From NCBI RefSeq assembly GCF_030734285.1, contig NZ_CP132294.1, forward strand, positions 3,410,001 through 3,474,000: DNA of 64,000 nt. The letters run 5' to 3'. The DNA is from Natronococcus sp. AD-5. Lineage in GTDB: Archaea; Halobacteriota; Halobacteria; Halobacteriales; Natrialbaceae. The notes beneath the pieces are model-generated. The model made no database searches. It was not told the origin of the DNA and worked only from the letters and a program-made list of their open reading frames with translations. A program made the position numbers and the translations under genes. Below are positions 1 to 64,000 of the stretch, one piece after another (positions within the stretch are counted from its first letter, which is position 1; each line of letters begins with the position of its first letter).

Positions 1-711
1 ATGTGGCACGAGTTCCAGACGCTGGCCGCGCGCGGCTACGTCGTCTTCTGGTCGAACCCCCGCGGCTCGACGGGCTACGGCGAAGCGCACGCGAGCGCCA
101 TCGAGCGCGACTGGGGCGACGTCACCCTGACCGACGTGCTCGCGGGCGTCGACGCCGTCTGCGAGCGCGACTACGTCGATTCCGAGGAACTGTTCGTCAC
201 CGGCGGCAGCTTCGGCGGCTTCATGACCGCCTGGACGGTCACGCAGACCGACCGTTTCAAAGCCGCCGTCTCCCAGCGCGGCGTCTACGATCTCACCGGA
301 TTCTACGGCTCGACGGACGCGTTCAAACTCGTCGAGGGCGACTTCGGGACGAACCCCTGGGACGAACCCGACTTCCTCTGGGAGCGCTCGCCCGTCGCCC
401 ACGTGCCGAACGTCGAGACGCCGACGCTCGTGATGCACTCGGACCGGGACTACCGGACGCCGGCGAACACCGCCGAACTGTTCTACCTCGGGCTGCAGAA
501 ACACGGCGTCGACACGCGACTCGTCCGGTACCCCCGCGAAGGGCACGAACTCTCCCGCAGCGGCGAACCCGGCCACGTCGTCGACCGCATCGAGCGCATC
601 GCTCGCTGGTTCGACGGCTACTCCGTCTACCGAGAGTCCCCGCCCGCGCTCGAGCGCGAGCGAGGCGCCGACCTCTCGGCCGGGGCGGACGAGAACGACG
701 CGGACGAGTAG
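1..711 (+). CDS. S9 family serine peptidase (acylaminoacyl-peptidase/prolyl oligopeptidase type), C-terminal catalytic domain, 5' end cut by the window
   Basis: The 236 visible residues are the alpha/beta-hydrolase catalytic domain of an S9 peptidase, which cleaves or trims short peptides. The nucleophile elbow GGSFGG puts the catalytic Ser at residue 70 of the fragment, the acid is the Asp in HSDRDYRTP (about residue 150) and the His is in EGHELSR (residue 182), so the triad is complete. S9 enzymes are normally 600 or more residues with an N-terminal beta-propeller; only the last third is here, so the ATG at base 1 is almost surely an internal Met and the gene starts upstream. The last 25 residues are an acidic tail typical of haloarchaea. 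Family membership is seen directly; the substrate is not known. Confidence 0.9.
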   Translation: MWHEFQTLAARGYVVFWSNPRGSTGYGEAHASAIERDWGDVTLTDVLAGVDAVCERDYVDSEELFVTGGSFGGFMTAWTVTQTDRFKAAVSQRGVYDLTGFYGSTDAFKLVEGDFGTNPWDEPDFLWERSPVAHVPNVETPTLVMHSDRDYRTPANTAELFYLGLQKHGVDTRLVRYPREGHELSRSGEPGHVVDRIERIARWFDGYSVYRESPPALERERGADLSAGADENDADE

Positions 712-776
712 CGCGGACGGTCGAGGACGACCGTTTCGACTCGAGTCGAGCGATCAAAACCGCCAGACCGAACGGC

Positions 777-805
777 GGCTCGACTGGAAACGGAGGGGTG
801 CGGGG
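777..805 (+). other. Isolated ORB-like (origin recognition box) sequence
   Basis: The core ACTGGAAACGGAGGGGT (positions 783-799) followed by GCGGGG resembles the haloarchaeal ORB pattern of a TGGAAAC/TGAAAC core followed by a G-string. It lies 35 bp before the start of the DUF2892 gene and about 50 kb from the origin in this window. Resemblance is by eye only; Orc1 binding is an inference. Confidence 0.35.
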
Positions 806-839
806 ACAGACCTACGCGTCCGACCCGTGTACGAGGGGT

Positions 840-1034
840 ATGGATCGAAACGTTTGCGGCTTCGACCGCGCGCTGCGAGTCGTTCTCGGCGTCGGTCTGC
901 TGATCGTCGGCTACCGGAACCGCGACAAAACGGCCGGCACCCTCGCGTTCGTCGCCGGGAGCGACGTCGCCGCGACGGCGATCATCCAGCGCTGTCCGGT
1001 GAACGCCCTTCTCGGGATCGACACCTGCCGGTGA
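840..1034 (+). CDS. DUF2892/YgaP-type small membrane protein
   Basis: This 64-residue protein starts at the ATG at 840. It has the shape of the YgaP-like DUF2892 family: a short N-terminus with Cys6 (NVCGFDR), a first membrane helix (about residues 12-24), a polar turn (YRNRDK), a second hydrophobic helix (about 31-50), then a conserved C-terminal CPVN motif and a last Cys63. In bacteria the domain is the membrane part of YgaP rhodanese; alone its role is unknown, though the three Cys suggest a sulfur or redox link. It is monocistronic. An ORB-like sequence lies just upstream. Confidence 0.75.
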   Translation: MDRNVCGFDRALRVVLGVGLLIVGYRNRDKTAGTLAFVAGSDVAATAIIQRCPVNALLGIDTCR

Positions 1035-1080
1035 CGGTACCGGCGTCGACGCACGGCAAAGAGCGGGGCCGACCGACCCA

Positions 1081-1302
1081 TCAGCGACGGTAGGCGAGGC
1101 GACTCCCGACGTCGTCGAGCCACCGCCTGAATCGGGCCAGGAGGACGACGTGCGGCGAGACGCGACGGAGTTCCGCGTCCTCGAGTTCGATGCGCTCGCC
1201 CTCGAGGATATCGCGGTCGCTTCGCTCGTCTTCGGTCGCGTCGAGGACGGTGGTCATCGAGCAGCGACCGCAGGCTTCCGCGCGGTTGTCGGGATCGCTC
1301 AT
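1081..1302 (-). CDS. Small conserved haloarchaeal protein with a CxxC motif, function unknown
   Basis: This 73-residue acidic protein begins with ACGRCSM (Cys11 and Cys14), followed by a charged middle and an amphipathic C-terminal helix (HVVLLARFRRWLDDVG). I do not recognise a named family. The single CxxC might bind zinc or be redox active, but one pair alone is weak evidence. It reads away from the next gene, and a TATA-like GGTATAAC lies on the minus strand around 1330-1337, a suitable distance before the ATG. Composition and acidic character match real haloarchaeal genes, so I accept it as coding. Confidence 0.6.
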   Translation of the reverse strand: MSDPDNRAEACGRCSMTTVLDATEDERSDRDILEGERIELEDAELRRVSPHVVLLARFRRWLDDVGSRLAYRR

Positions 1303-1387
1303 CGACAGGGATTACGACCGCACTCGCGTTATACCTTGTGCCACTCTATCGCACACCACCCGGACAGGTATATGGTACCGAGGGACA

Positions 1388-1397
1388 TACTATAAAA
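1388..1397 (+). promoter_or_regulatory. TATA-box promoter (TACTATAAAA)
   Basis: TATAAAA at 1391-1397 lies 28 nt before the ATG at 1419, the spacing expected for a leaderless haloarchaeal transcript. No ribosome binding site precedes that ATG, which fits. Confidence 0.65.
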
Positions 1398-1418
1398 CCG
1401 TTCGACCGACACCCGACT

Positions 1419-2117
1419 ATGAACGAGGATCGATACCCGATCGACGCGCAAAACCCGAACGCGGGCAGCGAGTCGCGACTCGAGGATAGTGCCGACGGAC
1501 GCGATCGGAACGGCGAGCCGAACGCCGCCACGGCGGAGCACGTCGCCCGGCCGCCGGGCGTCCCGCGCTGGGACGACGAGTACCTCGCCGCCGTCGCGCG
1601 GCGACTGTGGAGCCACTACGACCTCGAGCGGGACTTCCGCGTCGCCGGCGAATCCTTCGACCTCTACGGGAACCTGCGAATCGAAACCGAGCGCCACGCC
1701 TTCCACCCGACGGTCCGGTTCGCCCGTCACCACTCGAACGAACACCTGTTCGTCCGCCGACTGGCGCGGCCGCGCGTCGAGACGCTCGAGGCGCTCGATG
1801 CGCTGGGCGAGACGGTCGCCGACGAGTGGATCGACGCCGACGAACGCCACTTCAGTACCGACTTCACCTTCGTCGTCGTTTCGACGGAGATTCCCGACGC
1901 CGTCCGCGACTTCGTCGAGCGGTATCGGAACCGGACGCTCCTCAAGTTCGGCTACTACGGCCACTACGAGATCAACCTGGTCGTCGTCGCGCCCGACCGC
2001 GAGCAACTGGTCTCGAGCGACGCGGCCGGCGTCGCCGAGGCGTTCCGTACCTGGCGGCCGCTCGAGCGCGACGAATCCGGCCGGCTGGACCGATTTCTGG
2101 ACTGGATCACTCGATAA
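1419..2117 (+). CDS. Conserved haloarchaeal protein of unknown function
   Basis: This is a 232-residue soluble protein. The ATG at 1419 is chosen because a TATAAAA box lies 28 nt upstream. Residues 1-45 are a polar, probably disordered lead. From about residue 50 there is a compact alpha/beta domain with conserved-looking segments WSHYDLERDF, YGNLRIETERH, HSNEHLFVRR, STDFTFVVVSTEIP and KFGYYGHYEINLVVV. The last part resembles a beta-sheet core. No catalytic motif, zinc site or membrane segment is visible. It is convergent with cstA. I cannot name a family with confidence. Confidence 0.7.
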   Translation: MNEDRYPIDAQNPNAGSESRLEDSADGRDRNGEPNAATAEHVARPPGVPRWDDEYLAAVARRLWSHYDLERDFRVAGESFDLYGNLRIETERHAFHPTVRFARHHSNEHLFVRRLARPRVETLEALDALGETVADEWIDADERHFSTDFTFVVVSTEIPDAVRDFVERYRNRTLLKFGYYGHYEINLVVVAPDREQLVSSDAAGVAEAFRTWRPLERDESGRLDRFLDWITR

Positions 2118-2135
2118 GCGGAGGAGAAAAGCGCC

Positions 2136-3980
2136 TCAGTCGTCGTCCGAACTCGGAGCGATGGCGTCGGCGCCGAGTCCGGCGCGCGCGTCGCGGATAT
2201 TGTTCAGCCCCAGGTACAGCAGGCCGATCGCGAGCGCGATGAGGACGACCGCGATGATGCTCTGGAGCGCCCGGGCGACGTTGGCGTAGGTGAGCGACGG
2301 ATCCGCGAGGATCGCCTGCGGATTCCGCCAGAGGCCGATCACGGCTAATGCGACGATGGTGACGCTGACCATGAACACCATCGGGGCCCCGGTCGTGAGC
2401 AGCTGCTTCGACTCGTCCGCGTTGGCGAGCCAGACGGTCGCCACGAGCAGCGCGAGCGACGCCAGCAGCTGGTTCGCGCCGCCGAACAGCGGCCAGATGT
2501 CGCCCCACGTCCCGGAGGCGACGAGCAGGTACCCGCCGAACGCGCAGATCGCGGAGCTGACGTAGCGGTTCGCCGCGACTTCCTGGGTCGTCGACTCGGG
2601 CGTCCCGACGAGTTCCTCGATCATGTACCGACCGAGACGGGCGGCCGTGTCGGTGCTGGTCAGCAGGAAGCTGACGAACACCAGCGCGACGAAGACCACG
2701 CCGAGCATCACGCTGACGCCGAGCGCGGAGACGAGCGCGCCCCCGCCCGCCGGAAACGTCGCGATCGCATTTATGAGCCCCTCGGTCGTGGCGGCGATGA
2801 TCACCACTGCGAGGATCGCGGTCACGGCGAGCAGCCCCTCGGCGAGCATCCCGCCGTAGCCGATGAGCCGCGCGTCCGACTCCTTGTCGAGCTGCTTCGC
2901 CGTCGTCCCCGACGACACCAGCGAGTGGAAGCCGCTGATGGCGCCGCAGGCGATGGTCACGAACAGGAAGGGGAACAGCCAGCCCAGCTCCGGGTGGACG
3001 AATCCGGTGTACGCCGGCACTTCGGTGGTCAGCTGATCGACTCGAACCGACTCGATCCCGGCGGCCGCGGTCGTGATTTCGACCGGTTCGAAGCCGATGA
3101 CGCTGCCGACGACCGCCCCGAGCAGCATCGCGCCGACTCCGACGTACAGCAGCGTCGACGTGAGGAAGTCCCGCGGCTGGAGCAACACCCACACCGGCAA
3201 CACCGCGGCGGCGAAACAGTAGAGCGCGACCACGATCGCCCACAGCGCGGCGTTCGGGTTCGTCTCGGCCGCCAGCGGGAGCCACTCCCAGGCCCCGGCG
3301 TCGCCGAGGACGACGATCGTCCCCGCCGGCAGCGCGCCGGTGTCGGCCATCGCGATCGGGTACCGGAGGCCGACCCAGACGCCCGCGAACACGCCCGCGG
3401 TGAACAGGACCGCGCCGGGCCAGAACGGCAGCTGGAACTGGTACAGGTACATCCCGAACAGGAGCGCCAGCCCGATGTAGATCATGCTCGCCGTCGCCGC
3501 CGCCGGGTAGGCGCTGAACACCGTCGCCACCAGGAAGATGAACGCGGCGATCACCAGGACGACCAGCAGGAACGCGAACCACAGCAGCATGTTCTTCCCT
3601 TGCTCGCCCACGTACTCGCCGATGATGTACCCGATCGACTTCCCCTCGTGGCGGGCGCTCGAGACCAGCGCCATGAAGTCGTGCACCGCGCCGAAGATCG
3701 GGTTCCCGATCGCGATCCACAACAGCGCCGGGAGCCAGCCGAACGCCGCCACGGCCGTGATCGGCCCGGCGATCGGTCCCCCGCCGGCGATCGAGGAGTA
3801 GTGGTGTCCGAGCAACACGGGCTTTTCCGAAGGCACGTACTCCTGTCCGTCGCTGTACTTGTGCGCCGGCGTCTCCCGACTATCGTCGAGATCGGTCAGC
3901 GACGCCAGGTATCTCGAGTACCCGATATACCCGATCGTGAACGCAACCAGTATGAACAGCACCATCCAGATGACTTGCAT
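2136..3980 (-). CDS. cstA: Carbon starvation protein CstA (pyruvate/peptide transporter family)
   Basis: This 614-residue integral membrane protein has about 16 predicted helices. The N-terminal CstA signature is clear: LLGHHYSSIAGGGPIAGP followed by a GNPIFGAVHDF segment (residues about 55-105), with the SGTTAKQLDKE and DTAARLGRYMIEEL segments later in the chain. CstA/BtsT proteins take up pyruvate and possibly peptides with cations. The downstream side of the start (3981-4070) is very AT-rich for this genome and probably holds the promoter. The two genes divergent-side upstream (4230-4604 and 4655-4975, same strand) may belong to the same functional group. Confidence 0.93.
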   Translation of the reverse strand: MQVIWMVLFILVAFTIGYIGYSRYLASLTDLDDSRETPAHKYSDGQEYVPSEKPVLLGHHYSSIAGGGPIAGPITAVAAFGWLPALLWIAIGNPIFGAVHDFMALVSSARHEGKSIGYIIGEYVGEQGKNMLLWFAFLLVVLVIAAFIFLVATVFSAYPAAATASMIYIGLALLFGMYLYQFQLPFWPGAVLFTAGVFAGVWVGLRYPIAMADTGALPAGTIVVLGDAGAWEWLPLAAETNPNAALWAIVVALYCFAAAVLPVWVLLQPRDFLTSTLLYVGVGAMLLGAVVGSVIGFEPVEITTAAAGIESVRVDQLTTEVPAYTGFVHPELGWLFPFLFVTIACGAISGFHSLVSSGTTAKQLDKESDARLIGYGGMLAEGLLAVTAILAVVIIAATTEGLINAIATFPAGGGALVSALGVSVMLGVVFVALVFVSFLLTSTDTAARLGRYMIEELVGTPESTTQEVAANRYVSSAICAFGGYLLVASGTWGDIWPLFGGANQLLASLALLVATVWLANADESKQLLTTGAPMVFMVSVTIVALAVIGLWRNPQAILADPSLTYANVARALQSIIAVVLIALAIGLLYLGLNNIRDARAGLGADAIAPSSDDD

Positions 3981-4229
3981 GGTATGTTTGCCCCTAACAC
4001 ACAGACGAAGTCGGATACAATAAAATTATTTAGTTGAATAAGACGAAATTACATACTTCGGTACTCGTCGGTCGTGGTTTTTGAATTAATCGAGGTGATT
4101 CTTACCGGATGAGCGCTATCGGCCGAAGGATTCCATCACGAACGGAAGTGACGACGAAGAACGAGCCGGCGCTCTCGCGGTTCGAGAAGAGCCCGGTCGG
4201 TCCGGCACCGGTGAAAAGCGCGACCCGGT

Positions 4230-4604
4230 TCAGAGCGGATGAAACTGCTCTCCCTTGCGCTCGATCAGCGACCAGCGATCCCACGTGCGGCGCTGCCACG
4301 CTTCGTACTCGTCTTCGAGGTACGGGAGGAGCTCCGCGGTGTAGTACGAAACCGGGCTGGGAACGCCGAACGCGTCGGGAAAACACGCGAGCAGGAACGC
4401 GTCCTCGAGGTCCTCGGCCTCCGACTCGATGATCTCGTAGGTCGGGTGCGAGATCATCCCGTGATACAGCCCCCGGATCCACGTGTCCGCGACCTCTCGG
4501 TCGACGACCAGCGAGGTAGCCCCCAGTATCGGGCCCTCGTACGCGCGGCGAACGAACGCCAGCACCCGCTGCCGGTACGCGTCGATCCGCGCTGCCAGAC
4601 CCAT
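4230..4604 (-). CDS. CC-star-like small protein encoded beside cstA
   Basis: This 124-residue protein (ATG at 4604; a GTG at 4619 would add five residues) carries the block EAEDLEDAFLLACFPDAFG followed by VPSPVSYYTAELLPYL and a WQRR segment. This pattern resembles the small actinobacterial 'CC-star' proteins found with CstA, and I recall haloarchaeal relatives named HcsL/HcsS. Unlike the actinobacterial form it does not end in Cys-Cys. It is 250 bp upstream of cstA on the same strand, which supports a CstA-related accessory role, perhaps in assembly or regulation. The family call is from memory of the motif, not a search. Confidence 0.6.
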   Translation of the reverse strand: MGLAARIDAYRQRVLAFVRRAYEGPILGATSLVVDREVADTWIRGLYHGMISHPTYEIIESEAEDLEDAFLLACFPDAFGVPSPVSYYTAELLPYLEDEYEAWQRRTWDRWSLIERKGEQFHPL

Positions 4605-4654
4605 GCTGTGTGTTACCACCCCGTATCGAATAAGGATGTCGTCCCCCGGGATCG

Positions 4655-4975
4655 CTAGCGTACCGACGCGAGTATCACGAGTAGCGACAACAGCGCGATA
4701 CCGATCAGGATCGCGTAGAACAGCCGTTGTAATCGACGTTCGACGGGGACCCGTTCTCGACGCACCGGATCGCTCGTCCAGACGAGTTGGTGGTACGCCG
4801 CGCCGGTCGCGATGAGAAAGCCGATCGAGGCGGCGACGAGCGCAGCGGCGGTCGAGACCCCGAGTCCGCCGAGGTAGACCGGGACCCAGGCGTAGCTCGC
4901 CAGGAACGCGATACAGACGACGACGAAAAACGGAACCGGATCGATCGGCGTCCCGTCCCGGTTGCGCAGCCGCAC
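4655..4975 (-). CDS. Small four-helix membrane protein, function unknown
   Basis: The protein from GTG 4975 is 106 residues; a GTG at 5077 would give 140. I prefer 4975 because the extra residues look non-conserved (rich in Pro, Ser, Thr). It has three or four hydrophobic stretches: PVPFFVVVCIAFLASYAWV, a second helix through TAAALVAASIGFLIATGA, and a C-terminal LFYAILIGIALLSLLVILA. A basic loop (RRERVPVERRLQR) lies between the last two. It follows upp on the same strand and precedes the CC-star-like gene by 50 bp, so an upp-to-cstA run of co-oriented genes is possible. No family recognised. Confidence 0.55.
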   Translation of the reverse strand: MRLRNRDGTPIDPVPFFVVVCIAFLASYAWVPVYLGGLGVSTAAALVAASIGFLIATGAAYHQLVWTSDPVRRERVPVERRLQRLFYAILIGIALLSLLVILASVR

Positions 4976-5099
4976 GGCGTCACCGACCGCGTCCCGAATC
5001 GGGCGAGCACTCGACGGAGGTGGCGATTCGACCCATGTGGTACGTGCGACTGTCACGGGCCGGAGCGGCAAAGACACCGGGGTCGAATCGATCGTCAGG

Positions 5100-5777
5100 C
5101 TACGTCGTCCGGAACGCCCGATCGCCCGCGTCGCCGAGACCAGGCACGATGAAGCCGTCGTCGTCGAGGTGGTCGTCGATCGAGACCGTCAGCAGGTCCG
5201 CCTGGGGAAACGCCTCGTCCACTCGGAGCAGCCCCTCCGGCGCCGAGACCGCCGAGAGCACGATCAGGTTCTCCGGTTCGGGCGAATTTTCGACGACGTG
5301 TTCCAAGACGGTACACATCGTGCTCCCGGTCGCGAGCATCGGATCGGCGATGATCACCGTGTCCTCCTCGTGGATCTCGGGCAGTTTGACGTAGTCGACC
5401 GTGATCGGGAACGAGCCGTCCGCCTCGCGGCCCGCCTCCTCGTTCCGGCTCGCGCTGATGACGCCCTGTCGGGCGCGCGGGAACGCCTTCAGCAGCCCCT
5501 CGACGAACGGCGTCGCCGCGCGCAGGACGTTGATGATCACGACGTCGTCGAGCCCGCGGACCCGCTCGCCCATCGTCGGCTCGAGCGGCGTCTCGATCTC
5601 GACGTACTCGGTTTCCATCCGGCCGTCGATGATCTCGTAGCCGCAGATGCGGCCGAGTTTGACCAGCCCCTTTCGGAAGCTGACCTGCTCCGTTTCGACG
5701 TCCCGGAGCCGCGAGAGCGTGTGTTTCGCGAGCGCGTGCGTGACGAGGTACGCGTCCTCCCGATCTTCGATCGTCAT
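5100..5777 (-). CDS. upp: Uracil phosphoribosyltransferase
   Basis: This 225-residue enzyme makes UMP from uracil and PRPP in pyrimidine salvage. The PRPP-binding loop [14 protein letters not shown] (residues 141-154) is a perfect match to the UPRT family signature, and [15 protein letters not shown] (82-96) and the C-terminal [14 protein letters not shown] uracil-binding segment are also present. Length agrees with archaeal UPRTs. Start ATG at 5777. It is divergent from the next gene at 5944 with a short shared intergenic region. Confidence 0.95.
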
Positions 5778-5943
5778 TACCCGAATGCGGACGCGCCGGG
5801 AATTTTACGGTGTCGGTCCGTCTCGAGCGCCGAACGCGGCGTGGTGGTGATCCGTCACGCGTGGACTCGAGTGACGTGACGGTGTCGTTCTCACGCAGCG
5901 ACGAAGTTTATGCCCGTCCGTCACATAGCAGTCGCTCAGCCGA

Positions 5944-6660
5944 ATGGAAGAGAGCATTTCGGGATTCAAGGTACGCGGTGACTGGGGCGACGTCGTCGAA
6001 CACGGCGAACGCATCACGCGCGCGCTTCGAAATGCAGGTGTGCACGATCCGGACCACGACTACGGCGCCCGCTTCGCGCGCGCTTTCGAAGAATGGGACG
6101 AGTGGCGTCCCAAGGCCCACGAAACCCTCGAGGCGGACGTCAGCGAGAAGACGGCCGACCAGGCCAGCGTCGAGGAAGGAAAGGGCGAGCGGGCCGGCAA
6201 GGAGCCCGACGAGGACTTAAAGACCGCCGGCGAGAAACTCTCGGAGTCGTACGAGCGCCTCGAGAACGACGACGCGGACGCCGCGGTCGACACCTGGAAG
6301 GAGTCGATCGACTACGTCGCGCGAGCGGCCGACTCGGCGAGTCGCAAGGCGCTGCGTCGCGTCGAGGACACGGTCTACCAGAACGTGATGACCCAGCTCG
6401 CGCCGTACTACTTCGACAACGAACTCATCAGCGCGAACATCCAGCAGTCGACGCGCGGCGAGGGCGAGCAGTTCATTTTCGAGGTCAACATCAACGACGA
6501 CGCGTTAAAAGAGGAGGTTTCCGGGCGTCTCACCGAATTCGAGGACGAGATCGATCGCTGGCACGTCGAGGTCGAGAAGGACACCGAAGCCGCCGAGGCG
6601 ATCGAGGGCGCCGAACCGCCGCCGGCTCCCGAGGACAATTCGAAGGCGACGCGAAATTGA
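5944..6660 (+). CDS. Conserved haloarchaeal protein (DUF5828-like), function unknown
   Basis: This 238-residue, very acidic soluble protein starts with a small domain (ISGFKVRGDWGDVVEHGERI) in which an aromatic-glycine pattern stands out, then a long charged helical middle (residues about 70-140), and a C-terminal half (VYQNVMTQLAPYYFDNELIS) with alternating helices and strands. The overall shape matches what I remember as DUF5828, present in most haloarchaea. A TTTATG element at 5907-5912 is a possible TATA box. It is followed after 71 bp by a phosphate permease but nothing ties the two functionally. Confidence 0.65.
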   Translation: MEESISGFKVRGDWGDVVEHGERITRALRNAGVHDPDHDYGARFARAFEEWDEWRPKAHETLEADVSEKTADQASVEEGKGERAGKEPDEDLKTAGEKLSESYERLENDDADAAVDTWKESIDYVARAADSASRKALRRVEDTVYQNVMTQLAPYYFDNELISANIQQSTRGEGEQFIFEVNINDDALKEEVSGRLTEFEDEIDRWHVEVEKDTEAAEAIEGAEPPPAPEDNSKATRN

Positions 6661-6731
6661 GTCACGCACCGTACGTACCAACTACAGTCATGTCGGCATA
6701 CACTTGTATGGCCTCGAGTAATCACCGATAG

Positions 6732-7922
6732 ATGGTCGAGATCGCGACGATTGCGACGTTTCTGGTCGCCGCAACGGCCAGTCTGTTCATGGCGTGGGCG
6801 ATCGGTGCCGGCTCGAGCGGCTCGACGCCGTTCGCACCGGCGGTCGGGGCCAATGCGATCTCCGTCATGCGAGCCGGCTTCTTCGTCGGCATACTCGGCT
6901 TCGCCGGCGCGGTGTTACAGGGAGCGAACGTCTCGGAGGCCGTCGGAACGGAGTTGATCGGCGGCGTAACGCTGTCGCCGATGGCGGCGACGATCGCACT
7001 GGTAATCGCGGCCGCTCTCGTCGCGATCGGGGTCTTCGCCGGGTATCCGATCGCGACGGCGTTTACCGTCACCGGTGCCGTCATCGGCGTCGGCCTCGCC
7101 ATGGGCGGCGACCCGGCCTGGCCCAAGTACACCGAGATCACCGTGCTGTGGGTCCTGACGCCGTTCGTCGGCGGCGGCCTCGCGTACGCGATCGCCAGGA
7201 CGTTGCGGGCCGAACCGATCGGCGAGGAGTACCTCATCGTCGCACTCGCGGCGCTCGTCGGCGTGCTCATCGCCAACATCGAGTTCGCGATACTCGGTCC
7301 CCCCGGCGGCGGCGCCTCGATCGCGCAGGCCTCGAGCGGCCCGCTCCCCGGCTCGGAGTTCGCCGGCGCCGCCGCCGTGACGGCGCTCATCGCGGCCGCC
7401 TGGGCGCTCGTCCTCGGATTCGACCTTCGTAACGGGACCGAGCGCGGCGAACGGCACTTCCTCCTCATCCTCGGCGGACTCGTCGCGTTCTCGGCCGGCG
7501 GAAGCCAGGTCGGACTCGCGATCGGACCGCTGATCCCGCTGTCGGGCGACGTCGGGTTACCGCTGATCGCGCTGCTGTTCGGCGGCGGGGTCGGGCTCTT
7601 GCTCGGCTCCTGGACGGGCGCCCCCCGAATGATCAAGGCGATTTCTCAGGACTACTCCTCGCTCGGCCCGCGGCGGTCGATCGCCGCGCTCATCCCGTCG
7701 TTCATCATCGCCCAGACGGCGGTGCTGTTCGGCATCCCCGTCTCGTTCAACGAGATCATCGTCAGTTCGATCATCGGCAGCGGATACGCCGCCGCCGGCT
7801 CCGGCGGCGGCGTCAGCGCGCGCAAGATGGGGTACACCGTGCTCGCGTGGGTGCTCTCGCTCGCCGGCTCGATTATCATCTCCTTCGCCGGGTTCCTCGC
7901 CCTCGAGGCCGTCCTGTTCTGA
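6732..7922 (+). CDS. Inorganic phosphate transporter, PiT family
   Basis: This 396-residue membrane permease imports phosphate (or sulfate in some members) by ion symport. The two family repeats are visible: VGANAISVMRAGFFVGILGF with GANVSEAVG in the N-terminal half, and FNEIIVSSIIGSGYAAAGSG in the C-terminal half. Each repeat carries the conserved Asn needed in PiT proteins. About ten to twelve helices are predicted, with a long hydrophilic gap near residues 190-210. Length is near the usual 330-420. Start ATG at 6732. Confidence 0.92.
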   Translation: MVEIATIATFLVAATASLFMAWAIGAGSSGSTPFAPAVGANAISVMRAGFFVGILGFAGAVLQGANVSEAVGTELIGGVTLSPMAATIALVIAAALVAIGVFAGYPIATAFTVTGAVIGVGLAMGGDPAWPKYTEITVLWVLTPFVGGGLAYAIARTLRAEPIGEEYLIVALAALVGVLIANIEFAILGPPGGGASIAQASSGPLPGSEFAGAAAVTALIAAAWALVLGFDLRNGTERGERHFLLILGGLVAFSAGGSQVGLAIGPLIPLSGDVGLPLIALLFGGGVGLLLGSWTGAPRMIKAISQDYSSLGPRRSIAALIPSFIIAQTAVLFGIPVSFNEIIVSSIIGSGYAAAGSGGGVSARKMGYTVLAWVLSLAGSIIISFAGFLALEAVLF

Positions 7923-8051
7923 TCCCGTCGAACGAAGCGAGTTACAGGGTTTCGACCGAACGGATGGTCGAAACCCCTCATCGACGTCCGACCGGATGCG
8001 TGACCGCGAGACATCGAACGGTCTTTACACGATCGGCGGCGAGAATCGAGC

Positions 8052-8753
8052 ATGGACGAGACCGAACCGCTCCGGTGGCGGCGGGACGCCGACACGTCTC
8101 GAGCCGTGCGCGTCCTGTGGTCGCTCGGGGTCGGGACCTTCTTCGCCGTGATCGTCATCATCGTCTTCTGGCGGCTGTTCGACGTGGCCAGCCAGGTCGG
8201 CGGCCAGTCGATCGTCGCGGTCACTCTGGTCGCCCTGCTGGTTACGACGTTCGCGTTCGCCGTCTCCGACACCGCCGAGGAGCAACTCGAGCGACTCGCC
8301 GGCGGTCTGCTCGTCTCGGTTCCGTCGGGATCCGCCCTCGACCGGACGAGGGACGCGGCCCTGGGAACGGTCACGATGATACTCGTCATCGGCGCGCTGA
8401 TGATCGTCGGTCGTCTCGTCTCGCAACACGGGCTCCTGGGCGGCGTCGGCGCCGGTCCGTTCACCGGTCTGGCCGCGCTGACGCTTCCGCTCGCGCTGGT
8501 CGCGCTGGTTCTCGCGTCGTTTCTCCGCTCCGTCGGCGCGTTCGATCCCGACGAACGGATTATCTACCTCTACGATCCGGACCAGGCGATCGATCTCGGC
8601 GTGATCGAGGAGGCCTCCGTCCACCGGGTCGGCGACGCGGCGATCGTGAAGCTCGGCTACGCGCAACCGGACGGGCAGTACGTCCAGGGACCGCGGCGGA
8701 TCGTCGTTCCGCCACGCGTCGCTCGCGAAATTGCGGCGGCCGTCGAGGCCTAG
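8052..8753 (+). CDS. Four-helix membrane protein with a C-terminal cytoplasmic domain, function unknown
   Basis: This 233-residue protein has four hydrophobic helices (about residues 26-45, 55-76, 100-122 and 133-156). The C-terminal 75 residues (from DERIIYLYDPDQAIDLGVIE to RRIVVPPRVAREI) form a strand-rich domain that looks like the small beta folds often attached to haloarchaeal membrane proteins. It starts with a charged tail rich in Asp/Arg. I recognise no named family. It lies between the phosphate permease and a convergent CNNM-type gene. Confidence 0.65.
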   Translation: MDETEPLRWRRDADTSRAVRVLWSLGVGTFFAVIVIIVFWRLFDVASQVGGQSIVAVTLVALLVTTFAFAVSDTAEEQLERLAGGLLVSVPSGSALDRTRDAALGTVTMILVIGALMIVGRLVSQHGLLGGVGAGPFTGLAALTLPLALVALVLASFLRSVGAFDPDERIIYLYDPDQAIDLGVIEEASVHRVGDAAIVKLGYAQPDGQYVQGPRRIVVPPRVAREIAAAVEA

Positions 8754-8779
8754 TCGGCGTCGGCTTCCAGCCGACGTTA

Positions 8780-10162
8780 TCAGGCGTCGGTCTCCTCGAG
8801 TTCGTTCATCTCTTCGTCCTCGTCGGGTTGTCCGAACTTCCGCAACCGCGCCATCATGATCCGGGTATTTTCGACGTCCTCGACCGTGATGCGGACGCCG
8901 TCGTAGGTGATCTCCTCCCCCTCTTCGACGAGGCGGCCGGCCCGATTGAAGATGAAGCCGGCGATGGTCTCGAACTCCTCGCCCTCGGGTAGATCGATCT
9001 CGAGAGCCTCGTTGACGTCCTCGATGTTGACCTCGCCGCGAACGAGGACGGTGTCCTCGTCGATCTCCTCGATCGGTTGTTCCTCGCCGCCCTCGAGGAT
9101 CTCGCCGATGATCTCCTCGACCATGTCCTCCATCGTCACCAGCCCCTCGGTCGTGCCGAACTCGTCGATGACGATCGCCAAGTGCATCCGGTTTTCGCGC
9201 ATCTCGGTGAGCAGTTCGTCGACGTTCTTCGACTCCGGCACGTGCAGCGTCGGCTGGATCAGGTCCGCGAGCTCGAGATTCTCCGTCTCGGCTTCCCCGT
9301 AGTTGAGGTCGCGTACGAGGTCCCGGATGTGGACGACGCCCTGCACGTTGTCGAGGCTCCCCTCGTAGACGGGCACGCGGGCGTGCCCGCTCTGGATACA
9401 GGTCTCGATCGCCTCGTCGATGCTGGCGTCTTTCGGCACCGCCGTCATGTCCAGTCGCGGGGTCATCACCTCCTTGACGATCGTCTTGTTGAACCGGAAG
9501 ATCCGGGTGAGCATCTCGTGTTCATCCTCCTCGAGAACGCCCTCGCGCTCGCCGGACTCGATCATCTCCTGGATCTCGTCGCGGGTGACGTAGGGGGATT
9601 CGATCGCGCCCGTCGAGCCGGTGAGCTTGTTCACCTGGCGCGTGAGGTAATCGAAGAGGACGATCAGCGGGTACAGCAGGTACTCGGTCCCCTTCAGCGG
9701 TTTTGCGATCCGGATCGCCCACGACTCGGTGTTCTCGACTGCGTAGGACTTCGGGGCGCTTTCGCCGAACAGGAGGACGGTGGCGGTGATCCCGAACGTC
9801 GCGAGGATGACGCCGAGCAGCCCCCCGAAGTGAAGCGAGAGCACGGCCGTCGCGATCGACGACATGGCGATGTTGACGATGTTGTTTCCGACGAGAATCG
9901 TCACGAGCAGCCGGTGCGGATCGTCCTTGAGGGTTTTCACCAGTTCCGCGTTCTCGATCTCCTCCTCGACCATCCCCTCGAGGCGGTGTTTCGGCAGGTT
10001 GAACATCGCGATCTCGGAGGAAGAGAAGAATCCCGAGAGAGCGATGAGCACGGCGACGGCGAGGACGCCCAAGATGGTCACGGTCGACTCGTCGAGCTCG
10101 AGACCCAGAAACGGAACCTCGTAGGCAGCGAGCACGACCTCGAACAGCGGAGACAACGCCAT
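8780..10162 (-). CDS. CNNM/HlyC-CorC family membrane protein (DUF21-CBS-CorC domains)
   Basis: This 460-residue protein has the standard order: a DUF21/CNNM membrane domain (about residues 25-205, with SGFFSSSEIAMFNLPKHRLE), a CBS pair (about 225-345, beginning VKEVMTPRLDMTAVP and including RVPVYEGSLDNVQGVVHIRD), and a C-terminal CorC/HlyC domain (about 365-445, EFETIAGFIFNRAGRLVEEG). Family members export Mg2+/Co2+ or modulate such transport and are often misnamed hemolysins. An acidic C-terminal tail follows. It is divergent from the glutaredoxin-like gene, with about 100 bp between starts. Confidence 0.92.
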   Translation of the reverse strand: MALSPLFEVVLAAYEVPFLGLELDESTVTILGVLAVAVLIALSGFFSSSEIAMFNLPKHRLEGMVEEEIENAELVKTLKDDPHRLLVTILVGNNIVNIAMSSIATAVLSLHFGGLLGVILATFGITATVLLFGESAPKSYAVENTESWAIRIAKPLKGTEYLLYPLIVLFDYLTRQVNKLTGSTGAIESPYVTRDEIQEMIESGEREGVLEEDEHEMLTRIFRFNKTIVKEVMTPRLDMTAVPKDASIDEAIETCIQSGHARVPVYEGSLDNVQGVVHIRDLVRDLNYGEAETENLELADLIQPTLHVPESKNVDELLTEMRENRMHLAIVIDEFGTTEGLVTMEDMVEEIIGEILEGGEEQPIEEIDEDTVLVRGEVNIEDVNEALEIDLPEGEEFETIAGFIFNRAGRLVEEGEEITYDGVRITVEDVENTRIMMARLRKFGQPDEDEEMNELEETDA

Positions 10163-10263
10163 TGATGTATTGTCTTACCACCGGATCGGTTAACCGTTTA
10201 CCATTTTCACCCTCCATTTCCGCCGACGACACGTTTACCCGCTCGTTTCCCGAACGATTGCAC

Positions 10264-10593
10264 ATGACCGAGGCCACCAGCCACGACGGCGAGCCGGCGA
10301 TCACGTTCTATCGGCTCCAGGCGTGTCCGTACTGCGAGCGCGTCGCCCGCGTCCTCGAGGAACGGGACCTCGAGTATCGCTCGCGGTTCGTCGAGCCGCT
10401 GCACTCCCGACGCGACGTCGTAAAGCGGGTCGCCGGCGTTCGAACCGTCCCGGTCGTCGTCGACGACGACACCGGCGTGACGATGGCCGAGAGCGCGAAC
10501 ATCGTCGACTACCTCGAGTCGACCTACGGCGACGGCTCGCCGAGCGAACCGAAGACCGCCGACGCGGCGGTCGAAACCGGAGGTGACGACTGA
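10264..10593 (+). CDS. Glutaredoxin-like / GST N-terminal domain protein with CPYC
   Basis: This 109-residue thioredoxin-fold protein has the dithiol active site CPYC (Cys21, Cys24) in LQACPYCERVARVLEE, the cis-proline segment VRTVPVVVDD and the ESANIVDYLEST segment typical of glutaredoxins and GST N-terminal domains. It probably reduces disulfides with small thiols such as gamma-glutamylcysteine. The ATG at 10264 is chosen over upstream starts because the fold begins directly after it. Its stop overlaps the next gene's ATG by one base (TGATG at 10591-10595), so the two are translationally coupled. Confidence 0.88.
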   Translation: MTEATSHDGEPAITFYRLQACPYCERVARVLEERDLEYRSRFVEPLHSRRDVVKRVAGVRTVPVVVDDDTGVTMAESANIVDYLESTYGDGSPSEPKTADAAVETGGDD

Positions 10594-11099
10594 TGCCCGA
10601 GTTCGACGTCGTCGCCCTCGAGCCGACGGACCACGTCGAGCCGGGCGACGAAGCGCCCGACTTCACGCGGCCGCTGGTCACCGACGAGTACTGGGAGGAC
10701 CGCGCGCTCGCCGACCTCGTCGACGGCCGAACGATCCTCGTGTTCACGCCGATGATCGGCTCGTTCGTCGCCAAGTACGCCTGGGACGAACTGGCCGAGC
10801 GCGGCTGGGACGACCGCGAGGAGCGCGTCGTCGGCGTCACGGCCTCGACGCCGTACGCCGTCTCGACGTTCCTCGACGACAACGACTTCCCCTTCGAAAT
10901 CTTCGCCGATCCCGCGAACGGCGTGGCCGAGACGTACGGCCTCGACCATGAACTCGACGGGATGACCGGCATCAGCGAACCGCGTCCCGCGTTCGTCGCC
11001 GTCGGCGCCGATCGGGCCGTCGACGCCGTCTGGGTCGCGAGCGAGTGGCCCGAGTTCCCCGACTACGACGAGCTCGAGAAACGGTTCGGCCTCGCGTAA
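10593..11099 (+). CDS. Peroxiredoxin-like (AhpC/TSA) protein without any cysteine
   Basis: This 168-residue protein has the redoxin fold: GDEAPDFTRPLVTDEYWE at the start, LVFTPMIGSF where the peroxidatic Cys should be, VVGVTASTPYAVSTFLDD, a DPANGVAETYGL segment and a strand ending in RPAFVAVG. The whole chain contains no cysteine, so it cannot be an ordinary peroxidase. It overlaps the CPYC protein gene by one base, suggesting a partnership in which this protein might be a scaffold, chaperone or sensor. Fold assignment is strong; activity is unknown. Confidence 0.82.
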   Translation: MPEFDVVALEPTDHVEPGDEAPDFTRPLVTDEYWEDRALADLVDGRTILVFTPMIGSFVAKYAWDELAERGWDDREERVVGVTASTPYAVSTFLDDNDFPFEIFADPANGVAETYGLDHELDGMTGISEPRPAFVAVGADRAVDAVWVASEWPEFPDYDELEKRFGLA

Positions 11100-11138
11100 C
11101 GCGGTGCGTTTTTGCCGGTTCCGGATCGAACGTGAAAC

Positions 11139-11723
11139 ATGAGCGAACTCGAGCGTGCCGCTACCGCGATCCGGAGCGGCGAGCTGGTCGTCTACCCCAC
11201 TGAAACCGTCTACGGGCTCGGCGCGGACGCGCTCGATCCCGCCGCCGTCGAGCGCGTCTTCGAGGCGAAGGGACGCGATCGATCCAAACCCGTCTCGATG
11301 GCGGTCCCGTCGGTGCCGGCGGCGCTCGAGTACGTCCGCGCGAGCACGCGCGAGCGCGAGTTCATGGCGACGTTCCTTCCCGGTCCGGTGACGGTACTCT
11401 GTCGCCACCGCGACGCCGTCCCGGACGAGCTTACGGCGGGACGGGACCGCGTCGGCGTCAGGATCCCGGACCACCCCCTCGCGCTTCGGCTCTGCGAGCG
11501 GGCGGCGACGCCGATCACCGCGACGAGCGCGAACGTCAGCGGTCGCGGGAGCGTTCAGCGACTCGAAGAACTCGAGTCGACGGTCCGCGAGGCGGCCGCG
11601 GTGATCCTCGACGACGGCGAGACGCCCGGCACCGAGAGCACCGTCGTCGACGTCTCGTCGGGGACGATTCACCGCCGCGGCGCGCGAGCGGACGAGATCG
11701 AGCGCTGGCTCGAAACGCACTAG
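11139..11723 (+). CDS. Threonylcarbamoyl-AMP synthase, Sua5/YrdC/TsaC family
   Basis: This 194-residue single-domain YrdC protein makes threonylcarbamoyl-AMP from threonine, bicarbonate and ATP for the t6A37 modification of tRNAs. The signature YPTETVYGLGADAL (residues 19-32), the KGRDRSKPVSM segment and ATSANVSGRG with TESTVVDVS are all present. It lacks the extra C-terminal Sua5 domain, so it is of TsaC size. The stop TAG lies in a CTAG palindrome shared with the stop of the convergent gene. Confidence 0.93.
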   Translation: MSELERAATAIRSGELVVYPTETVYGLGADALDPAAVERVFEAKGRDRSKPVSMAVPSVPAALEYVRASTREREFMATFLPGPVTVLCRHRDAVPDELTAGRDRVGVRIPDHPLALRLCERAATPITATSANVSGRGSVQRLEELESTVREAAAVILDDGETPGTESTVVDVSSGTIHRRGARADEIERWLETH

Positions 11724-12406
11724 TCGAACCCGAGCAACGACCGTAGCGTCCGCGTCCGAACGCCACACTCCGCGGCGAACTGGCAGGCCTCGCACTTCGA
11801 CCGATCGTCGATCCTGGCCGGCGGGCCGTCGAGTTCCCGAACCGTCCGAAGCACCCGGCGATACCGGGCCTTGCGTCGCGTCGTGAGTCGAATTCGACGG
11901 ATCACGCCGTAGGCGGGATACTCGAGCCACGCGCGCTCGACCGATCGCTCGTGCTCCCAGGCGAGCGCCTTCGCGGCCGCGACGGCGTGGACCGATTGCG
12001 GCTCCCAGACGCCGTTTTCCGGCGGTCGACCCGCCGAAACGAGCGCGGGCTCGAGCGGATCCGCGAGCACCTTGTGGACGACGCCGCGACAGTGCCGTCC
12101 GGTCGCGAGGGGGTTTCGGTCGGCGGGGTCGCAGAACCGATTCCAGTGGCCGTCCGCCGCGAGCCGGTCGCGCGTCTCCGAGAGCCGGTCGCGGTACGCC
12201 GACGGAGAGACGGCGATCGGCTCGTCCTCGAGGTCGTCGCTCTCGGTCTCGAGGAGGGTCTCGTAGCGGGACGCGAGCGTCCGAATTTCAGCGATCTCGG
12301 GCGGCGGCTCTCGATCGGCTGGATCGCGCTGGCGCTGGTAGTAGCACTTCCGCGGGCAGTAGGCGGCGGTCCGCAGGTCGCTGAAGGGGACGCGGGCTCG
12401 AGACAC
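11720..12406 (-). CDS. Orphan Cas4-like Fe-S protein with degenerate nuclease motifs
   Basis: This 228-residue protein (GTG start at 12406) has the Cas4/Dna2-like frame: an N-terminal AAYCPRKCYYQRQ with Cys17 and Cys21 and a C-terminal CEACQFAAECG, together the usual four-cysteine Fe-S cluster arrangement. In Cas4 the middle carries a D...ExK metal site followed by a Q-rich motif; here the equivalent stretch (about residues 105-150) reads ALVSAGRPPENGVW and AVAAAKALAWEHE with no ExK. No CRISPR array or cas gene is in the window. It is probably a non-nuclease relative. A TATA-like TTTTTATA lies about 25 nt upstream on the minus strand (12429-12436). Confidence 0.72.
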   Translation of the reverse strand: MSRARVPFSDLRTAAYCPRKCYYQRQRDPADREPPPEIAEIRTLASRYETLLETESDDLEDEPIAVSPSAYRDRLSETRDRLAADGHWNRFCDPADRNPLATGRHCRGVVHKVLADPLEPALVSAGRPPENGVWEPQSVHAVAAAKALAWEHERSVERAWLEYPAYGVIRRIRLTTRRKARYRRVLRTVRELDGPPARIDDRSKCEACQFAAECGVRTRTLRSLLGFD

Positions 12407-12502
12407 GACCGGTCTGGCCGCCGCTTCATATAAAAAGTCTCGTCTAGGAACGGACTAGAGTGGTGGCAGGTAGTCGTGGCTGTACGCGGGAGATAAATCG
12501 TA

Positions 12503-12537
12503 CCGAGCGCGAGCGGAGCGGTCGCTCGGCCTTTTTT
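12503..12537 (+). terminator. Possible intrinsic-type terminator on the plus strand
   Basis: CCGAGCG (12503-12509) and CGCTCGG (12523-12529) form a 7-bp stem followed directly by CCTTTTTTC. No plus-strand gene lies upstream in this gap, so it may end an antisense or small RNA, or be a chance structure. Confidence 0.35.
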
Positions 12538-12562
12538 CATCGAAGTTTTTTACGGGAGTTGA

Positions 12563-12604
12563 GCGACCAGCCTTCGGCTGGTCGCGACGCCCCCGAGAAA
12601 AAAG
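12563..12604 (-). terminator. Probable terminator region of the 12612-13202 gene: T6 run and a perfect 10-bp hairpin
   Basis: On the minus strand a T6 run (12603-12598) begins nine bases after the stop codon, followed by GCGACCAGCC / GGCTGGTCGC (12563-12585), a perfect stem with a 3-base loop. A T-run directly after the stop suits archaeal termination; the role of the later hairpin is unclear. Confidence 0.5.
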
Positions 12605-12611
12605 TTCGTTC

Positions 12612-13202
12612 TTAGAAGTCAACGTCCGTCTCCATTCCCTCGGTCGCATCCTCGAGGCCGTCCTCGCGGACGTCCGTCGTCATGCGCTCGGAGAGCGCCG
12701 CGTCCGCGAGGATGCTGTCGAACTCGTCGCGGTAGCGGTCGTTCGCCGTCCGGGACTCGTCCTGGGCCGCGGCGACGCGACGGTAGCGGCTGATCTGCTC
12801 CTCGGTGACGTCGTACTCCGCGGCGAGCGTCTCGTCGTCCTCCTCGCGGTTGCGGATCGCGACGAGATCGACCTCGTCGGCGTCGGCGTCGTCGATGAGG
12901 TGCAGCGACAGCCGCGCCTCGAAGACGTCTTCTTCGTCGACGCCGAGTTCGTCGGCGAGTTCCTCGTCGGGCAACCCGTCGTAGAACCCTCTCGCAACCG
13001 CGATGTAGTCGTCGGTCGAGAGCGGACCCTCGAACTCGTATCGTTCTCGCATCTGGGAGACGACGCTCTCGAGGCGTTCCTGGTCCGTTCGCTCGTCCTT
13101 TTCGAGCGATCCGCGGGTGTCTTCTTGCGCTTCGGTAACCGTTTCCTCGCCGTCGGTGACGTCGGTGAAAATGTCTCGGAGTTCCTCGGTTTTGTCGTTC
13201 AT
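12612..13202 (-). CDS. Conserved haloarchaeal regulator-like protein ('conditioned medium-induced protein 4' type)
   Basis: This 196-residue acidic protein begins KTEELRDIFTDVTDGEETVTE, a block I recall from haloarchaeal proteins annotated as conditioned medium-induced protein 4. The middle (about residues 60-150) has two helical repeats that look like small helix-turn-helix units: DELADELGVDEEDVFEARLS and LAAEYDVTEEQISRYRRV. These suggest DNA binding or a sigma-region-like helix pair, but this is inference. No membrane segment. A terminator-like T-run follows the stop. Confidence 0.75.
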   Translation of the reverse strand: MNDKTEELRDIFTDVTDGEETVTEAQEDTRGSLEKDERTDQERLESVVSQMRERYEFEGPLSTDDYIAVARGFYDGLPDEELADELGVDEEDVFEARLSLHLIDDADADEVDLVAIRNREEDDETLAAEYDVTEEQISRYRRVAAAQDESRTANDRYRDEFDSILADAALSERMTTDVREDGLEDATEGMETDVDF

Positions 13203-13379
13203 GGGTAGACACTCCCGACAGGTGGCTATTTAAGCCTGTTGCCAGATAATCGTGGGTCGGTCGCATATCGTCGATCGTGATGAACTCAAAATTGTTTGTC
13301 GATTTACGCAAGCAGGCGTTACGGTGCGCCACCCGATGACGTGGTAAGAATTAAGTTACGTCCCCCCTCGTGATTGTAC

Positions 13380-15581
13380 ATGAACGTTGTAGCGCAGACG
13401 GAGGTGACGCGGGAGACGTACTGGGGGCTCAGTAGCACGGAGTACGCGCTGTTCTATCTCCTCGCAACCGTTGTGGTCCTCGTCTTCCTCTACGGTGTGT
13501 ACCAGCGGTTCGCCCGCTACGCGGCGGGCGACGACGACCCGTTCGAGCGTCTCGACGACCTCTCGAGTCGCATCGTCGGCGGCACCAAGATCGTCCTCTC
13601 GAACGAGAAACAGTTCAATCGGGACCTCTACGGCGGATTGATGCACGCTTTCATCATGTGGGGGTTCCTGACGCTGTTTACTGCGACGCTGATCCTCATG
13701 GTCGACGAGTACGTCGCCCGGAAGGCGCTCAAGTCGGCGTTCTGGCACGGCGACTTCTACCTCGCCTACAAGTTCATCGTCAACGCGATGGGACTGCTGT
13801 TCGTCGTCGGCATCGGGATGGCGATGTACCGCCGGTACTGGATTCGCAACGAGCGACTCTGGGGTCGCCACACGAGCACCGAGGACGACATCTTCATCTG
13901 GACGCTGTTCGCGCTGGGCGTCGGCGGCTTCCTGCTCCAGGGGCTGCGCATCTACGCGACGGGCATGCCCGACCACGAGATCGTCAGCTTCGTCGGCTGG
14001 GGGCTCGCGCTGCTCTTCCAGTCGATCGGCCTGCCGACGGTCGCGGGGACGGCGACCGATCCGAACCACGTCACGTTGGGGGTCTTCGGCGTCAACGCCG
14101 AAACCGTCCACTGGATGGCCTGGTGGTCCCACTCGCTGCTCGCGTTCTTCTTCATCGCGTGGATCCCCTACGCGAAGCCGTTCCACATGCTCTCCTCGTT
14201 CGCGAACGTCGTCACCCGCGACGAGAAGGCCGGCAAGCGCCTGCCGAACGTGCCCTCGGATCTGGACGCGACCAACGCCGAGTCCATCGACGACTTCACC
14301 TGGAAGGAACTGCTCGACCAGGACGCCTGCACCAAGTGCGGCCGCTGTTCCTCCGTCTGTCCCGCGAAGGCCTCCGACCGGCCGCTCGACCCGCGCAACG
14401 TCATCCTCGACCTCAAAAAGTACCGCGAGGAACTCGAGGCCGGCGGCGACGAGCAGCCGATCATCGCCGACGGGGGGACGAGCGTTATCGACACGGAGAC
14501 GATGGAGTCCTGCATGGCCTGCATGGCCTGCATGGACGCCTGTCCCGTCGAGATCGAGCACCTCCAGTCCTTTACCCGGCTCAACCGCCAGATGACCGAC
14601 CAGGGCGACATCGCCCCGAGCATGCAGGACGTCTTCCAGAACGTCATGCAGAACGGCAACACCTTCGGCGACAGTCCCCGGAACCGCGGCGACTGGACCG
14701 AGGACCTCGAGTTCGACGTCGCCGACGCCCGCGAAGAGACGGTCGACTACCTCTGGTACGTCGGCGATTTCCCGAGCTACGACGACCGCAACAAGCGGGT
14801 CGCCCGCTCGCTGGCGACCATCCTCCAGGAGGCCGACGTCAGCTTCGGCATCCTCTTCGACGACGAGAAGTTCGACGGCAACGACATTCGGCGGGTCGGC
14901 GAGGAGTTCCTCTACATCGAACTCGCCGGCCACCACGTCGAGACCTGGGAGGACTGCGAGTTCGACACAATCGTCTGCACCGACCCCCACTCCTACAACA
15001 CCTTCAAGAACGAGTACCCGGAGGTCGACTTCGAGGAGTTCGCCGACGACCCGATGATGCCGTTCGACTACACCGACGAGTGGAACGCCGACGGCGAAAT
15101 CGACGTCCTCCACTGGACCCAGGCCGTCGAAGAGCTGGTCACCGAGGGCAAACTCGAGCTGTCGGGCACCGAACTCGACTACACGGTCACCTACCACGAT
15201 CCGTGTCACCTGGGCCGGTACAACGACGAGTACGAGGCCCCGCGCGAACTCATCAAGGCGACGGGCTGCGAACTCGACGAGATGCCGCGCAACCGCTCGA
15301 ACTCGTTCTGCTGCGGCGGCGGCGGCGGCGGCCTCTGGATGGACTTCGAAGAGGAGCCCAAGCCGAGCGAAGAACGGATTCGGGAGGCGCTCGAGGACAC
15401 CGACGCCGGGTCGGACGTCGAGAAGTTCGTCGTCGCCTGCCCGATGTGCATGACGATGTACGAGGACGGCCGCAAGACCGGCGGCTACGAAGAGGAGATC
15501 GAGGTCGTCGACGTCGCCGAGCTGATCGTCGAGGCGATCGGCGCCGAGGAGGAGGCCGACCTCGAGGTCGCGGCGGACTGA
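13380..15581 (+). CDS. Membrane-bound Fe-S oxidoreductase, HdrD/EMO-like (cytochrome b-type domain + 2[4Fe-4S] + CCG domain)
   Basis: This 733-residue protein probably passes electrons from electron-transfer flavoprotein (fatty acid oxidation) to menaquinone. Residues 1-290 hold about six helices with His residues, like a NarI/DsrM-type di-heme domain. Two ferredoxin motifs follow: CxxCxxCxxxC at 317-327 and 378-388, each ending in CP. The C-terminal part has one full CCG motif (Cys644-Cys645-Gly646) with Cys609 in PCHLGRY and CPMCMTMY near 687; the preceding CCG repeat is degenerate. The same build occurs in ETF:menaquinone oxidoreductases (EMO). etfAB is not in the window. A TTAAG element at 13351 is a likely TATA box. 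Confidence 0.87.
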   Translation: MNVVAQTEVTRETYWGLSSTEYALFYLLATVVVLVFLYGVYQRFARYAAGDDDPFERLDDLSSRIVGGTKIVLSNEKQFNRDLYGGLMHAFIMWGFLTLFTATLILMVDEYVARKALKSAFWHGDFYLAYKFIVNAMGLLFVVGIGMAMYRRYWIRNERLWGRHTSTEDDIFIWTLFALGVGGFLLQGLRIYATGMPDHEIVSFVGWGLALLFQSIGLPTVAGTATDPNHVTLGVFGVNAETVHWMAWWSHSLLAFFFIAWIPYAKPFHMLSSFANVVTRDEKAGKRLPNVPSDLDATNAESIDDFTWKELLDQDACTKCGRCSSVCPAKASDRPLDPRNVILDLKKYREELEAGGDEQPIIADGGTSVIDTETMESCMACMACMDACPVEIEHLQSFTRLNRQMTDQGDIAPSMQDVFQNVMQNGNTFGDSPRNRGDWTEDLEFDVADAREETVDYLWYVGDFPSYDDRNKRVARSLATILQEADVSFGILFDDEKFDGNDIRRVGEEFLYIELAGHHVETWEDCEFDTIVCTDPHSYNTFKNEYPEVDFEEFADDPMMPFDYTDEWNADGEIDVLHWTQAVEELVTEGKLELSGTELDYTVTYHDPCHLGRYNDEYEAPRELIKATGCELDEMPRNRSNSFCCGGGGGGLWMDFEEEPKPSEERIREALEDTDAGSDVEKFVVACPMCMTMYEDGRKTGGYEEEIEVVDVAELIVEAIGAEEEADLEVAAD

Positions 15582-15711
15582 ATCGGATCTCGGCGCTCAC
15601 CCGAGGACGCTCTCGTACTGCCGATTCGTTTCGGAGGGACGCCGGCGGCTACGCACTGGGTGGTGCAGACCGAAAGACGATTGGTGGCCGCGAACGGCGC
15701 CGACGGCGAGG

Positions 15712-16440
15712 TTACGAAGAAGTACGTTCGGGACGGGAACCCGGTTCCGCCGTCGCCTCCATCGACTGCAGTTCGCGCACGTACTCGAGGAAGTTCTCGA
15801 ACACCAGCTTCGCCTCGCACGCTTTTTGATAGTTCTCCTCGGTGATCTCGGTGAGGACGGACTCGCGGCGTTCGTCGGAGAGTTCCTTCCGGTGGACGAG
15901 TTCGCGGGCGGTCTTCGTGTCGTACTCGGGGTGGAACTGGAGGCCGAAGACCCGGTCCTTGCGGAAGCCGTGGTTGGAGTAGTGATTCTTGGCGAGGGGT
16001 TCGGACCCGGACGGGAGGTCCGATACCTCGTCGGCGTGGCTCGTGAAGGCGGTGAACTCCCGGGAGATGCCGTCGAAGAGTCGCGACTCGCCGGAGTGTT
16101 CGATCTCGCTGTACCCGACCTCGTAGGTGCCCATATCCTCGACGGTGCCGCCGAGGACGTCCGCGAGCAGTTGGTGCCCCCAACAGATACCGAGGAACGG
16201 GATGTCGCGCTCGATCGCCTCGCCGACCCACTCCTTGGTCGGCGGAATCCACTCTTCGTCCCAGTAGACCGAGGACCGGGAGCCGGTAACGACCGCGCCG
16301 TCGAAGTCGAACGTCTCCGGCAGCGACCCCTCGGTGACGTCGAACTCGGCCAGGGATGCGTCGAGTTCACGTCGGAAGTTTCGCGTCGTGTTCTCGTCCC
16401 GGTGGGATGCGTTCAGGACGGCAATACGAAGCTGACTCAT
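15712..16440 (-). CDS. Class I glutamine amidotransferase-like protein
   Basis: This 242-residue protein has the GATase-1 triad: Cys86 in GICWGHQLLADVLGG and His170/Glu172 in GLQFHPEYD. Such stand-alone domains resemble the GMP synthase glutaminase and release ammonia from glutamine for a partner or cleave gamma-glutamyl bonds. No obvious synthetase partner lies beside it; the neighbours are the HdrD-like gene (convergent) and an AMP-ligase-like gene (same strand, 137 bp upstream). The C-terminal tail is polar and likely disordered. The exact substrate cannot be told from sequence. Confidence 0.85.
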   Translation of the reverse strand: MSQLRIAVLNASHRDENTTRNFRRELDASLAEFDVTEGSLPETFDFDGAVVTGSRSSVYWDEEWIPPTKEWVGEAIERDIPFLGICWGHQLLADVLGGTVEDMGTYEVGYSEIEHSGESRLFDGISREFTAFTSHADEVSDLPSGSEPLAKNHYSNHGFRKDRVFGLQFHPEYDTKTARELVHRKELSDERRESVLTEITEENYQKACEAKLVFENFLEYVRELQSMEATAEPGSRPERTSS

Positions 16441-16577
16441 CAGCGGTACGTGGACACTCGAGAGGAAAAGACCTTCCGTCGCACACCGTCGTTGCCGGTA
16501 CCGTGGAGCCCGTTCAGGGCCCGACCGTCGCTCGAGCCCGTCGATCTCGCCGTCGAACGAGAACGAGCGGGCGGAAC

Positions 16578-17912
16578 TCAGGACCGATAATAGACGCCGT
16601 CTTCGTCCCGCCGGAACCGGTCGCCGGTGTCGAACCAGCCGTTCGTGAATTCCCCGCCGTCGGACCCGTCGCCCGAGCCCGCGGCGCTGCCCTCGTCTCC
16701 GTCCCCGTTCTCGCCGCGTCCCTGTCTCGTTTCCGCGTCCGATTCCGGCTCCTGTTTCGCCTCCCTCGAGCCGCCCGCGTCGCCGGTATCGGCGGGGTTT
16801 ACGTAGCCGTCGGCGACCACCGGTCCCGAAAGCTGGAGCGTTCCGTCGGCGGCGCCCTCGAGGACGGTCCCGTCATCGACGAGCCGGGCCCGACAGTCGA
16901 GCACCGGCCGCCCGACCGCGTCGCCCTCCGTCGGCCCGGAGACCGTTCGGCTCATCGCCGTCGGACACTCGAGCAGTCCGTACGCCCGCGAGACGGATAC
17001 GCCGTGCTCGAGTAGCGTTTCGGTAGCGCCCTCCTCGACCGTCTGATCGCAGATCGCGCGCTCGACCCTCGCGAGCGCGCCGGCGTTCTCGTCGGCCGCG
17101 AGCTCCCGAACCGGTGCCGCTCGGCCGCCGAGTACCGTCACGACGTGATGGTCGATCGCCGTCAGCGCGTCGCCGGGATCGAAGGCGCGGTCGAGCAGAA
17201 GTCGACCGCCGACGTACAGCAGCGGCAGCGCGGTTCGAAACAGCCCGTCGGGAGCCGACAGCGGATCGAGGACGATCCCCGAATCGTCCCTCGAGAGTCC
17301 CCACGCGACGATGGCGCTGATGCAGTTCCACTCGACCGTGCTCGGGGCGAACGCGACGACGGGCTGCCCCGGTGTGCCGTGAAGTGCGAGCAGCGGGGCG
17401 TCCGCGTCGCTCGGCCGCTCCGCGGTGTCGACGGTCGACGCGTCGGCGTCCGCGAGCTGCTCGAGCGTGACGGTTCGATCGAACGGGATCGATCGGACGA
17501 GGTCGCGCTGGGCCGCCTCGGCGACGACGAGAGTCGGCTCGAGGGCGTCGAACGGACGTTTCACGGTCGTCGGCGTCAGCCGGTGGGAGATCGGCGCGAG
17601 CGTCGCCCCCAGTCGACGGCACGCGAAGAGGAGCGCGATCGACGCGACGCGATTTCGCGTCACGAGACAGACGGTGTCGCCGGATTCGACGCCGCGTTCG
17701 GCGAGCGCGCCGGCGGTCTGGGCGACGATCCGCGACAGCCCCCCGTAGGAGACGCGATCCTCGTGGACGGTTTCCGCGGGCGCGTAGAGGCGTCCTTCGG
17801 AGATATCGACGACGGCCGTCCGGTCGGGGGACCGTTCGGCGCGACGAGCCAGCGAGAGGGTCACGTGTACGTCTCCGCCTTCGACGTCCGAACACGTAGT
17901 TCGGTGGGGCAC
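16578..17912 (-). CDS. Truncated AMP-dependent acyl-CoA synthetase-like protein lacking key motifs
   Basis: This 444-residue protein follows the acyl-adenylate-forming fold from its start (ARRAERSPDRTAVVD, VSYGGLSRIVAQTAGALA) to FDTGDRFRRDEDGVYYR. Two things are abnormal. The P-loop motif (usually SGTTGxPK) reads LHGTPGQPVVAF at residues 177-188, with no Lys. The chain ends where the GRxDDxIKxxG hinge and the C-terminal lid with its catalytic Lys should begin. Continuing past the stop in all frames shows no lost lid. A 45-residue Gly/Asp/Glu-rich insert precedes the end. I infer a non-catalytic paralogue, perhaps a regulator or an acyl-nucleotide binder. Confidence 0.75.
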   Translation of the reverse strand: MPHRTTCSDVEGGDVHVTLSLARRAERSPDRTAVVDISEGRLYAPAETVHEDRVSYGGLSRIVAQTAGALAERGVESGDTVCLVTRNRVASIALLFACRRLGATLAPISHRLTPTTVKRPFDALEPTLVVAEAAQRDLVRSIPFDRTVTLEQLADADASTVDTAERPSDADAPLLALHGTPGQPVVAFAPSTVEWNCISAIVAWGLSRDDSGIVLDPLSAPDGLFRTALPLLYVGGRLLLDRAFDPGDALTAIDHHVVTVLGGRAAPVRELAADENAGALARVERAICDQTVEEGATETLLEHGVSVSRAYGLLECPTAMSRTVSGPTEGDAVGRPVLDCRARLVDDGTVLEGAADGTLQLSGPVVADGYVNPADTGDAGGSREAKQEPESDAETRQGRGENGDGDEGSAAGSGDGSDGGEFTNGWFDTGDRFRRDEDGVYYRS

Positions 17913-18255
17913 AATCGCAAGCCTGGCCGCGAATCTCGGTAGAGATGGACCGTTCGAGCGGCGACCCTCGAATTCGTCTATCCACCCGCACCGTACCGGT
18001 TCGTCCTCCCGTGATCGACTCCCGTTCGGCGTTCGAACGCCGGGCCGGCCGGAAGCCGAAGCCTCGTTCCGCTCCCGCTCGAAGAGAACGAAGAGAGTAT
18101 TCGGTTGCTCGACAGTTACGTGCGATTACCTGCAGAAATTGCGAACGAGTTTTTCGAGATCAAGTAAAATGTCGTTGACGGTGATCGACGCGAACCCGAT
18201 CGACGAGTTGCCGTAGAGCGACGGCGACGATCGAGGCTGGTCTCTACTTCTCTCC
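17913..18255. other. Gene-free stretch
   Basis: No convincing gene in 343 bases. A 77-codon plus-strand frame (17945-18178) has basic, irregular composition and no start signal, so I leave it out. The 17913 side must hold the promoter of the AMP-ligase-like gene, but no clear TATA box is seen. Confidence 0.5.
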
Positions 18256-19038
18256 CTACTCGTCGGTCGATTGCGTTTCGAGAAACCCGAGAAGCCGATC
18301 GTTGACCGTTCGCGACCGCTCGACGAACGCGAGGTGGCCCGCCCCCTCGAGCGGGGCGAACTCCCCGCGCGGAAGGCCGTTCGCGAGTTGCCGGCCGGCG
18401 GACGGCGAGACGAGCGCGTCGTCGGTTCCGTGGAAGACTCGCGTCGGTTGGGTCACCTCGACGAGCCAGTCCGTCGCGTCGAATCCCTCGAGCGCGGCGA
18501 CCTGCGCCGTCCACCCCTCGCGGGTCGCGTCGCCGTCGGCTCGCCAGTCGACGATGCCGTCGACGACCGCCGGTTGCGCCTCGCGGAAGTCGGCGGAGAG
18601 TCCGGCCTCGAGAGAGTCCCGAAGCGCCGCGCGATCGGCCGGCGGCGCGAACAGCGGCTCGAGGTCGAACGCGTCGCCGCGGGCGGCGGTGCCGAAAAGC
18701 GACAGCGTCTCGACGCGAGTCGAGGTTCGGGCCGCTGCGAGCGCGATCGCACCGCCGAGCCCCGCGCCGACGAGGTGTGCGCTTCGCGCCTCGATCGCCT
18801 CCAAGATCGTCTCGAGGTCGTCGACGAGCGACTCCAGGGAGTAGGGTCCGGACGGCGCGTCAGACCGCCCCGTCCCGCGGAGGTCCCAGACGACCGTCTC
18901 GTACGGGCCGGTGAGCGCGGCGTGTTGCCACCCCCACGACCAGCCGCCGAGGCCGGCCTCGGGGACGAAGACGACGGGGTCGCCCTCGCCCTCGCGGTGG
19001 TAGTACAGCGAGACGCTCCCGTTCGGTGCGGTGGGCAT
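18256..19038 (-). CDS. Alpha/beta-hydrolase fold protein with the nucleophile serine replaced by glycine
   Basis: This 260-residue protein has the oxyanion-side segment VVWDLRGTGRSDAPSGPYSL, the acid region VFHGTDDALVSP and the histidine region EGAGHLAFVE of the alpha/beta-hydrolase family. The nucleophile elbow, normally GxSxGG, reads HLVGAGLGGAIAL, so Gly93 stands where Ser should be. The Asp and His remain. The start at 19038 is chosen because the family fold begins at SVSLYYHREG; an upstream start would add a basic lead. It is divergent from the lipoprotein gene at 19177. Confidence 0.82.
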   Translation of the reverse strand: MPTAPNGSVSLYYHREGEGDPVVFVPEAGLGGWSWGWQHAALTGPYETVVWDLRGTGRSDAPSGPYSLESLVDDLETILEAIEARSAHLVGAGLGGAIALAAARTSTRVETLSLFGTAARGDAFDLEPLFAPPADRAALRDSLEAGLSADFREAQPAVVDGIVDWRADGDATREGWTAQVAALEGFDATDWLVEVTQPTRVFHGTDDALVSPSAGRQLANGLPRGEFAPLEGAGHLAFVERSRTVNDRLLGFLETQSTDE

Positions 19039-19150
19039 ATCGAAACGAACGGGCGGGTCGAGGAAAGAAGACGCGGTTCGACCCGAAACCATAGCGAGGG
19101 CGGCTCGATCGCGCGCGTCCCGCTCGAAGGAATACACATGGGAAGAGTGA

Positions 19151-19156
19151 TATATT
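19151..19156 (+). promoter_or_regulatory. TATA box (TATATT) of the lipoprotein gene
   Basis: TATATT lies 26 nt before the ATG at 19177, matching a leaderless transcript. Confidence 0.55.
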
Positions 19157-19176
19157 CTAGTTCGAACGAATGAGCT

Positions 19177-19794
19177 ATGGTTCGCGACAATCGATCGGAT
19201 CAATCGACGATTCGAACCGCCTCCCGTCGACGGCTGCTCGCCTCCGGCGGCGTCGGACTCGCCGCGGCCCTCGCCGGCTGTGGCGACCTCCGAACGCGGA
19301 CCCTCGCTCACTCGGAGACGATCGAAGAGGACGGCGAAACCCACCTCGTTTTCGGCGGCGACGAGCGGATCGCCGAGGTCTCGTTTCTCGACCGGTGGAA
19401 CACGGACGGGGGCCGTCCCCCGTACGGAATGAGACTCCACGCGTGGCACGCGGAGGACACGCACCTCGAGCGGCTCCGGTACGAACTTCGACCGGAGGGG
19501 GTCGATCATCCGCCGGAGTTCTCGCTCACTCGTCCCGGCGGCTCTCCGTGGGAACCGATCGAATTCGCCCGCGGCGACGATCCCGAAACGACGGTCCTCA
19601 ACGTCCCCGAACTCGGGTCGATAGGGCGCGGATCGGTGGGATTCGACCTCCTCGTTGAACCGTGGACCGACGAGGCGTTCGACCTCCGCGTCGACGTCGA
19701 GGCGACGATCGAATCGTCGGGCGTCCTCGGCCGAACGTACGAGATCGAGGGCCATTTGGTCCGAACGCTCCCGGGATACGAGCAGTTCGAGTGA
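19177..19794 (+). CDS. Tat-exported lipoprotein, function unknown
   Basis: This 205-residue protein has a twin-arginine signal (RRRLLASGG, residues 17-25), a hydrophobic stretch and a lipobox LAGC with Cys35, so it should be folded in the cytoplasm, exported by Tat and anchored by a lipid on the outer face of the membrane. The mature part is a beta-rich domain (VEATIESSGVLGRTYEIEGH near the end) with no catalytic motif I recognise. It may be a substrate-binding or cell-surface protein. It is monocistronic, next to a convergent M20 gene. Confidence 0.78.
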   Translation: MVRDNRSDQSTIRTASRRRLLASGGVGLAAALAGCGDLRTRTLAHSETIEEDGETHLVFGGDERIAEVSFLDRWNTDGGRPPYGMRLHAWHAEDTHLERLRYELRPEGVDHPPEFSLTRPGGSPWEPIEFARGDDPETTVLNVPELGSIGRGSVGFDLLVEPWTDEAFDLRVDVEATIESSGVLGRTYEIEGHLVRTLPGYEQFE

Positions 19795-19850
19795 CGGACC
19801 CGGGGCTGCGATCGATCGCCGATCGCCCTCGATCGACCGCAAAAACCGAC

Positions 19851-21101
19851 TTAGGCCGCGAGGAACGACTCGGCCGCCTCGGCGAGCACCTCGCCGGCCG
19901 CGAGGACGCCGTCCCACTCGATCGTCTCCTCGGGGAAGTGCGCCTGTTCGATGTTACCCGGCCCGAACAGGACGGTCGGAATCCCCGCCTCCACGTAGTG
20001 ACGGCTGTCGGCGCCGTGGGTCGCGCCGCGGACGTCGGCGTCTTCGAGACCGACGTCTTCCATCGCCGACTGCACCGCCCGAACCACCGGTTCGTCCGCC
20101 TCGATCTCGGCCGATTCGAACTGGATAGAGAACCGCTCGAATTCGGGCGGATGGGACTCGAGGAACGGATCCTCGGAGACGACCTCGGCTAGTCGCTCCT
20201 CGAACTCATGCTCGACCTCGGCGACCGTCTCGCCCGGCGCCACGCCGATGCGGACCTCCGCGGCGAGTTCGTCCGCGACCGACGACGCCCAGTGACCCGC
20301 CTCGACGCGACCGAAGCAGACCGGCCACGGGATCGGGAACCCCTCGTACAGCGGGTGGGTGACGCGCTCGCCGCGCTCGACCTCGAACTCCTCGAACGCG
20401 CGTCTGATCCGTTCGAACCGGGGGAGGACCGACTCCCCGTGCCAGCGCGTCGCCGCGTGAGCCGACCGGCCCTCGAGTCGGAGCCGCTTCATCAGGCTTC
20501 CTTCGGTAGCCGTCACCGGCCGACAGTCGGTCGGCTCGGCGACGATCGCCGCGTCGCGCTCGAACGGGTACGGATTCTCCAGGACCGCCGCGGCCGCGCC
20601 GATGCCGCCCTCCTCCTCGCCGGCGACGCTTTCGACCACGATCCTGCCGTCGAGGGCGGGATCCGACGCCTCGAGGTGGCGCGCCGCGAACACGCAGGCC
20701 GCCAGCCCGCACTTCATGTCGGCCGCGCCGCGAGCGGTGAGTCGGCCGTCCGTCCACCGCGGCTCGAACGGATCGCCGTTCCAACCGGTTCCCGGCGGCA
20801 CCACGTCGACGTGACCGTTCAGAACGAGCGTTCGTCCGGCGTCCGGATCGCCGAACTCGAGGACCCCCGCGACGCTCGGTCGGTCGGCCGTCTCGATCTC
20901 GTCGGGGTCGTCCGGGAACGACGAATGGGTCGCCAGCGTCTCGGCGTCGGCCTCCCAGCGGTAGGTCTCGAAGCCGGCGGACTCGAGAAACTCCCGGAAC
21001 CACTCTTGGGCCACTGCCTCGTTTCCCGCAGTCGTCTCGAACCCGCACAGTTCGTCGACGAACGACCGCAACTCCTCGTCCCACGCCGTCGCGAAGTCCA
21101 T
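19851..21101 (-). CDS. M20 family metallo-deacylase/peptidase (ArgE/DapE-like)
   Basis: This 416-residue enzyme has the M20 zinc-site residues: His97 and Asp99 in NGHVDVVPPG, Asp128 in ARGAADMKCG, and the GEEEGG motif at 161-166 with the catalytic Glu and a metal-binding Glu, then His in THGADSRHYVEAG. The dimerisation (lid) domain lies at about residues 190-310. Relatives deacylate N-acetylornithine or N-succinyl-diaminopimelate, or cleave dipeptides; the substrate cannot be told here. It is divergent from the big surface protein gene that begins the accessory island. Confidence 0.9.
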   Translation of the reverse strand: MDFATAWDEELRSFVDELCGFETTAGNEAVAQEWFREFLESAGFETYRWEADAETLATHSSFPDDPDEIETADRPSVAGVLEFGDPDAGRTLVLNGHVDVVPPGTGWNGDPFEPRWTDGRLTARGAADMKCGLAACVFAARHLEASDPALDGRIVVESVAGEEEGGIGAAAAVLENPYPFERDAAIVAEPTDCRPVTATEGSLMKRLRLEGRSAHAATRWHGESVLPRFERIRRAFEEFEVERGERVTHPLYEGFPIPWPVCFGRVEAGHWASSVADELAAEVRIGVAPGETVAEVEHEFEERLAEVVSEDPFLESHPPEFERFSIQFESAEIEADEPVVRAVQSAMEDVGLEDADVRGATHGADSRHYVEAGIPTVLFGPGNIEQAHFPEETIEWDGVLAAGEVLAEAAESFLAA

Positions 21102-21293
21102 ACTCGAGCCAGGAAGCGACTCTTCAAAATACCAGGGGCATTCGCCTCGGATGCGAAGCCGAACCCGCCGATACCGCTGATCGCGATTATTAGTTCGGTG
21201 TCGTCCCCGCTCTTTGATCTTCGGCCCGAGGTGTTGTGGTAATTTCTGATTATCAGGAAAAACTATATGTAGAAATATTAATCTATTCCGAGT

Positions 21294-24200
21294 ATGGGTT
21301 TCAGAAAGGAGCGACTGAGCGCAGTAATTTTCGCCGTGCTAATGGTGACCTCGCTGGTCGCCACGCCCGCGCTCGCGAGCGGGGCGGGGGCGAACACGGG
21401 GGGCGAACGATCGAACGCGGTCACCGTCCAGACCGGCACTACACCCGGTCTGGTCGACGGGCCGCCCGGACACGACCGCGGCGATGCGAACGTGACGGTT
21501 CCGGACCTCGAGGAGAACACGACCGTCGAGTCGATCCTGACCGCGACCGAGCGCCTCGGGGGCCTCGAGATCGAGGACGACGGCGACGCGGCGGCCGCGG
21601 CGAACGATACCGTCGACGCGGTCAACGCCTCGATACAGGAGTATCGGCGACTCCAGCACGCTGACTCGCGGGCGGCGTTCGAGCATCTGGCCGACGCGCA
21701 GCGATCGCTCGCGGAGCTGAAAGACGAGGTCGACGGCGAGAACGAAGCGATCGTCGACGAGATCAGCGCGGAGCTGTACGCGGCGGGCGACGCGAGCGCG
21801 CGCCTCGCCGTCTCCGACGCGACCGTCGTCGTCGCTGCGAACGAGGGCGAGTTCCGTAACTCCGGGCAGCGCCAGGCGGCCGAGAGCGACCTCGGCAACG
21901 CGTTCGACGCGCTCGAGCGGGCCGACGAGACGGTTTCCGACGGATCGCCCGACGAAGGCAAGAACGAGGGTGCTGAACGGACGGTAGGACCGGCGGACCG
22001 CGCGAAGGCGCTGACGCACCTCGAGAACGCCTGGAAGCACGCCGATCAGGCGCTGGACACGGTCGAGGCTACCACCGATCCGTCGCTCTCGCTCGCACAG
22101 GGGCAGGCGTTCGAGCGCAACGGAACGGTTCTCGTTCAGGTAGAAGCGGTACTCACCGACATCCGCCCGTACGCGTACGACGAGGCCAACGTAACGGTCG
22201 ACGGCAACGCCGACGACTCCCTCTCGTTCGTCGCGGGTGAGTCGGCCGGCGCGACCGCGTTCGGAACGTCGCTCGTCGACGTCGGGTCCGACCTCGAGAA
22301 CGCGACCGTCACGGTAACGGCGACGGCGACGCACGACGCCGATCGAACGGTCGAGGCGACCCACGCGATCGACGTCACGGAGGGCGACGTCATCTGGGAG
22401 CGACCCGATTCCGACGAGTATCAGGAGGTCGACGTCACGGACGAATCGTCGGGCGTCTCCGTCGCGGTCGGCGGCGACGGACTCCACGAGACCGACGTCT
22501 CGGTCACCGACGAAACCCCGGAAACCGACGCCGACTACCGCGCCGGGCCGATGGTCCGCGTCGAGAACGCGAGCCCGATCGACGAGGCCACCGTCGAGAT
22601 TCCGCTCGACGAGGAGGCCCTCGAGCGCGAGGGCAACCTCTCGATCGTCACGTGGGATCCCCACAGCGACGAACCGTGGACGCCGATCGAGACGGAAATC
22701 GACCGCGATGCTGGCGTCGCGACCGCCGAGGTCGACCACTTCTCGTTCTTCTCGGCGTTCTGGATCGAAGAGTGGGAGGACCGGTACAGCGACACGATCA
22801 CGCTGGACGAGAACGTGACCGACGGCGTCGGTAACGGGAGCGAGATCGAGAAAGCGGACTTCGTGTTCGTCATGGACGAGAGCGGCTCGATGGGCGGATC
22901 GCCCATCTACTACGCTCGCGAAGCGGCGAAACGGTTCGTTGGCGCGCTGACCGATGACGAACGCGCTGGGCTTGTAGGGTACTCCTCGAGAGCGGGGCTG
23001 GACCAGGGGCTCACGCTGGATCACGACGCCCTGAACGCGAGCATCGACTCGCTGTCCGCGGGCGGGGGCACCGACACCGAAACGGGACTCCGAACGGGAC
23101 TCAACCACCTCGAGGCGAACAACTGGGAGAACCGATCGAGGGTGATGATACTGCTGTCGGACGGGAAATCTAACAGGTACTCGTACCCGAGACGGGTCGC
23201 CAACGATGCGGCGGACGCCGGCGTCGAGATCAGCACGATCGGTCTCGGGAGCAGCATCGACGAGAGCGAACTGCGGGATATCGCCGGAGCCACCGGCGGC
23301 GACTTCTACCACGTCCAGGACGCCGACGACCTGCCCGACACCTTCGAGCGGGTCGCCGAGAATCAGACTGGCGTCGAGCTAACCGACAGCAACGGCGACG
23401 GCATCCCCGACCTCGTCGCGGAGATGGACCTCGCCATGCCGACCGGCGAGCCCGGCGTCGTCGGCGAACCGCTGGACCTCGATCCGATCGCGCTTGACAC
23501 GAGCGGCGACGGGATCCAGGACAACGAAACGGTCGATATCAACTACCAGGTGTTCGAGGAGGATAACGAGACGAAGCTCCACGCGTCGGTCACGTACGCC
23601 GAACACCACCCGGCGCGGGTGGATACGACCGGTGACGGGCTGACCGACGCCGAGCAACTCGAGGATCGGGAGATCGCTTACACGACCTCGCGCGAGGATT
23701 CGCTGGAACTGCTCTCGGAACTCGAGGATGCCGACGATATCGACGACCTGGAGGAACTGGAAGGCGACGTCCTCAAAATCGGGACCGTCAACGCCGATCC
23801 GCTGGTGAGCGATACCGACGGCGACGGAGTGACGGACGTCGAGGAAGTCCAGCTCGGGACGGATCCCGAATCGCGCGACACGACCGGCGACGGAATTTCT
23901 GACGGCGAGGCGCTCGACCGCGGGGACGATCCGACCCTGTTCGACATCGATCCGCCCGAGATCACCGTCACGTACGCGACGTTCAACGATCCGGACGCGG
24001 ACCTTTCGGGTTACGATCCCCGGGACTGGGAAGTTCGAGTCGCCGGCAGCTACGAGGTCGAGTTCCTCGTGTACGATCCGGCCGGCCTCGACGAGGCGCG
24101 AGTCGTTCGCGATGACGATATCGAAGAGACCGTTCCGCTGTCCGGAACGAGTGACGAGGCCGACGTCGAGTTCGAGATCGGAACCGTCGATACGTTTACC

Positions 24201-25727
24201 GACGCCTTCGCGGGCTCGCGGGTAACGGTTCAGGCCGAGGACCGTCACGGGATCGTCGACGGGTTCGGCACGGCCGAGGTCGCCGCCGTCGAAGTAGGCG
24301 GCGTCTGGGCCGCAGCGTCGGACGAGATCCGGGCCCAGGGAATCAGCCACAGCGGGATCGAACACGACCTGGGCTTCCTCCAAGGGATGACCACCGGCGC
24401 CGGCGAATCGATCGACGCGCTCCGGGCGCTGTACCACGAGCCGATCGAGACCATCGCCGCGCTGCAGGAGATCCCCGACGCGATCCGCAACTTCGACGAG
24501 ATCGTCGAGGCGATGCCCGACGCGATCGAACAGCAACAACAGCGCAACAATCCCCACGATCCCGACGCGGATTCCGAGCTCTACGACGCGTACCGAGAGG
24601 GGTGGTACGGCGGCTACATCTCCTGGTTCGTCGTCGAAGCCGTGATCCCGGCCGGCGAAGCCGGGAAGGCGCTCAAGAGCTCCGATCGAGTCCAGTCGAC
24701 CGTCGACACTATCAGCACGCCCCAGATGCGCCAGGCCGCGCAGATGGCCGGGCGGGCTGGCCACAGTGCGACTGCTCCGGTGCGGTACAGTCGGTATCAG
24801 CTCTCTCGAGGACTGTCGGCCAGCGTCGGTGTCACGCAGGAAGCCGGCGAACGTCTCCTGAGCGGCGTCCCGTCGAGCGGGCAGCAGATTAGGGTCGTGA
24901 AAGCGATCGATCGGAACGATGTCGACGGGTCCACGATCAATCGGCTCGACGGCGACGACGCTCGAGCGGCCGGAAAACTGGCGGCACGTTACGACGATAG
25001 CGGTGCCAAGCTACTCAGGGCTAATATTTGCAACAGCCCGTGTAAGAGCGTCTTCGAGTCAGTCAACCAATACAAAGGAGACGGGCTGACTAACAGCCAG
25101 GCGAAACAGTTACTGCAGGCGTACACCGAAGCTGACGACGTTACGATCGGACCCGGCAAGAACGGCGCTAAGGACGTCCAATCGAAAATAACAGCGCTCG
25201 ACGATGCTGATGTTCAGGGAGTTCGCAAGTCGATGCGTAGTGTCTCTGGAAGCAAAGAGGGCTACAAGGGACTCGCGGGCGAAGTCGACATCGCTGACCG
25301 CGTCAGGAAGAGCGGTGTTGACGGCGATCAAATCAAACTGCAACGGGATATTCCCGAGAGCGAGATCCCTGATGGACTGAGCAAAAGAGGGACCGAAGTC
25401 GACGTGAGAGTCGATTCTGAAGTCACCATCGAAGGTCAGACATTCGACTCACCCGTGATCGAATCGAAGAATTACAACCCTGATGGTTACAATGAGTTCC
25501 TTCTGAAGGGCGAGACGGGTGAGATAGACCAATGGAGTGAGAAGTTAGCTGCTCAAGCGGGAGCGGGTGAAGATACACTCATCCTAGTGACCACGCGAGA
25601 ATTCAAAGACGCCTACGGTGAGTTACTGGACGACCTGCCTCAAAGCGTTCAGAAAAAGTTAGACGATGCAGACGTCGATGCAGATCCAACAGTCAAAGTG
25701 ACAACCTACGAGGGCTTCGATGATTAA
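21294..25727 (+). CDS. Secreted VWA/calcium-repeat protein with pre-toxin segment and predicted PD-(D/E)xK nuclease tip (polymorphic-toxin-like)
   Basis: This 1477-residue protein starts with a Sec signal peptide (AVIFAVLMVTSLVATPALAS). Residues about 30-510 are an Asn/Thr-rich surface region. A VWA domain follows with MIDAS motif DESGS (528-532) and later LLSDGKS. Residues about 699-884 hold at least four calcium-binding repeats (DSNGDGIPD, DTSGDGIQD, DTTGDGLTD, DTDGDGVTD). A hydrophobic linker (GWYGGYISWFVVEAVIP, about 1103-1119) resembles pre-toxin segments. The C-terminus has AGEVDIADRV, then TEVDVRVD and VIESKNYN: an E...D...ExK nuclease pattern. G+C falls in the last kilobase. I infer a surface-displayed nuclease toxin; a probable immunity gene follows. 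Confidence 0.8.
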   Translation: MGFRKERLSAVIFAVLMVTSLVATPALASGAGANTGGERSNAVTVQTGTTPGLVDGPPGHDRGDANVTVPDLEENTTVESILTATERLGGLEIEDDGDAAAAANDTVDAVNASIQEYRRLQHADSRAAFEHLADAQRSLAELKDEVDGENEAIVDEISAELYAAGDASARLAVSDATVVVAANEGEFRNSGQRQAAESDLGNAFDALERADETVSDGSPDEGKNEGAERTVGPADRAKALTHLENAWKHADQALDTVEATTDPSLSLAQGQAFERNGTVLVQVEAVLTDIRPYAYDEANVTVDGNADDSLSFVAGESAGATAFGTSLVDVGSDLENATVTVTATATHDADRTVEATHAIDVTEGDVIWERPDSDEYQEVDVTDESSGVSVAVGGDGLHETDVSVTDETPETDADYRAGPMVRVENASPIDEATVEIPLDEEALEREGNLSIVTWDPHSDEPWTPIETEIDRDAGVATAEVDHFSFFSAFWIEEWEDRYSDTITLDENVTDGVGNGSEIEKADFVFVMDESGSMGGSPIYYAREAAKRFVGALTDDERAGLVGYSSRAGLDQGLTLDHDALNASIDSLSAGGGTDTETGLRTGLNHLEANNWENRSRVMILLSDGKSNRYSYPRRVANDAADAGVEISTIGLGSSIDESELRDIAGATGGDFYHVQDADDLPDTFERVAENQTGVELTDSNGDGIPDLVAEMDLAMPTGEPGVVGEPLDLDPIALDTSGDGIQDNETVDINYQVFEEDNETKLHASVTYAEHHPARVDTTGDGLTDAEQLEDREIAYTTSREDSLELLSELEDADDIDDLEELEGDVLKIGTVNADPLVSDTDGDGVTDVEEVQLGTDPESRDTTGDGISDGEALDRGDDPTLFDIDPPEITVTYATFNDPDADLSGYDPRDWEVRVAGSYEVEFLVYDPAGLDEARVVRDDDIEETVPLSGTSDEADVEFEIGTVDTFTDAFAGSRVTVQAEDRHGIVDGFGTAEVAAVEVGGVWAAASDEIRAQGISHSGIEHDLGFLQGMTTGAGESIDALRALYHEPIETIAALQEIPDAIRNFDEIVEAMPDAIEQQQQRNNPHDPDADSELYDAYREGWYGGYISWFVVEAVIPAGEAGKALKSSDRVQSTVDTISTPQMRQAAQMAGRAGHSATAPVRYSRYQLSRGLSASVGVTQEAGERLLSGVPSSGQQIRVVKAIDRNDVDGSTINRLDGDDARAAGKLAARYDDSGAKLLRANICNSPCKSVFESVNQYKGDGLTNSQAKQLLQAYTEADDVTIGPGKNGAKDVQSKITALDDADVQGVRKSMRSVSGSKEGYKGLAGEVDIADRVRKSGVDGDQIKLQRDIPESEIPDGLSKRGTEVDVRVDSEVTIEGQTFDSPVIESKNYNPDGYNEFLLKGETGEIDQWSEKLAAQAGAGEDTLILVTTREFKDAYGELLDDLPQSVQKKLDDADVDADPTVKVTTYEGFDD

Positions 25728-25905
25728 CCGATAGTGCCATAAATCTACGAAAATATCATTTGGATTTCACCACTGTTCATACACATATATAATCTGCTAC
25801 GGGAATGGCCGAATAGCAGCGTCGAAAACTAACAATCGATCCGACAATATAGAGCGTTACTGAGTTATCGTTCTGAGATTCTCTCGATTGACTACTGAAG
25901 GAAAG

Positions 25906-25913
25906 TATAAAAG
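25906..25913 (+). promoter_or_regulatory. TATA box (TATAAAAG) of the immunity-type gene
   Basis: A perfect TATAAAAG lies 32 nt before the ATG at 25938. It gives the downstream gene a promoter separate from the toxin gene, as expected if protection must be constant. Confidence 0.7.
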
Positions 25914-25937
25914 AAGTTGTGGTACAATCAATCATCT

Positions 25938-27122
25938 ATGAGTGAAGCTATCGACGCCATCGCGTTTTACGCGTCTCAACCGCCAGACGATTTCGTCGAC
26001 AGGGCGCTTTCAACCTGCGAAAAAGCTGGCTTCAACGTCGATCTGGATAGCGGAGACGTAGAAAAGGCCGTTTCCGGAGAGTTCGAGACGTTTAACCTCC
26101 ATTTCGGTGAAGAATACATCAACATCGGTTTCAACGCGGACGAAGACCGCCCCCCAGGCGAACCGATTGTCAGTGTTCGGTGCGGACACGTGATCAAGCC
26201 AGCGCAAGCGACAGACGAACAGGCCTTTCGCGATCGGATGGACGCGGTTTTCGAACTCCTCTGTCGGCTCTCCGCGACGGTCGATGTCGACTACGCACCG
26301 CTGTTCTGCCCGGAAGATCGGCGGGCAATTCCGAACGGGCGCCCGATCGGCGAAACCGTCGAGGAACTCCCCCGAATCGGCGTCTACGATCAGGAGGTTA
26401 TCGACCAGTTCGGCGGCCTCGACGCCATGTTCGATCCGCCGCCGCGGTATACCGCAACGCTCGATCGAGACAAGACAGTCATCGTCGAAACCGAGCAGCC
26501 CTGGGATCAAGTCAACTGGCGACCGCCGACCGACGCCGACTTCCTCGAGAACGCTGCGTTCGCCGATTCCGACGAGCGAGCACACCATGAGCGACACGAC
26601 TTCACGGATCCGTTCGCTAGCCTCGACACCGGCGCGATCGGGACCGACCTCTGCGTCCCCCAAGACAAGATCGGACCGAAGTTCCACAACGAGGATCTGG
26701 AGTTGATCCACGTCCGCGTCGACGACCAACGGAACCTCCGCCGGTTGGACACCGATACGTTTGTCCGCAACGTCGTCGACGACGATCCGGGCGATCCAGC
26801 CGCCTTCATGATGGCGACGCTCGAAGAGATTCCCCCCGACGCAAACGCAGACGAGTTGATGGTTTCGACGATACTCAAGGACGCCATCCCGCCGGCGTTC
26901 GTCCGACTTGACGAACCCGACGGCGAGAACGTCGTCACGAAGGTTTCGAATCTCGACGTCGACGCCCCCAAAGTGAACCTCCTCATCCGCCTCGGTCGTA
27001 TCGCCCAAGCTAGGGAGTTCAGCGACGAAGAACTCCGAGAGATGGCACAGTTCCTTGACCAACTCGATCAGCTCGACGACGTCGAGGGGATCGAACGGGC
27101 GATTCGGGATCGCCTGCTCTGA
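25938..27122 (+). CDS. Probable immunity protein for the upstream toxin (unrecognised family)
   Basis: This 394-residue soluble acidic protein has no signal peptide, so it stays in the cytoplasm, as an immunity protein must. The first half (AIAFYASQPPDDFVDRALST, YINIGFNADEDRPPGEP, ATVDVDYAPLFCPEDR) and the PRYTATLDRDKTVIVETEQP segment are alpha/beta. The second half has VRVDDQRNLRRLDTDTFVRN and a helical C-terminus (EELREMAQFLDQLDQLDDV). I recognise no family. The role is inferred from position (210 bp after the toxin), orientation, own TATA box and lower G+C shared with the toxin tip. It could also be a second, unrelated island gene. Confidence 0.6.
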   Translation: MSEAIDAIAFYASQPPDDFVDRALSTCEKAGFNVDLDSGDVEKAVSGEFETFNLHFGEEYINIGFNADEDRPPGEPIVSVRCGHVIKPAQATDEQAFRDRMDAVFELLCRLSATVDVDYAPLFCPEDRRAIPNGRPIGETVEELPRIGVYDQEVIDQFGGLDAMFDPPPRYTATLDRDKTVIVETEQPWDQVNWRPPTDADFLENAAFADSDERAHHERHDFTDPFASLDTGAIGTDLCVPQDKIGPKFHNEDLELIHVRVDDQRNLRRLDTDTFVRNVVDDDPGDPAAFMMATLEEIPPDANADELMVSTILKDAIPPAFVRLDEPDGENVVTKVSNLDVDAPKVNLLIRLGRIAQAREFSDEELREMAQFLDQLDQLDDVEGIERAIRDRLL

Positions 27123-27253
27123 TCATCCGTCCGCTGTTCGTTGTCTCATCTACTGAGGCCAGCAATTCAGAGATCGCCATCTAGTCGCGATCGCGAGCAA
27201 GGCCGTCGAGAACCACCAAGTGGCTGGTTCACTAATCAGCGGGAACTGCCAAA

Positions 27254-27587
27254 ATGAACGATAGAGAACACACCGACAACGAACTCGAAATCGACGGAGA
27301 GACGGTCATGCTCCCGGGCCCGATTCAGAACATCGTGACGATCGATGACCTGATAATAGTACTATTTCGCCCACCTAATGACGAGGCAAGCGGTAGAAAT
27401 ATCAGAGCTTTCGATCGATCCGGAACGGTGGTCGGTAGAACCTGCAACGATGCCAACGGGGAAATCGTACCGCTATACGGGACTCAGAATGGAAGGCGGT
27501 GAACTTTGGGCGTACAATTGGAAGGGAGGTGACTACCAGATCGACCCTTCTACAGGGAAAATAGAGGATAGCAAACCCTCGAAATGA
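27254..27587 (+). pseudogene. Frameshifted small gene, probably an orphan immunity gene
   Basis: Two overlapping frames make one sensible protein. The first (27254 on) gives MNDREHTDNELEIDGETVML, PGPIQNIVTIDDLIIVLFRP and NIRAFDRSGTVV. It then turns into nonsense, while the +1 frame supplies WSVEPATMPTGKSYRYTGLR, GGELWAYNWKGGDYQIDPST and a stop at 27587. The join falls near base 27425-27435. The rebuilt protein is about 110 residues with a repeated strand-turn pattern, like small cytoplasmic immunity proteins. It follows the probable immunity gene on the same strand. The frameshift could be real or a sequencing error. Confidence 0.6.
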
Positions 27588-27683
27588 CCGGGCGACAGCG
27601 AGTCTGACTGCGAGACCGATCGATTCCAATCTCGAATCCAGAGCTAAATAACGGAAACGGAGAGTGGTTAGATAAGCGATAAC

Positions 27684-28213
27684 GTGATCCATACCGATGT
27701 ATCGATAGAAATTGTCCGTGACCACGAGTATCGTCAACAGATAATCGAAGATAGCACCACTAATCCTCGAGGTTCGGTATCAATATCGGTCGATAGCGCA
27801 TCTATTGCAGGGGACCAGACACACTTCCGGTTTCCGGCTACAGCTACGATCTGATCGCCCGTCTGTGTGATGCAGTTGAATTCATCCAACAAAATGAGGA
27901 TTACATCGTTGCCGCGAGCGATGGACCAACGTACGTTGCGCTGCAGTCAGAATCGAACGATGTGATCAGGATCGGTCACTGCTGTCGGAAATCAGTCGTT
28001 ACAGCTAATCAATTAATCGAGGGAGAAGGTGAAGCACTCGTAACGAAACGAGCAGCAATCACAGCGATCCTCGACTGTGCAGAAACGTTTCGCGAGGATT
28101 TGGTGAAATGAAATTCAGAACACGCAGGTGCCGATTCGGTTGATCGACTCGAAGAACTGATTGGAACCGTCCGCGAGCAGCCACGGGCACTACAAGAAAG
28201 ACAGTGGGAATGA
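27684..28213 (+). pseudogene. Decayed gene with one frameshift and one in-frame TGA, probable orphan immunity gene
   Basis: This gene has no single open frame. From a GTG at 27684 one frame reads VIHTDVSIEIVRDHEYRQQI to a stop at 27854. From 27830 another frame reads VSGYSYDLIARLCDAVEFIQ, DGPTYVALQSESNDVIRIGH and KRAAITAILDCAETFREDLV up to a TGA at 28109-28111. In the same frame, past that TGA, the text goes on sensibly: NSEHAGADSVDRLEELIGTV and REQPRALQERQWE with a stop at 28213. The TGA probably replaced TGG. The intact protein would have had about 175 residues. It shares the low G+C of the island. Confidence 0.55.
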
Positions 28214-28283
28214 TAGACATGTCACGCTGTCTCGGCGAGACTCTGTTGGCGAGTTCCGATACAAAACCGCTCTCAAAGAGGGC

Positions 28284-28424
28284 GTCGAAGTGAACGGGGT
28301 CTGGGCCGCAGCGTCAGACGGGATCCGAGCCCAGGAATCAGCTACGGCAGGGTCGAACGCGACCTCGGTTTCCTCCAGAGGAGACGCCTTCGCGGGTTCG
28401 CGAGTAACGGTCCGGGCCGAGGAC
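28284..28424 (+). pseudogene. Rearranged fragment of the toxin gene
   Basis: Bases 28284-28380 match 24288-24387 of the toxin gene (protein VEVNGVWAAASDGIRAQ against VEVGGVWAAASDEIRAQ), with a 1-base deletion that shifts the frame before ISYGRVERDLGFLQ. Bases 28383-28424 match 24201-24243 (DAFAGSRVTVRAED against DAFAGSRVTVQAED). In the toxin gene the second block lies before the first; here it comes after. The scrap ends 42 bp before the alaS stop codon. It shows that further toxin-gene copies once stood here. Confidence 0.75.
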
Positions 28425-28465
28425 CTACCGCGCAAAAAAGGGAACCGACTCCGTCTCGAGGTCGA

Positions 28466-31246
28466 TCAGGCGTCCTGGACCTGCCGCAACACGTTCGGAG
28501 CGTCCTCGAGCGCGTCGTCGAGATCGTCGACGTTGGGACCGCCGCCCTGTGCGAAGTCGGGCGGGCCGCCGCCGCCGCCGCCGACCTTCGCGGCGAGTTC
28601 GCCGACGACCTCGCCCGCGTTGACGCTGACGTCGTCGGGAACCGCCACGACGAACTGGGCGCCGCTTTCGCCGCTGCCGAGCACGGCAATCTTGCCGTCC
28701 TCGGCGAGCGCGTTCGCGGTCGCGCGCAGCTCGTCCATGTCGGCGTCGATCCGCTGGACGACCGCCGTGGTGTCGCCGACCTCGACCTCCTCGCCGCCGC
28801 CACCGCCGCCCGCGCGGGCCGCGGCGAGCTGCTCTTTGAGGTCCTCGATCTCCTTGCCGCGGGCTTTCCACTCCTCGAAGAAGCGCTCGGCCGTGTCGGG
28901 GACGTCCGCGGGGGAGACGTCGAGCACCTCGGCGGCCTCGTAGAGGGCGTCCTCCTTCCGCTGGGTCGCCTCGATGGCGGCCTCGCCGGCGGCGAACGTG
29001 ATCCGCTCGACGCCGTCCTGGACGCGCTCGGTCGAGAGGAGCTTGATCGTCCCGATTTCGCCGGTGCGGGCGACGTGCGTGCCGCCGCAGGCCTGGACGT
29101 CCTCGTCGACGTGGATCAGCCGGATCTGCTCGCCCGGCGGGATGCCGCCCTGGTAGAGGTCGAAGCCGTGCTCGCTCTCGGCGTCGCGGCGGTCGGGCCA
29201 CTCCTGGGTGACCGGCGTGTTGTCCATCACGATCTCGTTCGCCCGGTTCTCGATTCGCTTGACGTCGTCGCGCGAGATGCGGGCGTAGTGTCGCAGGTCG
29301 ATCCGCGAGGAGTCGACCCCCTTCTGGGCGCCAGCCTGGCGGATGTGCTCGCCGAGCGCCTGCCGGGCCGCGTGGATGACGATGTGCGTCGCCGTGTGGT
29401 GGCGCATGAGCTGGCGGCGACGACCGGCGTCGATCTTCCCCCTGACGAACTCGCCCTTGCCAGGGTCCGCGTCGGTTCGGTGGAGGATCACGCCGTCCTC
29501 GATCTGGACGTCCGTGACCTCGACGCTCGTGTCGTCGCTCGAGAGCGTCCCCGCGTCGGCCGGCTGGCCGCCGCCCTCGGGGTAGAACATCGTCTGATCG
29601 AGCACGACGTCGTAGCCGTCCTCGCGCTCGAAGACGTCGAGCACGACGGCCTCGAACTCCGTGCGGTGCTGGTCGTCGTAGTAGAGTTTCTCGGTCTCCG
29701 GCAGGTCCTCGAAGCGGTCGTCCGCGTCGGCGGCCGGCTCCTCGAGCGCCTCGACGGTGTCGTGGCGCTCGGCGACCAGGCTGTAGAAGTCGTCGGGGAC
29801 GTCCACGTCGGCGCCGGCCTCGTCGGCGATCTCCCGGACCATGTCGGGCTGGATGCCGTGGGAGTCGTAGAGTTCGATCAGCTCCTCGGTCGGGATCGGG
29901 GCCTCTTTCTTCGCGTACTCGGCAGCGAGCGCCTCAACCCGACGGCCGCCGCGTTCGAGCGTCTCGCGGTACTTCTCGACCTCGGTGCGGACGATGTCGC
30001 GGACGGTGTCGCGGTTCTCGTACTCCAGGCGCTCGGCCTGCATGTCGACGAGTTCGTCCAGCGGCGCGTCGACCCCGACGTTGTCACAGAGGCGCTTCGT
30101 CCGCCGGAGGACCATCCGCGCGAGGTAGCCCGTCCCGACGTTCGAGGGGACGAGGCCGTCGCCCAGCATGTACGCGAGGGTGCGGCAGTGGTCGGCGATC
30201 GCGTAGATGTCCTCGAGCGGCTCCATCAGGACCTCGAGTTCGTCGGCGTCGACGTCGAGTTCGCTCGCGATCTCCGCGCGGGCGGTCTCCATATCCTCGG
30301 CCTCGTCGATGTCCATGTGGCCCGCGAGTTTGGCGGCGCGGTGAACCAGTTCCGCCTCCGCGTCGGTGTGGTCGATCTCGGCGTTCCCCTTCAGGAACTC
30401 GATCATGTCGGGGTAGATCGCCTCGTAGACCGTCGGCGTCCCCTGGGACACCCACGTCCAGCGCTCGAGGCCGTAGCCGGTGTCGACGATGTAGGTGTCC
30501 ATCGGGGTGTAGCGGTTCCCGTCTTTCATCTCGTACTCGCCGTCGGGGTCCTGCTCCATCGACATGAAGACGAGCGTGGCGAGTTCGACGCCCTTGAAGA
30601 TGACCTCGATCGCCGGGCCGGCGTTGCCGCCGCCGACCCACGGATCCTCGATGTAGATGACCTCCTCTACGTCGACGCCCATCGAGGCGAAGAACTCGTC
30701 GCAGAGTTCGACGGTGCGGTCCTTCCAGTAGACCTCGCCCTGGTAGGCGTACTGATCGGGATCGTCCAGATCCTCGCGGGCGTTGAACGCGTGGTGGGCC
30801 ATCATCTCGAAGGCCATCGTGTGCCGACCCGTCTTGCCGACGTTGTCGATGTCCTGCATCCGGATGCAGGGCTGGGAGATGGTAAGCGGGTTCGCCGGCG
30901 GCGGCGTCTCGCCGCTCGTGACGAGCGGCTGGAAGTCGTAGATCGACGCCTGCGTCAGCAGAACGTCGTCGCGCCAGCGGTTCGCCGCGACGGGATACGG
31001 ATCGATTCGCTCGTGGCCGTGCTCCTCGAAGAACGAGAGGAACGTCTCCCGCATCTCCTCGAGACTGTACTCCTCGTCGAAGCCGGGGTTCCCGATGAAG
31101 TCGTACTCCTCGCAGGGCGGCTCACCGCAGGTCTCCCTGTCGCGGTCGCGCGTCCAGAAGTGCGCGCCACAGGAGGGACACTCCTTGCGCTCGAACCCTT
31201 CCTCCTCGAAGTACTCGAGGCGGTACTCCTCCTCCAGTTGGCTCAT
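28466..31246 (-). CDS. alaS: Alanyl-tRNA synthetase
   Basis: This 926-residue enzyme charges tRNA-Ala. The ATG at 31246 ([20 protein letters not shown]) matches the usual archaeal AlaS start; an upstream GTG would add 14 residues without conservation. It has the archaeal N-terminal zinc-ribbon-like [10 protein letters not shown], class II motifs with the RFEMxxHHAF-type segment, the editing-domain [19 protein letters not shown] and [12 protein letters not shown] (metal site), and a C-terminal Ala/Gly-rich DHHA1-like region with a GGGGGG run. The editing His and Cys are all present. Its stop faces the end of the toxin island. Confidence 0.97.
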
Positions 31247-31481
31247 TACACAGTTGTTGGCCGTGCAGCGGGTAAAATAGTTCCGCAACGCTCATTTCGA
31301 GGAAATCGACCGCGTCGATCGGCACCGCCGCTCGCGAAACGCCACGCGTCGTCCGGGGCTATCGTTCCCGGCGGAAAGGCGTATAATACTGAAAATTAAC
31401 ACATAGTAACAGGAACGGTGATACGGTGCATACGGTGTTGAGGGAACGACCGGTGCGAACGCGAACGGGGGGAAGCTGACG

Positions 31482-32162
31482 GTGCCGACGAGACGATCCC
31501 TGCTCCGGACCGGCGGGCTGGCAGGGGTCGGCACGCTCGCCGCCGTCGTCGCGTTACCGTCACCGCCCGACGGGACGCCGATCGATCGGACGGTCGAGGG
31601 AGCCGCGGCGCCGGCCGGCGCGGACCGCTGGACCGACCGGCCGATCACCGACGAAGGTGAGACGCCGATCGCGCGCTACCAGTACCGACCCGCGGACGAC
31701 GCCGACGGAGCCGATCGTGACGCGTTCGTCGCGACGGCCCCGATCAACGTCGTCCTCCTCCCGTCCGCCGAAACGGACGACGCGGGCCTCGAGCGCGTTA
31801 TGGACGTTCTCACCGACGGCGGCTGGCTCCGCCGCCCCGAGGAGTACACCCGTTACGCGTGGGACCGGACGACGGAGACCTACGTCCGCCAGGAGGCGAC
31901 GGCCGCCGAAACCTACTACGGAACCAGCGGCCGCCTCCACGTTCGCTGCTGGTCGTTCGAGGGCATCGTCTCGATGCAGGCCCACGAGGATACGAGCGCT
32001 CGACCGAAACACGGGATCGCCTCCTACGAACGCGGTCGCGAGGCGATCGCAGCCCGCTTCGACGCGGCCGGCTGGACCGTCACCCCGACCGCGATCGATC
32101 TCGACAACGACCGGGGCGATCACGACGGGTTCGCGACCGTCGTCACGGAGGCCGCCCCGTGA
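31482..32162 (+). CDS. Exported protein with twin-arginine-like signal, function unknown
   Basis: This 226-residue protein starts at GTG 31482 and has TRRSLLRTGGLAGVGTLAAV, a twin-arginine signal with a long hydrophobic core, so it is exported by Tat or kept as a membrane anchor. No lipobox Cys is seen. The mature domain includes PINVVLLPSAETDD, EEYTRYAWDRT, ETYYGTSGRLHVRCWSFEG and PKHGIASYERGREAI. I recognise no named family. TATA-like GGCGTATAATACTG is at 31379-31392, about 90 bp before the start. It is overlapped by the next gene (GTGA at 32159-32162), so the pair is coupled. Confidence 0.65.
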   Translation: MPTRRSLLRTGGLAGVGTLAAVVALPSPPDGTPIDRTVEGAAAPAGADRWTDRPITDEGETPIARYQYRPADDADGADRDAFVATAPINVVLLPSAETDDAGLERVMDVLTDGGWLRRPEEYTRYAWDRTTETYVRQEATAAETYYGTSGRLHVRCWSFEGIVSMQAHEDTSARPKHGIASYERGREAIAARFDAAGWTVTPTAIDLDNDRGDHDGFATVVTEAAP

Positions 32163-32842
32163 GTACCGACGATCGTCGCGTGTTCGGTCGGCGTCTCCCC
32201 GGCAGTTCGGACCTCGAGCACCCGCTGGTCGGCCTCGAGCGGCGTCGAACGACGGTCGCCGTCGCGTACCTGGCCGTCCTGGTCGGTTGCTTCGCCGTCA
32301 GCTACGCGGGCGCGACGGTCACGATCGGCGGCGCCCCGCTCGAGACGCTGACGCCGCGGTTCGACGCGGTCAGTGCGGTCCTGATCGCGCTCGCGACGGC
32401 GACGATCACGATCGTCCCGTTTTGCTACGCGGTCTGGAACGGCGGACCGGCGGTATCGTTCGGACTGCCGCTGGTGCCGGTCCTCCTCGGGGATCTCGCC
32501 GCCGGCCGGTACGTCCTCGGGGTCGACGCGGCGATCGCGCTGACCGTCGGCGCCGCGGCGGGCGCACTCGCGTTGCTCGCGACCGACGTTCGGCGGACCG
32601 ATTCGCTGCGACCCTGGCGAGCCGACCGCGGCGACGCCACCGCCTCGCACCTGCCGTTCGTTACGATGGCGACGATCGTCGCCGCGGTCGGCGTCGCTCG
32701 ATTCGTCGCGAGCGCCCCGCCGCGCAGCCTCGGGTGGTTCCTGCCGTTTGCGGTCTGCTGGCTCGTTCCCGTCGGGATCGTTGGCGCCTACCGGCAGGCG
32801 ACGCTCCGTACCGCGGTCGCGTCGCGAGCCGAAGGCGAGTGA
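32159..32842 (+). CDS. Integral membrane protein, function unknown, coupled to the upstream exported protein
   Basis: This 227-residue protein begins at a GTG that overlaps the previous stop by four bases. Six hydrophobic helices are predicted at about residues 31-50, 60-85, 95-112, 116-137, 162-182 and 190-212, with short polar loops. No transport or enzymatic motif is visible. The overlap suggests one transcript with the Tat-exported protein, perhaps forming a membrane-bound pair. No family recognised. Confidence 0.65.
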   Translation: MSTDDRRVFGRRLPGSSDLEHPLVGLERRRTTVAVAYLAVLVGCFAVSYAGATVTIGGAPLETLTPRFDAVSAVLIALATATITIVPFCYAVWNGGPAVSFGLPLVPVLLGDLAAGRYVLGVDAAIALTVGAAAGALALLATDVRRTDSLRPWRADRGDATASHLPFVTMATIVAAVGVARFVASAPPRSLGWFLPFAVCWLVPVGIVGAYRQATLRTAVASRAEGE

Positions 32843-33109
32843 TTTCAGCCTCACGGAGCCCTCGAGGGATCCGCCGCCGTTTCGGTCCACTCGAAGACGG
32901 ACTGGCCGAGGATCGGCCACGACGCGGCAAACATCGGCTTCAGCCCGAACGTCACCGGCCCGACAGCCGACCCGAACTCGAGTGGGAGTTCGATCGGGAC
33001 GAGACGACTCCAACCGCGGTCGACACCGACGGACGACTGCTCTCGTTAGCCGAACCGTGGGGAAAAGTAGTTCCGAGAGGTAGGCCCCTGACGGTGATTC
33101 CGGAACCGC

Positions 33110-34099
33110 TTACTCGCCCTCGAGCGCCAGCGAGGCCAGCATCGCCTCGAGTTGCAGCCGCTCGTTCGCCCCCTCCGTAATTCGATAGTCGACCTCGCCG
33201 AGGCGCTCGAGCAGCCGAACCGTCGCCTGCTCCGGAATGTCGAACTGCCACGCGGAGCGGTGAAGCTGGTCGATGACGTCGCCGCCGGCGAGCCCCCGCT
33301 CGGTGAGCAGATCCTCGAGCGCCGCGCGGGCGGCCGTGAAGTCGCCGTCGATGGCGTGCTCGACCATCTCCTCGACCTCTTCGGGGCGGGCGGTGGCGGT
33401 GATCGCGAAGACCGTCTCCTCGTCGACGGTCTCGCCCATCACGGCCGCGGCCTGCAGGGCGTTGATCGCCTTTCGCATGTCGCCGTCGGCCGCGTAGACG
33501 AGCGCGTCGACGCCGTCGTCCGTGACCTGAATGCCCTCGGTGTCGGCGATCTCGCGGACCTGCGCCTCGACGGCGTCCTCGGTGAGTTCGGTGAAGCGAA
33601 AGACCGCACACCGCGACTGGATGGGGTCGATGATCTGGCTCGAGTAGTTACACGAGAGGACGAAGCGCGTGTTGCTCGAGAACTGCTCCATCGTCCGGCG
33701 CAGCGCCGACTGCGCGTCGCTCGTCAGCGCGTCGGCCTCGTCCAAGAAGATGATCCGGTGGTCGTAGCCGCCGAAGGAAGAGCGCGCGAAGTCCTTGATC
33801 CGGTCGCGGACGACGTCGATCCCGCGCTGGTCGGAGGCGTTGAGCTCTAAGAAGTTCTCGCGCCAGTCGTCGCCGTAGACCTCGCGGGCGATGGCCTGCG
33901 CGGCGGTGGTCTTCCCCGTACCCGCCGGCCCCGCGAACATGAGGTGGGGGAGGTCGTCCTGCTCGACGTAGCGTTGTAGCCGCGGGACGATGTTCTCGTG
34001 ACCCTTGATCTCGTCGAGCCGCTCCGGACGATACTTCTCGATCCAGACTTCGGTCTTGCCGGGAGTCGGCTCCGCCGCCTCGGCGTCGGCTTCGCTCAT
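33110..34099 (-). CDS. rfcS: Replication factor C small subunit
   Basis: This 329-residue AAA+ protein is the clamp-loader small subunit, which loads PCNA at primer ends using ATP. It has Walker [12 protein letters not shown], Walker B with DEAD (FLDEADALT), the SRC motif ([10 protein letters not shown]) with its trans-acting Arg, and a C-terminal collar domain. The start [20 protein letters not shown] matches RfcS. No intein is present. Length agrees with archaeal RfcS. Confidence 0.97.
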
Positions 34100-34271
34100 A
34101 CCGCTCGAAAGGGGTGGCCGGCAGATAAATCGCCCGAAGGTCGGTCTCGAGATGGTCGCTGGTTCGGTCGCGTCGTCCAGCGCTCCGTCCGAAACCGGAA
34201 CCGCGATCGTACCGTTCCGAACGGTGATGGAAGGGTTACGTGTTTTTCAATTCACACGATGATGGGTGCGT

Positions 34272-35354
34272 ATGGGTACGGGGTCTCGAACGTCCGTCCG
34301 ATCGCGACTCGCGATCGTCCTGCTCGTCGTCGCGCTCCTGGGAACGATACCGGCGTCGGCGGCCGCCCAGTCGAGTGACCGAACCGGCGGAACGGTCGTC
34401 GTCGAGGACGGGGAAACGGTCGACGAGGTCGAGGCCTTCGCCGGCAACGTGATCGTCCGGGGGACCGTCACCGGCGAGGTCAACGCGTTCGCGGGCAACG
34501 TCCGCGTCGACGGCAACGTCGGCGGCGACGTCGAAGCCGTGGCCGGTAACGTCGAGATCACCGGAAGCGTCGACGGCGACGTCAACGGCGCCGGCGGAAA
34601 CCTCGTCGTCGCCGAGGGCGCGACGATCGGCGGTTCGCTCGAGGCGGGCGCCGGAACCGCCGAGATCGACGGTACGCTCGAGGGCGACGCGGCGATCGGA
34701 GCGGACACGATCCGACTCGGCGAGAACGCGGCCATCGAGGGCGACCTCCGATACGGCGGCACGCTCGAGGGGAACACCGACGCGGTCGCCGGCGAGATCA
34801 CGGAGGACTCGCGGGTCGGCGTCGGGACCGGGCCGACGCTCCAGCCGTTCGCCGACTGGCTCTTCGCGGTCTACGCGTTCGTGCTGAACCTGTTGCTCGG
34901 TGCGATACTGCTCGGATTGTTTCCCCGGTTCTCGGACGGCGTCGCCCGCCGCGTCGCGACCGATCCCGTCAGGAGCGGCCTCGCGGGGCTGGGCGTCCTC
35001 GTCGGCGTGCCGATCCTGCTGGTCGCGATCGCGATCACGATTATCGGAATCCCCGTCACCGTCGTCGGCGCGTTCCTGTTCGCACTCCTGATCTGGATCG
35101 GCGTCGTCTACGGCCGGTTCGCCGTCGCCGCGTGGCTCCTCTCGTACGCCGGCGTCGACAACAGGTGGCTCGCGCTCGTCGTCGGCCTGCTCGGCGGCGC
35201 GGTCTTCGGACAGATTCCCTACGTCGGCGGATTCCTGAACTTCGTGATCTTCCTGCTCGGACTCGGCGCGCTCTCGATCGGGCTGTACCGCCACCGGCGA
35301 CGAACGCCGGACTCTCCGGCCGCGACGCGGCCCGGCGGACCGACGGCCGAGTAA
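34272..35354 (+). CDS. Bactofilin-like polymer-forming membrane protein
   Basis: This 360-residue protein starts at ATG 34272 with an N-terminal signal or anchor (LAIVLLVVALLGTIPASAAA). Residues about 40-180 are a right-handed beta-helix of short repeats such as AGNVIVRGTVTGEVNAFAGN and AGNVEITGSVDGDVNGAGGN, the pattern of bactofilin-type polymers. The C-terminal 180 residues hold four or five membrane helices around LLLGAILLGLFPRF and ITIIGIPVTVVGAFLFALL. A role in envelope structure is inferred. The last residues are a basic and Pro-rich tail. Confidence 0.8.
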   Translation: MGTGSRTSVRSRLAIVLLVVALLGTIPASAAAQSSDRTGGTVVVEDGETVDEVEAFAGNVIVRGTVTGEVNAFAGNVRVDGNVGGDVEAVAGNVEITGSVDGDVNGAGGNLVVAEGATIGGSLEAGAGTAEIDGTLEGDAAIGADTIRLGENAAIEGDLRYGGTLEGNTDAVAGEITEDSRVGVGTGPTLQPFADWLFAVYAFVLNLLLGAILLGLFPRFSDGVARRVATDPVRSGLAGLGVLVGVPILLVAIAITIIGIPVTVVGAFLFALLIWIGVVYGRFAVAAWLLSYAGVDNRWLALVVGLLGGAVFGQIPYVGGFLNFVIFLLGLGALSIGLYRHRRRTPDSPAATRPGGPTAE

Positions 35355-35411
35355 GTCGGCCCGATCGGGTGCGAGCGACGCGCTCAAGTTCGTCCTCTCG
35401 TAACGTCGCCT

Positions 35412-35630
35412 ATGCAGGTCACCGTCGACGTCAAGGGGGAGGAACGCCGCGAACTCGCGCTCGAGGACGTGGCGACCGACGCGCCGGAGCCGACCTACGC
35501 GGACCTGCTCCGCGAGGTCGACCTCAGCCCCCACGAGGTGAGCGTCCTGGTCGACGGACGACCCGTCCCCGAGGATCAGCCGGTCGAGAGCGAGCGCGTG
35601 ACCGTCCTACGCCTGATCAAGGGCGGCTAG
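35412..35630 (+). CDS. samp2: Ubiquitin-like small archaeal modifier protein SAMP2
   Basis: This 72-residue beta-grasp protein ends in KGG, the diglycine needed for activation by the E1-like UbaA. The segments LREVDLSPHEVSVLVDGRPV and VTVLRLIKGG match SAMP2 of Haloferax. SAMP2 is attached to lysines of proteins and also delivers sulfur for tRNA thiolation. The ATG at 35412 is preceded closely by the upstream gene's end (57 bp). Its TAG stop and the TAG stop of the convergent modE gene share the palindrome CTAG (35627-35630). Confidence 0.93.
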   Translation: MQVTVDVKGEERRELALEDVATDAPEPTYADLLREVDLSPHEVSVLVDGRPVPEDQPVESERVTVLRLIKGG

Positions 35631-36325
35631 CCGGACGAATCGAGTCCCGCCCCCCTCGCCGCGGTCGCCTTGAACGAGGCGACGACGGATCGGCCGGGTT
35701 CGAGTTCCAAGCGCTCGAGGCTCGAGCGCGTGATGAGCGCCTCGATCTCGACGCCTTCGGCCAGCGAGAGCGTAACGCTGGCGATCTCCTCGCCGGCTTC
35801 GACGGCCGTCACCGTTCCGGCGAAGCGGTTCCGCAGGCTCGTCCCGTCCGGTTCGGGCGTTTCGTCCGGATCCGTCAGGACGACCGCGTCCGAGCGGACG
35901 CTGATCTGTACCTCGCGCGCGTTGTGCGGAACCAGCGCCACGACCGAGCCGGCGGTCGTCTCGACGGTCGCGAGTTCGCCGGTTCGCTCGTCGACGGTTC
36001 CCGTGAACACCGACTCCGTGACCGTCGCCGCGCCGTCGAGTTCGGTCGCGTGCCGGTCGAACCGGCGGCGAAGCTCGCGGGCGGCGTCGGTCAGCCTGGT
36101 TCCGCCGCCGCCGCGGCCGCCGCGCTTTCGTTCCGTGAGCCGGCCGACTTCCGCCTCGAGTTCGACGATCCGGTTCTGGAGCCGGGCGTAGGACCGCCCG
36201 AGCTCCTCGGCCGCCCCGTGCATCGATCCCTGCCGGTCGATCGCCTCGAGCATCTCGACGTCGCGGCGGTCGATCGTGACGTCGCCGGCCGAGAGTTTCG
36301 TGCTGAAGTCCTTCTCGATGCCCAT
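35627..36325 (-). CDS. ModE-type molybdate/tungstate-responsive regulator
   Basis: This 232-residue protein has an N-terminal winged helix of the LysR/ModE sort (MLEAIDRQGSMHGAAEELGR, then SYARLQNRIVELEAEVG; residues 25-70) and a C-terminal MOP/TOBE region ending LEPGRSVVASFKATA that binds oxyanions. The ATG at 36325 lies 23 bases after the stop of the transporter ATPase gene, so it is the last gene of a tupA-tupB-tupC-modE operon. It should repress the operon when molybdate or tungstate is plentiful. No clear operator is recognised upstream of tupA. Confidence 0.85.
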   Translation of the reverse strand: MGIEKDFSTKLSAGDVTIDRRDVEMLEAIDRQGSMHGAAEELGRSYARLQNRIVELEAEVGRLTERKRGGRGGGGTRLTDAARELRRRFDRHATELDGAATVTESVFTGTVDERTGELATVETTAGSVVALVPHNAREVQISVRSDAVVLTDPDETPEPDGTSLRNRFAGTVTAVEAGEEIASVTLSLAEGVEIEALITRSSLERLELEPGRSVVASFKATAARGAGLDSSG

Positions 36326-36348
36326 CGCTGTCTCCGTGCGGTCGTTGC

Positions 36349-37116
36349 TCAATAGAGCAGTTCGCCGTCGATAAACTTCCGGGTGCGTTCGTCCCGCGGG
36401 TCGTCGAAGACCGTCGCCGTCTCGCCGACCTCGATGATGCCGTCGCCGAGTAAGACCGCGACCCGATCGGCGACGCGCTCGGCCTGGTTCATGTCGTGGG
36501 TCGCGACGACGACGCCGATGTCCCGGTCGCGCGCCTCGAGCACCGCGTCCTCGATGACGGCCGTGTTCCGCGGATCCAGGTCCGACGTCGGTTCGTCGAG
36601 CAACAGGACGTCGGGATCGTACGCGAGCGCGCGGGCGAACGCGACGCGCTGCGCCTCGCCGCCCGAGAGCGACCCGGCGCTCTGCTCGGCGTCGTCGGCG
36701 AGGCCGACGATATCCAGCGCCTCGAGGGTGATCCCCGCACCGGGCGCACCCCCGGTGAGGGACTCGAACGTCCACTTCGCCCGCTCGAGCCAGGACCGAC
36801 GGACGCGGATCCCGTACTCGACGTTCCGGCGGACGCTCGCGTCGAACAGGTTCGCCTCCTGGAACACCATCCCGATCCGTCGGCGACAGGCGAGGCGCCG
36901 CCGCTCCGGGGCGGCCCAGACGTCGATACCGTCGTACTCGATCCGTCCGCGCTCCGGCCGCTCGAACAGCGCGAGCAGGCGCAACAGGGTCGACTTACCG
37001 ACCCCGGACGGGCCGATTATCGCGACGACTTCTCCGGGCGATACCGACAGCGAGACGTTCTCGAAGACCGGGTCGCCGTCGTAGCCGTGGTGAACGTCGG
37101 CGACGTCGAGCGTCAC
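36349..37116 (-). CDS. tupC: Tungstate/molybdate-type ABC transporter ATPase
   Basis: This 255-residue ATPase has Walker [10 protein letters not shown], signature [15 protein letters not shown], Walker [15 protein letters not shown] and the switch His in [10 protein letters not shown]. The GTG at 37116 overlaps the permease stop as GTGA, so translation is coupled. There is an inserted stretch around residues 105-130 ([15 protein letters not shown], Gly/Pro rich). It works with the next two upstream genes as a TupABC system. Confidence 0.9.
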
Positions 37117-37829
37117 CGGTACCCCCCGGAGTCGCTTCCCAGCCGAACGACGATAGCGTTGACGAGCAGTACCAGGGCGACGAGCAGCGCCCCGAGGATC
37201 AGCGCGGTCTCGAACCGGCCCTGCCGCGCCTCGAGTTGAATCGCGGTCGTGAGCGTCCGGGTGTAGGATTCGCCGTCGGGTCCGGCGATGTTCCCGCCGA
37301 CGATGAGGACGGAGCCGACCTCGCTGATCGCCCGGCCGAAGCCGGCGAGGACGGCCGTCGCGATGCCGTATCTCGCTTCCTTGATCGTGACGAGGGCGAC
37401 GTCGAACCGCGTTCCGCCGATCGCGAACGCCGCGTCGCGGACGCCCTGATCGACGCTCGAGACGGCCGCGAGACTGACGCCGGTGATGACCGGCGCGGCG
37501 AGGACGAACTGCGACACGATCATCGCCTCGCGGGTGAAGACGAGTTCGAACGACCCGAGCGGCCCCTGGTTCGAGACCGCAAACAGGACGAGGAGGCCGA
37601 CGACGACGCTCGGAAACCCCATCCCGGTGTTGATGAGCGACGCGAGCAGCCGCTTGCCCCGGAACTCCGCGAATCCGATCAGGAGCGCGACCGGGAGGCC
37701 ACACAGCGTGCTCAGCGCGACCGCGACGAGGCTCACGTACAGCGAGACGTAGACGATGCTCCGGATGTACGTCCACTCGAAGGGGAACTCGATCAACAGC
37801 GGCACCAGCGATCCGGTTCCGGGTATCAT
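37113..37829 (-). CDS. tupB: Tungstate/molybdate-type ABC transporter permease
   Basis: This 238-residue permease has six predicted helices and the ABC inner-membrane motif region around [20 protein letters not shown] with the EAA-loop pattern, then [18 protein letters not shown], typical for TupB/WtpB and ModB permeases. It starts 11 bases after tupA stops and overlaps tupC by four bases. Confidence 0.9.
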
Positions 37830-37840
37830 CCTATCGCGTG

Positions 37841-38779
37841 TCAGTCGTCGTCGGTTGTTCCCCCCCAGTCCTCCGGAACGTACTGCTGGAAGTTCGGCTC
37901 CTCGGCCAGCGCCTCGGGGAAGAACAGTTGTTCTCCGTCGACGGCGTACTCCCCGATGAGCCGCTGGCCCTCGGCGCTCGTGAGGTAACCGATGTACGCC
38001 ATCGCGAGGTCATACTCGACGTTCTCGTGGACCGCGGGGTTAACCGCGACGATTCCGTACGGATTCGCGAGCAGTTCCGGGCCGCCCTCGATCGGCCCCT
38101 CGACGAGAATCTCGAGGTCGATGTCCGACTGCATCGAGAGGTACGTTCCGCGGTCGGCGAGCGTGTAGCCGCCGCTCTGGTCGGCTTGCGTGAGCACTTC
38201 CCCCATCCCCTGGCCGGCTTCCCGGTACCACTCGCCGAGATCGTCGTCGGTCGTTTCGGCCGCGTCCCAGATCGCGAGTTCCTTCGTGTGCGTCCCGGAT
38301 TCGTCGCCGCGCGAGACGAACGTCGACTCCGTCGCAGCGATTTCGTCGAACGCCTCGGTGGCGCTTTCCGTCCCCCCGATTGCCGCCGGATCGTCCGACG
38401 GCCCGACGACGACGAAGTCGTTGAACATAAGATCGCGACGGTTGACACCGTACCCCTCCCTGAGGAACTCGTCTTCGAGCGAGCGTGCGTGAACCAGGAC
38501 CACGTCGGAGTCGCCGTTGCGGGCGGTCTCGAGCGCGGCACCCGTCCCCTGCGAGACCGTTTCGACGCTCACCCCGTACCGGTCCTCGAACGACGCGTTC
38601 ACCTCGTCGAGCAGGCCCGTGTCGTAGGTGCTCGTGGTCGTCGTGAGCGTGATGCTCTCGCCGTTGATCGCGGGTCCGTCGTCGTCTTCGCCGCCGTCGC
38701 TCATGGCCGTACAGCCGGCGAGTCCGGCAACGACACCGCTCCCGGCTAGCGCGAGGAACTCACGTCGTTGTATCGTCAT
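37841..38779 (-). CDS. tupA: Tungstate/molybdate-binding lipoprotein TupA-like
   Basis: This 312-residue protein has a Tat motif ([10 protein letters not shown]), a lipobox LAGC (Cys24) and the oxyanion-binding start [15 protein letters not shown], close to the TTTS...GLL pattern of TupA. The [17 protein letters not shown] segment is the second ligand loop. The ATG at 38779 is chosen because the Tat signal begins there. The set TupA-TupB-TupC plus ModE suggests tungstate uptake, which suits haloarchaeal tungsten enzymes, though molybdate is also possible. Confidence 0.88.
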
Positions 38780-39082
38780 GGATACCACGATCCGCCGAAC
38801 CGACAAATAGTTTGGGGCGGCGAGTAACCATATGCAGTTTCGTCGACGTCACCCGGCCCACCAGTACCGGTTCTCGCCGAACGTTCACGCAGCCGATAAC
38901 CGGATCACGTTACGGGTCGGCGTCGCACGAGAACCGTCGACGTCGCGGCGCCGATTCGTTCGAACCTCGGACGCGATCGGTGCCGGCCGGTCCGAAGAGC
39001 CAAACATACGTAGCGATCCGCGTCTAACGTAGCGAGCGTCGGGAGCCCCGGTTCTCGACGCGTCGCGATCCGCACGATACGC
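38780..39082. other. Divergent promoter region of the tup operon and the reductase gene
   Basis: No gene is supported. On the minus strand CAAACTATTTG (38802-38812) may hold the tup TATA element. A 66-codon plus-strand frame (38832-39032) is basic and irregular and is rejected. No textbook ModE palindrome was found. Confidence 0.45.
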
Positions 39083-39940
39083 ATGCCACCAGACTCGGAA
39101 CCGGCGCCGGGAGTGCGCGCGTTGCTCGCCGAGCCCCGATTCGAACTGCTCCCCCTCGAGGGGTTCGAGGAGCAGTTGCGACGGCTGCCGGCCGGAGCGA
39201 CGGTGGCGATCACCGCGTCGCCGTCGGTGGGTCTCGAGGCGACGATCGACCGCGCCGAGACCGCGGCCGCGCGCGGGTACGCGGTCGTTCCCCACGTCGC
39301 GGCCCGCTACGTCCGCAACGAGGCCCACCTCGAGGAGATCGCGGCTCGTCTCGCCGACGCCGGCGTTACCGACGTCTTCGTCCCGGGCGGCGACCGCGAC
39401 GAGCCGATCGGCGAATTCGACTCGGCGCACGCCCTGCTCGCGACGCTCGCGGACCTCGAGTACGGGTTCGAGGAGGTGGGCATCACCGGCTACCCGGAGG
39501 GCCATCCCGTCATCGACGACGGGACCCTCGCCGCCTCGCTGGCGCGCAAGGAGCCGTACGCGACCTACGTCGTGACCCAGCTCTGTTACGACCACGAGGC
39601 CGTTCTCGAGTGGATCGCCGACCTTCGAGCGCGCGGGATCGACCTGCCCGTCGAAGTCGGGATTCCGGGCGTCGTCGACTCCCGGCGGCTGCTGCGCCTG
39701 TCCCGGAAGGTCGGCGTCGGCGAGTCGATCGGCTTCCTCCGGAAGACCGGGGGGATCGCGGGCTTCGTCCGCCGCCTCGTCGGCGGACGGGGAACGTACG
39801 CCCCCGACGAGCTGATCGACGGCCTCGCGCCGGCCGCGACCGATCCCGCGTACGGCGTTCGCGGCGTCCACGTCTACACGTTCAATCGGATCGCGGCCCT
39901 CGAGTCGTGGCGACGCGGCAGGCTGAACCGGGACCGATGA
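39083..39940 (+). CDS. Methylenetetrahydrofolate reductase family protein
   Basis: This 285-residue TIM-barrel protein has the family pattern: VAITASPSVGLEATIDRAE, VVPHVAARYV, FVPGGDRDEPIGEF, EVGITGYPEGHP, VVTQLCYDHEAVLEWI and PVEVGIPGVVDSRRLL, with VHVYTFNRIAALESW near the end. The enzyme reduces methylene-THF to methyl-THF using FAD. Haloarchaea use folates, so this is plausible, but relatives with other pterin substrates exist. Start ATG at 39083. Confidence 0.85.
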   Translation: MPPDSEPAPGVRALLAEPRFELLPLEGFEEQLRRLPAGATVAITASPSVGLEATIDRAETAAARGYAVVPHVAARYVRNEAHLEEIAARLADAGVTDVFVPGGDRDEPIGEFDSAHALLATLADLEYGFEEVGITGYPEGHPVIDDGTLAASLARKEPYATYVVTQLCYDHEAVLEWIADLRARGIDLPVEVGIPGVVDSRRLLRLSRKVGVGESIGFLRKTGGIAGFVRRLVGGRGTYAPDELIDGLAPAATDPAYGVRGVHVYTFNRIAALESWRRGRLNRDR

Positions 39941-39974
39941 GTTGTTTGCTCCCAGCGCCTAACTGGCGCGTACG

Positions 39975-40391
39975 ATGCACGTTCGGACGGCGACCCTCGA
40001 CGACGCGCTCGAGGTCCGACGGATCCTCGACGGCGCGATGCTCGACCCCGGCGACGTCGAAGCGCGGATCGGCGACGGGGACGTCTTCGTCGCCGGAGAC
40101 CGCCGCGGCGCGAGCGGGGGAGCCGACGGGACGTCGGAGCGGATCCTCGGAGCGCTCGTCCTCGAGCCCCGCGAGCGCGGCGCGCACGTCTCGGCGGTCG
40201 GCGTCCGACGCCGCCACCGGGGACGCGGTATCGGACGAACGCTGGTCGAACGCGCGCTCGAGCGGGAGCGGCGACTCACGGCGCGATTCGACGACGGCGT
40301 CCGCCCGTTCTACGAGACGCTCGGCTTCGCGATCGAACCTATCGACGACCGGCGACACCGCGGCGTCGTCGTGGCGCGCGAGGAGCCGTGA
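39975..40391 (+). CDS. GNAT-family N-acetyltransferase
   Basis: This 138-residue protein has the acetyl-CoA binding A motif VSAVGVRRRHRGRGIGRTLV (RxxGxG) and a C-terminal FYETLGFAIEP B motif. The first strand (HVRTATLDDALEVRRILDGA) is the usual GNAT start. The target molecule is unknown. It follows the reductase gene by 34 bp on the same strand, so co-transcription is likely. Confidence 0.85.
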   Translation: MHVRTATLDDALEVRRILDGAMLDPGDVEARIGDGDVFVAGDRRGASGGADGTSERILGALVLEPRERGAHVSAVGVRRRHRGRGIGRTLVERALERERRLTARFDDGVRPFYETLGFAIEPIDDRRHRGVVVAREEP

Positions 40392-40449
40392 CGAAGACCG
40401 TCCGCCGCCGGCGGAACTTTAACACTGAGAACGTGGTACGAGGCGTCGC

Positions 40450-40812
40450 ATGGCGATACAACGGATGCTCAGCGGTGACCCGTCGAAGAGTTCGAAGCTG
40501 TACCTCGCGATCGGCATTATCTCGCTCGTGAAGGCGATCGCAGTACGGAACGACCGGGAGCGATTCCGAAGAGAGCTGATCGACGCCGGCCTGTTCATCG
40601 GCGTCGGCGTGGCGCTCCGAAAGTACGGTCAGCTCAAAGAAGAGAAGCGAGCGGAGATCGAATCGCAGGTGCCGGACTGGCTGGCCGGCGTCGCGGAGTC
40701 CGAAGCGGCGCGAGAGGGCGTCCGGTCCCTCGCGAAGCGGCAGTTCGGCGGCGAACCCGAGTCGGAACCCACGTTCCGCGACCGGGCGAAGGACGCGATC
40801 TCGGGCCGGTAG
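40450..40812 (+). CDS. Conserved haloarchaeal small protein, function unknown
   Basis: This 120-residue protein starts at ATG 40450 with a TTTAAC element about 30 nt upstream. It has two moderately hydrophobic helices (YLAIGIISLVKAIAV and GLFIGVGVALRKYG) followed by a charged C-terminal half rich in Glu/Arg. It may attach to the membrane through the first half. I recognise no named domain. Confidence 0.65.
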   Translation: MAIQRMLSGDPSKSSKLYLAIGIISLVKAIAVRNDRERFRRELIDAGLFIGVGVALRKYGQLKEEKRAEIESQVPDWLAGVAESEAAREGVRSLAKRQFGGEPESEPTFRDRAKDAISGR

Positions 40813-41043
40813 CTCGTTCGTCGGATCGCGGACGAATATTTTCCATCGTTCAGATCGAGGAGGGACGCCTACGGCCGGCATCCGCGCATCGACGGCTGGT
40901 ACGACGCGACCGACTCGAGCGTCGCCGGAAAATCGACGCGGAGATCGCCGACCGAATACCGCCGCTACCGGACGCCCCAGAGAGATGTGAGCGATTCGAC
41001 CGGTAGACTGACAGTTATCAGCGAGGGGGTGGTACCGTATCGT

Positions 41044-42672
41044 ATGGCAGGATACGACCAGACGCTCAGACCGTTCCTCTGGCGCGCCGAGCGACTGCAC
41101 CCCGATCAGGAAATCGTCTCGCGAACGCACGAGGGAATCGTCCGCAACACGTACGGCGAGTACGGCGACCGAACGCGACGGCTCGCGAACGCCCTCGAGG
41201 CGGCGGGAGTCGAAGGCGGCGACCGCGTCGGCACGTTCTGCTGGAACCACCACCGGCACGCGGAGGCGTACTTCGCGGTGCCGAACGTCGGGAGTCAGCT
41301 CCACACGATCAACCCGCTGCTTCCCGCCGAGCACATCCGGTACATCGTCGAGAACGCCGCGGATCGGCTGCTGTTCGTCGATCAGTCGCTGCTCGAGCCC
41401 CTCGAGGCCGCCTACGACGAGGAGGCCTTCGCGAGCGTCGAGCGGTTCGTCGTGATGGGCGAAGAGGTACCGGAGACGAGTCTCGAGCCGGTCACCGACT
41501 ACGAGTCGTTCATCGGCGCGCAGGACGCCGCGTACGAGTGGCCGGAGCTCGACGAAGAGACCCCCGCCGGCATGTGTTACACGTCGGGGACCACGGGCGA
41601 GCCCAAGGGCGTCGAGTACACCCAGCAGATGCTCTGGTCGCACACGATGATGACGCTGACCCCGCAGGGGCTGGGCATCGCCGAGGACGACGTCGTCATG
41701 CCGGTCGTCCCGATGTTCCACGTGAACGCGTGGGGCCTTCCGTTCTCGACGACCGCCGCCGGCGCGAAACACGTCTACCCCGGCCCGGCGCCCGACCCGG
41801 AGGACCTCGTCCGGCTCATCGAGGAGGAGGGCGTCACCCTCACCGCCGGCGTTCCGACCGTGTGGCTCGGCGTCTTAGAGTACGTCGAGGAGCACGACGT
41901 CGACCTCTCCTCGCTCGAGCGGATCGTCATCGGCGGCAGCGCGGCCCCGGAGAGCCTGATCCGCGAGTTCGACGACCGCGGCGTCGAGGTCGTCCACGCC
42001 TGGGGAATGACCGAGATGTCCCCGCTCGGCACCGTCGCCCACCTCAAGAGCGGCCTCGAGGGGCTGCCGGCGGAAGAGCAGTACGAGAAACAGGCCAAGC
42101 AGGGACTGGTCGTCCCCGGGCTCGAGTTCAAGGTGGTCGACGACGACGGCGAGGAAGTACCGTGGAACGGCGAGGACTTCGGCGAACTCTACGTCCGCGG
42201 CCCGTGGGTGACGGATTCGTACTTCGAGCGCCCCGACGCGAACGAGGCGGACTTCGAGGGATCGTGGCTCAAGACGGGCGACATCGTTACCATCGACGAA
42301 GACGGCTACGTGAAAATCGTCGACCGCGCGAAGGACGTGATCAAGAGCGGCGGCGAGTGGATCTCCTCGGTCGAACTCGAGAACGCCATCATGGCCCACG
42401 ATCACGTCAGCGAGGCGACCGTCATCGGCGCTCCACACGAGAAGTGGCAGGAGCGGCCGGTCGCCTTCGTCGTCCCCACCGAGGACGTCGGGATGGACGA
42501 GGACGAACTCCACGACGAGATCCGGTCGTTCGTCGCCGAGGACTACCCCGACTGGTGGACGCCCGACGCCGTCGTCCGCATCGATGAGGTGCCGAAGACC
42601 GCCACCGGCAAGTTCGACAAGAAGACGCTCCGCGAGGAGTACGACGCGGAAGACCTGCTCGAGGCCGAGTGA
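41044..42672 (+). CDS. Long/medium-chain fatty acyl-CoA ligase (AMP-forming)
   Basis: This 542-residue enzyme activates fatty acids with ATP and CoA. Motifs are complete: YTSGTTGEPKGVEYT (P-loop), HAWGMTEMSPLG, LKTGDIVTIDEDGYVKI, DRAKDVIKSGGEW and the catalytic Lys in TATGKFDKKTLREEY. The ATG at 41044 is chosen over 40987 because the family fold starts right after it (YDQTLRPFLWRAERL). It may supply acyl-CoA for the beta-oxidation chain whose electrons pass through the HdrD/EMO-like protein at 13.4 kb. Confidence 0.93.
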   Translation: MAGYDQTLRPFLWRAERLHPDQEIVSRTHEGIVRNTYGEYGDRTRRLANALEAAGVEGGDRVGTFCWNHHRHAEAYFAVPNVGSQLHTINPLLPAEHIRYIVENAADRLLFVDQSLLEPLEAAYDEEAFASVERFVVMGEEVPETSLEPVTDYESFIGAQDAAYEWPELDEETPAGMCYTSGTTGEPKGVEYTQQMLWSHTMMTLTPQGLGIAEDDVVMPVVPMFHVNAWGLPFSTTAAGAKHVYPGPAPDPEDLVRLIEEEGVTLTAGVPTVWLGVLEYVEEHDVDLSSLERIVIGGSAAPESLIREFDDRGVEVVHAWGMTEMSPLGTVAHLKSGLEGLPAEEQYEKQAKQGLVVPGLEFKVVDDDGEEVPWNGEDFGELYVRGPWVTDSYFERPDANEADFEGSWLKTGDIVTIDEDGYVKIVDRAKDVIKSGGEWISSVELENAIMAHDHVSEATVIGAPHEKWQERPVAFVVPTEDVGMDEDELHDEIRSFVAEDYPDWWTPDAVVRIDEVPKTATGKFDKKTLREEYDAEDLLEAE

Positions 42673-42806
42673 GCCGCGGCTCCCGCGGCGGTCCTCGGGA
42701 GCGGGACCGACGGCCCCTCGTCTCGACGACTCGCGACGGCCGGTAAAATCGGGCGGATGATTTCTGCTGTCGCCTCTACTCCGTCTCGGTTACGCCGCGT
42801 CCCGCC

Positions 42807-42953
42807 TCACAGCAGGAACGACAGCACGGCCAGTACCAGGAACGCCAGTACGAGCCACTTGGCGATCGTCATCGAGACGCCCGCGACGCCGGTCGCGCCG
42901 ACCGCGGCGGCGATCAGTGCGATGACGAAGAACAGGATTGCGAGTTCTAACAT
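42807..42953 (-). CDS. DUF1328-type two-helix membrane peptide
   Basis: This 48-residue protein (ATG at 42953) reads [20 protein letters not shown] followed by an [18 protein letters not shown] second helix, the pattern of DUF1328/YtjA small membrane proteins. The role is unknown; bacterial members are stress-related. It stands alone between the acyl-CoA ligase and aspartokinase. Confidence 0.8.
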
Positions 42954-43059
42954 ACCTCGATTTTCGGCCGGATGCTAAAAGTGCGTTGAGCTTGAATCTG
43001 CCATCTGATAACTTCTCGGAGGTCGCGCCGGAGAGCGAGGAGCGACCGCTCGCGGTCGC

Positions 43060-44238
43060 CTAAAACAGGTCCTGGGTCAACTCGAGCGTCCGCTCCCGGT
43101 CCTCCCAGTCGACGAAGATGGCGACGCTGGTCGCGCTCGTGATGATGTCGTGAACGTTGATACGCGCCTCCGCCAGGGGGTTGACGATGTCGCTGATGAT
43201 CCCCGGCTGGTTGGGCAGTTCGCCGCCGGTGACCCGGACGACCGCCAGCGACTCGTCGACGGTGACGCTCGAGAGCTCGTCGCGCGCGATGACCTCGCGG
43301 TGGAGGATGTTCTCGGCGCGTTCGGCCTCCTCCTCGTCGACGTAGAACGTGACGCTGTCGAGGCCGCTCGCGACGGCGTCGATGTTGACGTCGCTCTCGC
43401 TGAGCGGTTTCGAAAGGTGGTTGAAGACGCCGGGCTGGTTGCGGATCGCGCGGCCGGCGACGGTGAGACACGCGAGCGGACGCTCGCGCAGGTCGACCAG
43501 GTTCTGGAACTCGCCCTCGATGCTCGTCCCGCCGGAGAGGAGATCGCCGTGTTGGTAGTGGACGACCCGGACGTCGAGGTTTCCGCCCTTGTAGGAGAGC
43601 GCGGAGGGCGCGACGACCTCGGCGCCCCGGAACGAGAGGTTCCGGAGTTCGTCGACCGAGATCTCGCCGACGTTTCGGGCGCCTTCGACGACGTTGGGGT
43701 CGCCGGTCATGACGCCCTCGACGTCGGTGATGATGACGACCTCGTCGGCGTCCATGTACTTGCCCATCATGACCGCGGTCGTGTCGCTGCCGCCGCGGCC
43801 GAGCGTCGTGATCGAGCCGTCCGGCCCCTCCGCGAGGAAGCCGGTGATCACCGGTACCGTCTCGTCGAGTTCCGACGCGACCTCGGAAGCGCGCCGCTGG
43901 GTTTCATCGACGTCGACCTCGCCGTACTCGTCGGTGACGACGGGCCAGTTCTCGCTGCCGGGCTCGAGGAAGGTCGCGTCGACGTCGCGGGCCGACAGCG
44001 CGGCCTTGAGCATCCGGACCGACGTTCGCTCGCCCATGCTGACGATCTGGGCTCGGTCGGCCTCGTCGGTCTCGAAGGTGATTTCGTCGAGCAAATCGTC
44101 CGTCGTCGACCCCATCGCGCTCGCGACGACGGCGATTTCGTGGCCGTCCTCGACGGCGGCCGCGATCGAGTCCGCGGCGCGGTTGATCCGGTCCCCGCTG
44201 CCGAGACTCGTTCCGCCGAACTTCGCTACGACGCGCAT
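43060..44238 (-). CDS. Aspartate kinase
   Basis: This 392-residue enzyme makes aspartyl phosphate, the first step towards Lys, Thr and Met. It starts VVAKFGGTSLGSGDRINRAA (kinase motif KFGGTS), has TLGRGGSDTTAVMMGKYMDAD and the EIVVTDVEGVMTG-like segment, and two ACT domains at the C-terminus (from about residue 245: AGRAIRNQPGVFNHLSKPLS and TGGELPNQPGIISDIVNPLA) for feedback control. Synteny with the origin region of other haloarchaea supports the call. Confidence 0.96.
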   Translation of the reverse strand: MRVVAKFGGTSLGSGDRINRAADSIAAAVEDGHEIAVVASAMGSTTDDLLDEITFETDEADRAQIVSMGERTSVRMLKAALSARDVDATFLEPGSENWPVVTDEYGEVDVDETQRRASEVASELDETVPVITGFLAEGPDGSITTLGRGGSDTTAVMMGKYMDADEVVIITDVEGVMTGDPNVVEGARNVGEISVDELRNLSFRGAEVVAPSALSYKGGNLDVRVVHYQHGDLLSGGTSIEGEFQNLVDLRERPLACLTVAGRAIRNQPGVFNHLSKPLSESDVNIDAVASGLDSVTFYVDEEEAERAENILHREVIARDELSSVTVDESLAVVRVTGGELPNQPGIISDIVNPLAEARINVHDIITSATSVAIFVDWEDRERTLELTQDLF

Positions 44239-44482
44239 GCTGCTACCTCACGGTCGGGACGTACACTGGTGGATTGACTCATGGCAGGTGGTTGCAAGAG
44301 CGAGCAGATAACTGTGTCTCATCGTCCGCATTTTTACCCGGATCCGCGTACGATGCCGTCGGCCGTAAGTCGGCGCGATGGATCCGCCGGAGGGTCGCGA
44401 CCGTCGCCGCAACCGACGGCATCCCTGTTCGATCGACGGCGCCGACTGGATTTATGTTCGTGCGTACCATTACCACATTCCA

Positions 44483-44926
44483 ATGAAGGTACGGGACGCA
44501 CTCGAGGCCGACGCCGACGCGCTGGCGGCGATCGCCGACTCGCCCACCGACGTGATGCGGAATCTGGTCCACGACCGAACGGTGCGCGTCGCCGAGGACG
44601 GAACGCGTGATCCGAACGCGGACGTCTCGAAATCGCAGTACGGCGGCTCGGATCCCGAGGATCTGCTCGGATTCGTCAGTTTCGACGCCCGCGAGGATAC
44701 CGTCCACGTCACGCAACTCGACGGAACGCCCGAGGCGTGCAAACGACTCCTCGCCGAACCGGTTCGGTTCGCCGAGCGCGAATCGATGGCCGTCGAGGTC
44801 CTGATCGCGTCGGACGCCGAGCCGGTCGAGGACGCCGCGGAAGAACTGGGATTCGAAAAGCGAGGGCGGGGTCCGCAGTTCGACGGTGCCTCGACGACCC
44901 GGTTTCGGCTGGATCCCGCTAGCTGA
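44483..44926 (+). CDS. GNAT-like acetyltransferase-domain protein
   Basis: This 147-residue acidic protein starts at ATG 44483; a TTTATG element (44451) lies about 32 nt upstream. The start MKVRDALEADADALAAIADS and the end of the fold AAEELGFEKRGRGPQFDG resemble a GNAT domain, but the acetyl-CoA loop (RxxGxG) is not clear: the matching stretch reads PEACKRLLAEPVRFAERESM. Activity is therefore doubtful. It overlaps the end of the polymerase subunit gene by eight bases. Confidence 0.65.
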   Translation: MKVRDALEADADALAAIADSPTDVMRNLVHDRTVRVAEDGTRDPNADVSKSQYGGSDPEDLLGFVSFDAREDTVHVTQLDGTPEACKRLLAEPVRFAERESMAVEVLIASDAEPVEDAAEELGFEKRGRGPQFDGASTTRFRLDPAS

Positions 44927-46511
44927 ACTTCTGGACCGTCACGTCGAGCGTGTCGAGGTCGACGATCGGCGCGTAACCGGCGTCGGGATCGATGTTGACG
45001 CTCTTCTGGAAGTCCGTCTGGGCCTGCCAGCAGCCGGAGTTGATCGCGAGCACGTTATGATACTTGCCGAAGCCGAGCTTGTGGACGTGGCCCGTGTGGA
45101 AGACGTCCGGCACTTCCTCCATGACGAGGTAGTCCCGCTCTTCGGGTGCGAGTCGGGTGTGGCCGCCGAACTGCGGGGCGACGTGGCGCTTCTTCAGGAG
45201 GTGGTACATCGCCTTGTGAGGATCGTCGTAGCTCGCCTTCTCCTCGGGCAGTTCGGCGATCACCTCGTCGAGCGAGACGCCGTGGTACATCAGGACGGAA
45301 ACGCCCTCGATCGTCACCGTCGACGGGTTGCTCACGATCCGCGCGTCGTGGACGGACATGATCTCCCGAAGTTCCTCGTCGAAGCCGGGCTGGGGTTCGG
45401 CCAGCCGCACCGCGTCGTGGTTCCCCGGAATCATGACGATCTCGATGTCGCCGGGGACCCGCTTTAAGTGCTCACTGAACAGTTCGTACTGCTCGTAGAT
45501 GTCGATGACGTCGAGCTCCTCGTCCTGGTTCGGGTAGACGCCGACGCCCTCGACCATGTCCCCCGCGATCAGCAGGTACTCGACGTGCCGGGCCTGTTCC
45601 GTGTGCAGCCAGTCAGCGAATCGGTTCCAGGCGTCGCCCATGAACTCCTGGCTGCCGACGTGGACGTCGCTGATGAGCGCCGCCTGCACGTGTCGATCGG
45701 CGGTCGAGGGCTCGTACGTACGGGGCACGTCCGGGAAGTACATCGAGTCGACGAACCCGATCCCCGAGTCGTCGGCGAGCGTTCCCTCCATCGCCAGGAC
45801 CTCGTCACGGAGCAGTTCGTCGACGAGATCGACGTACTCCCGGTCTTTCATCACCAGCCACGGGAAGGTTCCGGTGGCGTCCTCGAGTTCGATCAGCCAG
45901 TGGCCGCTCGCCGTCGATCGCACGTCGTTGACCAGTCCGACCATCGCGGCCTCGCTGCCCCCCGGCATCGACTCGATGGCCGTCGCGGGTCGGTGGTTGA
46001 CGCGACCGCGAAGTTTCGACCCCAGTCGGTCGAGTCGGTCCCGGAACACCGAAACGAAGTCGCCGTACTCGCCCGTCCCCGTGCTCTCGCCGGTCATGTC
46101 GCCGACGATCTCGAGCGACCGTTCGGCGGGATCCGACGACCTTCCTGCGCCCTCTGAGACCCCCTTCGTTTCAACTGCACTCCCGCCGTCCGGAGATCGT
46201 GTATTCGGATTCCGAGCTCCAGTCGAAATTGAGGGGTCGTTCGCCGCGGACGGACGATCCGGCTCGGCGGCTCGAGCGTCGGTGTCGTTCGGTCCTCCAG
46301 CCCGTCGATCCGGCTCGCGTAGTTCGCTCAGGACCGGGTCGACGTGCTCCAGCCGAACGACCAGCGCGTCCGCCGGGAGCTCCTCGATGACGCGCTCGAG
46401 CACCGCCGCCGGGTCGTCCGCGGACGCGATTCGGGTTACCGCCTCGCGTTCGGCGTTGTAGCCGCGGCTCGTGAGTTCGCTGACGATCCGGGCGGGCCCC
46501 TCGAGTGGCAC
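44919..46511 (-). CDS. polB: DNA polymerase II (PolD) small subunit DP1
   Basis: This 530-residue protein (GTG 46511) is the exonuclease/small subunit of the archaeal replicative polymerase PolD. The calcineurin-like phosphoesterase motifs are ISDVHVGSQEFMG, LLIAGDMVEGVGVYP, VMIPGNHDAVR and HTGHVHKLGFGKYH, all with metal ligands. An OB fold precedes it. The N-terminal domain (1-60) is joined by a disordered linker (about 65-130) that contains SAVETKGV; this text is encoded by an ORB-like DNA sequence at 46158-46182. Confidence 0.95.
   Translation of the reverse strand: MPLEGPARIVSELTSRGYNAEREAVTRIASADDPAAVLERVIEELPADALVVRLEHVDPVLSELREPDRRAGGPNDTDARAAEPDRPSAANDPSISTGARNPNTRSPDGGSAVETKGVSEGAGRSSDPAERSLEIVGDMTGESTGTGEYGDFVSVFRDRLDRLGSKLRGRVNHRPATAIESMPGGSEAAMVGLVNDVRSTASGHWLIELEDATGTFPWLVMKDREYVDLVDELLRDEVLAMEGTLADDSGIGFVDSMYFPDVPRTYEPSTADRHVQAALISDVHVGSQEFMGDAWNRFADWLHTEQARHVEYLLIAGDMVEGVGVYPNQDEELDVIDIYEQYELFSEHLKRVPGDIEIVMIPGNHDAVRLAEPQPGFDEELREIMSVHDARIVSNPSTVTIEGVSVLMYHGVSLDEVIAELPEEKASYDDPHKAMYHLLKKRHVAPQFGGHTRLAPEERDYLVMEEVPDVFHTGHVHKLGFGKYHNVLAINSGCWQAQTDFQKSVNIDPDAGYAPIVDLDTLDVTVQKFS
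46158..46182 (-). other. ORB-like sequence inside the DP1 linker
   Basis: On the minus strand GCAGTTGAAACGAAGGGGGT (46179-46160) has the ORB core TGAAAC followed by a G-run. It encodes residues of the disordered linker (SAVETKGV). Confidence 0.45.
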
Positions 46512-46607
46512 ACGCCTCGCATTCGTGACCGGGGGCAAAAGGGTAGCGGATGCAGGTCGACACGACGAACAGAAGGTTGATTGTCGGGCCCGGTATAACA
46601 CGGGACG

Positions 46608-47639
46608 ATGAGCGGTCCCGACCCCGGAGACGCCGACGAGAGTAGCGATAATGCCGGTGAGTCCAGCCGCCACGAGCCGCACGGTACCCCGTCGGACGGG
46701 GCCGGCGATCCGAACCGCGACGTAGCGTCGACCGCCGACCGGGACGGAGCGACCGACGAGCCGGCCCGAGGCGACGTCGCTGCCGGTGGTGGGGATGCGA
46801 CCGCGCGCAGCGGGCGCACCGACAGCGGAGACGACGTCTCGATCGAAGACGACGGGATCCTCCGCTGGTTCTTCAAAACGAACGACGAGTCGGCCGTCCT
46901 GGTGCGGGACGTGCTGGGGAGCGTCGCCATCGTCGTCGTCATCGGACTCCTCCTCTTCGCCGTCAGCGGCATCTGGCCGCCGCTGGTCGCCGTCGAGAGC
47001 GGCAGTATGGAGCCGAACATGCAGAAGGGCGATCTCATCTTCGTCGTCGCGGACGACCGCTTCGTCGGCGACGATCCCGCCGACGACACCGGCGTCGTCA
47101 CCCACGAGAGCGGCCAGGACCACGAGAAGTTCGGGAAATCCGGCGACGTGATCATCTTCAAGCCGAACGGCAACGAGTACGAGACGCCGGTGATACACCG
47201 CGCCCACTTCTGGGTCGAAGACGGTGAAAACTGGGTCGACACCAAGGCGAACGAGGAGTACGTAAACGGAGCGAGCTGCGAACAACTCCCCACCTGTCCC
47301 GCCAACCACGACGGTTTCATCACGAAAGGCGACGCCAATTCCTACTACGACCAGTACCACCGCGGGCCAGGTGCAGAGACCGACGTCGTCCACCCCGGGT
47401 GGGTCACCGGAAAGGCGACGTTCCGGATCCCGTGGCTCGGCTACGTGCGACTGACGTTCGACTCGATCCTGGGCGAACTCGTCGCGCCGCAGCCGACGAT
47501 AGAGACGGTCGACGGACCGCTCGAGAGCGAACTCGGCGTGTCGGACGAGAGGCTCGCCGCCGCGGGCATCGGCGCATCGGGCGTCGCCGCGATCGGAACC
47601 GGCGCCGCGATGGCCGCCGCTCGGGTCCGTCGCGAGTAG
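46608..47639 (+). CDS. sec11: Signal peptidase I (Sec11-type)
   Basis: This 343-residue protein has a 95-residue acidic, disordered N-terminus, a membrane helix (VAIVVVIGLLLFAVSGIW), and the S26 catalytic region: Ser in VAVESGSMEPNMQKGD and His in TPVIHRAHFWVE, with the downstream Asp in FITKGDANSYYDQ. A second helix lies at the C-terminus (ASGVAAIGTGAAMAA). It removes Sec signal peptides outside the membrane. The position between the DP1 and orc1 genes agrees with the conserved haloarchaeal origin order. Confidence 0.93.
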   Translation: MSGPDPGDADESSDNAGESSRHEPHGTPSDGAGDPNRDVASTADRDGATDEPARGDVAAGGGDATARSGRTDSGDDVSIEDDGILRWFFKTNDESAVLVRDVLGSVAIVVVIGLLLFAVSGIWPPLVAVESGSMEPNMQKGDLIFVVADDRFVGDDPADDTGVVTHESGQDHEKFGKSGDVIIFKPNGNEYETPVIHRAHFWVEDGENWVDTKANEEYVNGASCEQLPTCPANHDGFITKGDANSYYDQYHRGPGAETDVVHPGWVTGKATFRIPWLGYVRLTFDSILGELVAPQPTIETVDGPLESELGVSDERLAAAGIGASGVAAIGTGAAMAAARVRRE

Positions 47640-47791
47640 CGACGTCGATTCGCCCCGTCCCGCTCGATTTCTATCTCGCTCGATTTTCGGTCACCTATCT
47701 CGGTCGATTCGTCGGCCTCTCGCATCGCTCGACGCTCGCGCGGAATTTTTCGGACGATCTCGAGCCGTTCCGGCGCGTCGGCTCCGTGGTG

Positions 47792-47816
47792 TTCTCGAGT
47801 TGAAATCAAGGGGTTG
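47792..47816 (+). other. ORB-like sequence 21 bp beyond the orc1 stop
   Basis: CGAGTTGAAATCAAGGGGTT (47796-47815) has the ORB shape with one change in the core (GAAAT for GAAAC). It lies between the ends of the signal peptidase and orc1 genes. Confidence 0.35.
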
Positions 47817-47836
47817 CCGTCCGTCGCGGTCGACCG

Positions 47837-49567
47837 TCAGTTCTCGAATCGGGCCTGCACGAACGGCTGGATGTCGTCGATGTTGCTCAGACGGGAGTCG
47901 CTCAGGAGGACGGCCTCGGTTTCGTCGATCGGAACCGAGAGGCTGATCTCCTTCGTCCGGCCGTATCGCCCCTTCGAGACGACCACGGCGTTGACGATGC
48001 CGAGCATGTCGAGTTCGCTGATGAGGTCGGTGACGCGCCGTTGCGTGAGGACGTCCGCGTCGATCTCCTCGCAGAGACGCTTGTAGATGTTGAACACCTC
48101 GCCGGTGTTGATGCTGTGGACGCCGTTCTTCTCGAGGAGGATGATCGCGAAGAGGACGAGTTTGCTCTGCGTCGGGAGGGTGCGGACGACCTCGACGACG
48201 CGGTCGAGTTCGATCTTGTCCTGGGCCTGCCGGACGTGCTCCTCGACGATCGTCTCGGCCTGCGACCGCTCCGCGAGCTCGCCCGCGGTCCGGAGGAGGT
48301 CGAGCGCGCGGCGCGCGTCCCCGTGTTCCTGTGCGGCGAAGGCCGCACACAGCGGGATCACGTCGCTCGAGAGCGCTCCGGCCTTGAACGCGACCTCCGA
48401 GCGGTGCTGGAGGATGTCGCGTAGCTGGTTCGCGTCGTACGGCGGGAAGACGATCTCCTCCTCGCCGAGGCTGGACTTGACGCGCGGATCCAGGAAGTCG
48501 GTGAACTTGAGGTCGTTCGAGATACCGATGATCGAGACGCGAGAGTTCTCGAGTTCGGAATTCATCCGGGAGAGGTTGTAGAGGGTGTCGTCGCCGCTCT
48601 TCTCGACCAGTTTGTCGATCTCGTCGAGCATGATGACGACGACGCGCTCGTCGTAGTCGACGGCGTCGAAGAAGACGCTGTAGACCCGGTCCGTCGGCCA
48701 CCCCGTCATCGGGACCTCCTCGAACGACTCCTTGTCCGCCTCGAGAGAGGCGATTCGCTCTTCGATCTCCGCGGCGGACGCAAACGGCGTCGATTCGAGG
48801 GGGTGTGCCGACGCCGACTCGCTCTCGGCCGGGTCGGATGAATACCCCCCTGTTTCTACTGCAGAACCGGGAGACGTGGCGCCTGTTTCGGTTGCAAACG
48901 AAACGTCGCTATCGTCCGTTTTTTCGTCGTCGGTGAGCGGGGCGTCTTCGGCGGATCGGCCGCGAGTGACGGCGGACTCGAACGGATCGTCGCTCGTCCC
49001 GTCGTCGGCCGGTGATCCGTCCCCGGACTGGGACGACGCCTCGGTCTCGTATCGCTCGACGGTCTCGAGGAGGTCCTCGAGGGAAGCGATATCCTCGTCG
49101 ATCCGCGCCTCGTTCTTCTCGATGAACTTGTTCGCGAGCTGTGCGAGGACGCGATACTGGGTGTCCGTGACCTCGCAGTTGATGTATTCGACGTCACAGG
49201 GAACGCTGTACTTCTGGGAGGTGCTCTCGAGCTCCTTACTGACGAACTTCGCGCTCGCGGTCTTTCCCGTCCCCGTCTTCCCGTAGATCAGGATGTTCGA
49301 CGGCGTCTCGCCGCGGAGCGCGGCGACGAGAATCGTCGCCATCTTGTTGATCTGGTCGTTTCGGTGCGGCAACTCGTGCGGCGTGTAGGAGGGACGGAGA
49401 ACCTCCTTGTTCTCGAAGATCGGCTCGCCGCTGAGCAGGTCGTCGAACAATCCCTGGTTCGGCTCGTCGTCACCGATCGCCGTTTCCTCGAGCGACGTCG
49501 AAAACCCGTGCGTTCCGTCGAGTTCGACCTCGTCCGCCCCCGGTGTCTCTGAGTTGTCATCTGACAT
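47837..49567 (-). CDS. orc1: Orc1/Cdc6 replication initiator (origin-linked)
   Basis: This 576-residue AAA+ protein binds origin recognition boxes and recruits MCM. It has Walker A GKTGTGKT (96-103), Walker B VVIMLDEIDKL (about 310-320), sensor ISNDLKFTD and a C-terminal winged helix (RVTDLISELDMLG). It is longer than usual (about 400) because of a 130-residue acidic, Ser-rich insert (about 155-285) between the Walker motifs. An ORB-like DNA sequence encodes SAVETGGY in this insert. It lies directly beside the origin, and an ORB sits in its own promoter. Confidence 0.96.
   Translation of the reverse strand: MSDDNSETPGADEVELDGTHGFSTSLEETAIGDDEPNQGLFDDLLSGEPIFENKEVLRPSYTPHELPHRNDQINKMATILVAALRGETPSNILIYGKTGTGKTASAKFVSKELESTSQKYSVPCDVEYINCEVTDTQYRVLAQLANKFIEKNEARIDEDIASLEDLLETVERYETEASSQSGDGSPADDGTSDDPFESAVTRGRSAEDAPLTDDEKTDDSDVSFATETGATSPGSAVETGGYSSDPAESESASAHPLESTPFASAAEIEERIASLEADKESFEEVPMTGWPTDRVYSVFFDAVDYDERVVVIMLDEIDKLVEKSGDDTLYNLSRMNSELENSRVSIIGISNDLKFTDFLDPRVKSSLGEEEIVFPPYDANQLRDILQHRSEVAFKAGALSSDVIPLCAAFAAQEHGDARRALDLLRTAGELAERSQAETIVEEHVRQAQDKIELDRVVEVVRTLPTQSKLVLFAIILLEKNGVHSINTGEVFNIYKRLCEEIDADVLTQRRVTDLISELDMLGIVNAVVVSKGRYGRTKEISLSVPIDETEAVLLSDSRLSNIDDIQPFVQARFEN
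48843..48867 (-). other. ORB-like sequence inside the orc1 insert
   Basis: On the minus strand GCAGTAGAAACAGGGGGGTA (48862-48843) has the ORB core with a six-G run. It encodes SAVETGGY of the disordered insert. Confidence 0.45.
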
Positions 49568-49580
49568 CAGTCGTACGCGT

Positions 49581-49602
49581 ACCCCCTTGTTTCGTGTGGA
49601 AT
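49581..49602 (-). promoter_or_regulatory. ORB element in the orc1 promoter
   Basis: On the minus strand ATTCCACACGAAACAAGGGG (then GT) is a good ORB. It lies 14-35 bp before the orc1 start, so Orc1 binding there could also regulate orc1. Confidence 0.75.
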
Positions 49603-50193
49603 CCCGGATCCGAAAGCAGGAATATCAGCGTCTGAACGGCTAGTATAGCCAATTCAGTATCACGGTTACCCGATCCGGATCCAGTTGATGCAAACGAAAC
49701 AGAGGAACACCGAGGTATTAAATTCTTCCCTTTCACTCACGTACAGTGTAATATTGTCTTTCGCGTGAGCGAGCGTACTAATCCCGTTCGGAGATAGAAT
49801 ACGCTGTCCTCGGAGGCTGAGTCGACCGTCGCGGCGAACGATCCGCTTGGAAGCGACGTGTGCCCGGTTCGGTACGGGAACGTCCGTCGACGGGAATTGG
49901 ACCGGTTCATCCCCTCTTTCACGTCGAGCGCTACCACCACGACGGCAACGATAGCTTCAACGTCCGCTCGGTTGTTCAGGGGGCGACCGGCTCGAGTGAG
50001 ACGTCGACAGGTAGACGTCGGCGGCTTCGGTTGCGAACAGGCACTTCACTCGAGAACCGTGTCCGAGGAACGGAAGCCGAGTAAAAGACGTGAATGTAAG
50101 AGGTATGACCACTTGGAGCGGTCCGAATTATCTTCCGCGTTGTGTCCGGGCGGAGATGTTGGAATTACATCAGACGAGCGTACACCTGGCCGG

Positions 50194-50221
50194 CCCCCCA
50201 CCCCTTCGTTTCAGGTGGAAC
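50194..50221 (-). other. ORB element, left of the AT-rich core
   Basis: On the minus strand GTTCCACCTGAAACGAAGGG followed by GTGGGGGG. The inverted TTCCA...TGAAAC core and long G-string match haloarchaeal ORBs. A further G-rich block (50228-50250) follows on the plus strand. Confidence 0.8.
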
Positions 50222-50252
50222 GGGACGGAGAGGTGGGGTGGATGGGGTGTCT

Positions 50253-50388
50253 CTAGAACAGAAGGTTTTATGCTAGTAGGATAGAAACAATATCCGTAGC
50301 ACTAGCAGAATAGCGATCTTACTAGAGGAGTGTGTTTATATTACTAGTTACTACTAGGATTCTCTTTCTAGTGGACTCGAGTTACTAG
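50253..50388. other. AT-rich unwinding core with eight CTAG sites
   Basis: CTAG occurs at 50253, 50273, 50302, 50322, 50344, 50354, 50368 and 50385, several within TTACTAGTTA-like repeats. The stretch is by far the most AT-rich part of the origin and lies between two ORBs pointing outwards, so it is the likely DNA unwinding element. Confidence 0.8.
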
Positions 50389-50502
50389 TTCCGTCGTTTT
50401 CCCCGAATTCCCGGGGGAAACCGCTCGAAATCCCCGTTCGAGGCGAAACGGTGGTCCCTATCGGACCCGTCGGCGTCGAGTCCGCCCCGACACCGTCGTC
50501 GG

Positions 50503-50530
50503 TCTCCAGTTGAAACGATGGGGTGGGGGA
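50503..50530 (+). other. ORB element, right of the AT-rich core
   Basis: TCTCCAGTTGAAACGATGGG followed by GTGGGGGA is a plus-strand ORB, mirror to the one at 50194. Confidence 0.8.
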
Positions 50531-50836
50531 CGGTTCGCTCACTCCGCTCCCGCCGAAGACCGTAGCAGATTGACATCCCGGCGGGACCCACCGGACAGCG
50601 ACTCGCCGTTCTACGATAGCGAAGCACTGGATGGGGTGATAGCATACCGCTCTCGAGTCGTACTCCCTCGATCCGTTCTCGGACCCGGGAATTCAGCTAC
50701 CGCTCGCACACCGTCGATCGTTCACCGCGGCTACTGATAATTCAAAATAGTCGGATAGTAAACACGTCTGACGTAGGCTTAAGTGAATTCAGTTAGTAGT
50801 ACGCGCAGATGCACCCCGCGGTGCTGGAGGCCCAGG

Positions 50837-51475
50837 ATGGGACTGTTAACAGAACTCAAGGATAGTATTTCCCGGGTGACGGATCGGTTGTTTACCGACG
50901 AGGAACCCAAACGAATTGGTATCTACGGACCGCCCAACGCTGGAAAGACGACGCTCGCGAACCGGATCGCTCGCGACTGGACGGGCGACGCGGTCGGGAC
51001 GGAAAGTCACGTTCCACACGAAACGCGCCGTGCACGCAGAAAAGAGGGCGTCGAGATCGAGCGCAACGGGAAGTCGGTCTCGATCGATATCGTCGACACG
51101 CCCGGCGTAACGACGAAGGTCGATTACGAGGAGTTCACCGACGAGATGGAAGAGGAGGACGCGATCCGCCGGTCGCGCGAAGCGACCGAAGGGGTCGCCG
51201 AGGCGATGCACTGGCTCCGCGAGGACGTCGACGGCGTCATCTACGTACTTGACAGCGCGGAGGACCCGATCACGCAGGTCAACACGATGCTGATCGGAAT
51301 TATCGAGTCTCGCGATCTGCCGGTACTCATCTTCGCGAACAAGATCGACCTCGAGGAGTCGAGCGTCAAGCGGATCGAGGACGCGTTCCCGCAGCACAAG
51401 ACGGTGTCGTTGTCTGCAAAGGAAGGCGAAAACATGGACGAGGTCTACGACAACATCGCGCAGTACTTCGGGTGA
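50837..51475 (+). CDS. oapA: Origin-associated small GTPase OapA/ArvA (archaeal vesiculating GTPase)
   Basis: This 212-residue Era-like GTPase has Walker A GIYGPPNAGKTTLANRI (28-44), switch/DTPG (IDIVDTPGVTT) and NKID-type FANKIDLEES plus SLSAKEGEN. ATG 50837 follows GGAGGCCCAGG, a possible ribosome binding site. The protein was first named for its place beside oriC; its Haloferax homologue ArvA drives extracellular vesicle formation. It forms an operon with oapB and oapC. Confidence 0.92.
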   Translation: MGLLTELKDSISRVTDRLFTDEEPKRIGIYGPPNAGKTTLANRIARDWTGDAVGTESHVPHETRRARRKEGVEIERNGKSVSIDIVDTPGVTTKVDYEEFTDEMEEEDAIRRSREATEGVAEAMHWLREDVDGVIYVLDSAEDPITQVNTMLIGIIESRDLPVLIFANKIDLEESSVKRIEDAFPQHKTVSLSAKEGENMDEVYDNIAQYFG

Positions 51476-51480
51476 TCACG

Positions 51481-51882
51481 ATGCCGAAAGCAACTAACGC
51501 GGACGACTTGGACGGCCCGGACGGCGTACAAATCGACCTCATCAGCGGCGAGCGGATGGAGCGGATGGCCACGACGGAGAAGATCCGGATGATCCTCGAC
51601 GGTGTCCACGACGGCAACATCGTCATTCTCGAGGAGGGGCTTACTCCCGACGAGGAGAGCAAGCTCATCGAGATGACGATGGCCGAGATCAGTCCCGACG
51701 GCTTCAACGGGATCGAGATCGAGACGTATCCGAAGTCGGAGACGCGGGATTCGTCGCTGCTCGGCCGCATCATGGGGTCGAACGAGTCGACCGCGAAGCT
51801 GACGGTGATCGGACCGGCGAACCAGATCGAAACGCTTCACAAGGACGAAACGCTCATCAGCGCGCTGGTGTCCCGAAACTAA
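51481..51882 (+). CDS. oapB: OapB/ArvB (DUF2073) protein
   Basis: This 133-residue protein has the DUF2073 pattern: IDLISGERMERMATTEKIRM, GNIVILEEGLTPDEESKLIE and KLTVIGPANQIETLHKDETL. The ATG at 51481 lies six bases after the oapA stop; a GTG at 51472 overlapping the stop is an alternative. It is a partner of the vesicle GTPase; molecular role unknown. Confidence 0.9.
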   Translation: MPKATNADDLDGPDGVQIDLISGERMERMATTEKIRMILDGVHDGNIVILEEGLTPDEESKLIEMTMAEISPDGFNGIEIETYPKSETRDSSLLGRIMGSNESTAKLTVIGPANQIETLHKDETLISALVSRN

Positions 51883-52901
51883 TGCCGCACCAATGCACGA
51901 ACTGCGGCCGCACGTTCCCCGACGGCTCCAAGGAGATGCTCTCGGGCTGTCCCGACTGCGGCGGGAACAAGTTCCAGTTCGCGCCGAGTTCGGGTGCAAC
52001 AGCCGCTGGTGGCGCTTCCGAACCGAACGCCGGAGCCGGTGGAGAGCGAACGGGCGCGACCGAGCCGTCGGCTAGGGACGGTTCCGATCCGGACGCGGAC
52101 GGCGTCGCGTCTCGTGCTGCGGAGACGGTTCGTGGATGGGTCTCTTCGAATTCGACCGACGAATCGACCGGCGCGTCGACGGTGGATACCGGATCGACGT
52201 CGGCTGCTCCCGAGAACGCCGCACGCGCTCGTGAATCGGAGGTGCGCTCGTCCTCGAGCGAGACTCGGTCCGGTACGGATCCGACTGCCGAGGGCGACGG
52301 GTTTTCCGAGTGGCCGGATTCGGCCCGCCGCCCCGAAGACCGGTCATCCGGGGCTGAACAGTCGGAGACCGATCAGTCCGCGGCCGCACGATCTTCACCC
52401 GACGAGGCGACGGCCGCACAGTCCGTGACGGACGACCGGCCCGCTGCGGCGACGGACGTCGAGACGAACGCACACTCCGCCGACGTCCGGGAGGCGGGAA
52501 CCGACGCGCCGGCGGTCGAATCCGAGGACTCGGCACAGGCGAGCGCTCGAAGCGACGTCGTTCCGGCGGACGATCTCCCGACAAATGCGGGACAGGACGA
52601 CGATTCCGGTGCGGTCACCGACGTCGGCGGAACCACCGGAAGCGGCGCGGGCGGCGGGAGCGATCAGCCGCCGAACGACGGCCGGGTCGTCAGCGAGCCG
52701 ACGGGCGAACAGCCGTCGATCGAGGATCTCCGGGCGGAACTCAACGAGCAGTTCGAGAGCATCAAGATCGTTCGCCCGGGCCAGTACGAACTCAACCTCA
52801 TGGAGCTCTACAACCGCGACGAGTACATCATCTCGCTCCAGGAGGACGGCCGATACGTTATCGACGTCCCGGATTCGTGGCACGACAGCGGGGAGGAATA
52901 A
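51882..52901 (+). CDS. oapC: OapC/ArvC zinc-ribbon protein
   Basis: This 339-residue protein starts with a zinc ribbon (Cys5, Cys8, Cys23, Cys26 in QCTNCGR and GCPDCGG). Residues about 35-265 are a long disordered Ser/Asp/Glu-rich region. The C-terminal 70 residues (IEDLRAELNEQFESIKIVRP, YELNLMELYNRDEYIISLQE, GRYVIDVPDSW) form a conserved small domain. The ATG overlaps the oapB stop (TAATG). The disordered part varies between species. Confidence 0.9.
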   Translation: MPHQCTNCGRTFPDGSKEMLSGCPDCGGNKFQFAPSSGATAAGGASEPNAGAGGERTGATEPSARDGSDPDADGVASRAAETVRGWVSSNSTDESTGASTVDTGSTSAAPENAARARESEVRSSSSETRSGTDPTAEGDGFSEWPDSARRPEDRSSGAEQSETDQSAAARSSPDEATAAQSVTDDRPAAATDVETNAHSADVREAGTDAPAVESEDSAQASARSDVVPADDLPTNAGQDDDSGAVTDVGGTTGSGAGGGSDQPPNDGRVVSEPTGEQPSIEDLRAELNEQFESIKIVRPGQYELNLMELYNRDEYIISLQEDGRYVIDVPDSWHDSGEE

Positions 52902-53319
52902 CGACGACCGCGTCGACCTTCGTCGTCCGCCGGCGTCGGCTCTACTACCGCGGGATTTTCACCCTTCTCGAGTTACCCGATTCGGTTGTAACCGCCTCAG
53001 TACCGGGCTCGAACCGCGTTCTCGAGGACCGACTCTCCACTTCGACCGTGACCGCTGGTGCGATCACCGTTCGCGCGAGTACGAAGGTGGTGACCGCCCG
53101 CCGAGAGCAGTCACCGTCAGCGTTAGGTCGTCGGCCCCGTCGCGAAGCCGATTACTGCCGGCGTCGATCGCGTTCCACGGGAAACGGTGCCCTCGTGTTT
53201 CTCTCCGCGAGGATGCGATTACCGCGAGAGGGCGACGATCGATCCGACGGAGCACCGGTTCGGCCCCGATTTCGGGCGAGACAGATGGATTTAAGCGACG
53301 CGGCCGATAGCGTCCGAAC
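52902..53319. other. Gene-free stretch
   Basis: No supported gene in 418 bases. The open frames here are basic, irregular and lack start signals. The right end holds ATTTAAG (53289-53295), a probable TATA box 31 nt before the small ORF at 53320. Confidence 0.5.
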
Positions 53320-53409
53320 ATGAGTACTGCAACCAAGGTCGTCCTCACGACGGTCGCTGCATCGACCCTGCTGTCGGTCCTGATCATCTTCCAGACGGTC
53401 TTCGTCTGA
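53320..53409 (+). CDS. 29-residue single-helix membrane peptide
   Basis: MSTATKVVLTTVAASTLLSV followed by LIIFQTVFV is a short basic lead and one membrane helix. A TATA-like ATTTAAG lies 31 nt upstream. Its TGA overlaps the next ATG (TGATG, 53407-53411), so the next gene appears to be reached by coupled translation. No family name known to me. Confidence 0.65.
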   Translation: MSTATKVVLTTVAASTLLSVLIIFQTVFV

Positions 53410-54191
53410 TGTTCGAAGGCCGAGAGCTCTCGAGCCCGGTCGAGGCGGTCCGGGCTGACCACGCGCCCGGCGCCGTCGTCGTCGACTGCGAGCGCGACTT
53501 CGAGACGCTCCCGCCGGCCCAGGCCGAGGACCTGGGACTGCTCGTCGACGCGCTCGAGCCGACGAGTTATCCCGCCGAGTGGCTCCCGGCGGACGCGCCG
53601 GAACTGCTCGCTCGCTACGCGGGCTCCGATTTCACCGTCGGAATGCCGGGTGACGGGAGCATCGCCTGGACGCGCCAGACCGAACCGCCGACGGTTATCG
53701 TCAAACCCCGCGTCGAAGGCACGCCGGAGCCGTTCCTGAATTTTCTGCTCGCGGAGGCGCTCGTGGAGGTCGGACTCGACGTTCCCGAACACTTTATCGG
53801 CTTCTTCGAGGACGAGTACCGCTCGCTCGACCGGGCGACGAGGCTCGATCCAGGCGGCACCTATCAGGTCGCAGCGGCGCTCTACGACGCCTGGAAGGGG
53901 CTCCACACGCGCGAGGTGTTCGCCGGGTGGCGCGACGATCATCCCGAACTCGCCGACGCCTGGCAGGACGCCGGAGTGCGCCTCGAGGATCGAGTCTCCG
54001 GCCTGCCGCGAGCCGTCGCCCGCGGCGAAACGGACTTCGCGGACGCGACGGAGCTGGCCTGCGCGGCGATCAAGCACGCGATCGAACTCCCGGCGCCGTT
54101 CGCCGCCCTCGACACCGACGCCTACCGGGAGCACGGCCCCGGGTACGCGATCACGTGGGCCGAGAAGACGTTCGACGCGCTCGAGGGGTAA
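53409..54191 (+). CDS. Conserved haloarchaeal protein, function unknown
   Basis: This 260-residue soluble protein has conserved-looking blocks GAVVVDCERDFETLPPAQAE, LARYAGSDFTVGMPGDGSIA, KPRVEGTPEPFLNFLLAEAL, PEHFIGFFEDEYRSLDRAT and the C-terminal YAITWAEKTFDALEG. It probably folds into a mostly helical domain with a beta lead. I recognise no catalytic motif. It starts one base inside the stop of the 29-residue membrane peptide gene and its end overlaps a convergent gene by 70 bp. Confidence 0.75.
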   Translation: MFEGRELSSPVEAVRADHAPGAVVVDCERDFETLPPAQAEDLGLLVDALEPTSYPAEWLPADAPELLARYAGSDFTVGMPGDGSIAWTRQTEPPTVIVKPRVEGTPEPFLNFLLAEALVEVGLDVPEHFIGFFEDEYRSLDRATRLDPGGTYQVAAALYDAWKGLHTREVFAGWRDDHPELADAWQDAGVRLEDRVSGLPRAVARGETDFADATELACAAIKHAIELPAPFAALDTDAYREHGPGYAITWAEKTFDALEG

Positions 54192-54538
54192 CCCGATTTC
54201 GCGCCGAGAACGGGCCTGGTTCGGGCGTCCTCGACGCGCTCGAGGACGATCCGTTCCTCGAACCCCCCGCGTTCCGTCCGCTTTTCGCGACGCTCGCTCT
54301 CGACCGTTTCGCGGTCTCGGCCCTGCGCCTCGAGAATCGCGTCGACGCCCTCTAGCACGTCGGCCAGTTCCGCTGCGTCTCTCGACTCGTCGAACTCCCT
54401 GGCCTCCTCGAGGAGCTTCGCCGCGAGTCTGTCGGCGTACTCTTCGTCGTCGGCGACGTGTGTTGCCGGGTGCTCGTCCTGACGTTCGATAATTTCGGGA
54501 ATACGATCGCGGACGAGTTTGTCGTACTCGGCGGGCAC
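54122..54538 (-). CDS. MazG-like phosphoribosyl-ATP pyrophosphohydrolase-related protein with an extended C-terminus
   Basis: The first 105 residues follow the small MazG-like family: EYDKLVRDRIPEIIERQDEH, AAKLLEEAREFDESRDAAEL with the EExx..E metal pattern, LADVLEGVDAILEAQGRD and RGGFEERIVLERVEDA, where relatives usually stop. Here the frame runs on for 33 residues (TRPVLGAKSGYPSSASNVFS...) to 54122. That tail is antisense to the last 70 bp of the convergent gene. These enzymes cleave nucleotide triphosphates to monophosphates. The tail looks like a lost stop codon. Confidence 0.82.
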   Translation of the reverse strand: MPAEYDKLVRDRIPEIIERQDEHPATHVADDEEYADRLAAKLLEEAREFDESRDAAELADVLEGVDAILEAQGRDRETVESERREKRTERGGFEERIVLERVEDARTRPVLGAKSGYPSSASNVFSAHVIAYPGPCSR

Positions 54539-54566
54539 GGGATGTCGGAACGAGACGGCCGTGCGC

Positions 54567-55145
54567 TCAGAACGTTGCGTCGACGCTACCGTTCTCGTCG
54601 AGGTCGATGACCCCGTCGAACAGCGTCCGGAACTCGTCGACGAGCGACTCGTCGTGCGGGTCCTCCGAGAGGTGGAACAGCCCGACCGCCTCGTGCTCCT
54701 CGAGCAGCGAGAGGATCCGTTCGGCGGCTTCTAGCGCTCGTTCCTCGCCGGCGTAGTAGGCGAGTTCGGTGACCGAGTCGAAGCTGATCCGGAGTTTGCC
54801 GTCGTGGTCGGCGAGGAAGCCGTCGATGTGGTCGACGATGCCGTCGACATCGTCCGGGGCGGCGACGTAGTGGACGGTGTCGCTCGAACGTCGCGAGTAG
54901 CCCCGTTCGATGGAAAGCGTGTCGAGAATCTCGGCGCGGTTCTCGTCGACGTCGTAGTACTCGAGTTTCTGCCTGACCTCGCGAGCGGTCGTCCGGGTGG
55001 AGACGACGAGAAAGTTGTCGGTGTCGGTCTTGAGGAAATCGGTGTCGATGCGGTCCGTCTCGCCGGTGCTCGGGTGAAGCAAGAGAATCCCGGTCCCCCC
55101 AGGAACCGTCTCGGGCGTCCCTTCGATTGCCAGCTCGTACTCCAT
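54567..55145 (-). CDS. RecA/KaiC-fold protein without Walker A
   Basis: This 192-residue protein follows the KaiC/RadA-like pattern used by haloarchaeal regulators: LKTDTDNFLVVSTRTTAREV, GKLRISFDSVTELAYYAGEE, ILSLLEEHEAVGLFHLSEDP and FDGVIDLDENG. In place of the Walker A loop it has VPGGTGILLLHPSTGETDR, with no GKT/S. So ATP binding is probably lost. It is divergent from the methyltransferase gene, with tandem DtxR-like operators in between. Confidence 0.72.
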   Translation of the reverse strand: MEYELAIEGTPETVPGGTGILLLHPSTGETDRIDTDFLKTDTDNFLVVSTRTTAREVRQKLEYYDVDENRAEILDTLSIERGYSRRSSDTVHYVAAPDDVDGIVDHIDGFLADHDGKLRISFDSVTELAYYAGEERALEAAERILSLLEEHEAVGLFHLSEDPHDESLVDEFRTLFDGVIDLDENGSVDATF

Positions 55146-55320
55146 ATGGCGTGATCAAATTTCGGAACCGACTTAATACTGCGGATCTCTCCATCGGGCG
55201 CGCACGCGGCGTCGGTCGTCGCGCGTTCGCGATCTCGATTCCGATTATCTCCGCGAAAAAAGGGGTGAGAGGCCGATATCGATCCTCTTGCTGGCTCGCC
55301 GGCCATCCGATGCCCACGGA

Positions 55321-55370
55321 TTTCGGCCAACCTAAACCTCTCCGGACGAATCTTTTTAGGCCAGCCTAAA
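55321..55370. promoter_or_regulatory. Tandem DtxR/IdeR-like operators
   Basis: TTTAGGCCAGCCTAAA (55355-55370) is a perfect 7+2+7 palindrome. TTTCGGCCAACCTAAA (55321-55336) is a near copy with two changes. The TTAGG...CCTAA shape is that of DtxR-family metal-dependent repressors. They lie in the 349-bp gap between the RecA-like gene (minus) and the methyltransferase (plus); the rest of this gap shows no gene. Confidence 0.65.
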
Positions 55371-55494
55371 GAATCTGTCGGTAAGCGCTCCGAGCCGGGA
55401 CGCGGTTTCCGTTCGACGTGACGGACCGGGCCGCCGTCCTACCGCTGCCGCTCGAGTCGAACCGGTTTTGACGCTCTGGACTGATATGTCCCTT

Positions 55495-56175
55495 ATGAGC
55501 GTTCGCGAGGAGTTCGACGACTGGGCCGCGAGCGGCAAGGACAGGGGAATGGAGGAGCGCCACTGGCACACCGCCAAGCACGCGCTCGCGCGAATGCCCG
55601 TCGAACCGGGCGACACCGTCCTCGATCTGGGCTGCGGCAGCGGCTACGCCGGCCGCGCGCTCCGAGATACGAAGGACGCGGGCCGGATCTACGGACTCGA
55701 CGGCTCGCCGGAGATGGCCCGCAACGCCGCGGACTACACGGACGACGGCCGGGTCGGCTACGTCGTCGGCGACTTCGGTTCGCTCCCGTTCGCCGACGAC
55801 TCGATCGATCACGTTTGGAGCATGGAGGCGTTCTACTACGCCGCCGATCCGCACGAGACGCTCGAGGAAATCGCCCGCGTGCTCCGTCCCGGCGGCACGT
55901 TCTACTGCGCCGTTAACTACTACGAGGAGAATACCCACTCCCACGAGTGGCAGGAGTTCATCTCGATCGAGATGACCCGCTGGGATCGCGACCGGTACCG
56001 CGATGCCTTCCGGGAAGCGGGGCTGTACGTCGCCGAACAGGATAACATCCCGGACCGCGAGATCACGATCCCCGGCGAGGCCGAGTTCCCGCTCGAGGAC
56101 TGGGACACCCGCGAGGCGATGGTCGAACGCTACCGGGAGTACGGCACTCTCCTGACGGTCGGCGTAGCCCCTTGA
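55495..56175 (+). CDS. Class I SAM-dependent methyltransferase
   Basis: This 226-residue protein has motif I VLDLGCGSGYAGRAL, an acidic post-I loop (IYGLDGSPEMARNA), motif IV-like FADDSIDHVWSMEAFYYA and the LEEIARVLRPGGTFYCAVNY segment of UbiE-like enzymes. The ATG at 55495 is preferred over ones at 55486 and 55468. The substrate is unknown. The upstream metal-type operators suggest possible regulation by iron or manganese. Confidence 0.87.
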   Translation: MSVREEFDDWAASGKDRGMEERHWHTAKHALARMPVEPGDTVLDLGCGSGYAGRALRDTKDAGRIYGLDGSPEMARNAADYTDDGRVGYVVGDFGSLPFADDSIDHVWSMEAFYYAADPHETLEEIARVLRPGGTFYCAVNYYEENTHSHEWQEFISIEMTRWDRDRYRDAFREAGLYVAEQDNIPDREITIPGEAEFPLEDWDTREAMVERYREYGTLLTVGVAP

Positions 56176-56219
56176 TTTCGGGTCGAAGCCCCCGACGAAC
56201 CCCTTGGTTTCCACTCGAA
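56165..56219 (-). other. Pair of ORB-like sequences
   Basis: On the minus strand TTCGAGTGGAAACCAAGGGG (56219-56200) and TTCGACCCGAAATCAAGGGG (56186-56167) both have the ORB shape with a G4 end. They overlap the end of the methyltransferase gene and lie 5.5 kb beyond the origin. Confidence 0.4.
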
Positions 56220-56352
56220 CCGAACTCGAAACCCGGTTCGATCCGGCTCACGTCATCCGATTCACATCCTTCACACGGTTCCGAGTCAGTCTTCGAAACT
56301 CGCCGCCGCTCGAGTTGAAACGGTCCTCGTCGATTCTCTCACGCCGCGACCG

Positions 56353-56934
56353 TCAGTTCGACCCGAACCGCTCCCCGGCGGGGATCGCGACCTCGAGCCA
56401 GTTCTCCTCGGGCGGGAGCGGGCAGTCGAAGGTCTCGCTGTAGGCGCAAAACGGGGTGTACGCGAGGTTGAAGTCGACGACGATCTCGTCGCCGGTCTCG
56501 AGGTCGCGGTCGGGCGCGAGTTCCATGTACCGCCCGCCCCGGTAGCTCTGCTGGCCGGTCGTCTTGTCGCGGAACGGAATAAAGAGCGGCTCCTCGTTCG
56601 GGCTCTCGAGCTGGTAGGCGACCAGTTCGAACGTGCCGTCCTCGAGATCCTCGTCTTCCCGTTTAAGCTCGAACTCGAGCGTGACGGTCCGGAGATAGCG
56701 CATCTCCCGGTCCGCGGTCGTGTCCATCAACACGACCTCCGGATCGTCGTGGACCTCGGCGGTCGCGACGACGCGGTAGGTCGGATCCGGGGCGAAGTAC
56801 TCGAGGCCGTCGAAGCCGTCGCGCTCCTCGGGCGGGATCGGCGACTGGGGGTGCTCGGCGAAGAACTCGTCCTTCTCGGCGCGTTTCGCCTCGAGTTCGT
56901 CGCGCCACTCGTCGACGTCGATAGAATCGGTCAT
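56353..56934 (-). CDS. DUF1684 family protein
   Basis: This 193-residue protein begins with the usual WRDELEAKRAEKDEFF and has FAPDPTYRVVATAEVHDDPE, PFRDKTTGQQSYRGGRYMEL, and the hallmark VVDFNLAYTPFCAYSETFDC, PLPPEENWLEVAIPAGER. The pattern GGRYxxL...DFNxAYxPxCAY is diagnostic for DUF1684. The function is unknown. ATG at 56934 is chosen because the family start follows it directly. Confidence 0.92.
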   Translation of the reverse strand: MTDSIDVDEWRDELEAKRAEKDEFFAEHPQSPIPPEERDGFDGLEYFAPDPTYRVVATAEVHDDPEVVLMDTTADREMRYLRTVTLEFELKREDEDLEDGTFELVAYQLESPNEEPLFIPFRDKTTGQQSYRGGRYMELAPDRDLETGDEIVVDFNLAYTPFCAYSETFDCPLPPEENWLEVAIPAGERFGSN

Positions 56935-57041
56935 ACGGTTCGTTGGAAGGCGAGACTGGAAGGCGTTGCGTTTGTCGAGGTCGTGCTCGTCGCGAGTTCG
57001 GCGTACGTCTACAACAATTGTTACTAAATCAGTGAGAACAG

Positions 57042-57048
57042 TTATTAT
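57042..57048 (+). promoter_or_regulatory. TATA-like element (TTATTAT)
   Basis: It lies 30 nt before the ATG at 57072 in an AT-rich spot, consistent with a leaderless transcript. Confidence 0.5.
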
Positions 57049-57071
57049 CTCGGCCGCACGACCCTCACGGT

Positions 57072-57695
57072 ATGTGGCCGTGGGAACACGCAATCGTGGG
57101 GTATCTCGCGTACTCGCTGTTTTGCCACGCGTATTACCGGGACTCGCCGGGCGGACTCGAGGCACTCGCGGTCGTCTTCGCGTCGGTACTCCCCGATCTG
57201 ATCGACAAGCCGCTGACGTGGGAGTACGAGGTCTTCGAGGTGGGGTACGCGATCGGCCACTCGATTTTCTTCGCGGTTCCGCTCTCGATCGTCGTCGGGG
57301 CGCTCGCCAGGTCCCTCGGTCGGGGACCGACCGGGGTCGCGTTCGCCGTCGGCTACCTCCTGCACCTGCCGGCCGACGTCGTCGACCGCTACGTTCGGGA
57401 CGACCACCTCAGCTTCTGGATCGTCCTGTGGCCGTTCAGGCAGGACGAAGCACGGCTCTACGCCTACGGGGACGGCCCCGACTTCGTCGACCAGTTCTTC
57501 CTCCTGCTCGGTACCTACCGGCACGAGCTGTTCGCGAGCGACCCCTCGACGTACGTCCTGCTCCAGGCCGGGATGGCCGGCTTCGCCGCCCTGCTATGGC
57601 TCGTCGACGGCGCGCCGGTCCTCCGCGAGTGCGTGCTCGGCGGCAAACGCCTCGCCGAGACGACGATCGATCGGATCGAAACCCGGACCCGGTAA
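57072..57695 (+). CDS. Membrane-bound metal-dependent hydrolase-like protein (YdjM/DUF457 type)
   Basis: This 207-residue membrane protein starts MWPWEHAIVGYLAYSLFCHA and has ALAVVFASVLPDLIDKPLTW, VGYAIGHSIFFAVPL and VGYLLHLPADVVDRYV. The regularly placed His and Asp residues (WEHA, PDLID, GHS, HLPADV) match the YdjM-like family. Members are called metal-dependent hydrolases but their substrate is unknown. Confidence 0.85.
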   Translation: MWPWEHAIVGYLAYSLFCHAYYRDSPGGLEALAVVFASVLPDLIDKPLTWEYEVFEVGYAIGHSIFFAVPLSIVVGALARSLGRGPTGVAFAVGYLLHLPADVVDRYVRDDHLSFWIVLWPFRQDEARLYAYGDGPDFVDQFFLLLGTYRHELFASDPSTYVLLQAGMAGFAALLWLVDGAPVLRECVLGGKRLAETTIDRIETRTR

Positions 57696-57770
57696 CCGTT
57701 TCGGCGGCGTCGACACGGAATCGATCCGGACGTTTATATCCGAAGCCGCGCCAACTGGTCCGTCAACGCT

Positions 57771-57788
57771 ATGAGCGACGGACGATGA
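57771..57788 (+). CDS. Five-codon upstream ORF overlapping the helicase start
   Basis: ATG at 57771 encodes MSDGR and its TGA (57786-57788) overlaps the helicase ATG (57785) as ATGA. A TTTATAT box (57733-57739) is 38 nt upstream, so the mini-ORF could be the first translated start, with the helicase reached by coupling. It may also be chance. Confidence 0.35.
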   Translation: MSDGR

Positions 57789-60223
57789 GTACGGCAGGAA
57801 TGACGAACTGGCGCTCGATCTTCGGCCACGAGCAACCCTACGACGAGCAAGTCGACGGCATCGAGACCGCCGTCGACACCGCTCGAGACGACGGTTACAC
57901 CGTCATCGAGGGCGCCTGTGGCACCGGAAAGACGATGATCGCGCTCACCGCGGGGATCGATCTCGTGCGCGATCCCGACACCGACTACGAGCGCGTCTTC
58001 GTGCTCACGAGCGTCAAGCAGCAGCTGCGCCAGTTCGAAGCGGACCTCGAGACGATCAACGCGAACCTCCCCGACGACTGGAACCCGGTTTCGGGACTGA
58101 CGCTCGTCGGGAAGGCCGACGTCTGCCCGTACAACCGCGAGAAGGCGGGCGGCGTCGACGACGGCAACGTTTACGATCGCTGTGAGAGCCTTCGGGATCG
58201 GACCCGCGACCTCACCGGCGAGGGCGGCGAGACGACCGCCGGAACCCTGACCGCACGCGCGCGCCAGCAACAGACCGGGCTCGCCGACAGCGGGCGGGCG
58301 GGAGCGGCGGGCCGGTTCCTCGAGACCGCCGGCGAGACCGCCGCCTATCCGCCGGAGATGCCCACTTACGGCGACGGCGGCCCCGTCGGCGCCGAAACCG
58401 AATACTGTCCGTTCTACGCGCGGTACCTCGAGGACCTGCCCGACGAGGAGAGCGAGGGGGACGCGTCGGAAGCGGTCCCGTTCGACTTCACCAGCGCCGG
58501 ACTGCTCGCTCCCGAGGACCTGATCGCCCGCTCCGTTCGCCACGGCACCTGTCCCCACTCCGTGATGGGGGCGCTGCTCGGCCACGTCGAGGTCGTCATC
58601 GGAAACTACTACCACGCGTTCGATCCGACCACGACGACCGCCTTCACCGGCGCCCTGCTCGACGACTCGACGTTCGTCGTCTGCGACGAGGCGCACATGC
58701 TCGAGCCCCGCGTGCGCGCCCTGGTCAGCGACGGCGTCGCCGACGCGACGCTGCGCGACGCCGAGACCGAACTCTCGCGGGTCATCCAGCCGCTCAAGTT
58801 CGAACGAGAGGGGCGCCAGGCCCAGGGCGGATCGAAGACCGCCGACGCCGACCTCGTCCGCGGGGAACTCGCCGACGGCGACGTCTCGTTCGAGGAACTG
58901 AACCGCACGCTCGAGTTCGTCCAGGACCTCCGAAGCGAGCTCGACCGCCGGGTCACCGCCCACCTCGACCGAAATCACCGGGGGTGGCAGTCGAACCTCA
59001 CCGAGCTCGGGGACGACGAAATCCCGCTCCGCGATCCGCAGGAGCCCGCCGAGGACGAACTCACCGAGTGGGCCGCCAACGCCGGCTACAGCGACGCGGT
59101 CTGGGTTCGGGTCGAGGCCGTCGGCGCCGTCGTCGAGCGCGTGCTGAACGAGGCCGAGGACGAAGAACGGACCCGCGCCGCTCCCGCCGTCGGTCGCGTC
59201 CTCGGCGAGTGGTACCGCCGCGGCCACACCGACTACTTCCGGGAGATCGAACTCGAGCGCACCTGGAACGAGACCGAACCGGCCGACTCGTGGCGGCGGG
59301 CCTACACCGCCCGACTCGCCCTGCACAACTGCGTCCCGAGCGACGCCATCGGCGAACGCCTCGGCACCTTCGGCGGCGGCATCCTGATGAGCGCGACCTT
59401 AGAGCCGATGGACGCGTTCACCGAGGTGACGGGGCTCGACTACCTCGCCCGCGAGGAGGATCGTCCGGTCGTCGAGCGGCGGTACGGCCTGCACTTCCCG
59501 GAAGCGAACCGCGAGAGCTTCGCGGTCGCCGCGCCCAAGTTCACCTACGACAATCGCGGCGCGCCGGGCGAAGCGAGCGAGGCGCATCGCGCCTCGAGTG
59601 AAGCGGGCGAGCAACGCCCGCAGAATCCCACCAGAACCCACTACGCCGACGCCATCGCGAAGGTCGCCCGGCTCCCCGGCAACGTCCTCGTCGGGATGCC
59701 GAGTTACGCGGAAGCCGAGTGGACCGCGGGCGTCCTCGAGGACCGAATCGACAAGCCCGTCCTGCTCGACGCCGCGAGCGACGACGAGACGACCCAGTCA
59801 CTCAAGTCCGAGTTCTTCGCGGGCGACGGGAAGGTCCTCGTGACGAGCCTGCGGGGGACGCTCACCGAGGGCGTCGACTACAGCGGCGACCGGCTCTCGG
59901 CGGCGGTCGTCTGCGGCGTTCCGATCGTCAACACCTCGAGCCCCCGGACGAAGGCCGTCCGCCGGGCCTACGACGACGAGTTCGGCGACGGCTTCACCTA
60001 CGCCCTGACGATCCCCGCGGTACGGAAGGCCCGCCAGGCGATCGGTCGGGTCATCCGCTCGCCCGAGGACGTCGGGGTTCGCGTGCTGTTAGACGAGCGC
60101 TACGCTCGCGACAGCTGGGATTCGGTTCGGCCGTACCTGCCGGACGACGGCGAGTTCCAGCCCGTCAGCCCCGACATGCTCGAGCACGGCCTCGATCGAT
60201 TCCGGTCGCGACTGTCCCAGTAG
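57785..60223 (+). CDS. XPD/Rad3-family Fe-S DNA helicase
   Basis: This 812-residue superfamily 2 helicase has Walker A GACGTGKTM near the start, DEAH box VVCDEAHMLEP, and C-terminal motifs GVDYSGDRLSAAVVCGVPIV and VRKARQAIGRVIRSPEDVGV. Four Cys for the Fe-S cluster lie between motifs I and II: ADVCPYNREK, VYDRCESL, TEYCPFYAR and GTCPHS. It unwinds DNA 5'-3' in repair. ATG 57785 is taken; ATG 57800 is an alternative. Confidence 0.93.
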   Translation: MSTAGMTNWRSIFGHEQPYDEQVDGIETAVDTARDDGYTVIEGACGTGKTMIALTAGIDLVRDPDTDYERVFVLTSVKQQLRQFEADLETINANLPDDWNPVSGLTLVGKADVCPYNREKAGGVDDGNVYDRCESLRDRTRDLTGEGGETTAGTLTARARQQQTGLADSGRAGAAGRFLETAGETAAYPPEMPTYGDGGPVGAETEYCPFYARYLEDLPDEESEGDASEAVPFDFTSAGLLAPEDLIARSVRHGTCPHSVMGALLGHVEVVIGNYYHAFDPTTTTAFTGALLDDSTFVVCDEAHMLEPRVRALVSDGVADATLRDAETELSRVIQPLKFEREGRQAQGGSKTADADLVRGELADGDVSFEELNRTLEFVQDLRSELDRRVTAHLDRNHRGWQSNLTELGDDEIPLRDPQEPAEDELTEWAANAGYSDAVWVRVEAVGAVVERVLNEAEDEERTRAAPAVGRVLGEWYRRGHTDYFREIELERTWNETEPADSWRRAYTARLALHNCVPSDAIGERLGTFGGGILMSATLEPMDAFTEVTGLDYLAREEDRPVVERRYGLHFPEANRESFAVAAPKFTYDNRGAPGEASEAHRASSEAGEQRPQNPTRTHYADAIAKVARLPGNVLVGMPSYAEAEWTAGVLEDRIDKPVLLDAASDDETTQSLKSEFFAGDGKVLVTSLRGTLTEGVDYSGDRLSAAVVCGVPIVNTSSPRTKAVRRAYDDEFGDGFTYALTIPAVRKARQAIGRVIRSPEDVGVRVLLDERYARDSWDSVRPYLPDDGEFQPVSPDMLEHGLDRFRSRLSQ

Positions 60224-60244
60224 CGTCCTCGGCGGCTCCGATAC

Positions 60245-61369
60245 CTATTCGACGTCGATCGCACCGCTCCAGTCGTCGAGCCAGTCGTCGAGGTCGGCGC
60301 GCAGCCGATCGTATCCGATGGATACCGTCTCGATCGGCGTCTCCGTGCGCTCCTCGAACGCCTCGTCGAGGTCGACGAACGCGTCGCCGACCGCGGGAAT
60401 CTGGAGGTGTCGGTCGGCGAGCTCGGCTTGCACCTCGTTCGAGAGGGCGAAGTTGAGAAAGTCGTAGGCGAGATCGAGTTTCTCCGCCCGCTCGAAGATG
60501 GCCATCCCGAGCGGCGTCTCGTACCCCTGATCGTCCGGAAACGCGATCCGGTACCGGTCAGGATCCCGATCCTCCCGTCCGGCGAGCACCGGATCGGTCG
60601 AGTAGGCGACGGACAGCGGTCGCTCGGCGGCTGCATAGGCCTCGTCGGACGCCGTCCAGCCGTCGGTGATCCGGACGCCGTTGTCGTCGAGGTCGCGCCA
60701 GTAGTCGAGGGCGTCGTCGCCTCCGAAGGCGTCGATCGTCCAGAGGAGAAACGCCAGCCCCGAGTCGTCGCGCTCGGGGTTCGGGACCAGTAGCGTCCCC
60801 TCGTACTCGGGATCGGTCAGCTCCGCGAGCGTCTCGGGAGCCTCGAGTTCGGCGTCGTCGTACAGCAGGCAGCTGTATCGCACGCCCGAGGGGAGGACGC
60901 GACCGTTCGGATCGCTGAACTCGAGGCGATCGCGGACGCGGTCGGCGGCCGCGATCCGCTCCCGGTTGAGCTCGCGGAAGAGCGCGCCGCCCTCGAGGCG
61001 ACCGTCGACCCGTGCGAGAGCGGCCGGGGTGAGTCCGAAGTAGACGTCCGCGTCGATGTCGGCCTCCTGGCGGGCGCGTCGAACGTAGTGCTCGAGGCCG
61101 GCTTCCGGGATCGTCCACTGGAGTTCCGCGTCGGGAAACTCCTCTTCGAACAGCTCTCTGAGCCCCTCGTCGGCGGCTCGCTCGCCGCGGACCATCGATT
61201 CGGTGGTGGCGACCCGGAGCGTCCCCTCGAGGTCGGGCTCGTCGGGTTCGGGATCGCCCTGGTCGACGGGGGTCGGTTCCTCCTCCTCGGTCGCTTCGCG
61301 GAAGAAACAGCCGGCCAGCCCGGCGAGTGCTCCGCCGCCGACGGCTCGTACGACGGCACGCCGTTCCAT
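60245..61369 (-). CDS. Thiamine-type ABC transporter substrate-binding lipoprotein
   Basis: This 374-residue protein has a twin-Arg start (ERRAVVRAVGGGALAGLAGC) with a lipobox Cys21. The mature chain (GTLRVATTESMVRGERAADE, SGVRYSCLLYDDAELEAPET, LLVPNPERDDSGLAFLLWTI, FPDDQGYETPLGMAIFERAE) follows the thiamine-binding TbpA/ThiB pattern. The permease and ATPase of the system are not in the window. It binds thiamine or a relative outside the cell. Confidence 0.82.
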   Translation of the reverse strand: MERRAVVRAVGGGALAGLAGCFFREATEEEEPTPVDQGDPEPDEPDLEGTLRVATTESMVRGERAADEGLRELFEEEFPDAELQWTIPEAGLEHYVRRARQEADIDADVYFGLTPAALARVDGRLEGGALFRELNRERIAAADRVRDRLEFSDPNGRVLPSGVRYSCLLYDDAELEAPETLAELTDPEYEGTLLVPNPERDDSGLAFLLWTIDAFGGDDALDYWRDLDDNGVRITDGWTASDEAYAAAERPLSVAYSTDPVLAGREDRDPDRYRIAFPDDQGYETPLGMAIFERAEKLDLAYDFLNFALSNEVQAELADRHLQIPAVGDAFVDLDEAFEERTETPIETVSIGYDRLRADLDDWLDDWSGAIDVE

Positions 61370-61503
61370 GCGGGTAGTGACACGCCGTGTCGCCTTAAGC
61401 GCCGGGATCGTCCCGAATCGACCGGTACCCGCCTCCTCGCGCCGCTTCCGCTCGCCTCGAGCCGGGTCAGAAGGGTTTTACCCGTCGACTGAGACTCACC
61501 GGT

Positions 61504-62592
61504 GTGACGGCGAACGCGAACGCAGCGCGGAGGCGTCGCTACGTGCTCGCCGGCGTCGTTGCGGCGCTCGGCGTCGCGACCGGCGCGATCCTGCTCGAGG
61601 TTCTCGGGACGATCCTCTTCGCACTGACGGTCGCGTACGTCCTGCTTCCCGTACAGAAGTGGCTGGTCAGGCGGGGGCTCTCCGAGTGGACGGGGGCCGT
61701 CGCCGCGACGCTAATCGGGTTCGCGGGTGCCATCGCCGTCTTCTCGCCGATCGTTCTCACGCTGTACGTCCGAACCGAGGAGGTGATCGCCCTCGTCGAG
61801 GACGTTCCGCCGGAGATACCGGTCGCGGCGTTCGACGTCACGTACACGATAGACGTCGGCGAGGTCCAGACGCTCGCGGTGAATTTCCTGCGCGACGTTG
61901 CCGTTTCCATCGCCTCGTCCCTGCCGGTGCTCGCGATCAAGTTCGCCCTCTTCGTCATCCTGCTGTTCGCGCTGCTGTACAAGGGCGACGCGGCCGGACG
62001 AGCGGCCGTCGCGCCCGTTCCGCACGAGTACCGCGACGTCGTCTACGCGCTCGCCGCTCGAGCCCGGGAGACGCTGTACGCGATCTACGTGTTGCAACTC
62101 GCCACGTCGGTCGCCTCGCTGCTGATCGGCTACCCGCTGTTCTGGCTGCTGGGCTACGACATGGCCTTCACGCTCGCGCTGTTCGCCGCGATCTTGCAGT
62201 TCGTGCCGATCATCGGGCCGAGCCTGCTCGTCGCGCCGATCGCGCTCTACCACGTCGCCGCGGGCGAACTCGCCGCGGCGGCGCTGGTCGGGGTCCTCGG
62301 TATCGGGTTAGTTGCCTGGTTCCCCGACGTCGCCGTTCGACCGCGACTCGCCCGCCGCTCGGCCGGGCTGCCGGGCAGCCTCTACTTCGTCGGCTTCACC
62401 GGCGGCCTCTTCACGCTCGGCGCGATCGGGATCGTCGTCGGCCCGCTGATCGTCGCGGTCTTCGTCGAGGCGGTCGACCTGCTGGCCGACGAGGTCAACG
62501 GCGACGCGACGTTCGACGACCTCGCGGCGGCGGACCCCGACGCGCCGGCGGAGCCCGCCGAGGCGGAACCCGGCGGCTCGTCGGATGACTGA
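61504..62592 (+). CDS. AI-2E family (PerM-like) transporter
   Basis: This 362-residue protein starts at GTG 61504 and has about eight helices, the long mid loop, the LLFALLYKGDAAGRA segment and the conserved LQFVPIIGPSLLVAPIALYH of the AI-2E exporter family. Many archaeal members probably are Na+/H+ antiporters rather than autoinducer exporters. The acidic, Pro/Ala-rich tail is typical of haloarchaea. Confidence 0.88.
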   Translation: MTANANAARRRRYVLAGVVAALGVATGAILLEVLGTILFALTVAYVLLPVQKWLVRRGLSEWTGAVAATLIGFAGAIAVFSPIVLTLYVRTEEVIALVEDVPPEIPVAAFDVTYTIDVGEVQTLAVNFLRDVAVSIASSLPVLAIKFALFVILLFALLYKGDAAGRAAVAPVPHEYRDVVYALAARARETLYAIYVLQLATSVASLLIGYPLFWLLGYDMAFTLALFAAILQFVPIIGPSLLVAPIALYHVAAGELAAAALVGVLGIGLVAWFPDVAVRPRLARRSAGLPGSLYFVGFTGGLFTLGAIGIVVGPLIVAVFVEAVDLLADEVNGDATFDDLAAADPDAPAEPAEAEPGGSSDD

Positions 62593-62664
62593 CGCTCGAG
62601 CCCGCGGCTCGTCCCCGACCTCCTCACCCGCCCACCTTTTCTTTCTGCTCGTCGTAGCGTTCGC

Positions 62665-63246
62665 ATGGCCAGTGGCCGAACGATCATCAACGCGATCATC
62701 GGCGCCGTCGTCGGTATCGTCCTCTCGTTCATCCCGTTCTCGACGCTCATCGGCGGCGCCGTCGCGGGCTTTCTCGAGGGGCCGAACAAGCGCGACGGGG
62801 CGCTCGTCGGCGCCCTCGCCGGCGCGATCACGTTCGTCCCGATCGCCGCCATCGCGATCCTCGCGCTCGGCGTCATCGGGTTCGGGATGGGCGTCGCCGC
62901 CGCCCCGATCGAGGGATTCGCGTTCGTCGTGCTCGTGATCCTCGCGCTCGTGCTGTTCACGTTCCTCTACACCGTCGTCCTGTCGTTGCTCGGCGGCTAC
63001 CTCGGCGCCTACCTCGCGCGCGAGTATCCGGCCCAGCACGCGAAGACGCGGGAGACGATCGGAATGCGAAAGCGGAAGCCGGCTCCCGACGCCCGATCGC
63101 GATCGGAACCGCGGGAACGGGCCGACTCCGAGCGCGACGGGCCGGCGCTGCCGAACGAACGGAATCTCGAGGAACGGTCCGAACCGGAGCGATCGGATCC
63201 GCTGCGCTGGCACGAGGAACAGGAGGGCGACGAACGAAACGAATAG
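62665..63246 (+). CDS. DUF5518-type membrane protein
   Basis: This 193-residue protein has four hydrophobic helices in its first 115 residues (INAIIGAVVGIVLSFIPFS, GGAVAGFL, AGAITFVPIAAIAILAL and FVVLVILALVLFTFLYTVV), Gly-rich as in DUF5518 proteins, with GGAVAGFLEGPNKRDGALVG being typical. The last 70 residues are a charged Arg/Glu tail, probably disordered. It follows the transporter gene by 73 bp. Confidence 0.82.
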   Translation: MASGRTIINAIIGAVVGIVLSFIPFSTLIGGAVAGFLEGPNKRDGALVGALAGAITFVPIAAIAILALGVIGFGMGVAAAPIEGFAFVVLVILALVLFTFLYTVVLSLLGGYLGAYLAREYPAQHAKTRETIGMRKRKPAPDARSRSEPRERADSERDGPALPNERNLEERSEPERSDPLRWHEEQEGDERNE

Positions 63247-63258
63247 TATCCCGCTTCG

Positions 63259-64000
63259 CTACTCGTACCGGAGCGCGTCGATCGGATCCGTCCGCGCCGC
63301 CCGCCAGGCCGGGTACAGCCCCGAGAGAATCCCGACGAGGATTCCGACCACGATCGCGAGGGCGACGTACTCGTAGGGGTAGACCAGCGGGATGTCGATG
63401 TACCACGCGCCCAGGTAGCCCGCGACGAGCCCGAGTGCCGTCCCCAGGACGGCGCCGATGACGCCCAGAATCACCGCCTCCGTGAGAAAGAGACCGAGCA
63501 CGTCCCGGTTCTGCGCGCCGACCGCTTTCATGATCCCGATCTCGCGGGTGCGCTCGGTGACGCTGACGAGCATGATGTTCGCGATCCCGATCGAGCCGAC
63601 CAGCAGGGAGATGGCGGCGATGCCGACGATGAAGTTCTGGAGGAGATCGAGGACGTCCTGGAGCTGCTGGAGCAACTCCGTGCTCGTCTGGAACGTCACC
63701 TCGAGGTCGTCGTCGAGGAACTCGCTCGCGTCGGATGCGTCGCTCTCGAGGTACGCGACGGCGCTCTCGCGGGCGGCGTCGACGTCCGCCTCGTTCGCGG
63801 ACTCCGCCTCGACGATGATGGCGATGAACCGAGCGTCGCCCTCGTCTCCGCCGTTCGCCCCGGCACCGCCTTCGCCGCCGTCACCGATTCCGAACCCGGC
63901 CGCCTGCTCGACGTAGTACGGATCCGTCGGCACGTAGATCCGCGGCGACGATTCGAACCCCTCGAACGGACTCAATCCCTCGGAGCGGTCGGTGATGCCG
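63259..64000 (-). CDS. MacB/FtsX-type ABC transporter permease, N-terminal part beyond the window
   Basis: The 247 codons visible show the periplasmic-type (external) domain end and the C-terminal FtsX domain with three helices: [40 protein letters not shown] and [19 protein letters not shown], the hallmark of MacB-like permeases. The open frame continues past base 64000 ([14 protein letters not shown]), so the TTG at 63975 is internal. A Gly/Asp-rich loop lies in the outer domain. An ATPase gene is expected upstream. Confidence 0.93.

Follow-up and report, generated by a model that had tools for sequence, protein, structure and literature searches.

Eight CTAG tetranucleotides are packed into 136 bp of the AT-rich unwinding element of a predicted oriC1 in the window, i.e., the whole 64-kb stretch of Natronococcus DNA analyzed here. 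This array lies between two inverted ORBs, its sites bear the mark of selection on the motif, and it co-occurs with the gene for a CTAG methyltransferase (MTase). We consider that the array probably acts as a methylation-sensing element of oriC1, and place the probability of this reading at roughly 55%.

A CTAG array between inverted ORBs

The array extends over 50253..50388 (no strand), and a direct count placed the CTAG starts at 50253, 50273, 50302, 50322, 50344, 50354, 50368, and 50385, with spacings of 20, 29, 20, 22, 10, 14, and 17, exactly as in the preliminary description. That description had also reported a thin scatter of about twenty CTAGs in the rest of the window, where we counted 18, and an avoidance of the tetranucleotide, which was confirmed: CTAG is under-represented genome-wide, the figure for the window being 26 observed vs. 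87 in whole-window dinucleotide shuffles. Within the intergenic region, GC content is lowest at the array (37.5% GC in its core vs. 65.9% for the window). When the segment 50230–50400 was shuffled in a way that preserves its AT-richness and dinucleotides, the mean was 2.3 CTAGs and the maximum was 7 (5000 trials), and a pattern search of the 5.17-Mb genome (two contigs) found CTAG triples with gaps of 3–33 bp at only four places. These two results rule out a chance origin of the array. The genome-wide rarity of CTAG would suit a by-product, in which another force (restriction, repair bias) purged the tetranucleotide elsewhere and the origin escaped, or in which the sites are relics. It speaks against this that AT-rich stretches elsewhere in the window hold no CTAG: in an equally AT-rich stretch at ~25.6–25.9 kb (38–45% GC), none was found.

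On all the sequence criteria that the literature gives (PMC3528665), the locus is predicted to be oriC1. The array is located entirely between the two inverted ORBs, with orc1 on one side and oapABC on the other. The ORBs, each with a G-string, form the arms of a 44-nt inverted repeat around the AT-rich element. The left arm (50195..50238, −; ORB core 50196–50213, CCCCACCCCTTCGTTTCA) was identified by a repeat search and an ORB pattern match, and is kept across Natronococcus relatives; the right arm (50486..50529, +; ORB core 50511–50528, TGAAACGATGGGGTGGGG) was identified by repeat search, ORB pattern, and alignment. The adjoining orc1/cdc6 initiator gene (Orc1 of oriC1; 47837..49567, −), which is divergent from the oap genes and of the ORC1 type that all haloarchaea retain, matched NF001625, TIGR02928, Cdc6_C, and Cdc6_lid, and its product scored 653 bits, over the cut-off, against the NF001625 ORC1-type equivalog. 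On the other side, an Era-like GTPase gene (50837..51475, +; MMR_HSR1/Era-like matches), oapB (51481..51882, +; PF09846 OapB, 146.6 bits), and oapC (51882..52901, +; PF09845 OapC, 90.6 bits), encoding origin-associated proteins, stand in conserved order beside the origin. The GTPase gene is presumed to be oapA from the adjacent oapB and oapC; its homologues occur across the class, and most of those examined stand beside an ORB-bearing region.

Several features of these genes were observed in addition. The Orc1 protein (47837–49567) has an insertion of ~130 acidic low-complexity residues (about residues 150–280), which splits the profile match in two. In the oapA GTPase at L231:1498–2757 (−), an insert of somewhat less than 200 aa, in frame and with ends like those of inteins, interrupts the P-loop (GPPNAGK / C...VVHN / TT). 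The same interruption was seen as split matches in G110, G113, G115, G121, and G261, with a longer insert in G110, G113, G115, and G121, whose open frames are about 700 aa; this origin-associated protein thus seems to carry an intein. Many genomes of g33 (Halorubrum-like), including those of L155–L158, L161, L164, L165, L179, L184, L187, L190, and L199, have neither a low-GC region nor an Orc1 match in the 1.5 kb preceding the oapA GTPase gene, as though this gene had been relocated from oriC1. G094, a genome of the same genus as the window, has two oapA copies 3.9 Mb apart on one contig (C1:19499 and 3955791) that score equally against the query (identical E-values, 96% identity), which would reflect either an origin duplication or an assembly effect.

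Elsewhere in the genome, four CTAGs occur in 35 bp at C1:987386–987420 (L113; L294:387–421); the start of a second orc/cdc6 gene lies ~0.8 kb downstream of them, at L294:1204. This place is possibly a second origin; a clear oriC1-type inverted ORB pair was not found at the cluster. The remaining two of the four places are triple-CTAG clusters: an intergenic one beside an aminotransferase-like gene (C1:1561034–1561102; L115), and another on the second contig, in AT-rich DNA (C2:470931–470969; L122), within tens of kb of which there was no orc match. A search for the array on plasmids gave no match.

CTAG density and the MTase gene across haloarchaeal origins

Origins were gathered via the neighboring GTPase, and comprised 80 named loci, 30 loci of the window's family, and 120 loci chosen by MTase status. 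The family code f1 is taken to correspond to Natrialbaceae and the genus code g33 to Halorubrum, as judged from the named loci and the published distribution, and several g33 loci whose GTPase gene is not next to a low-GC region were counted only if an inverted ORB pair was found. Between the ORBs, the CTAG density was 20.2 per kb (48 loci) and 19.7 per kb (28 loci) in two sets of Natrialbaceae that have some genomes in common, 14.7 per kb in other MTase-bearing families (27 loci), and 7.4 per kb in MTase-bearing members of f4 (25 loci). It was about 0.8–0.94 per kb in f4 genomes without the MTase (30 loci) and 0 in those with weak MTase matches only (4 loci). Outside the ORBs in the same regions, the density was 0.5–2 per kb. 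CTAG clusters thus occur at orthologous non-coding places upstream of the initiator gene in several genomes, and most MTase-bearing haloarchaea are enriched in CTAG at the oriC1 core and the MTase-lacking ones are not; the preliminary description had named enrichment in other cores as one of the points on which its proposal depended. In the 200-bp lowest-GC windows of 49 Natrialbaceae origins, there were 289 CTAGs vs. 34.9 expected from base composition (about 8-fold), and each of the seven remaining palindromes with that composition occurred 5–74 times in the same windows. The corresponding windows of f4 origins without the MTase held 4 CTAGs vs. 18.9 expected. Both the excess at the origin and the depletion there in MTase-lacking genomes count against the by-product explanation introduced above.

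The preliminary description had offered the breathing of CTAG-rich DNA as an alternative to methylation, and this part did not hold. In relatives that lack the MTase, the unwinding element is as AT-rich as in the others, has more TA steps, and contains almost no CTAG: the lowest GC content of a 136-bp stretch between the ORBs was 0.377 in MTase-lacking f4 vs. 0.385–0.405 in the others, and TA steps numbered 79 per kb vs. 66–77 per kb. With these AT-matched, TA-rich, CTAG-poor origins and the comparison to the seven palindromes, AT-richness or breathing was ruled out as the reason for the array, and an unwinding element can be AT-rich or flexible without CTAG. In a broader version of this idea, cytosine N4 methylation or the CTAG/TA steps would ease the opening of the unwinding element physically, with no reader protein. 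The array does sit where the GC content of the origin is lowest, and m4C generally weakens the C–G pair; m4C may thus affect melting directly. However, the CTAG/TA version meets the same MTase-lacking relatives, and in L255 six CTAGs are still present in an inter-ORB region of 61% GC. We regard a purely physical action as quite improbable.

The genome encodes one good PF01555 N4-type MTase (L111:1435–2493) with the motifs SPPY, which is typical of N4-cytosine enzymes, and DPFWGTG. Its specificity for CTAG is suggested by the SPPY motif, by the distribution of the family, and by published methylomes of relatives; in two Natrinema strains, 97–99% of CTAG is methylated (PMC6696651). No restriction enzyme was recognized in the few kb examined around the gene, and phage relatives of the MTase, with only <35% identity, were uninformative for specificity. 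Strong homologues occur across the class, and a match to the CTAG MTase family was found in 348 of the 391 sampled haloarchaeal genomes. The 43 genomes without a match all belong to g33 and other f4 genera; Halopenitus persicus lacks the MTase, and Haloferax larsenii has it. The absence in H. persicus agrees with the published distribution of HVO_0794, the CTAG enzyme, which this species also lacks (PMC5867850).

The presence of the cluster correlates with that of the MTase, the phylogenetic control being underpowered. In f4, origins of MTase-bearing genomes had a mean of 1.48 CTAGs vs. 0.18 in those with no or weak matches (Mann-Whitney p = 5e-7; p = 0.010 by genus), and among named species, mostly of other families, the means with and without the MTase were 2.06 and 0.20 (p = 0.005). 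A tree of the GTPase and OapB yielded only 2 supported independent pairs, with on average 1.6 concordant and 0.0 discordant. MTase losses are few and clustered, so the independent pairs were too few for significance, and a formal phylogenetic proof of dependence on the MTase failed. The exceptions run in one direction: Halorussus (L054, L072, L068, L075) and the MTase-bearing members of g33 have 0–1 CTAG between the ORBs, and no MTase-lacking genome was found with >1. In these sequences, the array tends to occur only where the genome encodes a CTAG N4-cytosine MTase.

Conservation, turnover, and helical register of the sites

Conservation was assessed by aligning 57 distinct inter-ORB sequences from Natrialbaceae, with weighted percentages. 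CTAG is kept at 50354 in 100%, at 50344 in 95%, at 50302 and 50385 in 81%, at 50322 in 68%, and at 50253 in 53% of these sequences; the sites at 50273 and 50368 are peculiar to the window's lineage (CTAG in 1–4%). Six of the eight sites are therefore single-motif conservation islands in otherwise variable DNA, with 1.21 bits in CTAG columns vs. 0.66 elsewhere and 50354 invariant. Several near-invariant positions in Natrialbaceae were also observed in the non-CTAG stretches 50264–50271 and 50284–50296, within GGTTTTAT and GAAACAATATCCG, accompanied by a small inverted repeat, GGATA...TATCC, at 50279–50295.

The origins of a Natronococcus subclade have 4–7 CTAGs at new places between conserved ORBs. 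In three of them (L002, L003, and L052), the inter-ORB identity to the window was 0.42–0.45 vs. 0.43–0.44 for shuffled sequences, and 4–6 CTAGs are present despite this shuffle-level identity; in a fourth (L008), the identity was 0.52. This subclade rules out the simple inheritance of one sequence. The number of CTAGs is retained while their position turns over, with sites being regained, and selection acts on the CTAG tetranucleotide itself; such selection fits a methylation target and argues against breathing. Sites that are conserved one by one and regained after turnover are also hard to reconcile with a by-product of CTAG avoidance, an explanation that is already largely refuted and that we consider highly improbable.

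Beyond the tetranucleotide, Natrialbaceae sites prefer TTACTAGA. A universal longer motif was rejected, as TTACTAGA is limited to Natrialbaceae; outside this family, the longer motif is absent and only W-CTAG-W is common. At 10.4 bp per turn, the five best-conserved sites other than 50253, with spacings of 20, 22, 10, and 31 bp, all lie on the same side of the helix to about a tenth of a turn (p = 0.0015 in a simulation). Tight phasing was also seen in the extended array of Natrinema (21, 21, 21, 10, 31, 20; p = 0.0001), and all eight sites of the window together are only weakly phased (p = 0.024). This phasing represents one ancestral arrangement and not many independent ones. No helical register was found in other families; the phasing, strong in Natrialbaceae and absent elsewhere, was rejected as a universal feature. 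The register gives a hint that a protein may read the array from one side.

Such a protein could recognize CTAG in its own right, as a repressor or an origin-architecture factor at orc1/oapA or at the unwinding element, with methylation being incidental or only tuning its binding and with the factor having been lost together with the MTase. The preference for the longer motif in Natrialbaceae, the placement of the five best sites on one helical face as in an ordered protein array, and the case of Halorussus, which has the MTase without the array, all favor this explanation, as does the enrichment of CTAG upstream of transcription starts in one Haloferax (PMC11001535). However, the array tracks the MTase gene, and the other families have no helical register and share only W-CTAG-W, so that the common denominator is the recognition sequence of the MTase. 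We consider this explanation unlikely.

A proposed methylation-sensing element and its known counterparts

If the array is a methylation-sensing element, as we favor, a Zim-family MTase would keep its sites fully methylated, and the passage of the fork would render all of them hemimethylated at once. Hemimethylation would then alter the binding or opening of the origin, through access of Orc1/MCM or through a putative reader, until the MTase restored full methylation, and initiation would be spaced or timed in this way. The effect could have either direction, with hemimethylation blocking initiation or methylation licensing it. Methylation at the array, the hemimethylated interval, and its effect are parts of this model. 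A more specific version is an independently evolved counterpart of SeqA, in which a putative reader of hemimethylated m4C-TAG on the helically phased CTAG array would hold the fired oriC1 closed; we put this forward tentatively, and consider it rather doubtful. To our knowledge, no SeqA-like reader of hemimethylation is known in archaea.

The role of the CTAG MTase family is an open question in the literature (PMC6471742). Two reports describe a viable Halobacterium strain without zim (PMC2816208) and Haloferax restriction-modification (RM) mutants that grow without a defect (PMC5867850); in the laboratory, the MTase is therefore dispensable. Natrialbaceae have the strongest array and Haloferax a weak one: Haloferax larsenii has only two CTAGs between the ORBs, which may make Haloferax ill-suited to the search for such a role, and its weak array may explain the missing oriC1 enrichment and growth phenotype in Haloferax work. 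The footprint described here singles out the sites to mutate and the organisms to use.

The Orc1-type initiator, the inverted ORBs with G-string, and the AT-rich unwinding element of haloarchaeal oriC1 in an earlier description (PMC3528665) are all present in the window; that description does not mention a CTAG array. CTAG clusters upstream of orc1/cdc6 in Haloarchaea, together with a conserved orphan m4C MTase, were reported by Blow et al. (2016; PMC4752239, Fig 6D), who found the clusters to correlate with this enzyme and suggested that they function in replication. The clusters and the idea of a methylation target, which the preliminary description also put forward, are therefore already known (PMC4752239). 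The motif, the gene neighborhood, the correlation with the MTase, and the proposed role are all the same in our data, and a second cluster near another orc gene was seen here too. The two studies differ in that the earlier one plotted motif density over 50 kb, whereas here the array was placed between inverted ORBs. New here are this placement at base resolution, the site-by-site footprint, the turnover with retained number, the helical phasing seen in Natrialbaceae, the negative control from origins of matched AT content, and a wider sampling of genomes without the MTase.

The closest likeness outside archaea is to oriC of Escherichia coli with GATC, Dam, and SeqA. In both, dense sites of an apparently orphan MTase lie in the origin and its unwinding element, and the sites of the array would likewise become hemimethylated at each firing. 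In contrast to E. coli, the haloarchaeal origin uses Orc1/MCM and m4C instead of m6A, CTAG is rare genome-wide in the haloarchaeon whereas GATC is not rare in E. coli, and the haloarchaeal CTAG MTase is dispensable. The present array strengthens, without proving, the suggestion made in 2016 that DNA methylation times replication in archaea in the way known from E. coli. If this is true, methylation would control the initiation of replication in archaea as in enterobacteria, convergently, with a different base, a different motif, and a different initiator.

What the first reader, a model, noticed from the sequence alone, without database searches (positions are those of the whole stretch)
55321..55370. 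Tandem DtxR-like operators in front of a methyltransferase
A perfect palindrome TTTAGGCCAGCCTAAA and a two-mismatch copy 34 bp away suggest cooperative binding by a metal-dependent repressor. Neither neighbour (a RecA-like protein and a SAM methyltransferase) is a known iron gene, so a new metal-regulated function is possible.
Basis: partly seen in the sequence, partly recalled or inferred. Interest (0 to 1): 0.6.

Follow-up and report, generated by a model that had tools for sequence, protein, structure and literature searches.

The report
Iron-switched small RNA gene in haloarchaea
The two metal-repressor sites found next to a methyltransferase gene are the switch of a previously unlisted small structured RNA, conserved across a family of salt-loving archaea, which is probably made when iron runs short.

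Summary
The two sites are real, and DtxR-type repression by iron is the best reading of them. In this genome 8 of 10 exact TTTAGGNNNNCCTAAA sites lie at ABC-transport or siderophore-type iron loci. But the sites do not serve the methyltransferase. That gene carries its own promoter about 37 nt before its ATG, also in orthologues that have no operator. Its distance to the operator varies (54-253 nt).

The operator instead sits at fixed spacing (12 +/- 1 nt) upstream of a structured RNA of about 88 nt, read the other way (window ~55343 to ~55256, minus strand). The RNA shows compensatory base changes in 21 of 23 pairs, a near-invariant apical loop UGGGCAU and a 3' U-tract in many copies. It is found in 96 of 125 genomes of the family and has no Rfam match. 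Of 81 accepted copies, 80 have an exact operator and one has a single mismatch, although the model excludes the operator.

In 38 of the 81 loci an FbpA-type ferric-iron transporter gene lies just downstream. Where it is missing, as here, RNA and operator stay.

Best explanation: an iron-repressed regulatory RNA, analogous to RyhB or MrsI. Transcription, iron response and targets are untested.

The parts
55355..55370 (.). Operator 2 (perfect 7-bp arms), also the putative TATA region of the RNA promoter
   Evidence: exact in 80 of 81 RNA loci and one mismatch in the other; spacing to the first paired RNA base 9-13 nt in 80 of 81
55321..55336 (.). Operator 1 (TTTCGG copy); overlaps the 5' part of the RNA
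   Evidence: one mismatch or fewer in 38 of 38 FbpA-type loci, 2 or more mismatches in 32 of 43 DUF7090-type loci
55371..55382 (-). BRE-like element ACCGACAGATTC directly upstream of operator 2 as read leftwards
   Evidence: consensus over 74 loci, C 0.97, G 0.96, A 0.88, A 0.96 at core positions; function inferred
55256..55343 (-). Predicted small structured RNA, about 88 nt; start and end inferred
   Evidence: model R1 hit window 55351-55246 minus, 80.2 bits, E 8e-22
55337..55342 (-). P1 helix, 5' strand GAGAGG
   Evidence: pairs with 55272-55267; all 6 pairs of P1 show changes on both sides
55267..55272 (-). P1 helix, 3' strand CCUCUC
55307..55319 (-). P2 tip CCG-UGGGCAU-CGG with near-invariant loop
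55256..55261 (-). U6 tract, putative archaeal terminator
   Evidence: runs of 4 or more T shortly after P1 in 17 of 42 printed loci, my count
55495..56175 (+). SAM methyltransferase gene (not the regulated gene)
   Evidence: Methyltransf_11 1.9e-24; PDB 6f5z_A E 3e-118
55458..55470 (+). Methyltransferase's own promoter element CGAACCGGTTTTG
   Evidence: same place in orthologues with and without operators
54567..55145 (-). DUF7090 gene, next gene downstream of the RNA on the same strand
   Evidence: PF23365 6.7e-105; 48-451 nt from the end of the RNA hit in the listing

Best explanation
The sites are the iron-responsive control region of a small non-coding RNA gene transcribed leftwards, away from the methyltransferase. 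With iron replete, a DtxR-family repressor binds operator 2, which overlaps the putative TATA box at about -27 to -12 of the RNA start, and keeps the RNA off. When iron is short the repressor lets go, and an RNA of about 88 nt is made that folds into a closing helix (P1), a long hairpin with a near-invariant UGGGCAU loop (P2) and usually a smaller hairpin (P3), and ends in a U-tract. It most likely acts in trans on mRNAs through that loop, as RyhB and MrsI do in bacteria. Shown here: operator, conserved RNA structure, their fixed linkage, and independence from both neighbouring genes. Inferred: transcription, start and end, repressor identity, iron response, base-pairing action.
For: Covariation on 83 distinct rows: score 0.317 against 0.188 +/- 0.007 shuffled (0 of 500) and at most 0.090 when slid; changes on both sides in 21 of 23 pairs. 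A MAFFT alignment made without structure also supports it: 0.207 against 0.166 +/- 0.012, 0 of 500. The operator is not in the model, yet 80 of 81 accepted hits carry an exact one and the other has 1 mismatch; the two hits without one also lack all neighbours. Operator-to-P1 sd 0.92 nt against methyltransferase-to-operator sd 51 nt. Among 57 methyltransferase loci, an operator (exact, or 1 mismatch in L071) is present in 28 of 28 with the RNA and 2 of 29 without. The RNA is kept with FbpA downstream (38) or DUF7090 (43), and both states occur within genera g1, g4, g7 and g26. Strand: G-U exceeds A-C cells 189 to 93. No conserved reading frame.
Against: No transcript or iron-response data. Folding energy does not pick the strand: mean z -1.2 leftward, -1.5 rightward. 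The helices appear in unconstrained folds of only 40 of 81 (P1), 51 of 81 (P2 outer), 67 of 80 (P2 tip) and 21 of 75 (P3) sequences. In the window copy P3 does not pair as in the consensus and its own best fold closes P1 differently. At typical iron genes here an AT-rich TATA lies just before the operator; the RNA lacks one, so its promoter is unusual. Two loci have an operator but no recognisable RNA (L061, L068). A search for the 11-base complement of the tip in 5 genomes gave no target shared between genomes.
Confidence: 0.72

Rival explanations
1. The RNA is a cis-acting structured 5' leader (riboswitch-like or attenuator) of the downstream iron transporter gene fbpA, and persists as a relic where fbpA was lost.
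For: FbpA lies same-strand directly downstream in 38 of 81 loci, often with the RNA hit ending about 40 nt before the aligned part of FbpA.
Against: fbpA has its own operator and TATA next to its ATG. In 43 of 81 loci the next gene is DUF7090 at variable distance, and structure, loop and exact operator persist there. U-tracts follow P1 in many of these.
Confidence: 0.13
2. The operators regulate the methyltransferase as a new metal-controlled gene.
For: The gene is the nearest rightward gene and the arrangement is kept in the family.
Against: It has its own promoter element near -37 with or without operators, variable distance to the operator, and orthologues outside the family without operators. 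Its closest solved relative is a methyltransferase, with nothing iron-related.
Confidence: 0.08
3. The conserved block is a pure protein-binding DNA element (tandem DtxR sites plus a further dyad) and the apparent RNA structure is the mark of DNA dyads.
For: The operators are dyads, and the P2 tip is nearly invariant in sequence.
Against: P1 pairs bases about 65 nt apart with compensatory changes, and G-U pairs exceed A-C in it 70 to 16. A DNA-binding site would conserve bases rather than pairing.
Confidence: 0.05

Closest known systems
MrsI (ncRv11846), Mycobacterium, IdeR (DtxR family) box in its promoter
   Same: Small RNA of about 100 nt with a DtxR-family operator in its promoter, expressed on iron starvation (PMC8628891, passages).
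   Different: Bacterial; no sequence relation was tested beyond the absence of any Rfam match near threshold; the structure and loop found here are its own. Targets are known for MrsI, none here.
RyhB and other Fur-controlled iron-sparing RNAs
   Same: Proposed logic: repressed by metal-loaded repressor, made when iron is short (recalled, and search listing).
   Different: Different domain of life, repressor family and structure; Hfq dependence not addressed.
Haloarchaeal sRNA132 (phosphate) and s479 (zinc transport) of Haloferax volcanii
   Same: Haloarchaeal small RNAs tied to nutrient or metal supply (PMC6560208 and PMC8155600, search listing and start of abstract only).
   Different: Other genus, other nutrients; no DtxR operator known to me; no sequence comparison was made.
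Haloarchaeal DtxR-family iron regulon (Idr1/Idr2, SirR, TroR)
   Same: Same class of regulator and of regulated transporters (PMC11349517, passages; the TroR and Leyn-Rodionov papers are not held).
   Different: No small RNA target was mentioned in the passages and listings I saw.

Membership tests
DtxR/IdeR-type operator | Inverted repeat with TTAGG/CCTAA-type arms | tested here: met
   likeness to the bacterial consensus is recalled
DtxR/IdeR-type operator | Other copies precede iron uptake genes in the same genome | tested here: met
   8 of 10 exact sites at transporter or siderophore-type loci
DtxR/IdeR-type operator | Binding by a metal-loaded DtxR-family protein | not testable with these tools
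   candidate protein present; no binding data
Metalloregulator-controlled small RNA (RyhB/MrsI kind) | Conserved RNA structure | tested here: met
Metalloregulator-controlled small RNA (RyhB/MrsI kind) | Made as a discrete small transcript | not testable with these tools
   only indirect signs: fixed promoter-like element and 3' U-tract
Metalloregulator-controlled small RNA (RyhB/MrsI kind) | Metal-repressor operator in its promoter | tested here: met
   80 exact and 1 one-mismatch of 81; fixed spacing
Metalloregulator-controlled small RNA (RyhB/MrsI kind) | Induction by iron starvation | not testable with these tools
   no expression data
Metalloregulator-controlled small RNA (RyhB/MrsI kind) | Base-pairing with target mRNAs | tested here: inconclusive
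   11-base complement search in 5 genomes found only the RNA gene shared between genomes
Any Rfam 15 family | Match at or above gathering score | tested here: not met
   3 sub-threshold hits in window 54900-55700, all far below their gathering scores
cis-leader / riboswitch of fbpA | Constant association with one downstream gene | tested here: not met
   38 FbpA, 43 DUF7090 of 81

The most novel reading that the evidence does not exclude
An archaeal counterpart of RyhB: a DtxR-controlled, iron-sparing trans-acting RNA whose near-invariant UGGGCAU loop is the complement of AUGCCCA, so that it could pair directly over start codons of leaderless haloarchaeal mRNAs, the equivalent of bacterial iron RNAs that block ribosome-binding sites.
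Probability: 0.3. Interest if true: 0.9.

Novelty: new variant of a known kind. Interest (0 to 1): 0.76.

Why it matters
Bacteria save iron with small RNAs under their iron repressor. In the papers I could search I found no archaeal example of a small RNA under a metal repressor. This RNA has a sequence, a structure, a defined promoter-operator, a candidate repressor and natural strains with and without the neighbouring transporter, so whether archaea use the same kind of circuit can be tested directly. It also corrects the plausible but wrong assignment of the operators to the methyltransferase.

Tried and rejected
Methyltransferase as regulated gene: rejected. Small ORF in the block: ATGCCCACG on the + strand and GTGGGCATC on the - strand looked like starts, but single-base indels break the + frame and reading lengths from the GTG scatter from 4 to 100 (the cap of the script) codons over 74 loci. 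Rightward transcription: not favoured, because G-U cells exceed A-C cells, the BRE-like element and U-tract fit leftward reading, and I see no conserved rightward promoter in the printed flanks; folding energy does not decide it, and a T-run also lies at operator 2 on the + strand. Rfam: no match. Hits outside the family: one in the class sample (G049) has no operator and no shared neighbours, rejected as chance. Target search with CGATGCCCACG: nothing shared between genomes except the RNA gene; shorter seeds were not tried because chance hits would swamp them. Rows left out: L068 was dropped from the alignment; seed A1 used 18 of the 29 sequences; the antisense second hit of L132 was left out and, also the two false hits L173 and L175. 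still contained the L132 antisense row (82 rows). In one search the loop expression was found in 74 of 81 loci, and the counts of that call rest on those 74. Loci were fetched for part of the 96 family hits only (86 sources searched).

Full report
Observation. Both sites exist as described, with the correction that the centre of the better one is not symmetrical. In this genome, 5.17 Mb in 2 contigs (a haloarchaeon by my reading of its proteins), TTTAGGNNNNCCTAAA occurs 10 times exactly. One exact site precedes an ABC_tran+TOBE_2 ATPase (L037). Three lie in a cluster with an ABC permease and a protein that matches solved ferric-iron binding proteins at E 1e-59 (L040). Four lie in a locus with Peripla_BP_2, ABC_tran, FecCD and a diaminobutyrate transaminase (L041). 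One lies between a PAS/kinase-like gene and a small acidic gene (L039; both named by eye), and one is the finding itself. At most of these iron genes the operator sits between an AT-rich TATA and the start codon, the geometry of repression (my reading). The genome encodes a protein with Fe_dep_repress, Fe_dep_repr_C and FeoA domains. The metal-repressor reading is therefore well supported, though binding itself is untested.

Who is regulated? I searched for methyltransferase orthologues in 61 genomes and read the upstream DNA of 57. Of these 57 loci, 30 have at least one exact operator within 450 bp; the reversed pattern gives none in 57. By my sorting of the handles these are 30 of 37 loci in the window's own family and 0 of 20 outside it. 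The methyltransferase has a promoter-like element CGAACCnGTTTTG about 37 nt before the ATG, in loci with operators and in loci without (for example L057, L063, L072, L074, L080, L083, L085). The operators lie upstream of that element at variable distance. The protein is 226 aa, a class I SAM methyltransferase; its closest solved relative is PDB 6f5z_A, which I recall as the Haloferax Hvo_0019 partner of Trm112 (recalled; the paper I looked for is not held).

An ancestral iron operon. In many relatives the gene to the left is not DUF7090 but a Tat-signal lipoprotein. It matches solved ferric-iron binding proteins at E 1e-61. In the two loci examined further it is followed by an ABC permease, and DUF7090 comes after that. 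It has its own third operator between its TATA and ATG. The window's genome lacks this pair here; a stretch resembling its promoter (GATTCCGATTATC) survives left of the RNA (my reading).

A structured RNA. The block around the two operators is conserved well beyond the operators themselves, and continues leftwards. Read on the minus strand it folds into a closing helix P1 (GAGAGG with CCUCUC), a long hairpin P2 with a CCG-UGGGCAU-CGG tip, and a smaller hairpin P3. On a MAFFT alignment of 18 sequences made without structure, 85.5% of cells pair, against 36-50% for slid structures; the covariation score is 0.207 against 0.166 +/- 0.012 shuffled, 0 of 500 reaching it. Model R1 was built from it. 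In the window's genome it has one convincing hit, E 6e-20, the next being 3.5. In the family 96 of 125 genomes have a hit at E 0.1 or better, 22 of 29 genera. In an evenly drawn class sample of 391 genomes (E up to 0.01) there are 77, of which 76 are in the same family. On 84 aligned hits the covariation score is 0.317 against 0.188 +/- 0.007 shuffled and 0.090 at most when slid, with changes on both sides in 21 of 23 pairs. That alignment was fitted to the structure and leans towards it; the first one was not.

The operator belongs to the RNA. The model starts after the operator. Of 83 hits checked, 80 have an exact operator 0-8 nt upstream and one has one mismatch; the remaining two (L173, L175) have none and also lack all three neighbouring genes, so I treat them as chance. 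From operator to first P1 base the distance is 9-13 nt in 80 of 81 (17 in the other), sd 0.92; from methyltransferase ATG to operator it is 54-253 nt, sd 51. A BRE-like ACCGACAGATTC precedes the operator as read leftwards. If the RNA starts at P1, TTTAGG lies at about -27, and TTTAG also occurs in the TATA position of some methyltransferase promoters, so operator 2 would overlap the TATA box. This promoter assignment is inference, and it differs from the iron protein genes, which have a clearer TATA.

Operator 1. It lies inside the transcribed region and its right half forms part of P2. It keeps 1 mismatch or fewer in all 38 FbpA-type loci but in only 11 of 43 DUF7090-type loci. The tandem pair is thus tied to the transporter arrangement; operator 2 alone stays with the RNA.

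Independence. RNA and operator are kept with FbpA (38) or DUF7090 (43) downstream. Both states occur within genera g1, g4, g7 and g26 (handles matched to the loci), which suggests several losses of the transporter with the RNA retained each time; I did not build a tree. Among 57 loci, all 28 with the RNA have the operator (27 exact, L071 with one mismatch), and of 29 without the RNA 2 have it (L061, L068). In the DUF7090 type a run of four or more T follows P1 shortly in 17 of 42 printed loci, by my count.

Against. Folding energies are only modestly low on both strands and do not favour leftward (mean z -1.22 left, -1.53 right; left better in 32 of 81). Unconstrained folds show P1 in 40 of 81 and P3 in 21 of 75. 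In the window copy P3 has diverged and its own best fold differs at P1 (z -1.10, 26 of 200 shuffles as stable). Strand is supported by G-U over A-C cells (189 to 93; in P1 70 to 16), by the promoter-like element and by the U-tract. There are no expression data, and no target was found.

Literature. MrsI in mycobacteria is an iron-starvation RNA with an IdeR site in its promoter (PMC8628891, passages), the nearest known logic. In haloarchaea, Idr, SirR and TroR are the known DtxR-family iron regulators (PMC11349517, passages); a DtxR-family gene changes together with siderophore genes in Haloferax mediterranei (PMC11218638, passages). The main TroR and Leyn-Rodionov papers are not held, so I cannot exclude that an RNA like this is mentioned there. 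My searches showed no archaeal iron-repressor-controlled small RNA in their listings.

Verdict. A conserved, unlisted, structured RNA gene under a DtxR-type operator, probably the haloarchaeal equivalent of bacterial iron-sparing RNAs. Existence of the structured RNA with its operator: about 0.9. Iron-repressed and transcribed as proposed: about 0.7. Trans-acting by base pairing: about 0.45.

Noticed in passing
L041 7887-7937 (G000:C1:3645886-3645936): A second tandem pair of exact operators, 35 bp apart, lies between the FecCD operon and a diaminobutyrate transaminase gene; the left one lies about 370 bp before the permease start, where a further short transcript may begin.
   Followed up: partly
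L038 5000-5041 (G000:C1:847263-847304): Two weaker operators 26 bp apart lie between a ferritin-like gene and a macro-domain gene, so a macro-domain protein may be iron-regulated.
   Followed up: no
L039 5000-5015 (G000:C1:2639460): An exact operator with an AT-rich TATA lies between a large PAS/kinase-like gene and a small acidic gene; no known iron gene is adjacent.
   Followed up: no
L062, L068, L071 and L073, about 1.3-1.5 kb upstream of the methyltransferase: A further operator (exact in L062, L068 and L071, one mismatch in L073) lies beyond the FbpA-type gene start, possibly in front of the permease.
   Followed up: no
window 54570-55145: DUF7090 (RecA/HTR-like) beside the methyltransferase is the arrangement also in several genomes outside the family, so the iron operon and RNA appear to have been inserted between them.
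   Followed up: partly
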